A stretch of 64,000 bases of DNA from Sipunculus nudus (taxonomy: Eukaryota > Annelida > Sipuncula > Golfingiida > Sipunculidae): assembly GCA_026874595.1 (NCBI GenBank), contig CM049317.1, positions 27,651,401 to 27,715,400 of the forward strand. Direction: 5' to 3'. The notes beneath the pieces are model-generated. The model was not told the origin of the DNA. It did not search any database and saw only the letters and a list, made by a program, of their open reading frames with translations. Within the stretch, counting starts at the first letter, position 1, and the number at the start of each line of letters is the position of its first letter. Below, one piece after another: positions 1 to 64,000 of the stretch. Made by a program: the position numbers and the translations under genes.

Positions 1-525
1 CCGACAGCGGCCGGCAGCACCTCACTTGACATCGTCTGGCAGCACCTCACATGACACCGGTTGGCAGCACCTCACCAGACACCGGTTGGCAGCACCTCAC
101 CAGACACCGGCTGGCAGCACCTCACTAGACACTGGCTGGCAACACCTCACTTGACCCCAGCTCGCAGCACCTAACTGGACACAGGTTGGCAGCACCTCTC
201 TCGACAGCGGCTAATAGCACCTCTTCGGAAACCGTCTTGTAGCAACTCTCTAGACACTTGGTAGCAGCACCTCTCTAGACACTGGATAGCAAATTTCTCT
301 GGACAATGGGTAGCAAAACCTCTCTGGACAAAGGGTAGTAGTACCTCTCTGGACACTGAGTACCAGCACCTCTGGACAACGCGTAGCAGCACCTCTTTAG
401 TCACTGGGTAGCAGCACCTCTCCGGCCTTTTGGTAGTGGCACCTCTCTGGTCACTGGGTAGTGGCACCTCTGTGGTCTCTGAGTACCTCCACTTCTCTGG
501 ACACTGGGGGTCATTACTTCTGGAC
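1..525 (+). repeat. 25-bp minisatellite
   Basis: About 20 copies of a 25-bp unit (TGGCAGCACCTCACNAGACA plus about five bases) begin at the window edge. Copies are near identical at the left and decay to the right. The open frame it creates on the minus strand is an artefact of a repeat unit that is not a multiple of three. Confidence 0.92.
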
Positions 526-599
526 TCTGGGGCTGCACAGACTGTGTTACATAAGACTGCGTATGCAGTTTTTAAATACACTTCCACCCTGGAGGCTCA

Positions 600-2290
600 T
601 TAATATTCATTAGACTAATACAAAGCGTGGTCTCCTTTTTCTACTACATCCCATATATATTAATGAGAACGCTGGATACTAAATAGGGTGGGAAAAAACA
701 CGCTAACCCACAAAGCCATCACCATAACAATGGCATAACTGGACCTGCAGGGCACTCGGTTAGGCCTCTCTTCAATAACGCAAATGTCTGACAACACAAT
801 ACTCTGACCGGCAACTCGATTTTCGTTCAGCAAATACACATGTACAGCAAATCCGATTCAACTAACAATAGAAATGAAAATAAAACATGATTAAGCAAAA
901 TGAAACGATTCATAACGTGGCAACAGGTATGCTCTGTGAGTGATGGGTCACACATGTGTAGACTGAATCCAATCATGATTTGTCTATACATGTTATACAA
1001 GAGAAGAATGAGGTAAAGGTCACAAATGTTCAAAATGTTCTGAGAACTTGGCTGAAACATTCCGTCTATCAAATTTGGAGAGAAAATGCAGAGAATGCAA
1101 GTTTTGCCTGAAATTGCATGAACAATCTTTCTTAAAGAAAGTTGGTCCTGTGACCTTGAACTCTAACCTCATAACCCCAAAATGAAAACGGTTCATGCTT
1201 TTGTTGTAGGCCATATCAAAATCAAGTTTAAAGTGCATATGTCAATCCAACTGATGATATAGTCCGGAACCACATTTGTGTTTGAGTCTTTCCTATAGGG
1301 TACCCGCTCATCCTAGCCGGGCCTTAACTAGTCACGATCAACAAACATGTGAGGTTTCTATACGCTAGATGAAAATGCGGTTTAGAAACTGACACCTTGT
1401 TGTTCTTAAACAAGTCTAAAAATTATAATAAAAAATAAATTGCAATAAAAAGAAAACAATACAGGTGTCGAACTGTTAGAACTAACCTGGATCAATAAAC
1501 ATATGACGTTTCAGGCCACTAACTGAAACCACGGCTGAGAAAATAACACCTAGATCCTAGATGTAATTTGGCAGTGTAAAATTTTAAGAAAACAAGGCCT
1601 GAAAAGTAGAAAAAAAATAAGGTGGCGCCAACAGTTTTGGTGACGTAAAAAATAGTCATGATCTATAAAGAAATGAGGTTTCAGGACACTAGATGAAAGC
1701 GCAGAGAAGAAACCATAACACCTTTGCTGTTATCTTTGAGTCTAAGAGTATAGAGGAAATTGCATGAAAATAGACAAAAATACAAGTGGCAACACCAGTG
1801 TTTTTTTAACTAATAAAAACAATTCATAGTTAATATTAGGGCAAGTTTCATGGCGATCCATACATCAGTTGTGTCTAATTAATGCATAGAAACAAAGTAT
1901 TATTTATTAACGTGTAGACATTATTGCATGTTAGAATAAAATCTCAGAACTTTCCGCTCTTATTGTTCATGTACGTGCAATACAGAAATATTAATATAAA
2001 CTTGATATTAGGTTTGTGTTTCGTTTCTCATAATGACGTTTACATATATGTATATATTGGACGAACTGAAGATGAACAATATATACATTATGAAATTAAC
2101 TTCATGAACTCATAAACTAAACCTAACGGGGAAGTCATTTGAATAAATTAAATACAACAGCTTTTTTCAGAGGGGTGTATAAGATTATTGAAATTTTAGG
2201 GTAAGAGACCTGCTAGGCTTGTGTTCTATACAATTTAGTGTGGTACAATGAGTCATATTTTCGTCTCAATATTACAACGGGTATTAATCA
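600..2290. other. Gene-free AT-rich sequence
   Basis: Only short, unconvincing open frames occur here. Around 1.3-1.8 kb there are diverged lines (ACTAGATGAAA, ACACCT) that recur two or three times and look like old repeat. Nothing else is recognised. Confidence 0.5.
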
Positions 2291-2860
2291 ATTTAATGTT
2301 AATAAATTCATATACCTTGGTGGTGAATTCCATTAAACAGGGGGTGTAAAAGAGGAAATATATTATCTGTAGCTAGAGCAGCATTTCAGAAATCATCAAT
2401 AAATATACAGGATGGAAACAAAAATAACAAATTTAATTGCATTGTAATGGCTGTTTAGTTATACGGATCAGAAACTTGGAAATATAATGAATCCGATGCC
2501 AATTAAATTAACACATTTCAGAGAGCATGTATAAGGAAAATTATAAAAACTCATTGTTCGATAAAAGTGAAAAAAAAGTAATAGCTGAAAATAAGCTAAT
2601 AAAGCAAGGTGGCCATGGATAGGGCACGTATTAAGAAGAGAAAAGTATAATAATACAAGACCAGGGTAACCAGGACACCAGAATGGAAAAGAAAATATTG
2701 AGACCAAGGACAACATTGAGACGCACAGTGAACGCAGAAAGGATGGCCGGGGTTTTAATACCTGGCAGTAGGCAGGACGAGTGGCAAATGACCGGGTGAG
2801 TGGCGGCAGTTGTTTAGCAGCCTTATACGCCACTCAAGGCGTGAAGAAGATAAATAAGTT
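2290..2860 (+). mobile_element. Decayed LINE, 3' end of the reverse transcriptase ORF
   Basis: Frameshifted translation on the plus strand shows the conserved tail of non-LTR retrotransposon ORF2: a KYLGG line, LYGSETWK, FQRACIRKIIK, WIGHVLRREKY and a terminal ATQGVKK (compare CATRHEEDK-type endings). Several stops and frame changes interrupt it, so it is dead. Clade cannot be fixed by eye. Confidence 0.75.
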
Positions 2861-5500
2861 AATCATCGCCGATAGGTGGCACTATCAATGGTGATCTAAA
2901 GCACTCCATAACAGGAGGTTATTTATCATTCAGTGTTGGCTACACACAGTAAGTGCAAGCAGTTCAAATACACAGTGTGATAACAGCACGCTCATTTGCA
3001 TAAAGATCAATGAAGGGCAACCTTTTGACATGCTAAAGGCAAAGTCCATTAATTTTGTCTGACTGTTACGGTTTATAAAATAGAAAACAGCAAGGGGGAT
3101 TTTCAATCCATACCCTCAGGGAGGGGGGGGGGGGTTAGCATTTACTCCCAATAGTCCCAGGATCTGGGAGTACTTTAATATGAGTTAATACGCTTAGATA
3201 AAACTATATTATGTATATAATATATATATATATATATATATGTATATAATGTTAATGAGAACTTTTTATTTTTGCTGAATGAAATTAGTTTGATATCCGC
3301 TATTCGTCTTTCAGGTAGATCCGTCGATTCTTGAAGATCCAACAAATCGTAACCTTTTGACCCCGAAATGTTTACCCTCAAAGTCATATCAGTGTTACCT
3401 GAATTCTGTATGCTACAGAGCAACAAATATGATTAGCACCTTTAAAGTCAGACTTTCTTTTAGTCTCAAAGTTTTTATTGCTGGTTTATGAAATTGAAAC
3501 AGTATGCGTCATTTCGATCATCCAGTCTATTAGCATGTATCAGTTAGATTTAATTGGATGAAAGAATCCGAGGAAGACTGTTCATGAAAAAGAGTTGTCT
3601 TCACAAGAAAATATGTCACAGGTATCTTCCATTCAATCTTCTAACGATAATAAATACAGGCCTTTCGCATCAAATGCGGATCAACGGCTCATACAGTATA
3701 GATATTAGTGTTATCCTAATCATACGAACTTAAATGACATTGAGTGTAGGTATTTTTTGGTTTGAATAACTCTGCATACTAAACTATAAAAAAAATAATA
3801 AATCGATAGCAAAAGAAAAAAAAAGGTTTCAAATTGACAGCCCATATATCTTCACGTTAGAGTTAGTGTAATACTGTCTAAGTGGTTAATTTAGCGCGTC
3901 TGAATCTTCGCGTTTTTGTTTTACAGCATCAGAGCAGTTCGAGTTTTCGGGCAATTCAGCATGTTTATATAAAAGATAAGTTTGTTGCGCAACCTACCTG
4001 CCCCGAACAAGATCTTGTTCACCGCTTATATGGTACCAGGGACTGAGTACCGTGAACTCAACGTGTAAACAATACGTAATAACCGGCACTAATCACGTTT
4101 GATAATGCAATGGTACTGCACCCAGCAGAGTTGACATCTTAGTAAGCTGTAGAATTGCTAGATAACAACAGCTGTGATTATTAAGTAGAAGCAACGCGCT
4201 ATGTGTGAACAACAAACAGAGCTGATAACAGTCGCGGTTGGCTCTCCGCCGTATACTTCGGGGGAAGTGCGGGGGGGGGGGGTCTAGGTTGTCTAAAAGT
4301 ACGTGTGTTCTTATTCGAGCGCAAATCTAGCTCCCGCTAAAAGCGCGAATATTAAAATCCCGCTAACAAATCCACTTTTACCTTATTTAAATCTGGCACT
4401 TTTATGCCAATAAGCGGACTCGACTGTACACGAGCCGATATATGTTTAATTTTGATGCATCCGGCGGCAAAAGCGTAACACATCTGTCGAGAGTCAGCCA
4501 CTGTAAAGAGAGCGAGTTTACACTGACACAAGTTTTTCGAAGGATTATAAATTCATTGCAAGTTCAATAGAGGTTAACGTAGGAAGGATTATCTCATTTA
4601 TGTGTGAGTTCTCCATGTTCGAAACGCCATTGTCACTGACCTGTGACAATGTATTCATTTGTCTCTTTTGCTTAAATACTCTGTACAATTCCCGCTACAG
4701 TACTCGCTGCAATAGTATAGAAGAAATACCATTACTCCTAAACAACATAAGGCTGATATAAGAGGTAAACATATAGCAATAGATATTTTGCTTGCCCTGT
4801 TTTTCATAAAATGCATTGAAAGCACATGTTATCATATGTTACAAGTGTATTTATGAGCTATTTCCACAAAATTGTAACCTCATATTAGGGGTGATTTGAC
4901 AAAAGTAATATTTCTTATTGTTGAAGAATAAATGTGATGCTGAGCTTTTATTGATTGTGTACATTTGATTTAACTGCTTTTGTGGTCAGTCCCGTGTCGC
5001 TCGTTTTACTGAAAACAAAGCACATTATGTACACATTAAACATTTTAAAAAAGTAAACTATGGGTCTTTGGCATTGTATCCTAACATTCAAAACATTAAT
5101 TTCATCAAATGAAAGCTTTATTGAGATAACTTCAAGTGTGATCTCGACCTTTGACCTTCTATCAGCACAGTCGACAGTTGTTACCCAATAAAAGTTACCC
5201 TTCCTGGTGCCCTTGGAAAAAGGCTGCCGTCACCAAGTGAAGGACCGGGTTGCCTTTGATTAAACGTCGTGAAGTAGAGATTGTATGGTCTATGATAGCG
5301 CACTCAACGTATCAGCACTTCGGCACACATACAAAAGGCAAGTCATGTGCTTTTCACCCAACAATTTTAGTTCCGCTGACTGTCAGTCATCTGTCAGTCA
5401 CTCTTTGTCTGTCGTCTGTTTGGCCTCCTGACCATCATCAGGCCAAATCGTAACCTTTAGACCTAGAAACCTATAAAACCTAGGAAGGTTGAGTACAATT
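2861..5500. other. Gene-free sequence with simple repeats
   Basis: This stretch contains a G homopolymer at 3121-3134, a TA tract at 3217-3241, and a second G run at 4271-4282. The stretch 3.9-4.5 kb is somewhat richer in CG dinucleotides than its surroundings. I see no exon with splice signals and recognisable protein. Confidence 0.5.
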
Positions 5501-5501
5501 C

Positions 5502-5570
5502 GGCTGAGATTTGAACTCATGACCTCTGGGGTTAGAGTCCTGTGTTTTACCCTGAGCCACAGAAACCGGT
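5502..5570 (-). mobile_element. tRNA-derived SINE, head region
   Basis: On the minus strand it reads GTTTCTGTGGCTCAGGGTA and later GAGTTCAAATCTCAGCC, corresponding to tRNA A-box and B-box promoter elements. It shares this head with the SINE copies at 6.8 and 54.3 kb. Only the tRNA-like head is clear. Confidence 0.6.
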
Positions 5571-6805
5571 GAAGCCACGGAAGCCGGTTGGCCACAGAAG
5601 CCACTCATAACGGTTGGATCTAGAACCTTCTACGATAACATTCAGGGAGGTTTTTGGCAAAACCTGCCTCTCTGACTTATATTCTTACAGATACGTGAAA
5701 AAATGATTTGGGCAACCTTTAAGTCAGATTTGCATAAATTATATCAGTTTGACCTTGATATGTCTAATTTTATTAGGATCTAGGGAAGTCCCTGTAACAT
5801 CATCTTGGAGACCATAAAAAAGTAACCGTGACCAGTGTTCTGCGTGCTATGTGAAACAACATGATTTAATACCTAATAAGTCTGATTTGCACATATTGTA
5901 GCATTTGGATGTAGAAACTGTTGACCTGACATCTTTTTGAGTACACTGGCAGTATTTTACTGACCTTTTACTGGTTCCTTAAGAAATATTTTGTGTCAGA
6001 TCATTACAATAGTAAATGCATGCATCACATGTATTTCAGAATTAGCCATTTTTTTCATATTTATGTATAAATTTATTTATAGTGAAGAACACACATCATC
6101 ACTTCTGTTACAAATTAATGATACAAAGTCCAGTTTTATTTGCTTTGCAGAGTATGGAATTGGAACAAATGGAATTCTCAGAAATGATTTATACGGGGTA
6201 ACGCATGGGAACTTGGGTCTTTATAAGGAAACAAGCATAGATGTAGGGTGCAGTTAAACTGAAATTATCTATTCAAGTTGACACTGCGAAACGCAAAAGT
6301 CTCTATACAAATATTAAATGCCTTGGTTCATACGAAGGGAAAATCAAATTTTAGAAGACAAGTTCATTAACTATGTGAAAAATAAATAGTTTCTTTTTAA
6401 GAAATGTTGGTAAAACATTAGGCATGTTTATCAATCCTGGATTGCCTTAATATTTTTACCAAAATTTACCCACCATACAAACATGTGGATTTCATAGGTC
6501 TTTTAATTTCCTTTAATCCTTTTCTAAAGACATTATAATCAGACTTTATTCAATGATTCTGCAAGATATTGACTTTTAATCTCTTGCGCAATGTTTCTGC
6601 TAATAAATTTGATTTGTTACTTCTCTTTTTATCAGTATACATTCCGAACATTATCAGTTGCATCACGCAAAAGCAATACCAATTCCACGGTATCATAATA
6701 CAATAATACACGACAGACTGTCGAGAATCTTCATTCTTAAAATTTAAATATTTTGCACATTGCCATTGTATATATTGGTGACAAACATAAATGATCTCAG
6801 TGACC

Positions 6806-7040
6806 GGCTTCTGTGGCTTAGGTGTAGAGCGCAAGTCTCAAAGCCGGGAGATTGTGAGTTCCTATCTCAGTCGAGGCGGTTAGATTTTTCACAGTCGGCC
6901 CCAACATAGGGGGAGCCCTCTGTATTTCACTCACAAAACGAGTGCGTCTTTCGGGGGTCCTCAGGTGGTATGACTCAGTAATTGGGACAATTACGCACCT
7001 AGGACCCGAAGATGCAGTAGTCACCGGGTCTGGTCGACGC
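6806..7040 (+). mobile_element. tRNA-derived SINE
   Basis: It begins GGCTTCTGTGGCTTAGGTGT (A-box-like), then GAGTTCCTATCTCAG (B-box-like), then a body with CTCACAAAACGAGTGCGT and CACCTAGGACCCG. The body is shared with the 54.2-kb copy, which defines a family of about 240-280 bp. It overlaps short open frames that are not genes. Confidence 0.72.
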
Positions 7041-7749
7041 CAAGATATAAAAAATAAGAGGAAGCGTGTGATACTGGCCTGTCACGTAGTCCGAAACTGG
7101 AATAGTTATTTAAGTGATATTGTTATTTAGGTCAAGGTTACATATATGTATTGGTGTACATGTTTGTCCTGTGTTGCAAAGCACACATGAAGTCAATAAC
7201 CGGCTTTTAATATATTATATTTAGGGCGGTCTTTCGCAGACGACCACTTTGTCTTATGATGCACGGCGACAAATCAGATAGAGGTTCCTAGTCATATTAA
7301 AACAGGCTTATCCTTATTAATGTTTCATCAAAAAGAGCTCAATAATGGAAGAATATTGTGACTTTTTTTTACTGTTTCAAGCAGTGATTACAGATCGTTT
7401 GAATGTCTCTGCTGAACATGCTGTTGACATTCTGATTCGTGTAAGGCAGGCCCTGGTTTGTTGTGCGCAGGGCTGATGCATGTGTCTATTAGGCAAGTAT
7501 AGTTCGTTGCCATGTGAGACGCGCGAGCCGGGCCGGCCCGCGTGTGGGGTCTGATGTGTAGAAACACAGCGTTCTTTGTTCTAAATGTTTCAATTTTGTT
7601 CCTGTAACGTGTGTATTGTTCTATGGAGTTTACCATTTCTAGAATTTTCGGTTTAAAAAGGTATAAATAGCTGTTTTTATAGCCAAGGGTAGAATGAGAG
7701 AGAAATATTTCCGATAATTGCAGCACTAATAGATATCATTCGAACTTTG

Positions 7750-8260
7750 TAACAGATTTTATTCAGTCTTCAGTTTGCCTTTTGAATTATTGTCAGAACT
7801 TCACTTTTGGATTACAACAGATAGATTTTGAGATTACACTGGACTATTATTCTCTGAGAAGATTTACGTGAACTGTTCATCTTGATTATATGTTTTTACG
7901 ACTTGTTGAACTGTGACAGTGGTGGTATCCAGAATCAAAGCATATATTTGCTTTACTTGTGTGGTTCAAATTCAACATATTGGACTTTGTTCGCCAGTTG
8001 GTATTTTTTTTTCTTTAATTCCATAAATTTCTGGTCTTTTAAAAATGGTGTAGATTTTGTAGTTTGTAGTTTTTAATTAATCATGATGTGTCGAATGCTT
8101 TTGATAAGTCAAGGTTTAAGAGAGGAGTGCTTTCTATAGTAAATGTTTGTGTATATTCTGTCCACTATTTCTCATACTGAATGTTCAGTTGAATGTTTTT
8201 TATCTTTATGAATCCATATTGGTTGTTTTATAGAAATTTATTTGTGAAGATTTTCATGAC
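7750..8260 (-). mobile_element. Decayed LINE reverse transcriptase fragment
   Basis: Minus-strand translation shows QYGF followed after about 35 residues by LDLSKAFDT, the core RT motif of LINE-type elements. QYVEF lies further on, where the next conserved block is expected. Frame changes and stops show it is dead. Confidence 0.65.
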
Positions 8261-8269
8261 ATGACGCTG

Positions 8270-9360
8270 TTTGTCCGTCGTCCGTCTGTCTATCCGTCTG
8301 TTCATCTGTCGGTCCGTCTGTTTGTTAACAGGGCAAAAATCGTAACCGATGTAAAAATATATGTTCCTGCAGACTGGTGGCGCCACCTGTACTTTTTTTT
8401 TTATTTTTTACGCATTTTTTTTTTTCATTTTTGAGAAATTCAAATGAAGCGGTTGTCCGTTCACAGGGAACATTCAAAACCGCTGAACCTAGAAATTTCT
8501 CACTTGACACCCAGAAAGTTCCTTAAAAAGTCTCTTTGTAAACCAGTATTTAGGTCTCTGTTTCCCATATCCTCTGAGCAATGGGGTTCGAAATTAAACT
8601 CAGAATAAATAACAGTTTGATACCAAATCTCTAGTATCTGAATGACTAATGAATTGATCACCATGATTTTCTGGATGCATATTGACTATAGAGGGTTTTA
8701 TCGGTTCCTGCATACTGGTGTCGCCACCTGTATTTTTACGCATTTTTTGTCTATTTTTGAGAACTTCAAATAAAGAGGCTGTCCGTCCACCGGAACAGTT
8801 AAAGCGACTGAACCTTGAAACTTCTCATATAAGACCAAGTATGGTCAATAAATGATCTCTTTGTAAACCTGAAATTAAGTCTCTGTTTCCTTTTATCATC
8901 TAAGCTATGGGGCTCGTAATTTACCCCAGAATAATAACAGTTTGATACAAAATCTCCAGTATCTGAATGACTAATGCAATGATCATCATGATTCTTTTTA
9001 TGGTGAATATTGACCAAAGCGTGTTTCACCAGTGTATTTTTTTTTAATTTTTACGCATGTTTGGTCTAATTTGAGACCTTCAGATGAAGCGATTGTCAGT
9101 TTAGCGGGAACAATCTTTAACGCTGAACCTAGAAACTTCCACTTCACACCCAGAAAGTTCCATAAAAAGTCTCTTTGTAAACCAGAATTTAGGTCTCTGT
9201 TTCCCATATCCTCTGAGCAATGGAGCTCGTAATTAACCCCAAAATATTTATAAGTTTGAATCTTTTAAATTGACATCCAGGAAGGTTCAAGAAAGATTTC
9301 CTTGGAAACCTGAGATAAGGTCTCTGTTACATATATCCTCTGAGTAAGGGGGATTAAAAA
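8270..9360 (+). repeat. Diverged tandem repeat, unit about 330 bp
   Basis: Three or more copies share GGTGGCGCCACCTGTA-like text, ATTTTTACGCATTTTTT, CGCTGAACCTAGAAACTTC and TTTGTAAACCAGAATTTAGG. Copies centre on 8.45, 8.8 and 9.1 kb, and two further relatives lie at 10.43-10.65 and 10.75-10.95 kb. It is non-coding. Confidence 0.75.
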
Positions 9361-9369
9361 TACCCGCAA

Positions 9370-9610
9370 GAAGAATTATCTCCGCCCGGTCAAGCCGCGG
9401 AGGTTATGTTTTTGATGGCGTTCGTTTGTTTATTTGTTAGTAAGATTAAAAGTTTTCATCGGAGTTTACTGAACTTTCAGGATAGCTCGGTAATGACATA
9501 AGGTACAATCGATTAAACTTTGGGGGTGCTCCATGCGTAAATAACCCTGGAATGACTGTTTTAGTGGGTTTTATGGCTCATTTGTCTGCTACAGATTTAA
9601 GTCTGTAGCA
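9370..9610 (+). repeat. Dispersed repeat with CCGCGGAGGTTATGTTTTTG start, copy 1
   Basis: A short inverted CG-rich start leads into GTTATGTTTTTGATGGCG, then TTCAGGATAGCTCGGTAAT, then ATGCGTAAATAACCC. A second copy at 9.99-10.19 kb shares all these blocks. No coding frame is present. Confidence 0.65.
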
Positions 9611-9989
9611 GTTAACGCTGTTTTAGCATAGACCGGCTCAACTCTATCGAAATCGCCTTTTCAAAGCCACATAGACTGATGGACGAGTGACACCTTTCAA
9701 ACGCGTATATAGGCAAAGATCTTAATATTTACATGCTGAGTAGATACGGTTTTTATCATATTCGTTCGACTGCTTTCTAAACATCATGTTTCAATAGCAA
9801 TACTCAATAAATCTGCGCGCATCTTGTTTTGTAACGAAACAGAAGGATGCCAAAACGCACCTTTTGACAATGAATGTGACACATTTGATACAGCCAAGCA
9901 TAAACTAGCCCATACATCAACATAAGTGAAGCAACGGACATTTTATAATTTGAGTTAAACTACATAAATTGTAAAATGACATGGTCACA

Positions 9990-10190
9990 TACCTCCGCCA
10001 AGCGGCGGGGTAATGTTTTTGGTGGCGCTGGTTTCTGTTAGCATCTCTCAAGAAGGTAGTAACGGATTTTGAGAAAATTTTCAGGATAGCTTGGTAATTA
10101 GACAAGGAACAATTAATTAAATTTGGGGGGTGATCGATGCGTATATAACCCCGGAACGAGTGTTTTATGGGGTTTCATAGCACATTTCTT
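9990..10190 (+). repeat. Dispersed repeat with CGGCGGGGTAATGTTTTTG start, copy 2
   Basis: It matches copy 1 at 9.37 kb in order: TGTTTTTGGTGGCG, TTCAGGATAGCTTGGTAAT, GATGCGTATATAACCCC. The pair flank a short spacer and look like two insertions or a local duplication. Confidence 0.65.
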
Positions 10191-11249
10191 TACATTGGGA
10201 CGTAACATCTAACGAGTTGGCCATCTTTGGAGTGCGAGTCATGCCGTCACAGCATGGGAGCTTTTTTTTTATTAGGATAGTGTTAAATTTCATACAATGG
10301 CATATGGGGGTAGGACTAAATAGCTGCTTTGGCGGAGGTCTGCGCTCTCTGAGCACATTTCTATTAAAAAAATTGATACCAAAGCTCTATTTGTTCGATT
10401 GATCGCCATAGAGTGTTTCATAAATTCCTGCAGACTGGTGGCGCCACCTGATTTTTTTCGAATGTTTACGCATTTTGTTCTCTATTTTTTATACCTTCAT
10501 GTTAAGAGGTCATCCGTTGAAAGGGTACAAATCGTAAACAATGGATCTAGAATCTTCTAACTGTACCTCCAGTGAGGTCCAGCAAAAATCACCTTGGAAA
10601 GGTCTCTGTTACCCATGTCCTTCGAGCTATGAGCTCGTAACTACCCTCAGGTATGATTAAAAATTAAATAAAAAAGCTCCATTATCTGATTAACTAATGT
10701 GGGATCGCCATGATTCTTTGCATGCATTTTGATCATGGAGTGTTTCACAGTTTCTGCAGACTAATGGTACCACCTTTATGTTTTATTTTTTATTTTTAAC
10801 GCATTTTTTCTCTATTTTTCAGACCTACCAATGAAGTAGTCTGGCTGCTAATAGGGCACCAAGTGTGACCGTTTGCCCTAGAATCTTTTAACTGTTCACC
10901 AAGGAAGGTCCTTGGCAAATCTTCTTGGAAACCTGAAATTAGATCATAGCAACCTATATTCTGCAAGATATGTGAAAGAATATGAAATGAGCACCCTACA
11001 TGAAAGATTTGCTAGACTGGTTACAGTTGGACCTAGAAACTTCTAATTTGATTTAGATCAAGAGAGATTCCTGTAAACTTTTCTAGAGAACCTGAAATAA
11101 TGTCACTGTGACCTATATCGTGCAAGTTGCGTGAAAGAACATGGTCTTAACACTATTAATCAGTTCGGCACATGTGGTAGGATCTGGATCTAGAATAAGG
11201 TCACTGTAACCTATATCTAAGGTCAATTGGCAAAATGCATGATTTTAAG

Positions 11250-12361
11250 TAATCTGTGAGTAAGGTTATCCATTATTCAAGGTTCCTTGAATTCAGCTGA
11301 GCGTCACAGCCCATGGGCAAATTGTTCCATGGAGTGTACTTATAGTTATAATAAATAGTACGGCACACACTCCATGATGATGGTTTTTAGTACCATTTAG
11401 AAGTGGAAGGAAATGGGGATCTCTCAACTCCCACCCCCTTCCAGACGTGCCACTAAAAATTCTCTTATAGCCATGCCTGGGATGAAACTACGGTCGCCAG
11501 CAGAGAAACCGAGCGTATTACCCCTCGATTGTCAGTCTGCATGTGCAGCCGCTGACACCTGATTTTTAAAACTAAAGCGGGGTGAAAAAGTACACGTTTC
11601 TAAACAGCCGATGTGTCGTCGGTTTCCCTGTCCCCCCCCCCCCCCGACCTCTAACCGTTAGATACGTACATGAAACATGCGTGATCTAGAGTGCGTATGT
11701 TTATGTATATTAATACAGTGCAAATAGTTAATTAGTAAGGAAATTTGTAAGGAAATGAATTATTCATAGTAAATATGTCTGGCATAAATATTCCTAAAAT
11801 ACACGAATTCCAATAATTTGCTGACACCGCCAAGAACCACTGCCATATCTGGTCAAGAGGATGCTTAATTATACTGATATTAAAATTGTACAAGAGATCA
11901 TACCCGTAAACATAAGTTAATATTTTGGTTAATCTCATTAATCAAATAGTCTTATATCAACGGTTATAATACCCAAGCAGTGTTAGTGGCATGAGCGATA
12001 AATGAGTTTTGGAATGGCGGATTATCATATATCTGTGGGACACAAAGTGCATTCTAAATATAGAAATTATAACATTGAACATATTTTGTTCAAATGTACA
12101 TAACCAATTATGTATGTCACCTTAAAAACAGCGGTAAAATCATGGTTTTGCCATGATTCAACAGGATAAACAAACAAAATGTCACTTTATTTTTAGATAA
12201 CCACATAACGTATGTGTATGATCCAGGTGGTTATTACACATATCAAGTAGTAAGTGTGAAGTCATTTGTTCTCCGTCTAACAGCCGCTCGCACTTTGCAC
12301 CCAGCGGTTAATGTGTAGCAAAATGCGATTTTCACATAGATTGTTATTGGCACCACAAACC
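11250..12361. other. Gene-free stretch upstream of the ZU5-UPA receptor
   Basis: It contains a 15-base C run at 11631-11645 and otherwise unremarkable AT-rich sequence. The promoter of the receptor gene should lie here if exon 1 is the first exon, but I see no convincing core promoter element. Confidence 0.4.
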
Positions 12362-12410
12362 ATGAAGCGGTTATGTTACCTTGTGCTTGTGTTGGCATGT
12401 ACATTTGGAG
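12362..12410 (+). CDS. Exon 1: signal peptide
   Basis: ATG opens 16 codons reading MKRLCYLVLVLACTFG, a typical short signal peptide (basic n-region, Leu/Val core, small residues near the cleavage site). A consensus donor GTATGT follows at 12411 and leaves phase 1, matching the phase of the CTLD exon 4.7 kb downstream. There is no other ATG just upstream in this frame that would be preferred. Confidence 0.75.
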
Positions 12411-13569
12411 GTATGTCATTTATGGCCTTTATTGAAGATGTTGACGAATATGTGTTATAAACCGCCCCATTGAGGCTAGTCAACTTGCATAAAAATGAAT
12501 GAGACCTACAAATCATGGAGGTATTATTAGAGAGGAACCCTCACTGGGATCACAGGGCGCGTCCGATGTTGTTTACGATCTTGATAACAAAACTCGCACC
12601 ATGTGTGAATATCTTTGATCTGGCTCACAGGCAACAGACTTGTGCTCTCCTCACTCGGGGCACCCCGGCCGTATCCGACTTGTTCCGAACGCGAGTTTCG
12701 CATAATTATGTAGTTATATGATCATTTATAAATTAAAATTATAAACGATTGATGGTTGGATGATTTAAATATAATCACGCGTCATTACAGAAAATTCAAT
12801 TCAACTGATAGTTCGACGGATGTTTACTTCTTTGGGATAACTGGGCGATAATAAGTTATTCAAGGTGCACTCCCACTCATTTCTCTCCCCGGACCAACCA
12901 ATTATTGGTAACGGGTCGTTTGTTTCCACGAACAGTTACACGCGATATGGATGTGTCAAAGGCAAGCACATGAGATCAACTTTACAGGAAAATTACAAAT
13001 AAGTGTGTAAGTGTGCGCAAAATTCACTTATAAGGGAACATTTATCAAGTAATACTCGAAATTACTTTCGCATGCTAAACTGCTTCCATCAGAACGAGCC
13101 GAGATTAAATGCCGCTGGACTCCAAAATCACGCAGTATGGCTGTCGGTATATAAGAATTCTATCACTGGTCACTGCTCATGTGTCTGGATGTGTCTTTTA
13201 ATTATTGAATGCGCATACAGTTATGTTTAACGTCCGCTAGCATAAAATTCGATGATATTTCATGCAGATTACCCAGAACTTGAATGCTTTGGCTTAGTTG
13301 TCGCAAGCTACATTGGACGCAGCATTTAAGTTATCTGGCTTTAACGATGTATAGCGATAACGCCAGACTGCGAGTACAAAGGGCATCCCCCATGAGCACA
13401 AAAGCCAGCAGCAAAAAACTTCAGGGGCTGACACACGTCTTTCTTTGATGCTGGATCGCAATCCCAGTGCGGACTCCTTTCTAATTATACCTCCATGCAC
13501 AAACCATCCATACTTATTCATACTGTATATTGATGCAGCAAGTCACTTAGGCTTCACCAGGATCAATCT

Positions 13570-13660
<91 letters not shown>

Positions 13661-16600
13661 TATAAAACATCATAAACTAAGACTGTTTCCATCTATTCTT
13701 TTCTTTCTTATATTTGATGCAAGGAGTTGATGTATTACTCTGTGTGTCTGAAAAAGAAAAAAAGATAGGCAGTTGTACTTTTGCTCCCATTAGTGAACAG
13801 ACAATATGTGTTGAAATACCTTTATAAGTATTAACGTACATGGTTCATGGTTTATTTAATATGTAAAGTCTCTTATACCATGCACAACTGCTTATTCCAG
13901 ACAGACTGACAAATTAATGGCATAGCTATTTCGTAGTGACATAACTTCGTGTCATCAGATAACGCTGTTATATCTGAGTGTGGTACTGAAAGGGATGTTG
14001 TGATATTTGCTGTATCGGATTGGACAATAAAGGGAAACATATTTTCTTTGAAATTAAAATTATGGATGAATTACGCTAGTTAACGTTTACATCAGTCAAT
14101 TCTTTCGTTTGTCTCATTAAGAAGTAAACACATACCACTGACATTTGTTGCTGTCACTTTACAGGTAAAGAAGTGATCAGATTATTGATTAGTGTTAATC
14201 ACTCTAATCTTACAACTGGAACTAAACCCAGGACACCATACTTTCAATTATTTGCTTAAAAACTGATCTGTTGACTTTTAAGGACGCATGCTAATTTTAA
14301 AATAAAATCAGCTTCATCTGCATACTCAATTCAAAGGCGTTCTTTATACACGCTGGTAATTTGTTTAGTATACTAAATGGAAATACAGAATTAAAAAAAA
14401 AAATATATGCAAAACTTATAGGATGGTTCCTTTGCTGTTTTTCAATTATATATTTACTAACAGTCACACTGTTGTGCAGTTAATACGGATGATTGTATTT
14501 GCAGTATCATTGGGCGTTGACATTGCTCCTGTAAAACGTATCAAAAAGTGTGCTTTGTACCCTGGACTCTGGTACAAACAAATAATATGGTTTTATCATC
14601 CATGTAACAGTCCTGTGTTATATCTATACTTTGGTTAATGTTATTAATAAAACAAGTTAAAGTTGGCATGTTTGCATAGATTTTGTGGTCAGAGGTTTTA
14701 TTGCTTGCCGGAAATCTTTGATTTGGGCAGGCATGTTGGTCAGTTGCGTATATCTGTTTGTGTGTTTGTTTGTGTGTTTGTGGCTTTGGTTTGTCAGGAT
14801 TCTCCCGGCCACAATTTTGTAGTAATCGGTCTGAAACTGTCACGGTTAATTCAACTTGATTGAAAGTCATAGGTCCTGTAAGTCTATTGCATTTTGTCAG
14901 CATAGGTCAAAGGTGAAGGTCAAGGTCATTTTAAAACTTTGAAATGTTATTTTCATCATAACTTTGTTAATATGTGTTCTATCTTCAACGAAGGCTCCTC
15001 ATCTTATCCTCTGTCTTTAACATCTCATGGTTTTGTCATCTTTTTTCAACTTTATGTCACTTTGTCTGTATGTCTGTCTGTCTGTCGGCTGCCCTCAATG
15101 CCGCCTTCTTACTGGTGCTTGTATTTTCCATATAGCATTCTACAGACCACAGTTTAGCAGGAATCCGTTCGAGACTAATACATATTATGTCATATACTAA
15201 TATCCCGAAATTGATCTTTCAGTTTTGGAAAATAGCTGCTAGGGGGCGCTGCACCCGAAACACTACACCATATATTTTTTTTGCCAAATAAGTAACCTTA
15301 ATTACATAAACTATAGCTAAATATTTTCCCTTGCGTCTTCTATTAACATGGTCAAGCCATCTTTTCTCAACTTTGTGTCGCTTTGTCAGTATATCTGTCT
15401 GTCTGTTAGTTTTTGTCAATTTCGCCTTCTTGCTGGTTCTTTTGTTTAACCATAGCATTCTACAGGCCACAGCTTTGCAGGAACCTTTTGGAACTGATTC
15501 GTTTTATACAATATAATAATATCTCGAAAGTAATTTTTCAGTTTTAGAATATACCCGCTAGGGGAGCTGAACACGAAAAACTACAACATACCAATTTTGC
15601 CATATCTCCAAAACTATCAAGCTGAATTACGCAAACTGTAGCTTATTTTCATCATCTTCTTCTTAACTTGATCAAGTCATCTTGTCACAATTTGTTGTCG
15701 CTTTGTAAGTATATCTGTCTGTTTGTCAGTTTTCCTCAATTTCGCCTTCTTGCTGGTTCTTGTGTCTTACATATAGGATCCTATAGGCCACAGCTTTACA
15801 GGAATCCTTTTGAAACTGATACATATTATGTCATACACTAATATCGGGAATCTAATTTTTCATTTTTGGAAAATAGCCGCTTTGGAACGCTGAACACGAA
15901 ACATTACAACAAATTATTTTGTTTGGCTATAATTATGTCAAAATCTATCAACCTGAATTACATTCTTAATTCAATTACAATGCTTAATTTCTTCTTCTAC
16001 ATCTTCTTAATAACTTGATCAAGTCACCTGGTCCCAACCTGTGTCATTTATCAGCATGTCTGTCACTTCAAAACACTTCAAAATGCTATTTGTCTCACTA
16101 TTTTGTCAATTCATGTCCTGTTTTCTCAAACTGTAACTAGATTTTTCACCTTTGTCTACTGGATAATTTAGTCTAGTCAATTGAATCTCAACTTTGTGTC
16201 ACTTTGTCAATATGTCTGCCTGTGTTTCAATTGTCCTTAATTTGGCCTACTTGCTGGTTCTTGCCTCTTTAATATAGCATTCTACAGGCCAAAGTTTACC
16301 TGGAGTCACTTTCACCTGTCGTTTATCGGAACGATTTCTAATGTATGTGTATTTTAAAAATAGTTCAAAGTTCAAGGTCATGAAAACACTTTAAATTATT
16401 ATTTCCATCGTAACTTTGTCAACATTGGTCCAGTTTTTACTAACGATGGCCCTTTATCTTCCTCCTTGTCTTCTTGAAGACATGTTCTAGTCTCAGAATT
16501 TGGGTCAGAGTTTTTCCGGCAAGGGTATGACCTTTAATCGTCTTGTTTTGACATTTCAAAAAACGTAAATTTCTGCTTGATAAGCGACATATTTAATACA

Positions 16601-19600
16601 TCAATGTTCCCTTCCGAAAACATTAGGTAATATATAACTTTTCCAAAGACATGGTTTAATGGGCCAAGTACTCCTTTTTGCCATGTGGATAAACATTGCC
16701 GTGACATTTTGTAATAATTAAATGTCCATATCACCAACATACATTAACATATTTAGACGACCTATACCTTTGTTTTAGTCAAAAAGTTTTAGCATTATTT
16801 CCGGTTGAAGCGCCAAGAGTATTGAATTTGAGAGTGTATTAAGAGTGATCTTAATATACACCATTTTGTTTAGTCATAGGATGCAGTCAGTCATGCTGAG
16901 CAAAGGTTTCCCAAAAAAATAATAACGATTTAAATACGTGGGTTGTTGTAGTTATACTGGGAAGACCGCGTCAAGTATTATGACATTAAGATTACATAAT
17001 ATTTTAAAAACTCACTTAACCAAATGGTCCTTTGAAGCCATGTACGTTTGTTATATAATTGTCGAAATTGATTTATAGTCATAACAAAGGGCACATGAGA
17101 TAGCACATTTAGACAAGATATACACCAATTATGTTTGATTTGCAGTTGTGAGGGCAAACAAAGTGCAGTCAATAAATGCCACCTGGCATGATGCTTACAG
17201 AGCATGCAAAGAGAGGGGTTTGGGTCTACCTTCTGTTCAAACCAGAAATGATGTACGACAAACTGGAAATGTGATGGCTGTCAAGGGACTATCATCAGTT
17301 TGGTCTGCACTTAGGAAGACAGACAGCTCGAACTGGAAAAGGCTTGGTACCACACGATTTCATGCTTAACAGTTAAATTATGTAATTTCATCAAAAGCGA
17401 TAAGGCAACATGTGTTAGTTTATGTTTTAAGATTTTTGTGTAAAGTTTTAGCATTTTTGACATGGCATGAAAGTACTATTTCTTTCATAATTTACAAACA
17501 TGTGTAACAAAAGCGTCTGCTTCGTACAAGTAAATGTCATAGTTTAAACACTATAAGTGCCTCGCTTGAAAAACGGTACCCTATAATGATCAAAGTGTCC
17601 ATACGTCCGTCTGTTCATCCGTCCATCCTTCCTTCCGCCGTGTGTCAGTGACGCTTGTTTTGCGTGCGATGCCCAAACAGGAACAGATTTGAGTTTTTTC
17701 ATATTTTCAGAGATGATTGATGCCTATGATAACTCTATCACTGTCTAATTGTCAGTCCTGTCGGGATTCCAATGTGGCAACCAGAGCACGATCAGTGATT
17801 TTCTTTTGCGCAGAAGAGCATGCTTGATCTTACTCAAATTATTATTGGGGCCTATGGGGGTTCAAAACCTGTTGAATTACAGACATGTCATAATATCAAT
17901 ATTGCCACCAGAGCGCACTCGTTGGTTTTTCTTTTGGGCGTGAAAACTCAATACGAACATGCTTGATCTGTCTCAAGTTCTCAGGGATGATTGGTGCTTA
18001 TGAGGACTCTACCTCTGTTCAAATACTTTCCCGCCCAATATCCAATATAGCCACCAGACGTTCAAAGATTTTTTTTTGTGTCACACAATATGACAAGCAG
18101 AGAGCAATTGGGGAATTTCTGTCGCGCACACTTTCACAACCATAATATCTTTGATCTTCAAATTTTCTTTATTATGATATGAACCAGTAGGATTTTTGTT
18201 CCCTCATGTACATTGGTAAAAAAAACTAATTTTATGATTTTTAATCCTTGACCTAAACTTTTTACCCATATGTAAACTAGTCCAGCACTACCAGAAATGC
18301 GGGGCGCTCTGATGACCATTGTCCGACCCCATCTAGTTTGCCCTGAGTTTCTTTCTTTTAACTAAAATATATGTTTCAGATGGAAGTAAAATGAATATCA
18401 CATTGTGGGGTCCAGAGGAACCAAATAATAATATTTCTTGTGTTGTTATTTCACGATCCGGCAACGAATACAAATTGTTTTCAAAGAATTGTAGCACGGC
18501 TCATGGATGGGTATGTGTTTCAGCGAAAGGTAGGTACCGAGTACTGGAAAAACCTTACTTTTTTATTTTCCAGAAATATTCAATAAATTCTACGTACTAT
18601 ATTTTAATAATAACCATCCCACGGTAAAAGCGAATAACTCTGAAGATATATTTTCCTTTTAAAATGTTCCGGGTAATTCTTTCATATAGTGATGGCTGTT
18701 ATGTGAATGTGGATTTAGTGTTTATTTACATATAATTTCTCCACTTAATGTTTGTAACGCTTTATTGAAATAATTTATTTATATTTCACATGTGTTGGTC
18801 CAGAATCTAACCAGGAAGGTATAGTTCTAATTATCAGTCTCGCTGCTGCTTTCTTGGGCATTTTGGTGATTGTTGGTATCGTTACAACCACTTTGATACA
18901 TTTAAAGCGGAAGAAAAGCCAGGTAATTGATATGCGTATTTTCTATACGAAATTTATTTGCGTAAATACAAATACAAATGTATTGTTTCATCTCTTTTCA
19001 AAATTGATTAAAAAAGGCAAAGCGGTTAATACTTGTATTTAATGTATTTATCCATCCATTCCTTTTATACGTTTAAGAAATTTGAAATACCGTGGGATGA
19101 AACACAAGGTGACCCTTTGATTCGCGATGGCAGGAAAGCAGAAGAGGTATTTTGATAAACTTCGTATAGTATTTACGATCCTAGGATAAAGAATATTGTG
19201 AGAAGAATAACTGTGTAATAAGTGTAGATGAATCTAGATATTCCTTCGCAGCTGAAGCTAGTAAACAATGCAATATCATATGTGAACAAAAATATTTGGA
19301 CATACGTTTATACATCATAATTTAAATCGAATGCATAAATTCAGGAGATGTTCAAGCATTTTATTTAGAACTTACGAAAAAGGGGTGGGGGATGGAACGA
19401 AAAGAAAGGGTATTAGGGAAATTGCATGATTACAATATAATATTCATTAATTATTATCAAAGAATCTTGATATGACTTAAATCATTCGTCTGTCTTCGCA
19501 GAAAGAAAAAATACCATGTGAGGATGCACCACTTCTGCAGGAAGAATCAACTGTTGTTCAGGTGAATAGCAATGTAGCCAAATGCTTACATAAAATAATC

Positions 19601-22600
19601 TCATTTCATATATATGCATATAGAAACAAATGCATTATACAATGAATCAAGTGGTTTAACATGGTATCTAAGAAGTTTCATTATTGTACTATTAGTAGAA
19701 ACTAAAATTTTCTTCTATTATCCACGTCCTTGATACTAAGAGATAAAAACAATTTTTTTTTCACAAAAGTTACGCCATGAGAACAGTCATCACCATGACA
19801 TATCGACTAGACAAAAGAACCCGTGTAACACCCACAAATCTACTAACGAAAAGGCTAAAGAACCCCGCAAACTGGAAAGCAAACACAAACTTCCTTCTGG
19901 TCAAGCTAACCTCCGACCGGGGTTTTCAAATCCAGGACAGACATCAAGACCAAATTACAACGAAACGAAAAGAAATCTTAAAGATTTGCAAAAGACCAAT
20001 ACAAAAGTGCTTCATAAACCACTTAGAAGAACTGATGACCATGCAATTCTAAAAATACCACTACTAAATAAGGAATCCCTTATAACGATCAATGGTAAAA
20101 CAGAAAATAACGTTACTGGTAAAATAGGTAGAGGGGATAAAGATAAAGCAACCTCGGCTACGACAGGTGTAACGGAAAAAAGACTGAACAAAGAACACAG
20201 TCATTTAGAAAATAAGCATACTGATGAGGCGTGCGGAGCAGGAACATCAACTGAGCCAACCTTAAATCTAAGACACACCTCTGGAAAACTAACAGTATTG
20301 TCAGAAGTGCCGCTTCCAGAGATGTTGCAATCATCATCACAGTTGGTCGAAGATAACATCAAAGGTACTGAATTACAGTCAGACAGTTCGGAACCCTCGT
20401 TGATGATGTCACAAATAAGTAAGGAGCATTTAGACATGCCATCAGATCCGAATGTTCAGGCAACCATTCAACAACCAGAAGTTGAAGACGAAACCAGAAA
20501 TGATAAACATCCAAAAATTGACATACAAGTAGAGGAAGACAAGTCATTGCTTGCTCGAAAAGACGGATTTCCGGAGCAAATAGTGGGATCAGATACCACA
20601 GAGACACAAGTTACTGATGGTGGGAAACTACAACAAGAAACCAGTCACGACTACAATGTGTCCGCAAGGCATGATGACCAACATCCAAAATCTTCTGCAT
20701 CTCCTGAGGTTGACTCAGCTGGTGGCTTCAAACGGCCAGTGCCTATTGATATACAGGAGGCACATCAAAAGCCACACATAGGGGAGTTAGAGACTAAGGA
20801 TGAAAACATAGAATCAAATAATGAAAGTGTGAAAAGACCACGACTTGCTGCGGAAGACAGCGCTCCGCTTCAAGAGAATAAAAGTGACACTCGGCCATCA
20901 AAGGCGCGGCAAGTGCAAATTAATGAGTCGGTAAACAATGTTAATCTTTCGGTGAAAGACCAAGAAGCAGTTATGACTACAAATAAGCAAGAGGATCAGA
21001 AAGTACTTACTGACGATGACGATGAAAAGGCAGGGAAATGTATTTACACTTTAAAACTGGTTTTAAATGTTAATTAATTACCAAAGTCGATATTGAGAAT
21101 ATGTCTTTATGAGACTTTTTCTTTAAATGGTTTTACACTTGAAAGCATTTTATAGATATTTATTATATGCCTAATAGAATAAAGGTGTATTCAGCTTGAA
21201 AAAAAAAATTGAAATAAAACACATTAAAGGGATACTTCCCCAGTTGGGTAAAATATTTTTTTTAAATTCAGGTGCCCTCGGGCAGGAACGGTGCTGCTGA
21301 TGATGAGGAAAATGCGATTGAAGAAATTATGGGACCAGCCTTATTACCAGATGGTACCATAGTTATACCGGTATCAATTTGTGACGAAACTCTCAATTTT
21401 CCCCAATCAGAAGTGGCTGTTACAATACCAGATGGAGACTCTGGATGTCACTACAAGTCGTTTATTCAGCTTCAGATTGACGCTTTAGTAATCGGGGAGG
21501 AGTGTAAGGAAATAGCAGGAAGAGTAATAATTAGTCCTCTGGTTAAGGTTGAAATCCCTAAAAACTTCGGGAAGCATTTGCAAGTGCACATTCCACACCG
21601 CCTTAAGACTAAACCACAGCTAGAAAAAATTCAGGTTTATTGTCGGAATAAAGAAGGCGAACCATTTCACTCTATGGTGAACAAGGAATTAGTAGAAGTA
21701 ACTATTTCTGATACAACTGTACATGTAGACAAGTCAGTACACGTGGTAGCTACCTGTCCTCGGAACTTTCTATCAAAAGATGGAGTAACTGCGTTGGTAT
21801 GGGCCACTTACTGGGAGGCTGACAAAATACAGTTTGTGCAGCTTTCGGTGTTCCTGGTGAACGACTTATACACGATTGAAGATTACTTACAGGTGGTTGT
21901 CTTCTTTGACGATAAAGTAGTATTTAAATATTTTTGTGCTGTATTGTCTATATAATTAACCAAATAACTAATGTTTTCTCTCAAAAAAATTAGGACGGCG
22001 ATAGTAGAATATACAAACATCCATCTTCACAATCAAATAAAGACCTCAGCAAACGTATTATTTTGCAGATTATTGATTAAAATTTGATGCAAATTAACAA
22101 TGACTTAACATAAGCATTGCAAAATTCTTTGATAAAAATATTATTTCCTAAATTTGAAAAGCACACTCAAGATCATGTTTACTTGCCGAAAAAGTGACAT
22201 AAAGCTAAAATAATATGCTTTCAGAAAATAATTGACGAGAATGCAATGTTTATAAGAAGGAAGAAGGCTTTAGGATCGGCCTTTAAGGCCATTTCTAATG
22301 GCGCTAGGATCCAAAATCACCTGATAGCAGAGCACGGTTGGATTGTTCAGGATGATGTCCTAGGTGCTTCATCTGGACAAAGCAAGGTAAATTAATATTT
22401 TATATTTAAATCATTACGAGTTATAAATTTTCGTAGGGTTTCTTCTACTTTTATCAATGACACACATTTATGGGAACGTAACTGAATCTTATCAGATTCA
22501 CCAATAAAACTAAACTACAATTTAATATAGTAGAACGGTTTAATCAGCATGATGGGGTATCTTCTTTTATTCAACAGAATTCTTCTACAAGAATTATATG

Positions 22601-22835
22601 ACATTGATGTTTTTATTTGTTATCATTTTTACCGGTTCAGGAGGTACAGATGTTGATGCAGTCACCAACGGATCCTATTGGCTGTCTCGCAGGAAGTTTC
22701 CTAATAAGACGTCCAGTTGTAGGTGCAGCATGTCCATCCCTTCCGTTCACTTTCAACATGCACCTTATTCAGGAAAAGCGGAAGCCAGAAGTCGTTTGTA
22801 AATTTAGAGAGGAGTTCGGATTTTACAGTAGATAA
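12362..22835 (+). CDS. Spliced gene: C-type lectin-like receptor with intracellular ZU5-UPA module (10 exons)
   Basis: Joining ten exons gives about 971 codons in one open frame: signal peptide (1-16), one CTLD (17-133), transmembrane helix (about 140-163) with a KRKK stop-transfer, a long hydrophilic cytoplasmic linker (174-about 680), a ZU5-like domain (about 693-825) and a UPA-like region (about 833-971). ZU5-UPA is known from UNC5 netrin receptors, ankyrins and PIDD, normally followed by a death domain; here the protein stops at the end of UPA, so no death domain is present. The expected topology is an extracellular lectin domain with intracellular ZU5-UPA, implying ligand recognition coupled to an autoinhibition or scaffold module. 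Seen: the splice signals, phases and motifs. Known: the domain families. Inferred: receptor function. AATAAA follows at 23076. One internal donor (end of exon 7) is uncertain. Confidence 0.82.
13573..13661 (+). repeat. (CT)n followed by (TA)n microsatellite
   Basis: About 19 CT dinucleotides run directly into a TA tract interrupted by single TATG steps. A compound microsatellite of the same CT-then-TA order occurs at 44.66 kb, so the pair may travel within a dispersed repeat. Confidence 0.9.
14930..16400 (+). repeat. Imperfect tandem repeat block, unit about 330 bp
   Basis: Successive diverged copies share a run of CTGT steps, then TTTCGCCTTCTTGCTGGTTC, then a line like ATAGCATTCTACAGGCCACA. 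Copies start near 15.05, 15.38, 15.71 and 16.20 kb. No coding potential is visible. This is a non-coding dispersed repeat sitting in intron 1. Confidence 0.7.
17146..17346 (+). CDS. Exon 2: N-terminal half of the CTLD
   Basis: The acceptor TTTGCAG precedes and the donor GTACCA follows, phase 1 at both ends, 201 nt. The translation contains TWHDAYRACKERGLGLPSVQ, the usual CTLD start in which an aromatic/Ala helix leads to the first conserved Cys (C37), and later VWSALRK, matching the conserved W-x-G/A-L stretch. This half carries one of the four canonical cysteines. Confidence 0.85.
17580..18130 (+). repeat. Dispersed repeat with CCGTCTGT-like start in intron 2
   Basis: A run of CGTCCGTCTGT-like steps is followed by two diverged copies of a roughly 230-bp segment (CAGAGATGATTG at 17.71 kb, CAGGGATGATTGG at 17.98 kb; each then has a line on residues like GCCACCAGA). 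Similar openings occur at 5.4 and 8.27 kb. It is non-coding. Confidence 0.55.
18380..18529 (+). CDS. Exon 3: C-terminal half of the CTLD with EPN motif
   Basis: The acceptor TGTTTCAG and donor GTAGGT flank 150 nt, phase 1 at both ends. It reads WGPEEPNNNISCVV and later GWVCVSA. C104 and C121 form the inner pair and C129 pairs with C37. Glu-Pro-Asn (97-99) is the motif associated with calcium-dependent mannose-type binding. The usual WND triplet before the third Cys is absent (LFSKNC instead), so calcium coordination may be incomplete. Confidence 0.88.
18804..18922 (+). CDS. Exon 4: transmembrane segment
   Basis: The acceptor is TGGTCCAG and the donor GTAATT; it enters in phase 1 and leaves in phase 0. 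After a short polar linker comes a 24-residue hydrophobic helix beginning IVLIISLAAAFLGILVIVG, then HLKRKKSQ, a classic stop-transfer signal. This fixes the preceding CTLD outside and everything downstream inside the cell. Confidence 0.88.
19078..19146 (+). CDS. Exon 5: juxtamembrane cytoplasmic segment
   Basis: There are 23 codons, phase 0 at both ends (FEIPWDETQGDPLIRDGRKA), between a TTTAAG acceptor and a GTATTT donor. It is charged and has no domain I recognise. The acceptor is of the weaker AAG type, so the exon is supported mainly by its open phase and by neighbouring exons. Confidence 0.65.
19502..19561 (+). CDS. Exon 6: short cytoplasmic segment
   Basis: There are 20 codons, phase 0 at both ends, with acceptor CTTCGCAG and donor GTGAAT. 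It reads EDAPLLQEES, an acidic D/E-x-x-P-L-L type sequence that resembles a dileucine sorting signal; that role is inference. Confidence 0.7.
19770..21059 (+). CDS. Exon 7: long charged cytoplasmic linker
   Basis: A single exon of about 430 codons opens in phase 0 after TTTTTTTTCACAAAAG and stays open to a stop at 21077. It is rich in Lys, Glu, Asp, Gln, Ser and Thr, has no hydrophobic core and no domain I recognise, and is probably disordered. Its 3' end is uncertain: phase-0 donor candidates are GTACTT at 21003, a GC-type site at 21030 and GTTTTA at 21060. Failure to splice would give a protein truncated before ZU5. The coordinate given uses the last candidate. Confidence 0.72.
21272..21892 (+). 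CDS. Exon 8: ZU5-like domain
   Basis: The acceptor is TAAATTCAG and the donor GTGGTT, phase 0 at both ends, 207 codons. It contains VAVTIPDGDSG, then ISPLVKVEIPKNFGKHLQVH and a later HVDKSVHVVATCPRNF. This follows the order of conserved ZU5 elements (G-V-x-V-x-I-P-x-G, S-P-x-V with hydrophobic strands and I-P-H, then a polar strand before the end). The first residues (DDEENAIEE) are acidic linker. The last 25 residues begin the UPA-like region (QLSVFLVNDLYTIEDYLQ). Confidence 0.75.
22225..22386 (+). CDS. Exon 9: UPA-like region, first part
   Basis: There are 54 codons, phase 0 at both ends, with acceptor GCTTTCAG and donor GTAAAT. It continues the exon 8 frame as KIIDENAMFIRRKKAL. In UNC5-type UPA domains an equivalent stretch follows a strand like LQLAVF and leads into a long helix. 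Assignment rests on position and pattern. Confidence 0.7.
22641..22835 (+). CDS. Exon 10: UPA-like region, C-terminal end and stop
   Basis: The acceptor is CCGGTTCAG, phase 0, with TAA at 22833-22835. It ends LPFTFNMHLIQEKRKPEVVC and then KFREEFGFYSR. The pattern T-F-x-h-x(8)-E-h-x-C-K resembles the last strands of UPA in UNC5 proteins. A death domain would normally come next in UNC5/PIDD; none does. Confidence 0.78.
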   Translation, partial: EVQMLMQSPTDPIGCLAGSFLIRRPVVGAACPSLPFTFNMHLIQEKRKPEVVCKFREEFGFYSR

Positions 22836-25800
22836 AGACTGGAATGTTCCAGTGCGTTTGTGTATCCATGATACGTATTTGTCACATAAGAAAATGCATA
22901 TGGTCTATATGTATGCAAATATTTAATGGGTTCATGATATAAATTGATATTTCCATCAAATGTTTAGCTCATATTACTTAATTATGCACAAGTCATTGTT
23001 TTCTTACCAATTGATGATAAAATATATGGCAATATAACGGATATCAATGACATCTCGAATCAAGTAACCCAGAGCAATAAAGATTTTTATTTTATAGTGT
23101 ATACATTGAAAAATCAATAAAAGATTGAAAAGTAAATTACAGGTCCTATTTTTATTCAAATGGGTCTTATATTGCATAGATGAAGTGCCAGTAGTTATCA
23201 AGAGTTCATGTCAAGATGGTTGGTTTACATCCATTAATGAAATAAAGATAAATATTCATCCGACGCCAGTTTACGGGTCGAAACTTGTAGTGTTTAGATA
23301 ATTCATTTATCCTGGATTGGGGTAAATAAGGATATATTCATTTCATCGCAGTGTTTAGTGTGATTCCTTGCATTTCAAGCTAACGTGGTCCTTATCACGG
23401 AATTTGATATTTCTGTATAACGGAAATACCAATTTGCAAGCAACTTGACAATTTCGACATGTAATTCCAGTCCGAAAACGTACCATTAATTCGACTGAAG
23501 CATTCATGTTAAAGTGGCCTAATCAACTTTAAAGCCTGTTGATTTATAACGAAGATAGCTCTTTTCCTTAACAAAAGGATCTGTATCTGCCAAAATATTG
23601 CCTTGGAACCGTTTGCTTACTCCTGTAAAAGAAACATGGCGCGATCGCAGCTGTCAACATAAACACAGTGCGTCGTGCCTTGTGCTGCGCGGAGCCACAA
23701 CAAGTGCCAATTAAGACATGCCCTGACTGACTTGGCCTAAAAAATGTGATACATGTTCCCGCTGGTTGAAACACTGCGTGTTGCCCCTCTAAATTGGACC
23801 TCCGGTCACGGGGCCTTGTTATGGTAAACAGGTTATGGTTTACCAACACGCAGGTCTATAACAAGGTCTAAAACAGTCGTATCGAAGCAAAATGAGACTG
23901 TGTGCTATGATGTTTTGCTCGGAAATTTTTTTTATATAGCACAACTGAACTGATAGTGTGAAAGAATAGGAATAATATTGCTAAAGGTTGTCCAATTAAA
24001 ATTGATGATTTCATGATAAAAGATTTGGAATGACCTTTAAATGTGCATGTTAATTATTTGTAGATATATGATTCATTTATGCCACCTTGCATTCATTCAC
24101 ATTTTTAAGCCTTTAGTATCCTAAGGAAACAAAGAACCAAAGAAATAAAGATTTAATATTATCAAAATACATAATGATTATAACTATGTTTGCCAGTGCA
24201 CTCTATGCAAAGGTAGTTCCTTACAAAAGAGATGTTACATAGACACCTTTAAATGGTTAGAAATTTTTATCGGACATTCAAGGAAATTATTCACCGTCCA
24301 AGAGCTCTATTATAATAAATATTAATAAATTAATAGTTCTCCGAAGTTTTTTAAAATATTTTCCGAAGAATTTCTTTACGTCTGTAAGGTAAATATTGTG
24401 TAGATTCGTATATCCTGTGAATATATATGCAGCATTTCCAAGAATGGTTAAATGGCTTAATGATACCGTCGCGTTCTAATTTAATGACTGTTGTATAATT
24501 CTCTGTCTTTTGGTCTCGAAGGTATCTAAAGGAAAGTACAAATATAGAGCAAACGGTGACAGCCTTGGAAATACCTGGTAAGATCTTAAGCAATCGTGAT
24601 GCTATAGAAAAATAATATTACCAGTCACCCTAACAACCTTTTTCATCCTTGTTTTATCTTTCTCTATTTCTTTGTGGACGTTACCACCTCTTTTTGTGGT
24701 AACACTGGCCTAACTAGGCATTATGAACATCTGCAAATTCCAATCTGCGTGACTGGGCCGACACCCATGATTATCACTGTGTCAACCAGACTCTGTGTAC
24801 CGGTGGATGCGTGACATCGAATTAATTCCCTGAAGTCTCATTAGTTTGTAATTGAATAACGATTGTGGGTAGTGTCAGTTGCATCTGCAAACATGAAGAA
24901 ATAATTAACTATTGAGAGAAGACTGTTAGCACCCAGTAAGCTAGTAATTCAATTTGAGACTCCGCAATAAGGCACTATGTCGTGTTAAAAGTTTATCAAA
25001 GAGGGAGGCAATAGGTGGAAACGCCTGTACCAAAATTTCCGAGTTTCAAACAAAAGGATCCGTCTTTTTTTCAAAAACAGCCCGTTATCCTAATATAAGT
25101 GACTGTTGCATTTTACTGTAGGAATACCATTTCTATATCCATTGGAAGAAATACATAGATCTAAATATTTAAAATGAAAAAAAACGTATACTTAAATAAT
25201 CGAACATAACATTTGAGTAGTTGTCTAGCATAAGGGTTATCTGAATAAAAGAGGGGCGCGCACTCATTTGCGTCCCCCCCCCCCTTTTTTAACGGCTCTG
25301 GTATTTGTTTAATCAAGCTAATCCCCTGACCGAACAAGGGATATCCCTCTCATCGGACGAGGAGGTGACAGCTACCAGTCTGTATAATGTTATTAAACAA
25401 TAGAGCACTAGCTAAAATCTTTAGAGGTGACTGAGTTAGTTTGCTTAAGAAGTTAGTTTATACAACTGAGGAAGAATAAAGTTAAGATAGGTACAAAAAA
25501 GGCTGAATAAAATCTGGCACAGCATTCGGTTTCCATTGGTCAGTCAGTAATAATATCGTCTCTCAGGATAACCACCGATCCCTTGTTCAGGATGAAGTTG
25601 CTACCTTTTTTTGGCATTTCGCCTTCAGTGTACAGCCTTCAGAGACAACCTTCCCCAGTCATCAGAGATCACTGCCTTCTCAGGAGAACCAACACATGAA
25701 ACAAACTGCAGCCCATATAAATTATGGAAGTAACACTTGTCATTCTGGAATGAAAGTATTTCTCACTTTTAGCCACAGTAGAACTTTCTTCGTCATTTCC

Positions 25801-27800
25801 TGGAAGATTCTAGGCCCTGAGGGAGTTTTGATCAGTAAACCGCACTTTTGAGACTCAAATTTTCCAAATATACCTGATTTAAATTCCTTATAATAATTAC
25901 AGATCATTTATGTGGCCATGGATCTTTATAAACAAGTAGTTTTTGATAAAAAAGTTTGTTCTTGTGTAACCGGATCACATTTTTGTTAAGCAAATAAAAG
26001 GGCTTGTCTTCATTCTTATTAGTACTTTTTCAGTGATTGAATACTTTGGTAAAAACAAGAATACCTATAAAGTACTCAAGATTCGTCCTCAAGTACTTCC
26101 AAAGTACTATAACTAAACAATGCTATACAATTACGCTATATAGTCTTACAAACACCTTATGAAATTAATCAGCCGTAGTTTGGCGAAGGTTACGAGTGAG
26201 TCGTATTGTTTTCGGCTGCATTAGGTTATCGATAACACCTACTCTTCTCACGTTTACTGTATTTCAGTTATAATGAGCTCTTCCGGAACTCCATTTTCAA
26301 CTGAATTATTAAAATAAATGAGTTTACTAACTTTTTACGATATATACCAAAACCCCTACTCATCCTTATTTAACTATTATTCATTAAGGACAACCATACA
26401 GCCATCACATATATATGTTATCATATTTTTTATGATTATTCACTTAATCATTTTGAATTTATCATTGATATATCGATTATAATTTCTTTATCCTGGATTA
26501 ATAGTGTTAATTCATTAAGGTAACACACATTCTAGGAAAGATCTTTTACAAAATCAAAAGAAAACAATGGCAAAAGCCTTAACTGTAGTCCTTTATAAGT
26601 ATACAATACCAGTATACTAACAATAGGCTGATACATGATTACATATTTAATATAAATTAAATACACAACAACCACCAGTGTATTAAAAAGCAAACAATTG
26701 CCAATAATAACGTAAGATAGAAGCGGAGAAGTGGTCCATTGAACTTGGTCCATTACGTTATTGACCATTCAAGAAAAAAAAAGGTTGATGTAAGTCACAA
26801 TATGTTTTTTTATCTCTATATATGTATATATGCACAATTGTCACACCTCCGAAGAAATAGACACTCCAGGTACTTTCAAACGGTGAACTAAACCAGCTGA
26901 AACTCAAACATACACTCACAAAGATTAAAAGACATGATTAAACAAAACAATAAAGTAAATAAAAGTATATTAGATATAAACTTACACCACGTCTCTGGTG
27001 GTGTTCTACACAAATGTATTGATGATCTCTAAAGTCCATATAATCACACAAAAAATAACCTGTTTACTCCCGAATGTACACTGCACATTAAAGTTCCTAT
27101 TGGTATCACGGCTGCTGATTACATGACCGACGCGCACGTGGCATCGGAATGCAATAACCTAGTCCGGGTAACTTGTTACTGGGTATACATAGGCGATCAC
27201 AAGCGCTTCACGCTGCTAAAATGTCAAGGTTGACACGGTTCTCCAATGAAGTACGCGCTCACAATACATGGCGAAACATTGAACCACTACTAGATAAACA
27301 TAGAGCCTTCTCTGTAAGAACACTAAGGAAATGTCTGTCACAGCAGAATAATCATGGATCTATCCAGCACTATGAACCTAGATATGCTAGTGTGCTCGAC
27401 AATATTCAGTACCACACACGATTAGCGTATAAATTGTCCAGGTGTTGCTGGACTTCACAACGGCAGAAACACATCCACTGTTTACAAGTCCTTCTCTTAA
27501 TACTATTCCACTCTGTCCGTTAGAGAGGTATACATGGCAGCCCGCAGACACTGACCTTCTACGCTCAGGAGCTTCAGATGATCGGACCCTTCTCCCGCCC
27601 GATGACAAACAGTCAGAAAACACCCTCTAGCGCTGATCTTGGATTTTGTGAAGTCCTTCCAGCTTCAACAGGTTATATACGCCTGCTTACTTCACACATC
27701 CTGACCGCCTTTTGGCCTATTGCTTAACATTATTTAACGGCCTGTAACTAGCTACATGAATTATAAAATTGACATGCCTCCGGAAAACAAAAATGGGGAA
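22836..27800. other. Gene-free interval between the ZU5-UPA receptor and the CLR array
   Basis: No exon with splice signals and a recognisable product was found on either strand. The piece 27.17-27.66 kb is GC-richer than its flanks and may be an insertion of unknown type. I looked specifically here for an ITAM-type tail exon for CLR-A and found none. Confidence 0.5.
23076..23081 (+). terminator. Polyadenylation signal AATAAA
   Basis: AATAAA lies 241 bp after the stop of the ZU5-UPA receptor, and a second AATAAA is at 23116-23121. These are the first good poly(A) hexamers downstream. Assignment is by position only. Confidence 0.5.
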
Positions 27801-27809
27801 AACAAACAT

Positions 27810-28065
27810 ACAGGTGCGTTCCTTTGAAGTCCAGAGTAAACAATATTACTACAGGAACCATCTAGCAATGAACCTATTTATTTATAACTGCACTGAAAGC
27901 AACACCAAATAAGACACGTGGGTTCTCTTAACTAAATTCTCACGCTAAAATGTATATGATAATTCATATTAATGTACAACGAAAAATAGAAACAGTCATC
28001 TGGTTATACTCCTTACTTGCATATGCGATTACATAACTTAGTCACAGTTCTCTGGTGAAAATTAT
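27810..28065. repeat. Paralogous segment shared with 63.25-63.50 kb, copy 1
   Basis: About 250 bp align in the same orientation with 63.25-63.50 kb. Shared landmarks are AGGAACCATCTAG, GGGTTCTCT, AAGTTCTCAC-like text, ATATTAATG and TAAGTCACAGTTC. It flanks CLR units at both places and marks an older duplication boundary. Confidence 0.7.
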
Positions 28066-28499
28066 AATTTTTAAAATGTTTGATTCCGAAGATGTAATCA
28101 ATTTCTACAATAGCAACATATACAATGTTGAAATATCACCCTTTTCGTTGGAGTTTTTTTAGTATTTAAAGGGTAGACATATAACCATGGTAATATCCCA
28201 AGTTGAATTTATTGCCATGGTATAACAGGTAAACACTTTTATTAACAGATGTAAAGATCTAATAAAATAAAATGACATCATCTCTCTACAGTTCAAGCCG
28301 TAGTCACATCCTTACAAATGCTATCTATCAACATATAAACATCCACATTGGTGTTCCTTAATGTTTATCCACGTTATCTTATTTCATTCAGTTTGCCGTC
28401 TGTTGGACTGCCTAAAGCCTTCTTCATCTACATTTTTGGAACACCTGTAATATATAGATGATATATAGATGATAATACAGTACATTTTTTCTTTATAAT

Positions 28500-28936
28500 T
28501 TAAATGTTCCGATTTTCATTAAATATTAAGTACCTAAATAACGTATAATCTTTCCTTCGTACAACATGCCCTAATCTTAGTGAAGTTACATTTGCACTTA
28601 CTTTAACTAGTACCAGCAAGAAAACCAGAGGCACCATCATGCAGAAAGAATACAGAAAAATTTGTATGAGGTAACCATAAGCTGAAATAAAAAAATCAGG
28701 TATTCTTGTTATGATCTTCGGTTTTCTTGAAAAACATATATACAATCTTATGGGCTATTGGCACTCCTCATTGAACGTATTTATTGAATCAGCTGTCATT
28801 ATTGAGAGAGAGAGAGAGAGCATGAATGAACATGTATGCCGGTCCTTTCCTCTACCTTTTAGCTTAACCCTCTTTCTATTAGCACTCTTTTATAGAAACC
28901 AGGGAAATGACGTAACAGCAACATCAGAGAGGGAAA

Positions 28937-29001
<65 letters not shown>

Positions 29002-31267
29002 GGCACATGGCACCTATAATGAAATATACATAAAAGTTATTTTTATGGTAATAATATCAAATTAAATATTTCACATCTGATTTTAGTTCCGCAATGGTTT
29101 AGAAATATGGCAATATTAATTTATTAAGACGGAGAAACCATGTCAATATTGTTATTTTGATGAAAAATCATATTCCATATCTCTATGACGGCTGCATTTA
29201 AGATATTTCCTACTTGATCGTGGTATTTTAATCATCCACTATTAGGAATCATAGAAAAATGACCACAACGTATGCATATACGTAAACAGTAATAAATGAT
29301 AAATATTAAAATTCTTGCCTGATTGTTTGATTCCCTCCTTTGGTCCATTTTGGGCTGTAAGTTATATATAATGACAACTGTTTAAAATAACAAATATGAA
29401 GTATACATATATATGTTTAAGGTTGAGAACACAAGCAACCCGTGTTTATATCTTAGAAGAGAACAAATTGAAAAACAATATATTAAATGAATCGAGTAAC
29501 TTGCCCATGCAAATGAAAGGAATCCGATCGTTACAAGCACGTTGTTTCCAACCAGTACCATTGGTGGTCATTTCAAGAGACACACATCGGTCTCCTGTTT
29601 CATCTTTGTTTGAAGGCAACCACTTGGTGAAATTTGCGTATGCTGTAAAAAAATTATCGACACTCAGTATTATATGAACATATATGTATATGGGTGTGTA
29701 TGCACTGATGGATTATTTTTTCCCTAAACCAAAAGTAACTAGTTGATTATTATTTGGTTACGGAATTTTACAGGTGCATTTCCATACTTTTTAAAGCCAA
29801 TAATCACCCATCATTTCTTGCTTCATGTGCCACCAATTCCTGACTATTTCGAGCCAGAATTCCTCTTCATTATCCAGTTGAGCTTCCACCATTTTTACAG
29901 GAAGGGTCGCATTAAGTAATACGCATAGATGCTGCGCTGCAAACCAACTTCCCTCACCAACGACTTTAATTATGCAGCGTGATGAACATTGTCCCCCGGA
30001 GCACTCTCTGCAATCTGACACGAACGTGACAAATAATTAAATATATGTAATTCAACTTTACCAATATTTTTCCAATTTCTTCAGTCGCAAAATAAATACG
30101 TCAAAATTGAGAATGCTAATCAAATCATTGATCAGAATTTTATCACACAGTTACAATACCTTTCCTTTGGCAATATATCTTTAACATAGTAAAGCAGTCC
30201 TTGGCATAGAGTAAATTTCCACGCTGTGCAACACATGATCTCTTTGGTGCATTTCCGATCAAATTGGCCACACCTATTGTTTTTAACATCAATACAGTTA
30301 TAATGAAACCTCGAAATTAATACCACCATCGTATTGAGACTTGATCGTCTAAGCGAGGTCTTAGAGAAAAAGCGAAAAGAAGCTTGAGCTTAAAAAGCGG
30401 TCGCCAGTTTCAGGTGTTTTTAAACGGAGGAAGTCGTAAGGCCATGTTTCATGGTACAATTAAACTTAAGTATTATTAATTTTTCAAGTTAGGATGTTTA
30501 ATGGAAATGTTCAAAGAAACGCAGCAGTCATAGGAGGTTGTGACACCTAATGATTCAAACATACGGGATGGTTTTCCATTCAAATGTGTCCAGATATCGT
30601 TATTTCTTCTCTTCATGCACAGCCAGGTTTGATTGATTTTATATGTTTCAACGATTTTAAGGATATAAAGCCTTTCAGCAGCTGAACCATCATCGGGCAA
30701 GATCATATTGCGTTCTGAACAGTATTTCGAGCCCTCTGAGAAGGTTCCTTCACGTAAAGTAGAATCGTTTTAGTAAATTACAACTTTGTTTCTGCAATAT
30801 ACATTCAGAACTTACAAAATCTTTTACAGATTTCCTTATCGAAAAGGCACTTAGATAAAAGCTTGCTTTGATATGCGAGGTAGTTTAACTGAACTGACAG
30901 AACAATGCAAATCATTCTTTATATAATCTTCCTTTTTGTCTCTTTGAAGCTTTCAATATACAGTCAGATATAATTCCCTGTTATTCAACGTTGTGAAATA
31001 TTAAAACGTGTAACTGGGACAGCTAGGTTACATTTAAACGGTAAAAAAAAGAAACCAATTCCATAATGAAATAATGCATAATGTATAATAGTATACTATC
31101 AACGGCTTACCTTGACCAAATGTTACATTAGTTTCTGTGACTTTCGCCAAAAGCAGTTTTTGCAACGACATCATCCACAAACAGTGTATGACCTTTCTTC
31201 TCAGCAAGTTTATTAAAACCATAATGTTCATAATCCCATGCGCCTTGCAGAGTAGATTTCTGTACAT
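28500..31267 (-). CDS. CLR-A: two-CTLD single-pass receptor gene, open in all recognised exons
   Basis: Seven exons join in frame for 311 codons: N-terminal exon, two split CTLDs (cysteine pairs C62-C154/C133-C146 and C188-C271/C246-C263), a 12-residue stalk and a membrane helix. Neither CTLD has an EPN or QPD triplet, so sugar binding cannot be predicted. The transmembrane exon ends at a good donor (GTAAGT at 28601), but no tail exon was found. If that intron is retained, the frame continues 33 residues to a stop at 28500-28502, with a DYTLFRYLIF stretch. It is the only one of the three MKRR-type copies (A, B, C) without lesions. Expression is unknown. Confidence 0.68.
28602..28681 (-). CDS. 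CLR-A exon 7: transmembrane helix, type II
   Basis: 80 nt, entering in phase 1 (acceptor TATTTCAG) and leaving in phase 0 (donor GTAAGTGC). It encodes a helix with FCMMVPLVFLLVLVK. It is unrelated in sequence and exit phase to the 124-nt transmembrane exon of CLR-C, D and E. A diverged copy is at 35.3 kb. Confidence 0.7.
28810..28996. repeat. GA and TA microsatellites in CLR-A
   Basis: A short GAGAGA run at 28805-28820 and a long TA tract at 28940-28996 lie in the intron before the transmembrane exon. The same two tracts in the same order occur at 35.51-35.72 kb in CLR-B, which confirms the duplication. Confidence 0.88.
29319..29354 (-). CDS. CLR-A exon 6: stalk
   Basis: A 36-nt exon, phase 1 at both ends, follows acceptor CTTACAG and encodes QNGPKEGIKQS. 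The donor is GC-type (CAGGCAAGA), identical to that of the CLR-C stalk. Support is its conserved length and phase in CLR-C. Confidence 0.6.
29505..29642 (-). CDS. CLR-A exon 5: CTLD2 C-terminal half
   Basis: 138 nt, phase 1 at both ends, acceptor TTTTACAG. It reads KWLPSNKDETGDRCVSLE then QRACNDRIPFICMG, a textbook CTLD end with three cysteines. The donor is GC-type (GGGCAAGT); CLR-B and CLR-C have a GT donor at this site, so this is a GT-to-GC change. Confidence 0.8.
29808..30014 (-). CDS. CLR-A exon 4: CTLD2 N-terminal half
   Basis: 207 nt, phase 1 at both ends, acceptor GTGTCAG, donor GTGATT. It opens with a Cys-rich linker (DCRECSGGQCSSRCIIKV) and then SWFAAQHLCVLLNATLP, the CTLD helix with its first Cys. 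The extra N-terminal cysteines suggest a long-form CTLD. Confidence 0.75.
30160..30273 (-). CDS. CLR-A exon 3: CTLD1 C-terminal half
   Basis: 114 nt, phase 1 at both ends (acceptor ACAATAG, donor GTATTG). It carries RSCVAQRGNLLYAKDCF and IYCQRK, giving the remaining three cysteines in canonical spacing. It aligns with CLR-E exon 3, which has DCFSVIPGYIC at the same place. Confidence 0.75.
30547..30747 (-). CDS. CLR-A exon 2: CTLD1 N-terminal half
   Basis: 201 nt, phase 1 at both ends (acceptor GTGAAG, donor GTGTCA). It has SKYCSERNMILP (first Cys) and TWLCMKRRNNDIWTHLNG, the W-containing core. It is intact here; the same exon is frameshifted in CLR-B and CLR-C. Confidence 0.75.
31111..31267 (-). 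CDS. CLR-A exon 1: N-terminal exon, putative signal peptide
   Basis: It ends in phase 1 at donor GTAAGC. Several in-frame ATGs precede a moderately hydrophobic stretch WMMSLQKLLLAKVTET. The equivalent in CLR-C reads CLLMVMLQKLLLA. This looks like a signal peptide, but the start is unclear: the first ATG in frame is used, and shorter starts are possible. Confidence 0.5.
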
Positions 31268-34230
31268 GAGATAGGAACATTAAATAAACGAGCAGTTATT
31301 GAGATTATTCATCATTGTAAAACATTTGAACCAATTTAAACAGAATATTTTAAACGTCTGCACAAATAATGCCTGTTAAATATATCCATAACATTACGAA
31401 CAATAGCGGTCACGTTGACAAAGAATTTTCACATAAACAAAAGCATTGTTCTATTCTTTATTTGCCATATACAATAGTTATTTCAATTATCTTGAATACC
31501 AGGGTATTCACACAATGGCATGGTTATTCAAAACCTAGTTAATAGTTCACCCAATAATGTTGTATCCTATGACAAAGGAAAGAATATTGAAACGGATCAA
31601 TAAGTCACCTTTTTTTGAATTAGTACTTTTCGAGAGATCCATGAAGCAGCTTTGTGATAAAACGTCAATGCACATTTTTAATCAAAGCTTATACAAAATA
31701 TGGAAAGCAGGTGAACCGTCTTGAGCGGGAACTATGTCAGACACATGAAACCAACCAATCTTACAAATATATATTGTTATCCCATGACATCGGTAAAATG
31801 AGCTGATTATATCAAACTGATGATTCATGAGCAGATGTAGGGAGGTGTTAATATGATGGTATAAATTTTCCTTCTATCTGACAGAATAATGTGTAGTGCT
31901 ATAGAGCCATGTCATCTAGTTTTTGTAACTGACATTGATTCCAGCTGACAGAATAATGTGTAGAGCTATAGAGCCATGTCATCTAGATTTTTTGTAATTG
32001 ACATTGATTCCAGCTGGTTGAAGTGTGAATCTCAATGTGTAAGATAACCTACACAAAGGAGATCCGCCGTTTATACGGGTCATGAGATAATATGAAATAT
32101 ACAATTTTATTATGTGAACATATATTAGATAGATTTAAATACATGTATCACAGACCAGACTACTATTTTTTTCCAGTTATGCTCGTTAAAGAATACAATA
32201 GAACCTCTCCTCACGGGCACCCATGTACTAAGGGCACCTCCTTTGTAAGGCCACTTACGGGCAGTGCCTTGAAATTTGGTCCAGAAATCTGTACCCTCCC
32301 TACTAAGGGCACCTCTCTATTGCAGGCAAATTGTCCGGTCCCGTCAGCGTCCGTAATTTGGAGGTTCTACAGTATTTCGTTTTTTATTTCATATCACACA
32401 TAGATCAATACCTTAAACCAAATGACTCATAGAATATTTTCGATTTTGTTGCAAGAATGATATAAAGAACTACAATAATAAAAACAATTTGTATTTGATA
32501 TTGATTCCATTTGGTACAAGAGTTATTTTCATTGCTTAAGATGACCCACAAAAAGAAGCTAAGCCGTTAAAAATGGGCTATGAAATAACATAAAATCTAA
32601 TTATGATATTGCGTGAACAAAAATTAGATAGATTTGAATACCGCACACCAACTTACTCATTTTTTTCTCATTATGCTCGCTCAAGAATATTCTTTTTTTA
32701 TGTAAGATCATGTAATCATTTGTTGATGTGATATATAGTTTGAGATATCATTAAACTATTTGATCGTAAAAATATGTCACTTTTTTATTATATCAGATTC
32801 AAGAAGCTGCAAATTATGAAACGAAAAAACTGTGAACATTGAAACAAAATGTGCGATGACTCAATCCCTAATGCTTACTTTAGCAGAAAGAGTTTGTCTG
32901 TTCATTCTTGTGAGGGTGTGCATGTGACATAAAATGATCCCATTTTACAAACAAAGAAATACTTGGATAGTCTCAGAGATAACCTTATATTAAATGACTA
33001 TATTCTTTAAAAACAAGGGCAAAAACCCTTATTTGAGTTGTTCTATGCTTATTTGAGAGCCCGATCACTTTGATCGAGGAAAAATAATCTCGTGGAATAT
33101 GATAATCAAAGTGATCTTGCGGGAATACTGTATGTTTATTCAGCGTGCAGACGAGCCAATCTCGGTAAAGACATAAGCGGTAGAAACAAAAGCTCAAACA
33201 TGACCCTGTACTGGATCGGTAACCAATAAAACGGCTACATGCAGAGTGGATTGGTAGCGCATGAACTTTCTATTTGTCTGCGCATTTTACTTGTACAATT
33301 TGTATTGATAAAAATATAGACAAAGGTCATCGGTCGATCCTTCAGCAAAGCAAAACATATTAGTATCAGACTCTAACTCTTAACAGTTGGTTAAGATAGC
33401 TGGTGCATCATACATTTCATGAAATTTTAGTTATATGTTTACCTGTATTTTAAACTTTTTTTCTCTTTGTTGGTGCACTGACTATTCGTTATTAATCCTT
33501 TCGGGGGCACCGTTAGTTAGGCATATATCACGAACATAAGGCTAAAAAGAGCAAAAGGTGCAGTAAGACTATCCCTCATGTCCGTGTGAGATTTTCGTGC
33601 CCTGAAATATTTAACAATGTCTTGTCACACTGTTGAAATACCGTTTATTGATTAAGGCATTTGCTTTTTGTAGTCTCGACGGTGTTGGATCATCCATTTG
33701 TTCTGGTGGGTAAAACTCTTTTTAGTTTCAATTTAGCTGAGCGTTATGGTCCCTGAGCCACCTGTTTTATTCGAGGAACTGATTTGTTTTTTAGTCGTCA
33801 GAGGTTTTATCGAAGTAAATATCAACAGTGCCTGCGTCGGAAGTGCTTAAGTGATGTAATATTAGTATACAATAATCAGGCTTTGTTAAATATAACATTA
33901 ACCTTAGTGTGATTCTCTGTTTTACAGACAGGGAATTCCGGTTCACTATCTCATTTAATAAGTAACTTTGTAAAAGTGTAAACTTTCTATGTGAGAATAT
34001 ATATGCTCCAAAATGCCCATATGTGCGTTATATATAAGCTAATCAGCCAGTCATTATGTGATGGTTGATTATAACCACGATTTATATTGATCTGGCGTGA
34101 AGGTAAACATTTGGTCCATAATCTATAGATACCCATGACCTATATAATTTGGGATTAATTGATCTTGGGATTTTTACATGGACGATGGTTTTAACGGCAG
34201 TTAAAGTATGAAAGAGAGAAAGCACTGTAA
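31268..34230. repeat. Segmental duplication, copy in unit I
   Basis: Upstream flank of CLR-A, colinear with 41.7-44.4 kb upstream of CLR-C. Shared blocks include CAAAACCTAGTTAATAGTTC, the GACAGAATAATG region, the GGGCACCTCC-type short repeats at 32.2-32.4 kb, GAGCCCGATCAC and GCTGGTGCATC. No gene is recognised. The array probably expanded by duplication of units including this flank. Confidence 0.75.
31880..32013 (+). repeat. 67-bp tandem duplication
   Basis: Two adjacent copies start GACAGAATAATGTGTAG at 31880 and 31947, near identical. The corresponding place in unit III (42.3 kb) has a single copy, so this duplication postdates the segmental one. Confidence 0.85.
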
Positions 34231-34277
34231 ATATAGTACATTTTTATTTGTAATCATTTAGCAGCTGTGGGTTAAAC

Positions 34278-34412
34278 GTTGTGACCAATAAAAGAAGCAT
34301 ACCGAATTCAATACTTAACTTTGTTGTGACCAATAAAAGAAGCATACCGAATTCAATACTTAACTTTGTTGTGACCAATAAAATAAGCATACCGAATGCA
34401 ATATTTAAATTT
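34278..34412 (+). repeat. 45-bp minisatellite, three copies
   Basis: Units start GTTGTGACCAATAAAA at 34278, 34323 and 34368; the first two are identical and the third is diverged. Because 45 is a multiple of three, the minus strand shows a repeated hydrophobic 15-residue frame. I see no reason to call that a gene. Confidence 0.9.
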
Positions 34413-35052
34413 CGCATCCTTATATAATTATTGCTCACCCATGTTGTGATAGAAATATAACAAAAGTAATTATCTGGAAAATATTTTATTCTAAGAATGA
34501 TAGCATACATGTGTAAATAACCCTTTCTGATATTATGAAAGAAATACTTTCTAAACAGAACATATTATCCAAAGGACGAATTGAGAAAACAAGTATCATT
34601 GTAATTCTATATCTATCTACATTTAAATCAAAATAGCTAATGATGATATGTTACATCACTGACCAAAAAAAACGGTCCTATCTCTTGCCTCAAATTGCAC
34701 ATATAACATACCTCCTATATAATTAAATTTAATACCCGAAAACTTATGTACAAGATGAATGTGAATTGTATCTACTTTATACATGCAAGCCCCTGTATGC
34801 TATGGCAGTATAATATAGTATATATGGATTTATCTACAGATTGCACTACAGATTGCATTCTTTACATACAAATATATAAAAAAAGTTCAATAATTAGCCA
34901 CCCATTACACTCTCACGAACTCCTTGTACATGGTTTTAGTAAATGGAGGCCAGAAACCCGCAGATAAATTGTTTCGTTGTCTTGTTAAATGTACCTCTTG
35001 AATGGTAATGTTTATACCAAACTTTTATACGAACCTACCTGACGAATAAGGG

Positions 35053-35157
35053 TTACTTAATAGAGGCTAATTCTGTCAAATCGATATAGGAGTAGCTTTG
35101 GTCATTAAAGCTGAGAACAGTATAATCATATGTCTGTAGCGCGGTGATTTCCTCTTT
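35053..35157 (-). CDS. CLR-B tail exon encoding an ITAM
   Basis: After acceptor TGCACAG it opens in phase 0 and runs 34 codons to TAA. It contains YTVLSFNDQSYSYIDL, i.e. YxxL, eight residues, YxxL, within the ITAM consensus (Yxx[LI]-x6-12-Yxx[LI]). Phase 0 matches the exit phase of the type II transmembrane exon 143 bp upstream on the same strand, whose donor is mutated. In immune receptors paired phosphorylated ITAM tyrosines recruit tandem-SH2 kinases of the Syk family; that function is inference here. Confidence 0.72.
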   Translation of the reverse strand, partial: KEEITALQTYDYTVLSFNDQSYSYIDLTELASIK

Positions 35158-35299
35158 CTGTGCATTTCACTTTATAGTTTGAATGTTCCTATTTTCAATA
35201 TTAAACAAACGTCTTGACTATGTCTAACGTCTTAAATGGCGTATATTTTTTCCTTTGTACAAAATGCCTTAATCTTAGTTTAGTTATATTTTCACTTAA

Positions 35300-35379
35300 T
35301 TTAACTAGCATCAACAAGAAAACTAGAGGCACCATCACGCAGACAGAATACATAAAACTTTGTATTAGGTACCTATAAG
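35300..35379 (-). pseudogene. CLR-B transmembrane exon, type II, donor lost
   Basis: 80 nt with acceptor ATTTCAG. It encodes a helix with CVMVPLVFLLMLVK, clearly homologous to CLR-A exon 7. The donor reads TTAAGT where CLR-A has GTAAGT, so normal splicing to the ITAM exon would fail. Confidence 0.75.
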
Positions 35380-35512
35380 CTGAAATACAAAAAAAATCAG
35401 GTATTCCAGTAATGAACTTCGGTTTTCTACAAAATGAACATATTTACAATCTTTTGGGCTATTGGCACTCCTTATTGGAAGTATTAATTTATGAATCTCA
35501 TGTCATTATTGA

Positions 35513-35636
35513 GAGAGAGAGCGAGAGAGAGAGAGCAAGAATAGCAATGTATGCCGGTCCTTTCCTTTACCTCTCGTATTAGTTCTCTTTATAATAGTAC
35601 AGGGTAATGACGTAACAGCGACATCGAAGCAGGGAA

Positions 35637-35717
<81 letters not shown>
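35513..35717. repeat. GA and TA microsatellites in CLR-B
   Basis: A GAGA tract at 35512-35534 and a TA tract at 35640-35717, positionally equivalent to the pair in CLR-A. A further TA tract is at 36103-36164 next to the stalk exon. Confidence 0.88.
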
Positions 35718-35720
<3 letters not shown>

Positions 35721-36099
35721 GTGGAACTTGGCACCTATTAAAGAATAGATATGCAGTATACATAAAAGTTATTTTAAGATAAAAATATCAAATTTTATAT
35801 TTCACATCTGATTTTAGTTCCGCACTGGTTTAGAAACATGGCAATATAAATTTATTAAGACGGAGAAACCATATCAGTCAAGCTTTGTTATTTTGAGAAA
35901 ATATAAAATCCCATATCTCTATGATGACTGCATTAAAGATATTTCTGACGTGATCGTGGTGTTTTAATCATCCACTATTAAGAATCATAGAAAAATGACC
36001 AAAACTTATGCATATACGAATACGAAAAAAAATGAACAATAAATATTAAAATTCTTGACTGATTGTTTGCTTCCCTTCTTTGGTCCATTTGGCGCTGAA

Positions 36100-36167
<68 letters not shown>

Positions 36168-36297
36168 ACTACTGTTTAAATCAATAATATGAAGTATACA
36201 TATAAATGATTAAGTTGGAGAACCAAAGCAACCCTTGTTTATCTCTTACAAGAGAACAAATTGAAAAACAATATATAAAAATTATCAAGTAATATAC

Positions 36298-37543
36298 CTA
36301 TGCAAATGAAAGGGATCCGATCGTTACAAGCACGTTGTTTCTAACTAATACCAAGAGACACACATCGGTCGCTTGTTTCATCCTTGTTTGAAGGCAACCA
36401 CTTGGTGAAATTTGCGTATGCTGTAAAAATATTATCGACACTCAGTATTATATCAACATATATTTGTGTGTGTGCATGGATGGAATCTTGTTTCCCTTAG
36501 TCATATGTATTTGGTAGATTATTATTTGGTTACGGAATTATTACAAGTGCATTGCAATACTGTTTAAGGCCGATAATCACACATCTCTTCCTGCTTTATG
36601 TACCACCAGTTCCTGACTATTTCGAGCCAGAAGTCCTCTTCATTATTCAGTTCAGGTTCCACCATTTTTACAGGAAGGGTCGCCTTATGTGATACGCATA
36701 AATACTGCGCTACAAACCCCCTCTCGCCATCAACTTTAATTATGCAGCGTGATGAACATTTACTCTCGGAGCTCATTCTACAATCTGACGCGAATGTGAC
36801 AAATAATTGAAATAGTGTAATTCAAATCACCAATACTTTGTTCTGCTTCAAATGAAATCCACTTCTCCCATCGAAATATAAAAACGTCAAAAGTGAGACT
36901 GCTAATTAAAACATTGAGCAGAATTTTATCACAGAGTTACAACACCTTTCCTTTGGTATTACATCTTTAACTTTGTAAAACAGTCCTTTGCATAGAGTAA
37001 GTTTCTACGATGTGCAACGCATGATCTCTGTGGTGCAGTTCCGATCACAATGGCAAGACCTAGGGAATTAAACGTCAATACAGTTATTATGAAACCTCGA
37101 AATTAATACCACCGTCTCATTTATGCTTGGTCGTCTTAGCGACGTCTTATAGAAAAAGCGGAAAGAAGCTTTAAAAGCGGTCGTCAGTTTGAGGAGGTCC
37201 TTAAACGGAGGAAGTCGTTAGGCGATGTTTTACGGTACATTTAAACGTTAGAATTATCAATTTTTCAAGTGGTCTGTTATACACAATAAGATGTTTAATG
37301 GAAATGTTCAAGGAAACGAAGCAGGTATGGTAGGTTTGGACACTTAATGATGCACACATACGGGCTCTTTTTCCATTCAAATGTATCCAGATATCGTTCT
37401 TTCTTCTCTTCATGCATATCCAGGTTTGATTGCAATTATATGTTTGAAAAATTTGTAGGATATGAAACCTTTCAGCAGCTGTACAATCAGCGGGCAAAAC
37501 TATATTGCGTTCTGAACAGTATTCAAACCCGCTGAGAAGGTTC
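36298..37543 (-). pseudogene. CLR-B CTLD half-exons
   Basis: Four half-CTLD exons are recognisable by identity with CLR-A: 37344-37543 (frameshifted, with QTWICMKRRKNDIWIHLNG), 36946-37059, 36581-36784 (CSSRCIIKVDGERGF and a first-Cys helix) and 36298-36420 (in-frame TAG, 15 nt short). The second half of CTLD2 keeps a normal GT donor where CLR-A has GC. Confidence 0.7.
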
Positions 37544-38499
37544 CTCAATGGAAAGTTGTCTTGCTTTAGTTAATTATTATTTCGTGTCTGCAATATACAT
37601 TAAGAACTTACAAAATCTTTTACAGATTTCCTTATCGAAAAGGCACTAAGATAAAAGCTCGCTATGATATGCTGGTAGTTTTACTGAGCTGACAGAACAA
37701 TGCAAATCATTCATTATAATAATCTTCCTTTTTTTCTCTTTTGAAACTTTCAATATATAGTCAGATATAATTCCCTGTTATTAAACGTTGTAAAATATTA
37801 AAACGTGAAACTGGAACAGCTAGATTATATTTAAACAGCAAAAATAAAAGAAACCAATTCCATAATGAAATAATGCATAATGTATAATAAAGTATAGTAT
37901 CAACAGCTTAACAAAATGTTACATTAGTTTCTGTGCGCTTCGCCACCATCAACAATCAGTATCTGACCTTTCTACTCGGCACGTTTATTAATCCCATGTT
38001 GTTCATAGCTTCATGCACCGTGCAGAGCGAATTTTTGAACATCAGAACATTAGATAAACTAGTAGTTATTGAGATAATTCATCATTGTAGAACATTTGGA
38101 CCATTTTTAAAAAGACTATTTTAATATTCAATAATATTACTATCAATAGCGGTTCCTTTGACAAAGAATGTTTACATAAACAAACGCATTGTCATATTCT
38201 TTATTTTTCATACACTACAGTTATTATTTCAATTATCCTGAATACCTGGGCATGAACACAGTGGCATGGTTATTCAAAACCTAGTTATAGTATATATGGA
38301 TGTATCTACAAACTGAAGTATCGACATACCATTATATAAAAAAGTTCAATCATTAGCCACCCATAATATTAGTAACAGCAGGCCAGAAACCCGCAGATTA
38401 GTGGCCTTTTTGTCTTGTTTAATCCACCTTTTGTACGGTAATGTTTATACAAACATTTTATACGAAACAGCATGAGGAATAATGTTACTTAGTAGGGGC

Positions 38500-38778
38500 T
38501 CATTTTGTCATATCGATGTAGGCGTAGCTTTGGTCATTTAAAGCTGAGAGCCGTGTAATCATATGTCTGTGGCGCGGTGATATCTTCTTCTCCAAAGCTG
38601 AGAGCCGTGTAATCATATGTCTGTGGCGCGGTGATTTTTTTCTTCCTCAAAGCTGAGAGCCGTGTAATCATATGTCTGTGGCGCGGTGATTTCTTCTTTC
38701 CCAAAGCTGAGAGCCGTATAATCGTTTGCCTGTGGCGCGGTGATTTCCCTTTCCTGTGCTTCAGAAGATCGTGCTTCC
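38500..38778 (-). pseudogene. CLR-C tail exon with 54-bp tandem amplification of the tyrosine motif
   Basis: After acceptor TTTTTAATTAAAG the exon opens in the phase expected from the transmembrane exon (EARSSEAQEREITAPQ). Four copies of a 54-bp (18-codon) unit follow, with shared starts at 38703, 38649, 38594 and 38540, each encoding a form of ITAPQTYDYTALSF. The third and fourth copies are put out of frame by single-base insertions (a T run at about 38635, and TTTAAAG at 38538), so translation stops at a TGA in the third copy. The end keeps a YIDM/YIDL-type second tyrosine block. Confidence 0.7.
38540..38757 (+). repeat. 54-bp tandem repeat, four copies
   Basis: AAAGCTGAGAGCCGTGTAAT begins copies at 38540, 38594 and 38649 and, in diverged form, at 38703, with spacing 54, 55 and 54 bp. 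The other tail exons (35.1 and 45.6 kb) have a single copy. The repeat is coding in origin. Confidence 0.88.
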
Positions 38779-39002
38779 CTTTAATTAAAAAAAGGAGATC
38801 GGAAAGTTAAACGTTCTCTGCCAAAAGCGTAAAGCAAGAACATTAATGTCTAAATACATCTAAAAAAATATTTGATGTCTCAAATTTCAAACTGTATTTA
38901 TGTGATTTGGCTCTTCCATGTGACCAGACATCCTTCCTATTCCAACATGACAATGGTATATCGGGGAGGTTACATAAATGGAGTTAGACCGTGTCGCATG
39001 TT

Positions 39003-39016
39003 GCTGGGGGGGGGGG
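39003..39016 (+). repeat. G homopolymer
   Basis: A run of about 13 G just after a GGTTACATAAATGGAGTTA segment that is also found at 45.88 kb. The neighbouring sequence beyond it differs from the 45.9-kb copy. Confidence 0.8.
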
Positions 39017-39257
39017 GGTCATAAAACTCGTATTTTGCGTTACATTATTTCACCAGTTGCTTTTCTTAAACGAGAGTATTTTGAATATTTTTCACACGTA
39101 ATTCTCGTCTTTTAACCTCAGTGTTAGTTTGTATTTGGATTACAACTAAAACGAGAACTAAACGAGTTTACTCATTATATTCGTTTTTCCAAAACCTTTG
39201 TAGTTTAAGTAGTTTCAGATGAAAGGATTGAAAATTGTGTTTAAAAGAATTAATTAC

Positions 39258-39381
39258 AATCGAGATCTTTCCTGTAGACGTCGTCTGACACACACAGTCA
39301 ATAACACAATCAGAATGACGGAACCAGCCCCAATCGCAATCAGAAGAATTATTGAAAGACCTGGATCTGTGAGCTTAATAA
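39258..39381 (-). CDS. CLR-C transmembrane exon, type I
   Basis: 124 nt with acceptor TTTGTCAG, entering in phase 1 and leaving in phase 2 at GTAATT. It encodes IGAGSVILIVLLTVCVRRRL, a helix followed by a basic stop. Length and phases are identical to the exons at 47.4 and 59.8 kb, and the reading frame is intact although the gene is broken elsewhere. Confidence 0.75.
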
Positions 39382-39494
39382 CTGACAAAGAAGGGGTCAT
39401 TAAGCATTAAGCTAGGGTGAATGAAGATAGGAATGTCCATAACTTACAAGCATATAGGTAGAAATAAATAAATGAAATCTATTAAAATTCTTGC

Positions 39495-39720
39495 CTGATT
39501 TCTTGCTCCCCTGCTTTGGTCCATTTGGCACTGTAATATATATATAATAATTACTTTAATATAAGTACTATAAAAACTTACAATTAAAGTTATATAGCTG
39601 TATGATTTAAAAGTAGAACAAAATATATGTAAATTATAATAACATAGATGAAAATTTAATCAATTAAATATATTAAAATTCTTGCATGATTCTTGCTCCC
39701 CTGCTTTGTTGGATTGGGCG
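39495..39720 (-). repeat. CLR-C duplicated stalk exon
   Basis: Two copies of the stalk exon with flanks: 39495-39530 (36 nt, encoding PNGPKQGSKKS, acceptor TTACAG, GC donor CAGGCAAGA) and a decayed copy about 39688-39720. They share GCAGGGGAGCAAGAA. This is a local duplication of about 190 bp. Confidence 0.65.
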
Positions 39721-41534
39721 CTATAATATATATAATAACTACTATAGTCAACTACTATAAAACACTTAATATTATTGTTATATGTCTTCTGATTTAAACG
39801 TTCAACAAAAAAAGTAACCTTTATTTAGATCTAATTTGAGAACAACATTAATTAAGTGATCCAAAATTCAACATATTAAATGAATCGAGTTGTATACCTA
39901 TGCAAATGAAAGAGATTCGATCGTTACAAGCACATTGTTTCCAACCAATACCATTTAGTGATCATTTCAAGAGAAACAGATCGGTCTCCTGTTTCATCCT
40001 TGTTTGATGGCAACCACTTGGGGAAATCTGCGTTTGATGTAAAAAAAAAAGTTTATCGACACTCAGTATTATATGAACATATATAAGTGTGTGTATGCAC
40101 TGAGGGATTATTTTTCCCTAAATCAAAAGTAACTGGTTGATTATTATTTGGTTACGGAATATTTGCAGGTGCATTCCCATAAAACCAATAATCAGCCATC
40201 ATTTCCTGCTTTATGTGCCACCAATTCCTGACTATTTCGAGCCAGAATTCCTCTTCATTATTCAGTTCAGCTTCCACCATTTTTACAGGAAGGGTCGCGT
40301 TATGTGAAACGCATAAATGCTGCGCTGCAAACCAACTTCCTTCGCCATAGGCTTTAATTATGCAGCGTGATGAACATTATCTCTCGGAGCAATCTCTACA
40401 ATCTGACGCAAATGTGACAAATAATTAAAATATATGTAATTCAAATTCACCAATACTTTATTCTACTTCAAATGAAATTCATTTCCTTGATCGAAATATA
40501 AAAGCGTCAAAATTGAGACTGCTAATCAAATCATTGATCAGAATTTTATCACACAGTTACAATAGCTTTCCTTTGGCAATACATCTTTAACTTTGTAAAG
40601 CAGTTCTTTGCATAGAGTATGTTTCCACGCTGTGCAAAACATGATCTCTGTGGTGCAGTTCCGATCACATTGGCATGACCTAGGGAATTAAACGTCAATA
40701 CAGTTACAATGAAGCCTCGAAATTAATACCACCGTCGCATTGAGACTTGGTCGTCTTAGCGACGTCTTATAGAAAAAGCGGAGAAAAGCTTGAGCTTTAA
40801 AAGCGGTCGTCAGTTTGAGGAGGTCCTTAAACGGAGGAAGTCGTTAGGCTATGTTTTACGGATCATTTAAACGTTGGAATTATTAATTTTGCAAGTGATC
40901 TGTGATACATCTTAAGATGTTTAGTGGCAATGTTCAAAGAAACGCAGCAGGCATTGTAGATTGTGACACTAATGATGCACACATACTTATTCTTTTTCCG
41001 TTCAAACGTATCCAGATATCATTATTTCTTCTCTTCATGCAAAACCAGGTTTGATTGATTTGTTTAAAAGATTTGTAGGATATGAAACCTTTCAGCAACT
41101 GTACCATCAGCGGGCAAAATCATCTTGCGTTCTGAACAGTATTTCGATCCCTCTGAGAAGGTTCCTTAATGGAAAGTAGACTTGCTTTAGTTAATCAATA
41201 TTTCGTTTCTGCAATATACATTCAGAACTTACAAAATCTTTTACAGATTTCCTTATCGAAAAGGCACTAAGATAAAAGCTCGTTGTGATATGCGGGGTAG
41301 TTTTACTGAGCTGACAGAACAATGGAAATCATTCATTATAATAAGCTTCCTTTTTTCCTCTTTTGTAAATTTCAATATACAGACGGATATAATTCCATGA
41401 ATATTTAATGTTGTGAAACATTAAAACGTGTAACTGGAACAGCTAGATTACATTTGAACGATAAAAATGAAAGAAACCTGTTTCATAATGAAATAATACA
41501 TAATATAAAATAAAGTATACTATCAACGGCTTAC

Positions 41535-41667
41535 CTTTACCAAATGTTAAAGCAGTTTCTGTGACTTTCGCCAAAAGCAGTTTTTGCAACATTACCATCA
41601 GCAAACAGTATCTGACCTTTCTGCTCAGCAAGTTAATTAATCCCATGTTGTTCATAGCTTCATGCAC
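41535..41667 (-). pseudogene. CLR-C N-terminal exon
   Basis: Open for 44 codons from ATG with CLLMVMLQKLLLAKVTET, ending in phase 1 at a consensus donor. It is homologous to CLR-A exon 1, and its better hydrophobic run supports a signal peptide role for this exon. Confidence 0.55.
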
Positions 41668-44480
41668 CCTTCGAGTGGATTTCTGAACATCTGAACAGAT
41701 AGGAACTAGATGAAAAAAAAATAAATAAACGAGTGGTTATTGAGATTATTAATCATTGTTGAGCATTTGAGCCAATTTAAAAAGAATGTTTCAACCGTCT
41801 GTACAAATAATGTATGTTAAATATATATTCATAATATTACGAACAATAACGGTCCTTTTGACAAAGAAATTCACATAAACAAACGCAATGACCTATTCTT
41901 TATTTGCTATATACAAAAGTAATTATTTCATTTATCCTGAATGCCTTGGCATGTACACATGGGCATGGGTATTCGAAGCCTAGTTAATAGTTCAACCAAT
42001 AATTTTGTATCCTATGACCAAGAAAATAATAATGAAATGGACCAATTAGTCACTTTGTTCGAAATAATACTGTTTAAGATATCCTTGGAGCAGCATCGTG
42101 TTAAAACGTCAATGCACATTTCCAATAAAGGCTAATACATAATATGGAATTATGGTGAAATGTCTTGAGCGAGAATTATGTCAGACACATGATGCACAGC
42201 AAGTTTACATATTTTACTTATTTTCCCGAGACATTGGTAAAATGAGCTTATTATATCAACAAAATGATTCGTGATATGATGTAAGAGAGGTTAATTTGGT
42301 ATATATTTTCTCACTAGTTGACAGAATAATGAATAGTATGAATAATATAAAGAAAAGTTTGTATTTGACATTGATTCCAGCTGGTTGAAGAGTGAATCTC
42401 AATTTGTAAGATGACCCACACAAAGGGGTTCCGCCGTTTTTATACGGGCTATGAAATACTATGAAATATAACATTTTATTATGTGAACATATATAAGATA
42501 GATTTAAATACATGTATCATTAACCAATTTACTCATGTTATCGAGTTATGCTCTTTAAAAAATACAGTGGAACCTCTACTCAGGGGTGCCTATGTACTAA
42601 GGAAACCTCCTTTGTATGGCCATTTGCGGGCAGTCCCTGAAAGTAGGTCCCGAAATCTGTTACCTCTCTATTGAGGGGACCTCTCTATGGCCACTTACGG
42701 GCAGTCCCTCGAAAATAGGTCCCGAAATCGGTTACCTCCCTACTGAGAGGACCTCTCTATTGCGGGCAAAATGTCAGGTCTCGTCTGTGTCCGTAATTTA
42801 GAAGTTCTACCTTATTTCGTATTTAATATCAAGTCACAGAGATCATTTTATAGTGTGTAAAGGTGATATATAGTTTTCAATACCGTAAACCAATTGCTTC
42901 ATAGGAATAATTTTGATTTCATTGATAATGATTTGTAGAACTTCATGAATTAGAACAATTTGTATTTGACATTGGTCACAGCTGTACAAGATTTTTTTTT
43001 CGAGTTCTACATCAAAGGGCAATATTTGTAAGAAGAGTTCGGCAGGTTAATCTGATGTTATATGTGATATTGGTTAATATTAAAGTTATTTATAATAATT
43101 GATTATTTATATTGCGCTCATACTAGGTACATCTGCTCATAGGCGCATTACAATGCTATTATATTTGGATGAACAATGATATATTGAACAATTGTTTCAC
43201 GACGGAAATTAAGATGTTAACATACAAGTTAATAAAGAGTTACCACAATGTTATCTAGGTAAGTAAGGACAATGCAATCAAAAACGCCGAGGAAAATATT
43301 CAATAAAAAAAATATTGAATATGCTACTTTAAAAAGAGTTATTTTATGTTTATTTAAAAGCCCGATCGCCTCATTTCACCGGACCTAATTGTGCAAAATA
43401 ATCTTGTTGAATATGATAAAGTGATCTTGAGGGCATATGTTTATTCAGCGTGCAGACAGATAATGTGGAGCCAATTTGGGTAAAGACTTTAACGTAAGCA
43501 AAAAAAAATAATAACAACAGCTGAAACATGACCCTGTACTGGCTCGGTGACGAATATAACGCACAGTGGACCAGTGCGCCAAAGTTTCTATTTGTCTGCA
43601 GATTTTACTTGTATTTATGAAAATAATAGACAAAAACCATCGGTCCATCCTTCAGAATAGCAAAATATATTATTTCCAGAATCTAAAAGCTAAAGGTCTA
43701 TATGATGACAGAGCTAATATGATTTCAAAGGTGACTCTCAAAGGTGTCAAACCTTGCATTCGTTGAGTGATAGGGTTGAGCGTCTTAGAGGCTCTCTTTG
43801 TTATATGCATAAAACAATCCAAATTTAACCTGACACGACAAGGTTGATTGTCAGGAAATGTTGGGTACTTTTTAAAATTGGAAAACTTTGATTGCTGCTA
43901 ACTGTTGGTACTCTTGAACATTTGTGTACCTTTTAAGCTGCATTTTCGAGAAAGACAATGCTTGTGAATGCAGGCACAGAGAATAACCACGAAAGCTTCA
44001 GCCTCACAGATCCTAAAAGGACCTCCAAGGATCCCTGGGCTGATTTTACTGTTTTCTGTATTCGGTATCTGGTATGCATTTGACTTTTAATTTTTAGATG
44101 GCCAAGTTCGCCACTGATTTTAGAGGGTTTATCAGTTGTACAAGACAGCTGGTGCATCGTACATTTTATTAGTTTTATGAATATGTTTACCTGAATTTTT
44201 AGACTTTTATCATGTTTTTCTCAGTGGGAACAATAACTGTCCTTTATCAATCCTTCTGGAGGCACCATTTGTTAGTTAATACAATGTATATCCTTTATCT
44301 AGAGATTTCAGTATTTACGTACCTAAGAATCATAAACCAAATGTTTAATCATATACGACCCATTACAACGTTCATTAAATATGTGTACGTGATATTAGTT
44401 TCTGTCAATCCCGAAAAACCCATATAATACACAGCAGTGGTTCAATGCCTAATGTTTATACAACACTTTTATACAAAAAA
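41668..44480. repeat. Segmental duplication, copy in unit III
   Basis: Upstream flank of CLR-C, colinear with 31.3-34.2 kb. It holds the short repeats at 42.57-42.80 kb (three lines like ACCTCTCTATGGCCACTTAC), GAGTCTAA-type AT-rich text and the GCTGGTGCATCG block. No gene was recognised. Confidence 0.72.
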
Positions 44481-44499
44481 TACAAGACATGACGAATAA

Positions 44500-44585
44500 T
44501 GTTAGTTAAAAGGGGCTCATTTTGTCAAATCGATGTAGGCGATGTAACTATAGGCCTATCATGCGCTGATTTCTTCTTCTTGTGT
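44500..44585 (-). pseudogene. Remnant of an ITAM tail exon
   Basis: The minus strand shows the end of a tail exon (TACATCGATTTGACAAAATGA, coding YIDLTK then stop) preceded by GAAATCA, with the middle deleted or scrambled and two stops. The downstream flank matches the flanks of the tails at 35.0, 38.5 and 45.5 kb. It is a fourth, dead copy of the ITAM tail exon. Confidence 0.6.
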
Positions 44586-44659
44586 CGTGGACCCCTTTGT
44601 ATCGTAAAAATTTTACACTTCTGCGTGGACGCCGTGGTGTAGTGAGCATGGCTATTCAT

Positions 44660-44660
<1 letters not shown>

Positions 44661-44748
<88 letters not shown>
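44661..44748 (+). repeat. (CT)n followed by (TA)n microsatellite
   Basis: About 20 CT units are followed by about 23 TA units. The structure is the same as at 13.57 kb. Confidence 0.92.
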
Positions 44749-44751
<3 letters not shown>

Positions 44752-45522
44752 AATTAATTCGGGTGGTCTGCGAATTAAAATCCGTGAGACAGTTAAGGCA
44801 AATAAATCAATGGTTAAATAATCATTGTTGTTTCGGACATTCAGTGAAGTAGCAGAAAATGCCATAAGATGTAGCCTTATGCTAATTGTCCACCCATGCT
44901 ATCATTGAAACAAAACAAAATAATTATCTTGATTAAAATTAATTTTATTCTCAGAAAAATAGCATGCATGTATAAATAGCATGCATTCATAAAATTAATG
45001 AATGAAAACAATTTCCAAACAGAACATTTTACGCAAAGGACGAATTAGACAGAGAATCACATTGAATTCTCTATCGAAATAAAAAAATATCTAATGATTT
45101 CATTATTTATATGTCACATCACTAAAAAAAAACGGTCCTCAAATTGTATATGAAATATGCCTCCTACATAATTAAATTTGATAACCGAAAACTTATGTAC
45201 AAGATAGCGGGGGAATGATCAACTTGATCCACGAAAGCCCCGGTATAATATATACAGTATAATAAAGAATACATGGATTTCTCTACAGATTGCTCTATTT
45301 CATGCTTACATTTGAAAAAAAAATTAAATCATAAGCTACCCATAACAATATTTACTTACTCCAGGAACATGATATTAGTAACTGTTATTCCCGGAAACAG
45401 GCATACTAGTGGTTTCTTTGTCCTGTTAAATGCACTTTTTGTGGGGTAATAGTTATACAACACTTTTATTCGAAAAGGCAATATAACAGATGAATAAACT
45501 AATGATTTTACCCAATAGGGAC

Positions 45523-45637
45523 TTATTTTGACAAATCGATGTAGGCGTAGGTTTGGTCATTAAAGCTGAGAGCCGTGTAACCATATGCCTGTGGCGTGGT
45601 GATTTCCCCTTCCTGTACATCAGAAGATCGTGCTTCC
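45523..45637 (-). CDS. CLR-D exon 8: cytoplasmic tail with ITAM
   Basis: 115 nt from acceptor ATTTAAG, entering with one base to complete the phase-2 codon, ending TAA at 45523-45525. The 37-residue exon contains YTALSFNDQTYAYIDL: Y323-x-x-L326, eight residues, Y335-x-x-L338. This fits the ITAM consensus. A third tyrosine sits two residues before each ITAM tyrosine (YGY, YAY). It is homologous to the tail exons at 35.1 and 38.5 kb. Confidence 0.78.
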
Positions 45638-45875
45638 CTTAAATTTAATAAGAGAGATCAAACAGAGTTAAACACACTGTGACGAAAGCATAAGGCATAA
45701 GCATTAATGTCTTAATAATTACCTCAAGTTCAGTTTATTTGAAAAAAAAATCGTGTGATTTCAACAAAAAAGTTAATTTTATATTATGCCTTAAATTTTA
45801 AACAGTATGTATGTAATTTGGCTCTCTTACGTGACCAGACATCCCTTCTCTTCCAACATGACAATGGCCCATCAG

Positions 45876-46745
45876 AGAGGTTACATAAATGGTGTTACAA
45901 CTCCGAGTCTGACCGTACTGAATGTTGCAGATGAGGGAAATAAAATTCGATGGTCAAAGTCACAGAGAGATACCGCTGATAAGCCAGGTGCTAATGGATA
46001 CGGCGCAAGAATCGGCCCTTCGGAACGACTCGTTACTTCAAATACCGCAATCATGACCTTTTTTTAATCCCGAGTGTATAATGTAATCTTTTGAACAATC
46101 TTACATTAATACAATATATGTTCCAGTACGGTACCAACATGTGTGAAGCCATCATTGCTGCTGGGCAGCGGTAAACATGGGCGATGATATGAGAATAACA
46201 ACAATGACGCAGTGTGCAAGGGTTCAGATAAAAATGATGGTATTCACGGAATATAATAAAATAACTTTATAAACTATTATGTATTAGAAGTGTTTAGACT
46301 GAAGTGAACTAAGAAAAATTCGAATTGCTTCAAGGAAAATAAGGTTTATGCTTTACAGTGATCCGTCATTTGATACAGAAGATACTGGTGAAGAGTGACC
46401 GCTCCAGAGATACCTGAACATTAGACCTTTTTTAATTCATTTGTTATGCATAATTCTTAACAAAACAAACGATCTGGTAATATTTCTGATCAATGATATT
46501 CCAGTGATTTATCGCTCAGTTACTGGATATATCGTTCTCAGTCCGGCGAGCTTCAGATGACTGCGTCAGTAAGATACTACAGCCGCGGTATATCAAAGGT
46601 TATTCAGTTTGTTTGACACCGGGGGAAATAGGCGCACAATAATGTTAATGGGCTTACACGCCCTAATTGCGATTGGGACACGGCTGACGTGTGTGCTGGC
46701 AGAGCTTACTGCTGGCAGAGGTGTATCTCCATTTATGTAACCTCC
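45876..46745. repeat. Inverted 16-bp pair around an 840-bp spacer
   Basis: GAGGTTACATAAATGG at 45876 is exactly inverted at 46730-46745 (CCATTTATGTAACCTC). The flanks outside the 16 bp do not extend the match well. A direct third copy is at 38.97 kb. It may mark a small foldback element or an old insertion in the CLR-D tail intron. Confidence 0.4.
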
Positions 46746-47438
46746 TTGGCACACCAATGTTTTGTGAACGCAGTGACGGATGAAATGTGTAGAACGGTCG
46801 ATGTATCATAAAGTTTACTTTAATATAATTGGTCTCTTTTGGAACGCAAAATGAATTTTTAACAGACGTTACTCGACAGAAATGTGCATAGTCTCATAAT
46901 GCATACCAAGATGACACTGGCATTCGTGATTTTTTTTTTACATGAAAACATGCCAAAAGATATACATTACCGAACAAGAATTAGAACTCTAATATAACTG
47001 ATGATACAGACTATACGTTAATATTGATGAGAATATATATTTCAATTCCCTGGCATATTTTGCGTTACACTATTTCACGAGTTTATTTTTTGGTATTCAG
47101 GCAATCGAATATTGATTGTAAATGTTGTTTTTTGTCTTTTACCCTCAGTATGCTAGTCTGTATCTAGAAAACAACTAAAAAAGAATGTTATTGTAGGGAT
47201 ATCCGATTTTCTAGAAGATTAAAAGGAGGCAGGTTTGTATATGCGGAGATACAATAATTCAATCTTAATAATAATATTGCTTTAAGGTTCAGGCTTCCAT
47301 TTTGTTCACACATTTATTTGCGTATTAATTTTAAATTGATTTTTTATAGGTTACTCAATACATTGGTGAACGGAATATAGCAAGTGCATGTTCATATTAA
47401 AAGATGAAAAGCTATAAAATTGGGTTAAAAATACTTAC

Positions 47439-47562
47439 ACTCGAGATCTTTCCTTTAGACGTCGTCTAACACACACCGTCACTAACACAATAAGAATGAC
47501 GGCTCCAGCCCCAGTTGCATTGAGCAGAATAGGTGAAAGACCTGGATCTGCGACTTTAATAA
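47439..47562 (-). CDS. CLR-D exon 7: transmembrane helix, type I
   Basis: 124 nt, entering in phase 1 (acceptor TATGCCAG) and leaving in phase 2 (donor GTAAGT). It encodes TGAGAVILIVLVTVCVRRRL and KERSR. No basic residue lies inside the helix, so no adaptor such as an FcR-gamma type chain need be invoked; the ITAM is in its own tail. Confidence 0.82.
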
Positions 47563-47610
47563 CTGGCATAATAGGAATTATGAGTATTTACCATGACATG
47601 ATATATCATC

Positions 47611-47611
<1 letters not shown>

Positions 47612-47652
<41 letters not shown>
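47612..47652 (+). repeat. TA microsatellite
   Basis: A run of about 20 TA units lies upstream of the CLR-D transmembrane exon on the minus strand, in the intron between stalk and transmembrane exons. Confidence 0.85.
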
Positions 47653-47657
<5 letters not shown>

Positions 47658-48669
47658 CATATAAATTGGAGCGCCCATACGCTCATGTTGTAATGTATTA
47701 TATATCATAAAAGTATATATCAAATATATATCATCATAATTATTAATTTTTGTTTTTGCAGAAAACAATGCATTAACAAAGTCATTGTACTACCAGTCTT
47801 AACCTTACTCTCATTAGGATTAATTTGAAGATATGATGTTGATTTCATATAGTTCTCTGCAATTTCAGTCGAAAGTTTTTAAAAAGCATTTTCTGAATCC
47901 ATCCATTATTCAATTTTTAAAAAAATTAACCAAATGTTATTTCTGATGCACAGGTCCATGCCGCTTCATAAGCTTGTTACCTCTTTATTAAAATACAGTA
48001 TATTTTAAATTTTTGTCTGTTTGATTGGAAATTGAAGTGGATGTTTACATATATGTTAGTTTGCGAATTTTAGAGGATTCATATGTTGTCATTATATATT
48101 CATACTTATGTACGAGCTGTTTGCTTCGGGGGATACTTCCGGTAAATATGTCATATCGGTTAAGAGGTCAACAGTGGACCGTCCTGGAATTATAATAAGT
48201 ATTTACTAAACAAATAAGAGATAAATGTGTCAATGAATAGGTATATTGATATATAAAAGATCATTATTTATGAATGACTCACAGCCAATGACCGTCTTCT
48301 GACGTATTTTATAATTACTGGTTTAACACAACAAATATAATATTATATATAATATATTATATAATATAATATTATAATATTTATAAAACCTTAGCCGAGA
48401 GGTTATAGATTTAGAAACCCGCTTTGGAACCACCGGACGTTGGTATTTATATACATTAGTTTGTTTCGGATTTCTCATGAAACACTCATCAGTCCTTGTT
48501 TAATATAGAAGCTTGAAAAATTAAAGTCTACATAATATATAAACATTTTACTTTTCCTATATTTAAAAATGCAAGCCACTTTCGTAAAATCCATAGCCTT
48601 ATCCAGCTAATTCTTCATTGCGTCAATGCGGTGTTTATAACAGCGAAATATTTATACTAACAGCATTAC

Positions 48670-48726
48670 CCGACGGTGGAACACTAAGGATCGGCGATGT
48701 TGTCTCCAGTGATTGTGAAGAATTTC
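48670..48726 (-). CDS. CLR-D exon 6: Ser/Thr/Pro stalk
   Basis: 57 nt, phase 1 at both ends, acceptor TTTAAG, donor GTAATG. It encodes NSSQSLETTSPILSVPPS, a short Ser/Thr/Pro-rich stalk between lectin domains and membrane, as in CLR-E (81 nt). Confidence 0.65.
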
Positions 48727-48966
48727 CTTAAAGAGTAACGTTCTATGTTAAGGAAGAGTTGAGTTATCATAATGAATGCATGTTGTGACATTTCTTTATA
48801 TTTTGTATCCACGTACATTTCATGAAACATTATAAGATTTTTCCGTTATAATTGATCAATGTTGCTTGATAGCTTATTTACATCATATTATTAATAGTTT
48901 GTAGACTGAGGAACTTGTTTGACCATGGCTGCATTTGTAAAAGAAAAGAAACACGGAAATACCTAC

Positions 48967-49095
48967 CCAGGACACACGCATAGTTATGCTTGGAATTACA
49001 ATCAGCAGGTTTCCAACCTCCATCAACTTTGATGACTGCACATTTCCTTCCTTGGCTGTTCAATTCGTACGTCCAGTTGGTCCACTTTAGAGGTT
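48967..49095 (-). CDS. CLR-D exon 5: CTLD2 C-terminal half
   Basis: 129 nt, phase 1 at both ends, acceptor TTATCAG, donor GTAGGT. It reads KWTNWTYELNSQGRKCAVIK and GGWKPADCNSKHNYACVLG, with the last three CTLD cysteines. An NWT glycosylation site is present. Confidence 0.85.
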
Positions 49096-50121
49096 CTGAT
49101 AAAATAATAAAGGCCGTAAAATTGTACAAGGAGTTCTACAATTACAAATGCCACCATTTCCTGTCATAGACCTGCTATTTCTCCTGACATTGGTATCTGT
49201 ATAGATTGGTTTGTTTGCGGTTGCTCATAAAATACTTTAAATTCAGTCTGGTTTAATGATTAGCTGCAATTATTATTGAATCTCTTACTGTATATCTGTG
49301 TTTTTTTATATCCAAATTTGTAATAATATGCTCTTATGTATTAAATCTAACAGATTTACGTTACATTACATGATAGGTGGTGCAGATTCGAAGGCATTAA
49401 TTAATTACAGGAGAAGCGATTGAATACATGCCTTCAGACATTTACAATGCATCTTTTAAATATTGAATTATCAACGTCTAAATAAATTGATACTTTAGCA
49501 TGTATTTTTTATTAACATTAAACTACTCTTTTTCATCATCACTTGAGCACTAATATAAATATATTTGTAAACAAATGAATTCAAGCCTTGCAAATAATAA
49601 CATATGTTATTTATCAAGGACTTATTTTGTATTAATGCCATTATGTTAGCAAACCTTCCCACACTAAAAAATGTTCACTCTGATTGCCAGTGTAACATAT
49701 CATGAGACAGGTTATAATATAGTTTTTTTAGGTACGAGGATAGAAATTAAATAGTATTTTCAGATTTAAAATATCTATTCAATCAAGGACGAGTAATTAT
49801 TTGTCAGTTACCGGTGAACATATAAATATTGTAACTTTTTTTTATTTTAGGGATTAACTGACAAAACAAAATTTATAATTATCATCAAAGGGGATTCTGG
49901 CTTCAACAAACCTGTAAGAGGAATGAAGGCAGATATGTTATCATGTGGTGTCCAAACGTTATTTATTGTTTACATCACAGCAGCTATAAGATGCCGTTCT
50001 ATGCAGTGATTTCCCACCATTGTCGACTTATTGAAAAATATAGAAAGATATTTCAACCTTATGATGTCTAATTTTCAATGCAACATAACCAATCAAGGAA
50101 ACGACTTTCGGCATGACTCAC

Positions 50122-50346
50122 TTGTTTTAGCTTTCCAGATGCCACGTGTGAGCCCTATCAAGTACTCTCCTGTGTGGATACTCTGTTCTACCTCTTTCAA
50201 AATGGTATTATCTGCTAACAAATGACCCTTCCTTTTCCCGCATGCTGCTTACGCTTGATGAAAAGTTTTGTTTTCTTTGATCATCATGACGCATCCATTC
50301 CAGTCTTCCTCATCATGGCACTGGGGTCTTGTGCAGTTGGTACAAT
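50122..50346 (-). pseudogene. CLR-D exon 4: CTLD2 N-terminal half with TAA
   Basis: 225 nt, phase 1 at both ends, acceptor TCTAAAG, donor GTGAGT. It reads DCTNCTRPQC, then CVMMIKENKTFHQA, then TAA, then AACGKRKGHLL. Apart from the stop it matches CLR-E exon 4 throughout (CILMIEEKKTFYQA, TACRSRKGQL). Confidence 0.8.
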
Positions 50347-50484
50347 CTTTAGATTTTTTTTAATAATAAAAAAAACTAAGATTTGTCAAGTTTTACATAA
50401 AAATGTGAGTAGCCATCGTTAAATACGCAATTGTTAAGTTCGAATGTTATTCTATAAATATATGTCCTTTTTAAATGCACTTAC

Positions 50485-50610
50485 CTTCTGATTTACAAAT
50501 AAACCCCGGTATCAATGAGAAGCAGTCTACAGAATACCTCTTTTGAAAACCTTTGGTGATTGCACATTTGTGGTCCTGACTCCTCTGTATTACGAGACTA
50601 TCATCCTCAT
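50485..50610 (-). CDS. CLR-D exon 3: CTLD1 C-terminal half
   Basis: 126 nt, phase 1 at both ends, acceptor ATTTTAAG, donor GTAAGT. It has HKCAITKG, YSVDCFSLIPGFIC and ends KSE. The three cysteines are in canonical positions. Confidence 0.82.
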
Positions 50611-50784
50611 CTTAAAATCAGATTTTTTGTCTCATTTGTAATTTAGAAAGATAAAAAAGAAACATTTTAAAATTAACTTACAATGTTCATGTAATTGCGA
50701 TCGTCTGACTGATTATTACATAAAATAATGGGAAATTGTATATAAAAGCTTTAATTGAGGCTTCTAATTTTGTATCATATTTAC

Positions 50785-50973
50785 TATATTCCTTATTCCA
50801 AGATATAAACTGCCATTTTCCAAGGTCATACAACTCAATCAACAGCCACGACTCATGAAGACTTGTTAGACTTAATTTCTCTGCAAACTCATGATTTTGA
50901 GCAGGGGATTGGATGATAGGTAAAGACCTATTCCATCTGTTGCAGTATTTCAATGCTTCGTATTTCGTCAATG
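50785..50973 (-). CDS. CLR-D exon 2: CTLD1 N-terminal half
   Basis: 189 nt, phase 1 at both ends, acceptor CTTACAG, donor GTAAAT. It encodes TKYEALKYCNRWNRSLPIIQ and ESWLLIELYDLGKWQF. It is open and closely similar to CLR-E exon 2 (TKYEALKHC). Confidence 0.82.
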
Positions 50974-51622
50974 CTGTAAGATAATCACCTTTTCTTTAGG
51001 ATAAATTGTTTACATTACCCATACAAAGACTCTGTCAATAAAGGGTTTTCTTCCATTAAATTAAAAAAAAACGCTGAGAGTTTTAAATTGAGAAAGAACT
51101 ACTAATAAAAAGATCAAAAATTTATTTTTTTTTATTCTGCCCTGCGTCGCGGGTGTATAAATCGTTGTTCATTTATGGGGTGAGTACAGGTATTTACAAA
51201 TCCTTTTTGATATTCGTTTACATAAAAGTGGTTACTTTTCGGTGCGGACGAATGCATAATGAGTTTAAGATCATTTGATCTTGGTATGGCTAGAATTGTT
51301 AAGTTAATTTTAAATGATTACAGATTTCCTATTAATATACCCAAAATAAGAAGACAGGAACAGAGACATCAAATACATCTAAAGAGTTATCTTGTTTATA
51401 GCAATATATAATTGCAGTTTTTGTCTTAAATGATTGAAAAAGAGCACCATTCGCCAAAGTTTTAAGTGGCAAACGTGTTTAATATAATGTATCCATACTG
51501 AACGAAATTGGGTTCATACAAATCAATCAAATGAACAGTACCAGAAAAGCCTAAGGTGGCCCTAGATCTAATATATAAATAAATAAAAGAAACATCAATT
51601 ATCAAATAAAACTATTACTGAC

Positions 51623-51680
51623 CCAGGCTACAATGACATATATTGACATATCCCAGACTATTTGCAGATAGCCAGATCAT
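51623..51680 (-). pseudogene. CLR-D exon 1: decayed signal peptide exon
   Basis: 58 nt, phase 1, donor GTCAGTA, the same length and donor as CLR-E exon 1, ending CHC before the splice site in both. It encodes MIWLSANSLGYVNICHCSL, which lacks the strong hydrophobic core of CLR-E. It is recognised by homology. Confidence 0.55.
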
Positions 51681-54160
51681 AGATGACATGGTTGCTATGC
51701 GTTAGAAAATACAACCTATTCTTCTCTTGCATACAAATATAATGCGCCTTTAGTTAGGTTATTGTAATAACTTGCATCTACTTGGCGATAACAATAATTT
51801 TATCCTGGTTATATCTATTTTCATCACACGTGATATTATCCCATTTGTTTTTACTGATATACGGGAAAAAAAAGCGAAACAAATAACACAATAACCATTG
51901 CTGCAGGGGCACGTATTCCCTTTGATCAACACACAGGTTCTTTTAGGGCCATCGGCGGGGGATTGTTGTTTTGTGAAACATCCGTATTTGACCAAATATG
52001 AACTAATGGCTCGAGATAATGCACTAATTATTATTGTCCTACTTTTAAATACAGCCAAAGATAGAGGGATTAGAATCAGGTAGAACGGTCTAAAGATTAA
52101 CAAGATTTGTCTCACTTCTGTTAATGTTTATTGTAATATTTATGGCACCATGCCTTGCCCTGAAATATTGTCTGAAATATCGGTATTTGAAAATACCGTG
52201 GCAAAATAAACACATTAAATTAACTAATAAAAAACATACCATAAAACTTATAAGAAGGGCTTCATTTTGATATAGATATAGATGAATGACAGCAGAAATG
52301 CTGATCATATTTAATACTGCTAAACCGTATCTAAACGCTGACACTCCTCAACCGATTATCATGCGCTTCTGAACACGTGAGATTTTATCGCATACATACG
52401 CTAACAAACTTTAATCGGCGCATTTCGTTAGAAGCTGGACTATAAATAACGTTTATGTAATTATAGATGCCTGGCACGAAGGGAAACCGATTTACTGATT
52501 TAACAAAGCAATTCATGAAACCCCCATAATAAAAAATATGATCCCAGGCATGTTATACCGGATAAAATTGACTCCATCTAATTGTCTGTCACAAATTAGA
52601 GATTACATTAAGAGATTAACCTCTTCTGCTTTAATTAAAATTGAAAATTCTCCATTCATTTATTTCTATTAACCATTCATTTACATTATGTTCAATAGGT
52701 TTTAATTTAGTATGACGGGATCATATAATCAAACTTTTCCATATAACAATTCATATTCCGTGAATCATATATGAATATCCTAAATTGGCGTCCTTACTAT
52801 AACATCTGGGCTGATTTTTTTTTCATGTACTTATATATAATAAGATTTTTTTTACTGCTGACCATTTTCAAAACATTAGCGAACATTCTCTATTTTTTTT
52901 TCCATATGCATTATCTTACACTCTGTTCTATGACTGAATATTATCAGACGCTACGCAGGCAGTATTGTGAACTTTTTTTATCAAGAGACAGATCGATTTT
53001 AAAATTATTTCACAGTAACCACCATGTCGGATTTTGATAGAACGAAAGGCAAATAAATATATTGACAAAGTTATGAGACAAACGCATATTGAAATGTTTC
53101 CATAATTTCTACAACATCATGCAGGAACGTAGGGTTTAAGCACAACAATTATGTTAATGCTATATTTTTTGTTGATAAATGTGTGTTCAACATATATTAC
53201 CGAGTCTTAATTTAAAATATTATAACATTCTCGACATACACACAAATCATACAGTTAGAACATATAAACAACAATTCTAAAACATGAGAAACGAAACGGT
53301 TCTACTTTACCAATCCTTGTTCATATGTGAGACCCCGATCTGCGGACACCACGTTGGGACGGACACCCCGTGTAATGGACAGGCTTCGGAATGACAAGCA
53401 TTTTTACTATCTTAAGAGCCCGTCTAGGGCAGACATCCGAGTATTAATGACAACAGACACTCTTCCTCCGCCAAAACGTTAAAACCACCCGGATTAATGG
53501 ACGCAGACGGCCCCCTTTGCCGGTTTCAGAACAATTACCTAGTAACTGCGATTATGTTCTGTTTCTAGTGAGCTTCTCACCACTTAAAAAATCATTTTTC
53601 AGACATGTCGCTTTGAAAACAGTACAAAAGACACTTTCACTCCATTTACCTGAAACTTTGTAATTTATTAGAAAAATGTGAGGGTTTGGAGCGATCTAGT
53701 TTTTGTAGGATTTAACTGATATTAAATAGTCCTCCTGATTTCCCGTTATATTATTATCTGATTAGCCCGAAAATGATAACGTATTTGTCAGGTGTTACGC
53801 ACATAAACGGTCACGGGTCATGCCCATCCGCCGAACAGGGGACTCGGTTTAAACTCGCAATATCTTGGAGTTGTCAGTCCCGTTATATGCAATTTTACAG
53901 TTAGAATATATTGTGACCCATGGAACTGACATGAGCCAAGCAATGATTTTTTTACATACGCCTCACAAGGGTAAATCACAAGACGCATAGAATACGACTT
54001 TTTATGTATTTATTTTTGTCGTTTAAGGCAACCGTCTCCCTTTTTTAAGCTCTCTTATCTAATTCTTAATCAAAGTAGGTACAACCACAGAGTTACATTT
54101 CGGTTTGGGACTACGTTACAGGGCTGTAGCACTCGTTTCCTATCATATAATTCATATATC
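51681..54160. other. Gene-free interval
   Basis: Two adjacent hydrophobic open frames on the minus strand (51.76-52.34 kb) have no recognisable domain, no clear splice structure and no relatives in the window. The piece 53.3-53.56 kb carries GGACACC-type direct lines (like the short repeats at 32.3 and 42.6 kb). Nothing else is supported. Confidence 0.45.
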
Positions 54161-54164
54161 CTGG

Positions 54165-54447
54165 TGTCACCATAGCCCACTGTCTTCCGCACCTGCGGGT
54201 CCTGGGTGTGTAATCAACGCCATTGCTAGGTCATGACACCGAGGAACCCCTCCCCCTCCCAAAAAAAACGCACTCGTTTGTGAGTGATTCATGGCTTTTG
54301 GCCTTTCACAGCCTTCCTTTTAAGCCTGCAGAGCGCTCACCGTGGGTGGGGTCGACCGTGAAAATCTCAGCGCCTCAGCTGAGATTTGAACTAACGACCT
54401 CATTGCTTTGTTTCCTGCGCTCTACCAATGAGCCACAGAAGCTTCGT
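54165..54447 (-). mobile_element. tRNA-derived SINE, near full length
   Basis: The minus strand begins GAAGCTTCTGTGGCTCATTGG (A-box), has GTTAGTTCAAATCTCAGC (B-box), then a body with GATTTTCACGGTCGACCCC, CTCACAAACGAGTGCG and CACCCAGGACCCG. The body matches the 6.8-kb copy. It is not a tRNA gene: there is no cloverleaf or anticodon arm beyond the promoter boxes. Confidence 0.75.
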
Positions 54448-54879
54448 TTTTAATAAGTTTACCATCGCGGAGAATGTTAATATAACCAATTTTAAGAATT
54501 TCTGAAAGATGTTAGAAATCGTGTTAGTTAATACATGATTCTCTCACGATGACTAAAAAAACTTGAGTAATTAAGCATGTTGATGAACATATGGGAAATG
54601 CGTAAGACAAAAGCATATCTGCAGGTAAGTCCTTCCACTCTTAGTTAATTTTGAATGTACTCCATCAGGAAATAATTTTAATGACCCTATTAATAAATAA
54701 ATGTAACAGCCTGATAAATAAAGAAGATGAAAGCCTTTTTAAAGATGTTTGGAAGTCTGACATCTGGCCACAACAGGAGCCCCCGGTCGCCCGGTCTCAA
54801 AAGTGTCCACTGTATTCTTGTTGTATATATTTTAGGAAAGTCCACCAACAATCCTTTAATTTAGGAGGCAATCAAGCAA

Positions 54880-55200
54880 ATCTCAGATGACAAAGCTATA
54901 TGGTCAGATACTATATGTTTGAAATATACAAATACCAAAGTACACCATAAAGGTCATCATAAATGTGAAGCTCATGCAAATGAAGTTCATGGATAGTATC
55001 TTTGTCCATCTGTACAAAAATAAGGGGAAACGAAGTAACTGCGACAACCAAAGAGGCATCCTTTTGTTATCCATCGGAGACAAAATCCTTGCTCGACTGA
55101 TAAATAGCCACCTCATGCAACACCCTGGACAAAACCTGCTCCCAGAGAGTTTTTGTCATTGCAGCTGGGATGTAGATGCCTGCGAGTGACAGCAAAGGCG
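54880..55200 (+). mobile_element. LINE reverse transcriptase fragment
   Basis: Plus-strand frame 54965-55189 reads IFVHLYKNKGKRSNCDNQRG, then ILLLSIGDKILARLINSHL and LLPESF. This is the start of the LINE RT domain (lyKnKGdrsdc-NyRGIsLLs-GKilar, then lpEsQcGFR). It is truncated soon after, with no downstream RT core, so it is dead. Confidence 0.78.
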
Positions 55201-58200
55201 AAGTCAGCAAGGACATATGCCGCACAAGAAAAGAAAACCCTAGTATCCACACCAAGGACCATCTTTGAAGTACGAATAGCCTCATGTTATTTACTTTTAT
55301 TATTGACCACATAAAAGATGTTCCTTTGTGTTGAATCATTATCCTGTCCTGACAATATGTGAATATTTCGCTTTCCTATTTGTTTATCAACTGCTGGTAT
55401 TAGAAAACTGCCATATCCCGCTTATACGCATGTCGGGACTCCCCTAAACCTTACGAACCAAAGTCGTATAAAAAAATATTAAGACTAAAACCCTTGTGAC
55501 TAGTGGAAGGCACGGACATACATGTATATGCTGTAAAATGGAATTGAGTGCTGTACCTTTTAACGTTAAGTTAAATGCGGCCATACTGATAAGTAGATAA
55601 TGTCAATGGCGGATTGACGTGAGCTTCACTACTGAAGTAAGAGAACAAGAAAACTGCAGAACTTACCGGTTTTGGAAACATGAAAAGCATATATGGCCAA
55701 TAGCATTTGAAATATTTAAAATCATTATGAAACATCGTTTAGACAGAACAGTCAGATGTTTAACATCTAGAATGTTAGAGTTCGCGATGCATATGTAATA
55801 TATTATTATGTTTCTAATTGTTAAATGTATACTTATCTATACAGTATTATTTCCTCATGGGCAAATCATGCCATCTGGCGAACAAGACTTTTTCTAAATG
55901 CAAAGCAGATAGCAGGTACACAGAAACACATTATATTATGGCACTTGTTTTTGCTTTACCACATTCTGTAAATTCATCAACATAAACATGGACTAATGTT
56001 CATTTTAAAATTACAGAGCAATGAAAACTTTATCTGTATGAGATGACTGTGCTTCCCCTCAAGTATAACCACCACAATACTAAACAGAATAAATGTACAT
56101 TCACGAACACATATTGACTTTACTATTTATAAACAACCACCTAATATCAGTTTGAAGCAAACAAGGTCCAGTGATTATGTGGAAAAATCTTTGTGATAAA
56201 TTGTTAATCAAGTACCTGCATTTCTGCACAGAAATCGCCAGAAAAACATGACATTGCTCGCCCTTATAATTATCGTAAGCTAATAGTAATGTTAATATCT
56301 GTTGATTCAATGTTTATCGAGGTTTTATAAATTTCAACCACAAAATTGCCAATTATATCAAAAAACACAGTCAAATAACGTTCACTTTTGCTTTGTTGGG
56401 ATTAATTTGTAAAATGTAATTTAAAGTAATAAAGCCAAACTAAATATCCAACTACTTTTAATGTGAGCTCTCCGACTTAGGTTTATCAAGATACTTTCAA
56501 TATTGGGTTTGGGGAGTTTCGAAATTCCGTGTTTTAAAGGTCAAGCATTATTTCTTCCCATTTGTAATTTTCATGCCAAAGTATCACAGTGCCAGTCAAA
56601 AATTTTAAATTGTTTGTTTCCTATATCCCAGAGTCGAAAAAGAGAGTTACTTTTCATTTACAGATAAAAAAAATGACACAAGTTTTGTCATATTCTCCCC
56701 AATTTGATGCCAACTATTATATTGTTTGGAGTATTTATTACGTGGAATAAGATATGTCTGCGAAACATTATGAACAATCAGTTCCTAACGAATTCAAACT
56801 ACTAAGCTAAGTAGACCTTTCACACTTTGTCCTAAATTCAAACTGATATAGACGGTCATTACTATAGACTAACAATATACCATGCGGTGACGATCAATGA
56901 AACACAACTGGATTGTTACTCTACCCCAACGCCTGAAATAAACTTGAATGATGTGAAAATTTCATAGTTTTGAAAGATCCTATTATTTTCAGTTGCTGAA
57001 CTATCAGCTTGCGAAATTAATGTGAGTACATAACAGCAATCTCGTCCCTCAATAAAGTTTCCTAAAAAGCAGAATTAATTCAATAAAAATATTTCAAATC
57101 AAGATTATATCTGAAACGTTTTACACATTTGGGGGTGATATACAGCACTATATTCTAGGGCCAATTTACTGATTTTCATTCGAGGTAGAATACACCCAGT
57201 ATTTTCAGATTATCTTAACAGACGTAACAGGTGATCCCTCTTTGAATTAAATTGTATTGACACAATGAATCTAATAGCATCTAGCACATAAATAATTTGC
57301 CACTGAGTAGCTAATAATTGTCTTAGTTAGCCATGTGGAAATGTAGACAGTTCATGTTGAGACGATATAATGGTACCTTCACTGAGTTAGCCTAGGTTGT
57401 TATGTTATCAGAGAGAGGTGCAGACCTAATGAAGCTTTAGGCTTCGGGATAAAAATACACTGCACGGTTCGTCTGGTTCTTCGTAATTTTTCGTTTCAGA
57501 AAATTCATATTTTATTTTTAATGATAATATATTTTTTTTATTTATTTATATATAATCATTTTATTTTTTAATGAAAATAATTTGTTTTTTTTTTCATTCA
57601 TTTATATGTAATCGTTTTGTTTACTATACAAAGATTTTTATAATATCTAATAATTGATGTCTCATCAATACGCCATAGATAGGTATTGGTCCATAAATAA
57701 TAAAAAATTCAAATAAAAGGGGAAAAGTTCGGTTATACATGTATGTTAATTCGAATTGACCGTATATGAACCTCTCTTTATATAACAGGGTTGTCCAGTA
57801 CCTCCGTTCCTCAAATATCTGGCTATATATTAATCTGCGATGTTGTTTGATAAATTTGTTGTCCAACCTGCAAACAGAAATTACTTTATTTAGGAAAAAA
57901 GGACGTAAAAACCATAATATAAAACAAGAATATATGAACATGGAGGATGGTGTCTTTAATGATAAATTAAGATCGAAAAATTAAAGTTTTGTAAAAAAAA
58001 TACGGATATCTAATTAATTTTTCTTATAATCTTATTACATTATATTAATTTATTCATAGTGATTGGAAGATTGAGATTGGGAGCGTAGAGAGTTAGAGAG
58101 ATCCTTATGGTTAAAGGCTAAAATTTACGTGCCTGGTTGTATTGACAGCCAGTCTATATATGCCCACGTATAGTTGACTATCTTGAATTTCTCTACTCTT

Positions 58201-58900
58201 GACACAATATATTTGTTTTTCATGTAAGAACAGGGGTTAGGAGTTTGAACTAAAAAAAAAACAAATAATGGTTTAGGCCGTTGTCTAAATAGTGTCTTAT
58301 AAGAGTATGAAGATGGAATGTTCGAAATACAAAGTTATTGCTAACAAAAAGATTAAACTGATATTGTATCAGATACGCAACATTTATTTATTATTGATTA
58401 CCGATGCTGAGATACAGTGTTATTTCAACTGTATAAAGAGCACTTTAACATGATAAGTATGTAATCAACAAGCTATCTAACACACAAATATTTTAATAAG
58501 ACAAGTCTTTCAAATGTTTATAAATATGCATGATTTAAGATGGACTTCTGGATATATAGAACTTTACAAACGAAAGGGTCTGCATTGCATCATATGGTTT
58601 CCATACTCATATTTACATATTCATTCCCCATACTTACATACTCTCCGACATAAACTCGGCAGATTTGATTACGTACCTCATTTCCATCTATCCAATTAAC
58701 ATTTAGCTGATACTTCACAATTGGTAAAATAGTTAGGTATTCTATATTCCATATTTATATAAGAAATTTAAACCTTTTCTTTGAAAAACAATATCATTAA
58801 CACGAACAAGAACTATATGTCCATCATGGTCTGTGATCCAAATATTAAGGTCAAGTACATATGAATCATACTGCGTCGGTTTTCATGGGCCGAGTCCTGT
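55201..58900. other. Gene-free AT-rich interval
   Basis: Only short frames occur. The piece 57.53-57.6 kb is very AT-rich with TTTATTTA runs. No gene or repeat family was recognised. The 3' untranslated region of CLR-E probably lies at the right end. Confidence 0.45.
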
Positions 58901-58904
58901 AGTT

Positions 58905-59364
58905 TTATGGTAGTGCCAGCTGGGGATTACTGCTGTGTAACCTGTGGGGGTCCCTTGTCAAATTAGACAGTTTAAATGTTGGCTGTCTTGAGGGCGGCCT
59001 GCTCAAAGGTAGCGGCAAAGGTGGGGGTATAGCTTCGCTGTCACAAACAGAGCTCCTGTGGGTTGATTCCTCTGGGATTATACCTTTCTCTCTTTCTCTC
59101 TTGACGAGGGAATAGATGGGCTGAGCAGCCATGGTCCTTTGGACACCGTCTACGACGCTTCTTCTCCCCCCAACTACGTCAGGGAGAGATGGTTCAGAAC
59201 CACTTAGAAGATTAGGGAGTGACAGATAAGACTTTCCTAACTCTGTAGATGACCGGGCTGCTTTGCCCTCATCTGTGTGGTAAGTTGGGACTAGGTAATC
59301 ATCTTCTTTGTTTTGAGCGTGACAACATGTTTCGTTCTGTACTCTTGACACATCAGGCATAGGC
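58905..59364 (-). CDS. CLR-E exon 8: long cytoplasmic tail
   Basis: 460 nt from acceptor GTTATTAG to the TAA at 58905-58907. It is hydrophilic, with EDDYLVPTYHT, SYLSLPNL and PIYSLVKRE tyrosine motifs and an SH3-type proline region. The tyrosines are too far apart for an ITAM (23 and 38 residues), and the residue two before each tyrosine does not fit a strict ITIM. A remnant homologous to its first part lies at 63.5 kb. Confidence 0.86.
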
Positions 59365-62300
59365 CTAATAACATATGAAATTATCATCAACATATAGAAT
59401 GTGCTGCATGGCAAAAATACATGACAATTCAGGAAAAAAAGAGCGATACAAAGACGGGGATAAGCACGATGTATTTAGCAGTTCGACACAACTCAAAATG
59501 AAAAGTGACAAATGACCACACACATATTGTCCACTTAGTTTTCCTACTGAGTAAAACATCGATGGGTATTGTGGGTATATCTTATAAAGAAGATAAGGAG
59601 GAATCATACCAATTCATCGTGGTATAAAGTGCAGGTCAAAATGTAACAGTGTATTGGGAAGTATTGATGAGAATTATTGGTATCTCTTATTTTCAAATGA
59701 GAGTGTTTTGTATTTCACTATATGCAGCAGCTCATGTAAGCATTATACTTAAATGAAATGTTTCAAATGAAATTGGAGAGAGATAACACTTACACTTGTA
59801 CAGGCTGTTTCAGGCTATGTCGGACACACACTGTCACTATAACAACTAGAACGACGAAACCAGCACCGATGGCGACAAGAAGCAGTGGTGAAACGAAACG
59901 GTGTACAACAACAGTGGCTAATTAAGATAGAAAGGAGTAGCGACCATTACCATGGTATCAATTACCAGTGTAAAAGGCAAGTATATTTCACAATTCATGC
60001 CTTGGCAATAACATATCACAACATAGAAATAACTGCTAGTAGTTCAAAATCTAATGTAAAAAAAATCTTAATTGTCCAAGTACTTTGCGAAGGGTAATAT
60101 ACTCTTACGGTTTTAGTCAGGTTTTAGCAGGATTTGAGTAACATTCTGTATGTAGAGAAATATTTTAATTATTTAGTATTACCATTTTCCTGAAATGTAG
60201 TGGGTTTTTCCGATGTGCTCTCCGATACTGTAGAACTTATAAAAGAATTCTGAGGCATTCTTCCTGTAATAAAATACTCACCTTTTATAATGTTCTTATA
60301 TTATATAAATATTTCATGCGGGTATTGTTTGCATAATGTCATGTATGGAAGGAGGGAATTAATTGTTAATGTTAATGATCTTGAAGCATTAAATAAGCAC
60401 CATCCTACCAGAGGATAGTACACAGTTATTCATGCTGAGTTGTTTTGGTTAAATACGCCTGGTTTTTAACCGATAGAAACATTTACTCGCACAAGACATT
60501 GCTCAGAAAGAAAAATGTACCTTCCACACATATAAACTCATGTTTCCGGTCACAGTCAGCAGGTTCCCAGCCTCCGTCAGATTTTATAATGGCGCATGTT
60601 TTTCCATCACTGTTTATCTCAAATGTCCAATTCATCCATGTAATAAAGACTAAAAGGAAACATTTTAGCTTGCTTAATCACTTTGGACATTTGTAGATCA
60701 GCCCCTCCCCTTACCACCACCGCCAAAAGAACACTCACACCTATACTTTTTTACAGTATCATCTGAAAGTAGCTCTTCTCTGTAATAGTTCTTCGGATGG
60801 CCTGAATATCATTTTCGTTCGAAATTGAAACTTGTTTTTAAATTATGTATGAAGCAAACATTGTGTAATGTTTATGACGCTTGCTGTTAACTGAAGGGCA
60901 GAGAAAGGGTCGATAAACATATGGAGCACACCCAGGTGCAGAAACTAGCGCTGGTAAATATATGTGTCCTGTTTGTGTTTCTGATACCATATAATTTTAT
61001 TCTTGCAACATTAATGATTACAGTAAATTGAGTCAAAGCAAGAAGCCGCAGGTTAGTTTACAGATGTCTTATTTGTTACCTTCATCTGCTCTCCAACTAC
61101 CTCGAGTAAGCCCAATCAAATATTCTTCGTTATATATCGTCTTTTCAACCTGGTTTAAACCATCATTATCTGTTATGAGTTGACCCTTTCTGCTCCTGCA
61201 TGCTGTTATCGCTTGATAAAATGTTTTCTTCTCCTCAATCATTAATATGCAGCCTTTGAAGTCATCCTTGGTAACGTTATAGCATTTTGTTGATTTACAG
61301 GTGGCGCAATCTGTAAACGTTCAAATATTTAGAATACAGTAGCATTACATGTAACACAAATTAAATTTGTTTCATTTAACTATATATTTGGTATAAGGAA
61401 GCATGACGTTCACGGACTGTAAAATGATTTTATTCAAAACATGTTACGTACATATACACACCTTCTAATATACAAATATACCCTGGTATCACTGAGAAGC
61501 AGTCTACAGAATATCTCCCTGTAAGACCTTTGGTGATTGCACAATTGTGTTTCTGGTTCCTCATGATTATTGGATCATCTCTTTCACCTGAAAATGATAA
61601 TAGTCTCCCCTTACAATTATTAATTCACCCTAATATTTCGTAAGGAAACTTACGGTTTATGCGTTAAATTGAAACTGAGAATGTCTTAGTGCTTTTAATG
61701 ACGCTTCGAAAACTGTTAACATATAATCAAGTGTATGAATTACTCTGAGTTATTATTCTGAATAAAACTTTATGATTACATCAAATAGTGTACTATTTAT
61801 TAAATAAATTTTAGTTTCTAGTTCTATTTTCATATTTACTGTATTCAGTTGAACCAGATGTCCAGTGCCAATTTCCCAAATCTTTCAACTCCGGCATGAG
61901 CCATGATTCCTGAAAACCAGCCAAGCTTATATTGGTTTTGAATTCAGCATTCTGATCCGGGGAGTTGACGATTGGTAAAGCCATTTTCTGTTTCTCGCAA
62001 TGTTTCAACGCCTCATACTTCGTCATTGCTTTAAATAAATTATAGCCGGGTCATTTTATCAATTAAGCTCACATGTCTGTTTCAAGCAAGAGCCCACAAG
62101 CCATTTGAAGCAACCAATTATATTACTTGCTCAGAGAAATGTAAGCCAATTTCGCTACTGTCAAATTCCAAGACTATTCTACACATTGTTGGCGATGCAT
62201 TGAAGATTTTTTTCCAGACAGGACTTTGATTTGTTGAACTTACGTATAAGGGGGGGGGGGGTGATTATAGCAGTCCTTATATTCACAAGTTTAATTGGTG

Positions 62301-62586
62301 GTACATTCAGGGGATAAATTGACCTTTCTATTAATATTATCGCCCTGCAGGTCAATAATAGGACCCATAGGGCACTTTTCCGATAGCACAATGTGGTAAG
62401 AAGCTGTGATAAACAAGCGGCACACATGAAATACTGAGTATACAAAAAAATAAATGTTAAACTATAGTATAATCAGAGTGATCAGCAACTGGTTATCCAA
62501 AAATATATAAAAAAAAGTGTATACTGACCCTCGCGACAATGGCACACAAACAAAGATCCACAAAATAACGCATACAACAGCCACAT
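58905..62586 (-). CDS. CLR-E: two-CTLD single-pass receptor, intact (8 exons)
   Basis: Eight exons give 465 residues without a break: signal peptide (1-19), CTLD1 (20-124; cysteines C30-C121, C98-C112), CTLD2 (125-244; C162-C242, C220-C234, plus extra N-terminal cysteines 126, 129, 134 and 145), Ser/Thr-rich stalk (245-271), transmembrane helix (279-303) and a 153-residue tail. The tail has YLVP (336), YLSL (359), YSLV (397), and a proline stretch from 425 (PPPLPLPLSRPP). Neither CTLD has EPN/QPD, so ligand type is open. The tail differs entirely from the ITAM tails of CLR-B to D, though entry phase (2) is the same. Seen: exons and motifs. Known: CTLD and TM families. Inferred: surface receptor with SH2/SH3-type signalling. 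Confidence 0.88.
59794..59917 (-). CDS. CLR-E exon 7: transmembrane helix, type I
   Basis: 124 nt, entering in phase 1 (acceptor TAATTAG) and leaving in phase 2 (donor GTAAGT). It encodes LLLVAIGAGFVVLVVIVTVC then VRHSLK. Homologous exons of equal length are at 39.3 and 47.5 kb. Confidence 0.86.
60183..60263 (-). CDS. CLR-E exon 6: Ser/Thr-rich stalk
   Basis: 81 nt, phase 1 at both ends, acceptor ATTACAG, donor GTAATA. It encodes SFISSTVSESTSEKPTTF, a probable O-glycosylated stalk. Confidence 0.8.
60521..60649 (-). CDS. CLR-E exon 5: CTLD2 C-terminal half
   Basis: 129 nt, phase 1 at both ends, acceptor CCTTTTAG, donor GTACAT. It reads TWMNWTFEINSDGKTCAIIK and GGWEPADCDRKHEFICVE. It is strongly similar to CLR-D exon 5. 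Confidence 0.88.
61080..61310 (-). CDS. CLR-E exon 4: CTLD2 N-terminal half
   Basis: 231 nt, phase 1 at both ends, acceptor TTTACAG, donor GTAACA. It opens DCATCKSTKCYNVTKD, then GCILMIEEKKTFYQAITAC and LIGLTRGSWRADE. A Cys cluster precedes the domain. Confidence 0.88.
61462..61587 (-). CDS. CLR-E exon 3: CTLD1 C-terminal half
   Basis: 126 nt, phase 1 at both ends, acceptor ATTTTCAG, donor GTGTGT. It has HNCAITKG and YSVDCFSVIPGYICILE, three canonical cysteines. Confidence 0.88.
61840..62028 (-). CDS. CLR-E exon 2: CTLD1 N-terminal half
   Basis: 189 nt, phase 1 at both ends, acceptor TTTAAAG, donor GTAAAT. It has TKYEALKHCEKQKMALPIVN and ESWLMPELKDLGNWHWTSG, the standard CTLD1 first half. 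Confidence 0.88.
62529..62586 (-). CDS. CLR-E exon 1: signal peptide
   Basis: 58 nt, donor GTCAGTA, phase 1. It encodes MWLLYALFCGSLFVCHC, a good signal peptide. The start is the only ATG in this frame before the hydrophobic run. Confidence 0.82.
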
Positions 62587-63250
62587 CGTGAATAAATGTT
62601 GAATATTCGAGTTATCGAAACAGAGCTTCTCCTCCTTTGATTATAAAATATACGAGGGAGATGTTTTATGTTAGTTATATATCATGCTTCACTTTTTGCC
62701 TCACTTAATGTATCATTCATTACTGCAGTTATGTAATCTATTATATTTTCCCCAGAAAACACCGCTCTTTGTTGGTAAAGTAATCATTTCTGTTATGAAG
62801 TAAAATTACTCTCTGATTATACACAGTTGTCGAACCGCGTAATGAAATCTAAATATTCTGTTGAAACCATAATAATTTCACAGGATTATCGAATAAAAAT
62901 GATGTAACCATGCTCAAATGAAGTGGGATATGTGAACACATAGCGTTAATTGCTCTGTCGTGTGTTGTTGTTTAGATAAAAAACATACACAGGGTTGCAT
63001 TTATCATCCATCAAGCCCATGTTATAGTCCACCAGGAAATAAACTCTCGTCAGCATTAAAAGTAATGATTACGAATGCAGACCTGTAATATCATTGATGT
63101 CATTCTGTAAAATACAGAATACCTATTTGTATTAATGTTATTGTACGTTTCAAATCTTTTTTTACATGCTGGCTGACTCTGAATGAATTTAAACTGAGTG
63201 AGTATTAAAATGGGCACGCCTCCAGAGAGAAAACTATCAAAAAGCATATT
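62587..63250. other. Upstream flank of CLR-E
   Basis: The likely promoter region of CLR-E; AT-rich, with no convincing core element. Nothing else is recognised. Confidence 0.4.
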
Positions 63251-63500
63251 TGCTGGTGCGTTGCCTTGATGTCTACAAAACAATTGTTACTATAGGAACC
63301 ATCTAGACATGAAAAAATTCATGAAATTAACATCAAATGAGACCGCTGGGTTCTCTACACTAAGTTCTCACGACAACATCTCTACAAGATACTCCATATT
63401 AATGCACAACAAATTATAAAAATTATTATCTGTTTATACTCCCTCCATGAATATGCAACTAAATAACTAAGTCACAGTTCACTGGTGATACAGTGTGGTA
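63250..63500. repeat. Paralogous segment shared with 27.81-28.06 kb, copy 2
   Basis: Same orientation and landmarks as the copy near CLR-A (AGGAACCATCTAG, GGGTTCTCT, TAAGTCACAGTTC). It directly abuts the tail remnant at 63.5 kb. Confidence 0.7.
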
Positions 63501-63583
63501 CGTTGTAACTAGGTAATCGTCCTCTATGTCTTGAGGGTGACACAAATTTTCCTTCCGTACTCTTGACATATCAAGCGAAGACT
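63495..63583 (-). pseudogene. Remnant of a CLR-E-type tail exon
   Basis: After a TTTTAATAG acceptor-like site the minus strand reads DMSRVRKEN, then CHPQDIEDDYLVTTYHT, homologous to the start of the CLR-E tail (EDDYLVPTYHT). Similarity stops at the last residue, where the 27.8-kb-type segment begins. It implies another CLR-E-like gene, probably beyond the right edge of the window. Confidence 0.65.
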
Positions 63584-64000
63584 ATTAAAATATGAAATTA
63601 TCATGAACATATAGATAATTTATTTTAACAAGTGGCCCATGGGTTATGACGCTCAGCTTAATTTGACCTGTTGCTTATTTCTTTTATTAATGTTATATAG
63701 TTGAGGATAGCCTATGGCTTATGATACTATGTTGAAAAATTGTCAGAAAAAAAATTCAGGATTCATAGCAGACCTGCCCAGGACCTCCCTAAATTTCATA
63801 AATGAGGATTCCAAGGAAAATGGATACGATTTGTACCCTGTCTGTCTAGGTGCTCAAAATCATGTTTCACATCCATAGCTCACAGAATATAAGTTACCAT
63901 GACCCAGTTTCAGGTTTCCAAGGAGAATTGCCAAGGACTTCTTTAAATGAATACAATTTGTGCCCTGTCTGTGGGCTCAAAATCATGCTTCTGGCTAGTA

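Follow-up and report, generated by a model that had tools for sequence, protein, structure and literature searches.

Candidate single-chain lectin-like receptors with an ITAM tail exon in Sipunculus nudus

An ITAM consists of two YxxL/I boxes with 6–8 (up to 12) residues between them, placed in a cytoplasmic tail. A minus-strand exon at 45637–45523 of the 64,000-nucleotide stretch of Sipunculus nudus DNA analysed here (the window) encodes YTALSFNDQTYAYIDL, and the question it raises is whether this peptide is the tail of a lectin-like receptor that signals through its own chain. On reading the sequence, YTAL and YIDL are found to be separated by the eight residues SFNDQTYA, and the original prediction that the exon encodes YxxL-x8-YxxL is confirmed. 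A second register can be read in the same tail, where Y30-A-Y-I gives YxxL-x6-YxxI. With two YxxL boxes present, the tail is not a hemITAM, which has a single YxxL.

The motif itself carries little weight. Among 2,086 stop-to-stop open reading frames of at least 20 residues in the 64-kb window, 20 contain YxxL/I-x6-8-YxxL/I with low complexity excluded. Shuffling the window 40 times with dinucleotide frequencies preserved, after removal of dinucleotide runs, gives 10.4 ± 3.2 (the real count is still 20 after this removal). The exact YxxL-x8-YxxL form occurs in three frames, against 1.15 ± 0.94 in the shuffles. The real window exceeds its shuffles, but as chance alone should supply about ten ITAM-class motifs in each window, a single occurrence proves nothing, and the case rests on homology.

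Gene models of CLR-D and its open paralogue

Comparison of the window with C12:6600501–6700500 yielded eight-exon models for both the gene carrying this exon, CLR-D, and a paralogue. The features of CLR-D are:

51623–51689, minus strand: exon 1, signal peptide, MSSMIWLSANSLGYVNICHCSL, placed by means of DNA alignment blocks shared by the paralogues
50785–50973, minus strand: exon 2, first half of CTLD1
50485–50610, minus strand: exon 3, second half of CTLD1
50122–50346, minus strand: exon 4, first half of CTLD2, broken by a TAA
50249–50251, minus strand: in-frame TAA (HQA-stop-AACGKRK); the corresponding codon of the open paralogue encodes serine (HQASVACGKRK)
48967–49095, minus strand: exon 5, second half of CTLD2
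48106–48183, minus strand: exon 6, stalk, 78 nt, of equal length in the open paralogue
47439–47562, minus strand: exon 7, transmembrane (TM), ending CVRRRLKERSR, with phase-2 donor GTAAGT
45523–45637, minus strand: exon 8, ITAM tail, EARSSDVQEGEITTPQAYGYTALSFNDQTYAYIDLSK followed by a stop, with AG acceptor and phase 2; relatives at 35 kb, 38.5 kb and C12:6660350

The exon set of CLR-D is complete, and so are its splice sites. Exon 1 gave no match in protein-level BLAST searches upstream at two thresholds and was recovered by a scan for signal exons together with the aligned DNA blocks; judged by eye, the hydrophobicity of its signal-peptide core is apparently lower than in relatives. Homologues of the TM exon lie at 39.3 kb, 59.8 kb, C12:6659233 and C12:6639119. 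The codon split between exons 7 and 8 is GT+G (CGA GT/GTAAGT at the donor end, AG/G GAA at the acceptor start), in agreement with the earlier statement that the phase of the tail exon fits the TM exon at 47562–47439.

The TAA at 50251–50249, overlooked in that earlier work, lies inside CTLD2 and upstream of the TM and tail exons, and CLR-D as modelled therefore cannot yield a receptor. The idea that CLR-D is itself an ITAM receptor is thus not supported. In a 211-column comparison with the gene at 62–59.8 kb as outgroup (rows typed by hand, the stop entered as X, some junction residues omitted), 13 residues are unique to CLR-D and 15 to the paralogue (binomial p 0.85), the outgroup alone differs at 40, and at 39 columns all three genes differ. 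The ectodomain dN/dS between CLR-D and the open paralogue is 0.38 over 220 codons, two unmatched CLR-D codons and the stop being omitted. Complete exons and splice sites and the lack of excess amino acid change point to a stop that arose recently, belongs to one allele or reflects an assembly error. On sequence grounds the loss of CLR-D looks recent, and the gene has the appearance of a recently broken or null-allele member of its family. The stop may be an assembly error or a null allele, or may be bypassed by skipping of exon 4, which at 225 nt could be skipped with preservation of the frame.

The paralogue (C12:6655304–6660464) lies on the same chromosome, about 21 Mb from the window, and its eight exons match those of CLR-D, with equal lengths save for exon 2 (183 vs. 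189 nt). Its model reads through 348 residues without a stop, with GT-AG boundaries at all seven introns, and encodes, in order, a signal peptide, CTLD1 and CTLD2 (two exons each), a stalk, a TM segment and a tail. The hydropathy maximum falls in 19-residue windows starting at residues 278–283 and contains no charged residues, which fits a receptor without need of an adaptor. It is followed by RRCLRKRSR and by a tail that bears the motif YTALSFNEHNYNYIEL and ends in YTALSFNEHNYNYIELTK; a TM exon and basic stretch precede the tail boxes in CLR-D and the paralogue alike. Four N-glycosylation sequons are present in the 348 residues. A complete receptor is thus found in the paralogue model but not in CLR-D and, given the nonsense codon in the latter, the working example has to be sought outside the window: the paralogue is probably the working gene.

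The ectodomain is lectin-like to differing degrees. CTLD2 of the paralogue matches the Pfam family Lectin_C (E 1.4e-8; 35.9 bits, cut-off 22.6), and the gene at 62–59.8 kb scores 54.4 bits over its whole ectodomain, the best stretch again being CTLD2 (2.4e-14). CTLD1 of the paralogue matches no Pfam family, that of the 62-kb gene reaches 20.9 bits, under the cut-off, and weak PDB matches link CTLD1 to NKG2-D (E 0.055–0.062). Calcium-dependent sugar-binding C-type lectins are marked by EPN/QPD and WND motifs. Inspection of the 348-residue paralogue by eye revealed none of these, and GGWEPADC stands at the WND position.

There are further relatives, some of them also broken. One on the minus strand at 62586–59793 has open ectodomain and TM exons (TM ...VRHSLKQPVQV); a search for its tail exon found no ITAM exon. 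Another, at C12:6636085–6639223, has a clear signal-peptide exon and TM segment, with a frame break in CTLD2a near the position of the CLR-D stop. A copy at window coordinates 65.6–67.6 kb, past the window end, carries stops.

Copies and evolution of the tail exon

Used as a DNA query against the 1.43-Gb genome, the tail exon gives at least seven matches. They fall on contig C12 and mark four places: 45637–45523, 35 kb and 38.5–38.8 kb in the window, and C12:6660355. A protein query with E up to 10 recovers these four places again, with at least six matches. Besides the tail exon of CLR-D, the window contains:

35071–35166, minus strand: third tail copy, YTVLSFNDQSYSYIDL, both boxes kept
38503–38780, minus strand: repeat-bearing tail copy, with a YTALSF unit about every 54 nt; frame-shifted
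44520–44603, minus strand: degenerate tail-exon remnant with the second box only (AYIDLTK) and stops in the alignment; tblastn E 0.029

At CLR-D (YTAL-x8-YIDL), the open paralogue (YTAL-x8-YIEL) and the 35-kb copy (YTVL-x8-YIDL), three of the four places, both YxxL boxes can be read in a single open frame, and all three share the two boxes, the four tyrosines and the x8 spacing. No matching TM exon was found adjoining the 35-kb copy. In the 38.5-kb copy the NDQSYAYIDM end is in a different frame from the YTALSF units; the four YTALSF copies and frame breaks at 38540–38780 on the minus strand represent repeat growth within an ITAM exon. The original prediction had placed an ITAM in the receptor's own tail, within a tandem array. 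The first part survives as far as the motif is kept in paralogues, but not for CLR-D, which is broken. As to the array, four tail places were found genome-wide, of which only one, outside the window, belongs to a gene shown to be complete.

Between CLR-D and the paralogue, 96 of 115 aligned columns of the tail exon are identical (83%). Its flanks reach 55–60% identity: the neighbouring intron matches in 112 of 205 columns, and the sequence 3′ of the exon in 62 of 103 and in 125 of 214. At the protein level 14 of 37 tail residues differ, none of them at the four tyrosines or the two box leucines. By simple counting, the chance that 14 changes in 37 spare the four box residues is about 13%, and it falls to about 4% when all four tyrosines and both leucines are counted; the sparing of these residues is accordingly supportive only. 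There are 16 amino acid-changing and two silent differences (dN 0.22, dS 0.08), and for the 35-kb tail dN/dS is 1.26 against CLR-D and the paralogue alike. With dN exceeding dS, no ordinary codon-level purifying selection is visible on the tail exon. Of about 28 silent sites in the tail 2 differ, against about 71 of about 192 outside it (Fisher p 0.001, from rounded counts), with no matching reduction in amino acid changes. This silent-site conservation fits neither gene conversion, given the 55–60% identity of the flanks, nor ordinary protein constraint.

A Syk-like partner and the reading of the tail

A receptor of this kind would call for a Syk-type kinase. A Pfam SH2 search of the genome lists 49 places, and SHP2-, PLC-gamma-, p85-, RasGAP-, Csk- and Abl-like SH2 domains were recognised by eye among the 20 slices read. 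The tandem SH2 sequence of human SYK gives 14 genome matches, of which the best is a Csk-like place on C8. A first collinear Syk-like set lies on C4 at 71605736, 71607452 and 71609353 (E 5e-4 to 1e-3 each), and a second at 71643086, 71662956 and 71663808 (E 6e-5 to 0.03). The joined translation of C4:71605736–71609541 matches SYK in PDB entry 7q5t with E 4.3e-39 over residues 3–177, ZAP-70 following close behind and CSK next (1.6e-15). This translation spans the inter-SH2 region and the first part only of the C-SH2, and the result concerns the SH2 pair. Two SH2 domains joined by a Syk inter-SH2 region, the arrangement of Syk and ZAP-70, are thus encoded at C4:71605736–71609541, and judging from the sequence such Syk-like pairs are apparently encoded more than once. 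An N-SH2-like exon at C4:71541492, the third of its kind here, adds to the two collinear Syk-like SH2 sets, so that all of them fall in the roughly 120 kb of C4:71541492–71664011. This looks like a local expansion of Syk, in which the PDB comparison covers the first set only.

The explanation we favour, and hold to be fairly probable, is a small family of type I, single-chain ITAM lectin-like receptors that recruit Syk, the working gene probably being the paralogue. Members would comprise a signal peptide, two C-type-lectin-like domains, a stalk, an uncharged membrane span, a basic stretch and an ITAM tail of about 40 residues. Once expressed, such a receptor would be clustered by its ligand, and a Src-type kinase would phosphorylate both YxxL tyrosines. 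The putative Syk-type kinase of the species could then dock by its tandem SH2 domains on the doubly phosphorylated tail and set off an activating response, phagocytic or cytokine-inducing, without an adaptor chain. From this we infer that the family may form the "independent activating receptor system" suggested earlier.

The main functional rival is an endocytic or sorting tail, because YTAL and YIDL/YIEL each also fit the YxxPhi endocytic signal. The boxes would then be read by AP-2 in a scavenger or uptake lectin, and the ITAM spacing would be incidental, as a spacing that arises about ten times per window by chance might well be. Uptake needs just one YxxPhi box, however, whereas the x8 spacing, both YxxL boxes and the four tyrosines recur in all three open-frame copies, and a Syk-like tandem SH2 is present in the genome; an endocytic tail is for these reasons considered unlikely. 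It is very unlikely that the tail is inhibitory or dual, its boxes binding SHP-type phosphatases instead of Syk. An SHP2-like SH2 pair was recognised by eye (C15:31570968 and C15:31587169), but the ITIM consensus, I/V/L/S-x-Y-x-x-L/V, is matched neither by the first box (YGYTAL) nor by the second (YAYIDL/YNYIEL).

Two other alternatives concern the history of the exon. Spread of the tail exon by gene conversion or duplication would leave its nucleotide conservation unrelated to selection on the ITAM, and the scarcity of silent differences in the tail relative to the rest of the gene is what this would predict. The adjoining intron and 3′ flanks are merely 55–60% identical, though, and recent conversion would have erased differences such as those at 14 of the 37 tail residues, which makes this account improbable. 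The chances are about even that CLR-D is a pseudogene and its motif a functionless relic, an outcome compatible with a working paralogue elsewhere. The TAA in exon 4 and a signal peptide that by eye appears eroded suggest as much, as do the frame breaks of the 38.5-kb tail, the 44.5-kb remnant and the stops in the 65.6–67.6-kb copy; the intact set of eight exons and splice sites and the even division of unique residues between CLR-D and the paralogue argue the other way.

Relation to known receptors

If the favoured single-chain ITAM reading is right, its nearest counterparts are molluscan. Oyster half-ITAM C-type lectin receptors are summarised as binding Syk and leading to ERK and IL-17 (PMC13027682), and CgCLec-HTM, which has a C-terminal TM segment, is classed among single-domain lectins (PMC12842671). 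Compared by description, the receptor modelled here resembles CgCLec-HTM and CgCLec-TM1 in that the membrane-spanning lectin chain itself carries a cytoplasmic tyrosine motif, and shares the C-terminal TM segment with CgCLec-HTM. It differs from both in having a full YxxL-x8-YxxL rather than a half-ITAM, and from CgCLec-HTM in having two lectin-like domains instead of one. The razor clam protein ScCTL-1 is likewise described as a multi-domain membrane lectin with a C-terminal TM segment, but with four domains, d1–d4 (PMC12842671). The tail of oyster CgIgIT2 is reported to hold a full ITAM of the classical form and the receptor to signal via ERK (PMC11999971); it shares the full own-tail ITAM with the present receptor but, as described, has five Ig domains and is not lectin-like. 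Among the matches listed in a literature search, no full ITAM in an invertebrate C-type lectin tail appears in titles or abstract openings, subscription journals lying outside this scope. Given the known oyster half-ITAM lectin receptors and full-ITAM Ig receptor, the novelty lies in the combination, within one receptor chain, of two lectin-like domains and a full ITAM.

The definition of vertebrate ITAM-coupled CLRs covers receptors whose own tail holds the ITAM as well as receptors acting via an adaptor, "the majority" using an adaptor; those named there, Mincle, Dectin-2 and MDL-1, all act via FcRgamma or DAP12 (PMC5932189). On that description the candidate receptor shares with them lectin recognition, a full ITAM and, as proposed here, coupling to Syk, but places the ITAM in the receptor chain itself, beneath an uncharged TM segment. 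The hemITAM CLRs, listed there as Dectin-1, CLEC-2, DNGR-1 and SIGN-R3, have an own-tail motif and couple to Syk (PMC5932189). They too keep the tyrosine motif in their own tail, but as a single YxxL where the present receptor has two boxes. Vertebrate hemITAM CLRs are also of type II orientation, and the receptor here is type I.

Syk and CARD-CC/Bcl10 are stated to co-occur in molluscs and some other invertebrates, from which ancient upstream ITAM receptors have been argued (PMC5978004). A full-ITAM single-chain lectin-like receptor and a Syk-like tandem SH2 in one genome provide a concrete candidate for that predicted receptor, and offer a way to set lectin signalling by a full ITAM beside that by a half-ITAM in animals other than vertebrates. 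Rather tentatively, the lineage may have its own single-chain, two-domain, full-ITAM lectin-like receptor that feeds Syk directly, independent of vertebrate adaptor borrowing and possibly upstream of invertebrate Syk/CARD-CC/Bcl10, in a family shaped by birth-and-death evolution of which CLR-D would be a recent loss.

More distant relatives were checked for ITAM tails at four of 68 CTLD2b matches, in about 7 kb downstream of each. ITAM-like open reading frames (x6–12, at least 25 residues) occur at all four loci and were judged by eye to be chance, none being tail-like or clearly placed after a TM exon; the negative is a weak one, as a scan at this length overlooks shorter exons. A distant CTLD gene on the reverse strand of C17:18889300–18896300 (1146–1362) has a clear TM exon (...VVLVIILILFLCFCHRRTWRGISRL), and its tail exon was not found. 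Finally, eight weak CTLD2b matches with identical scores (E 0.77) are spaced about 7.4–8.1 kb apart at C16:1180017–1236123, possibly a very regular, young tandem array of lectin-like genes.
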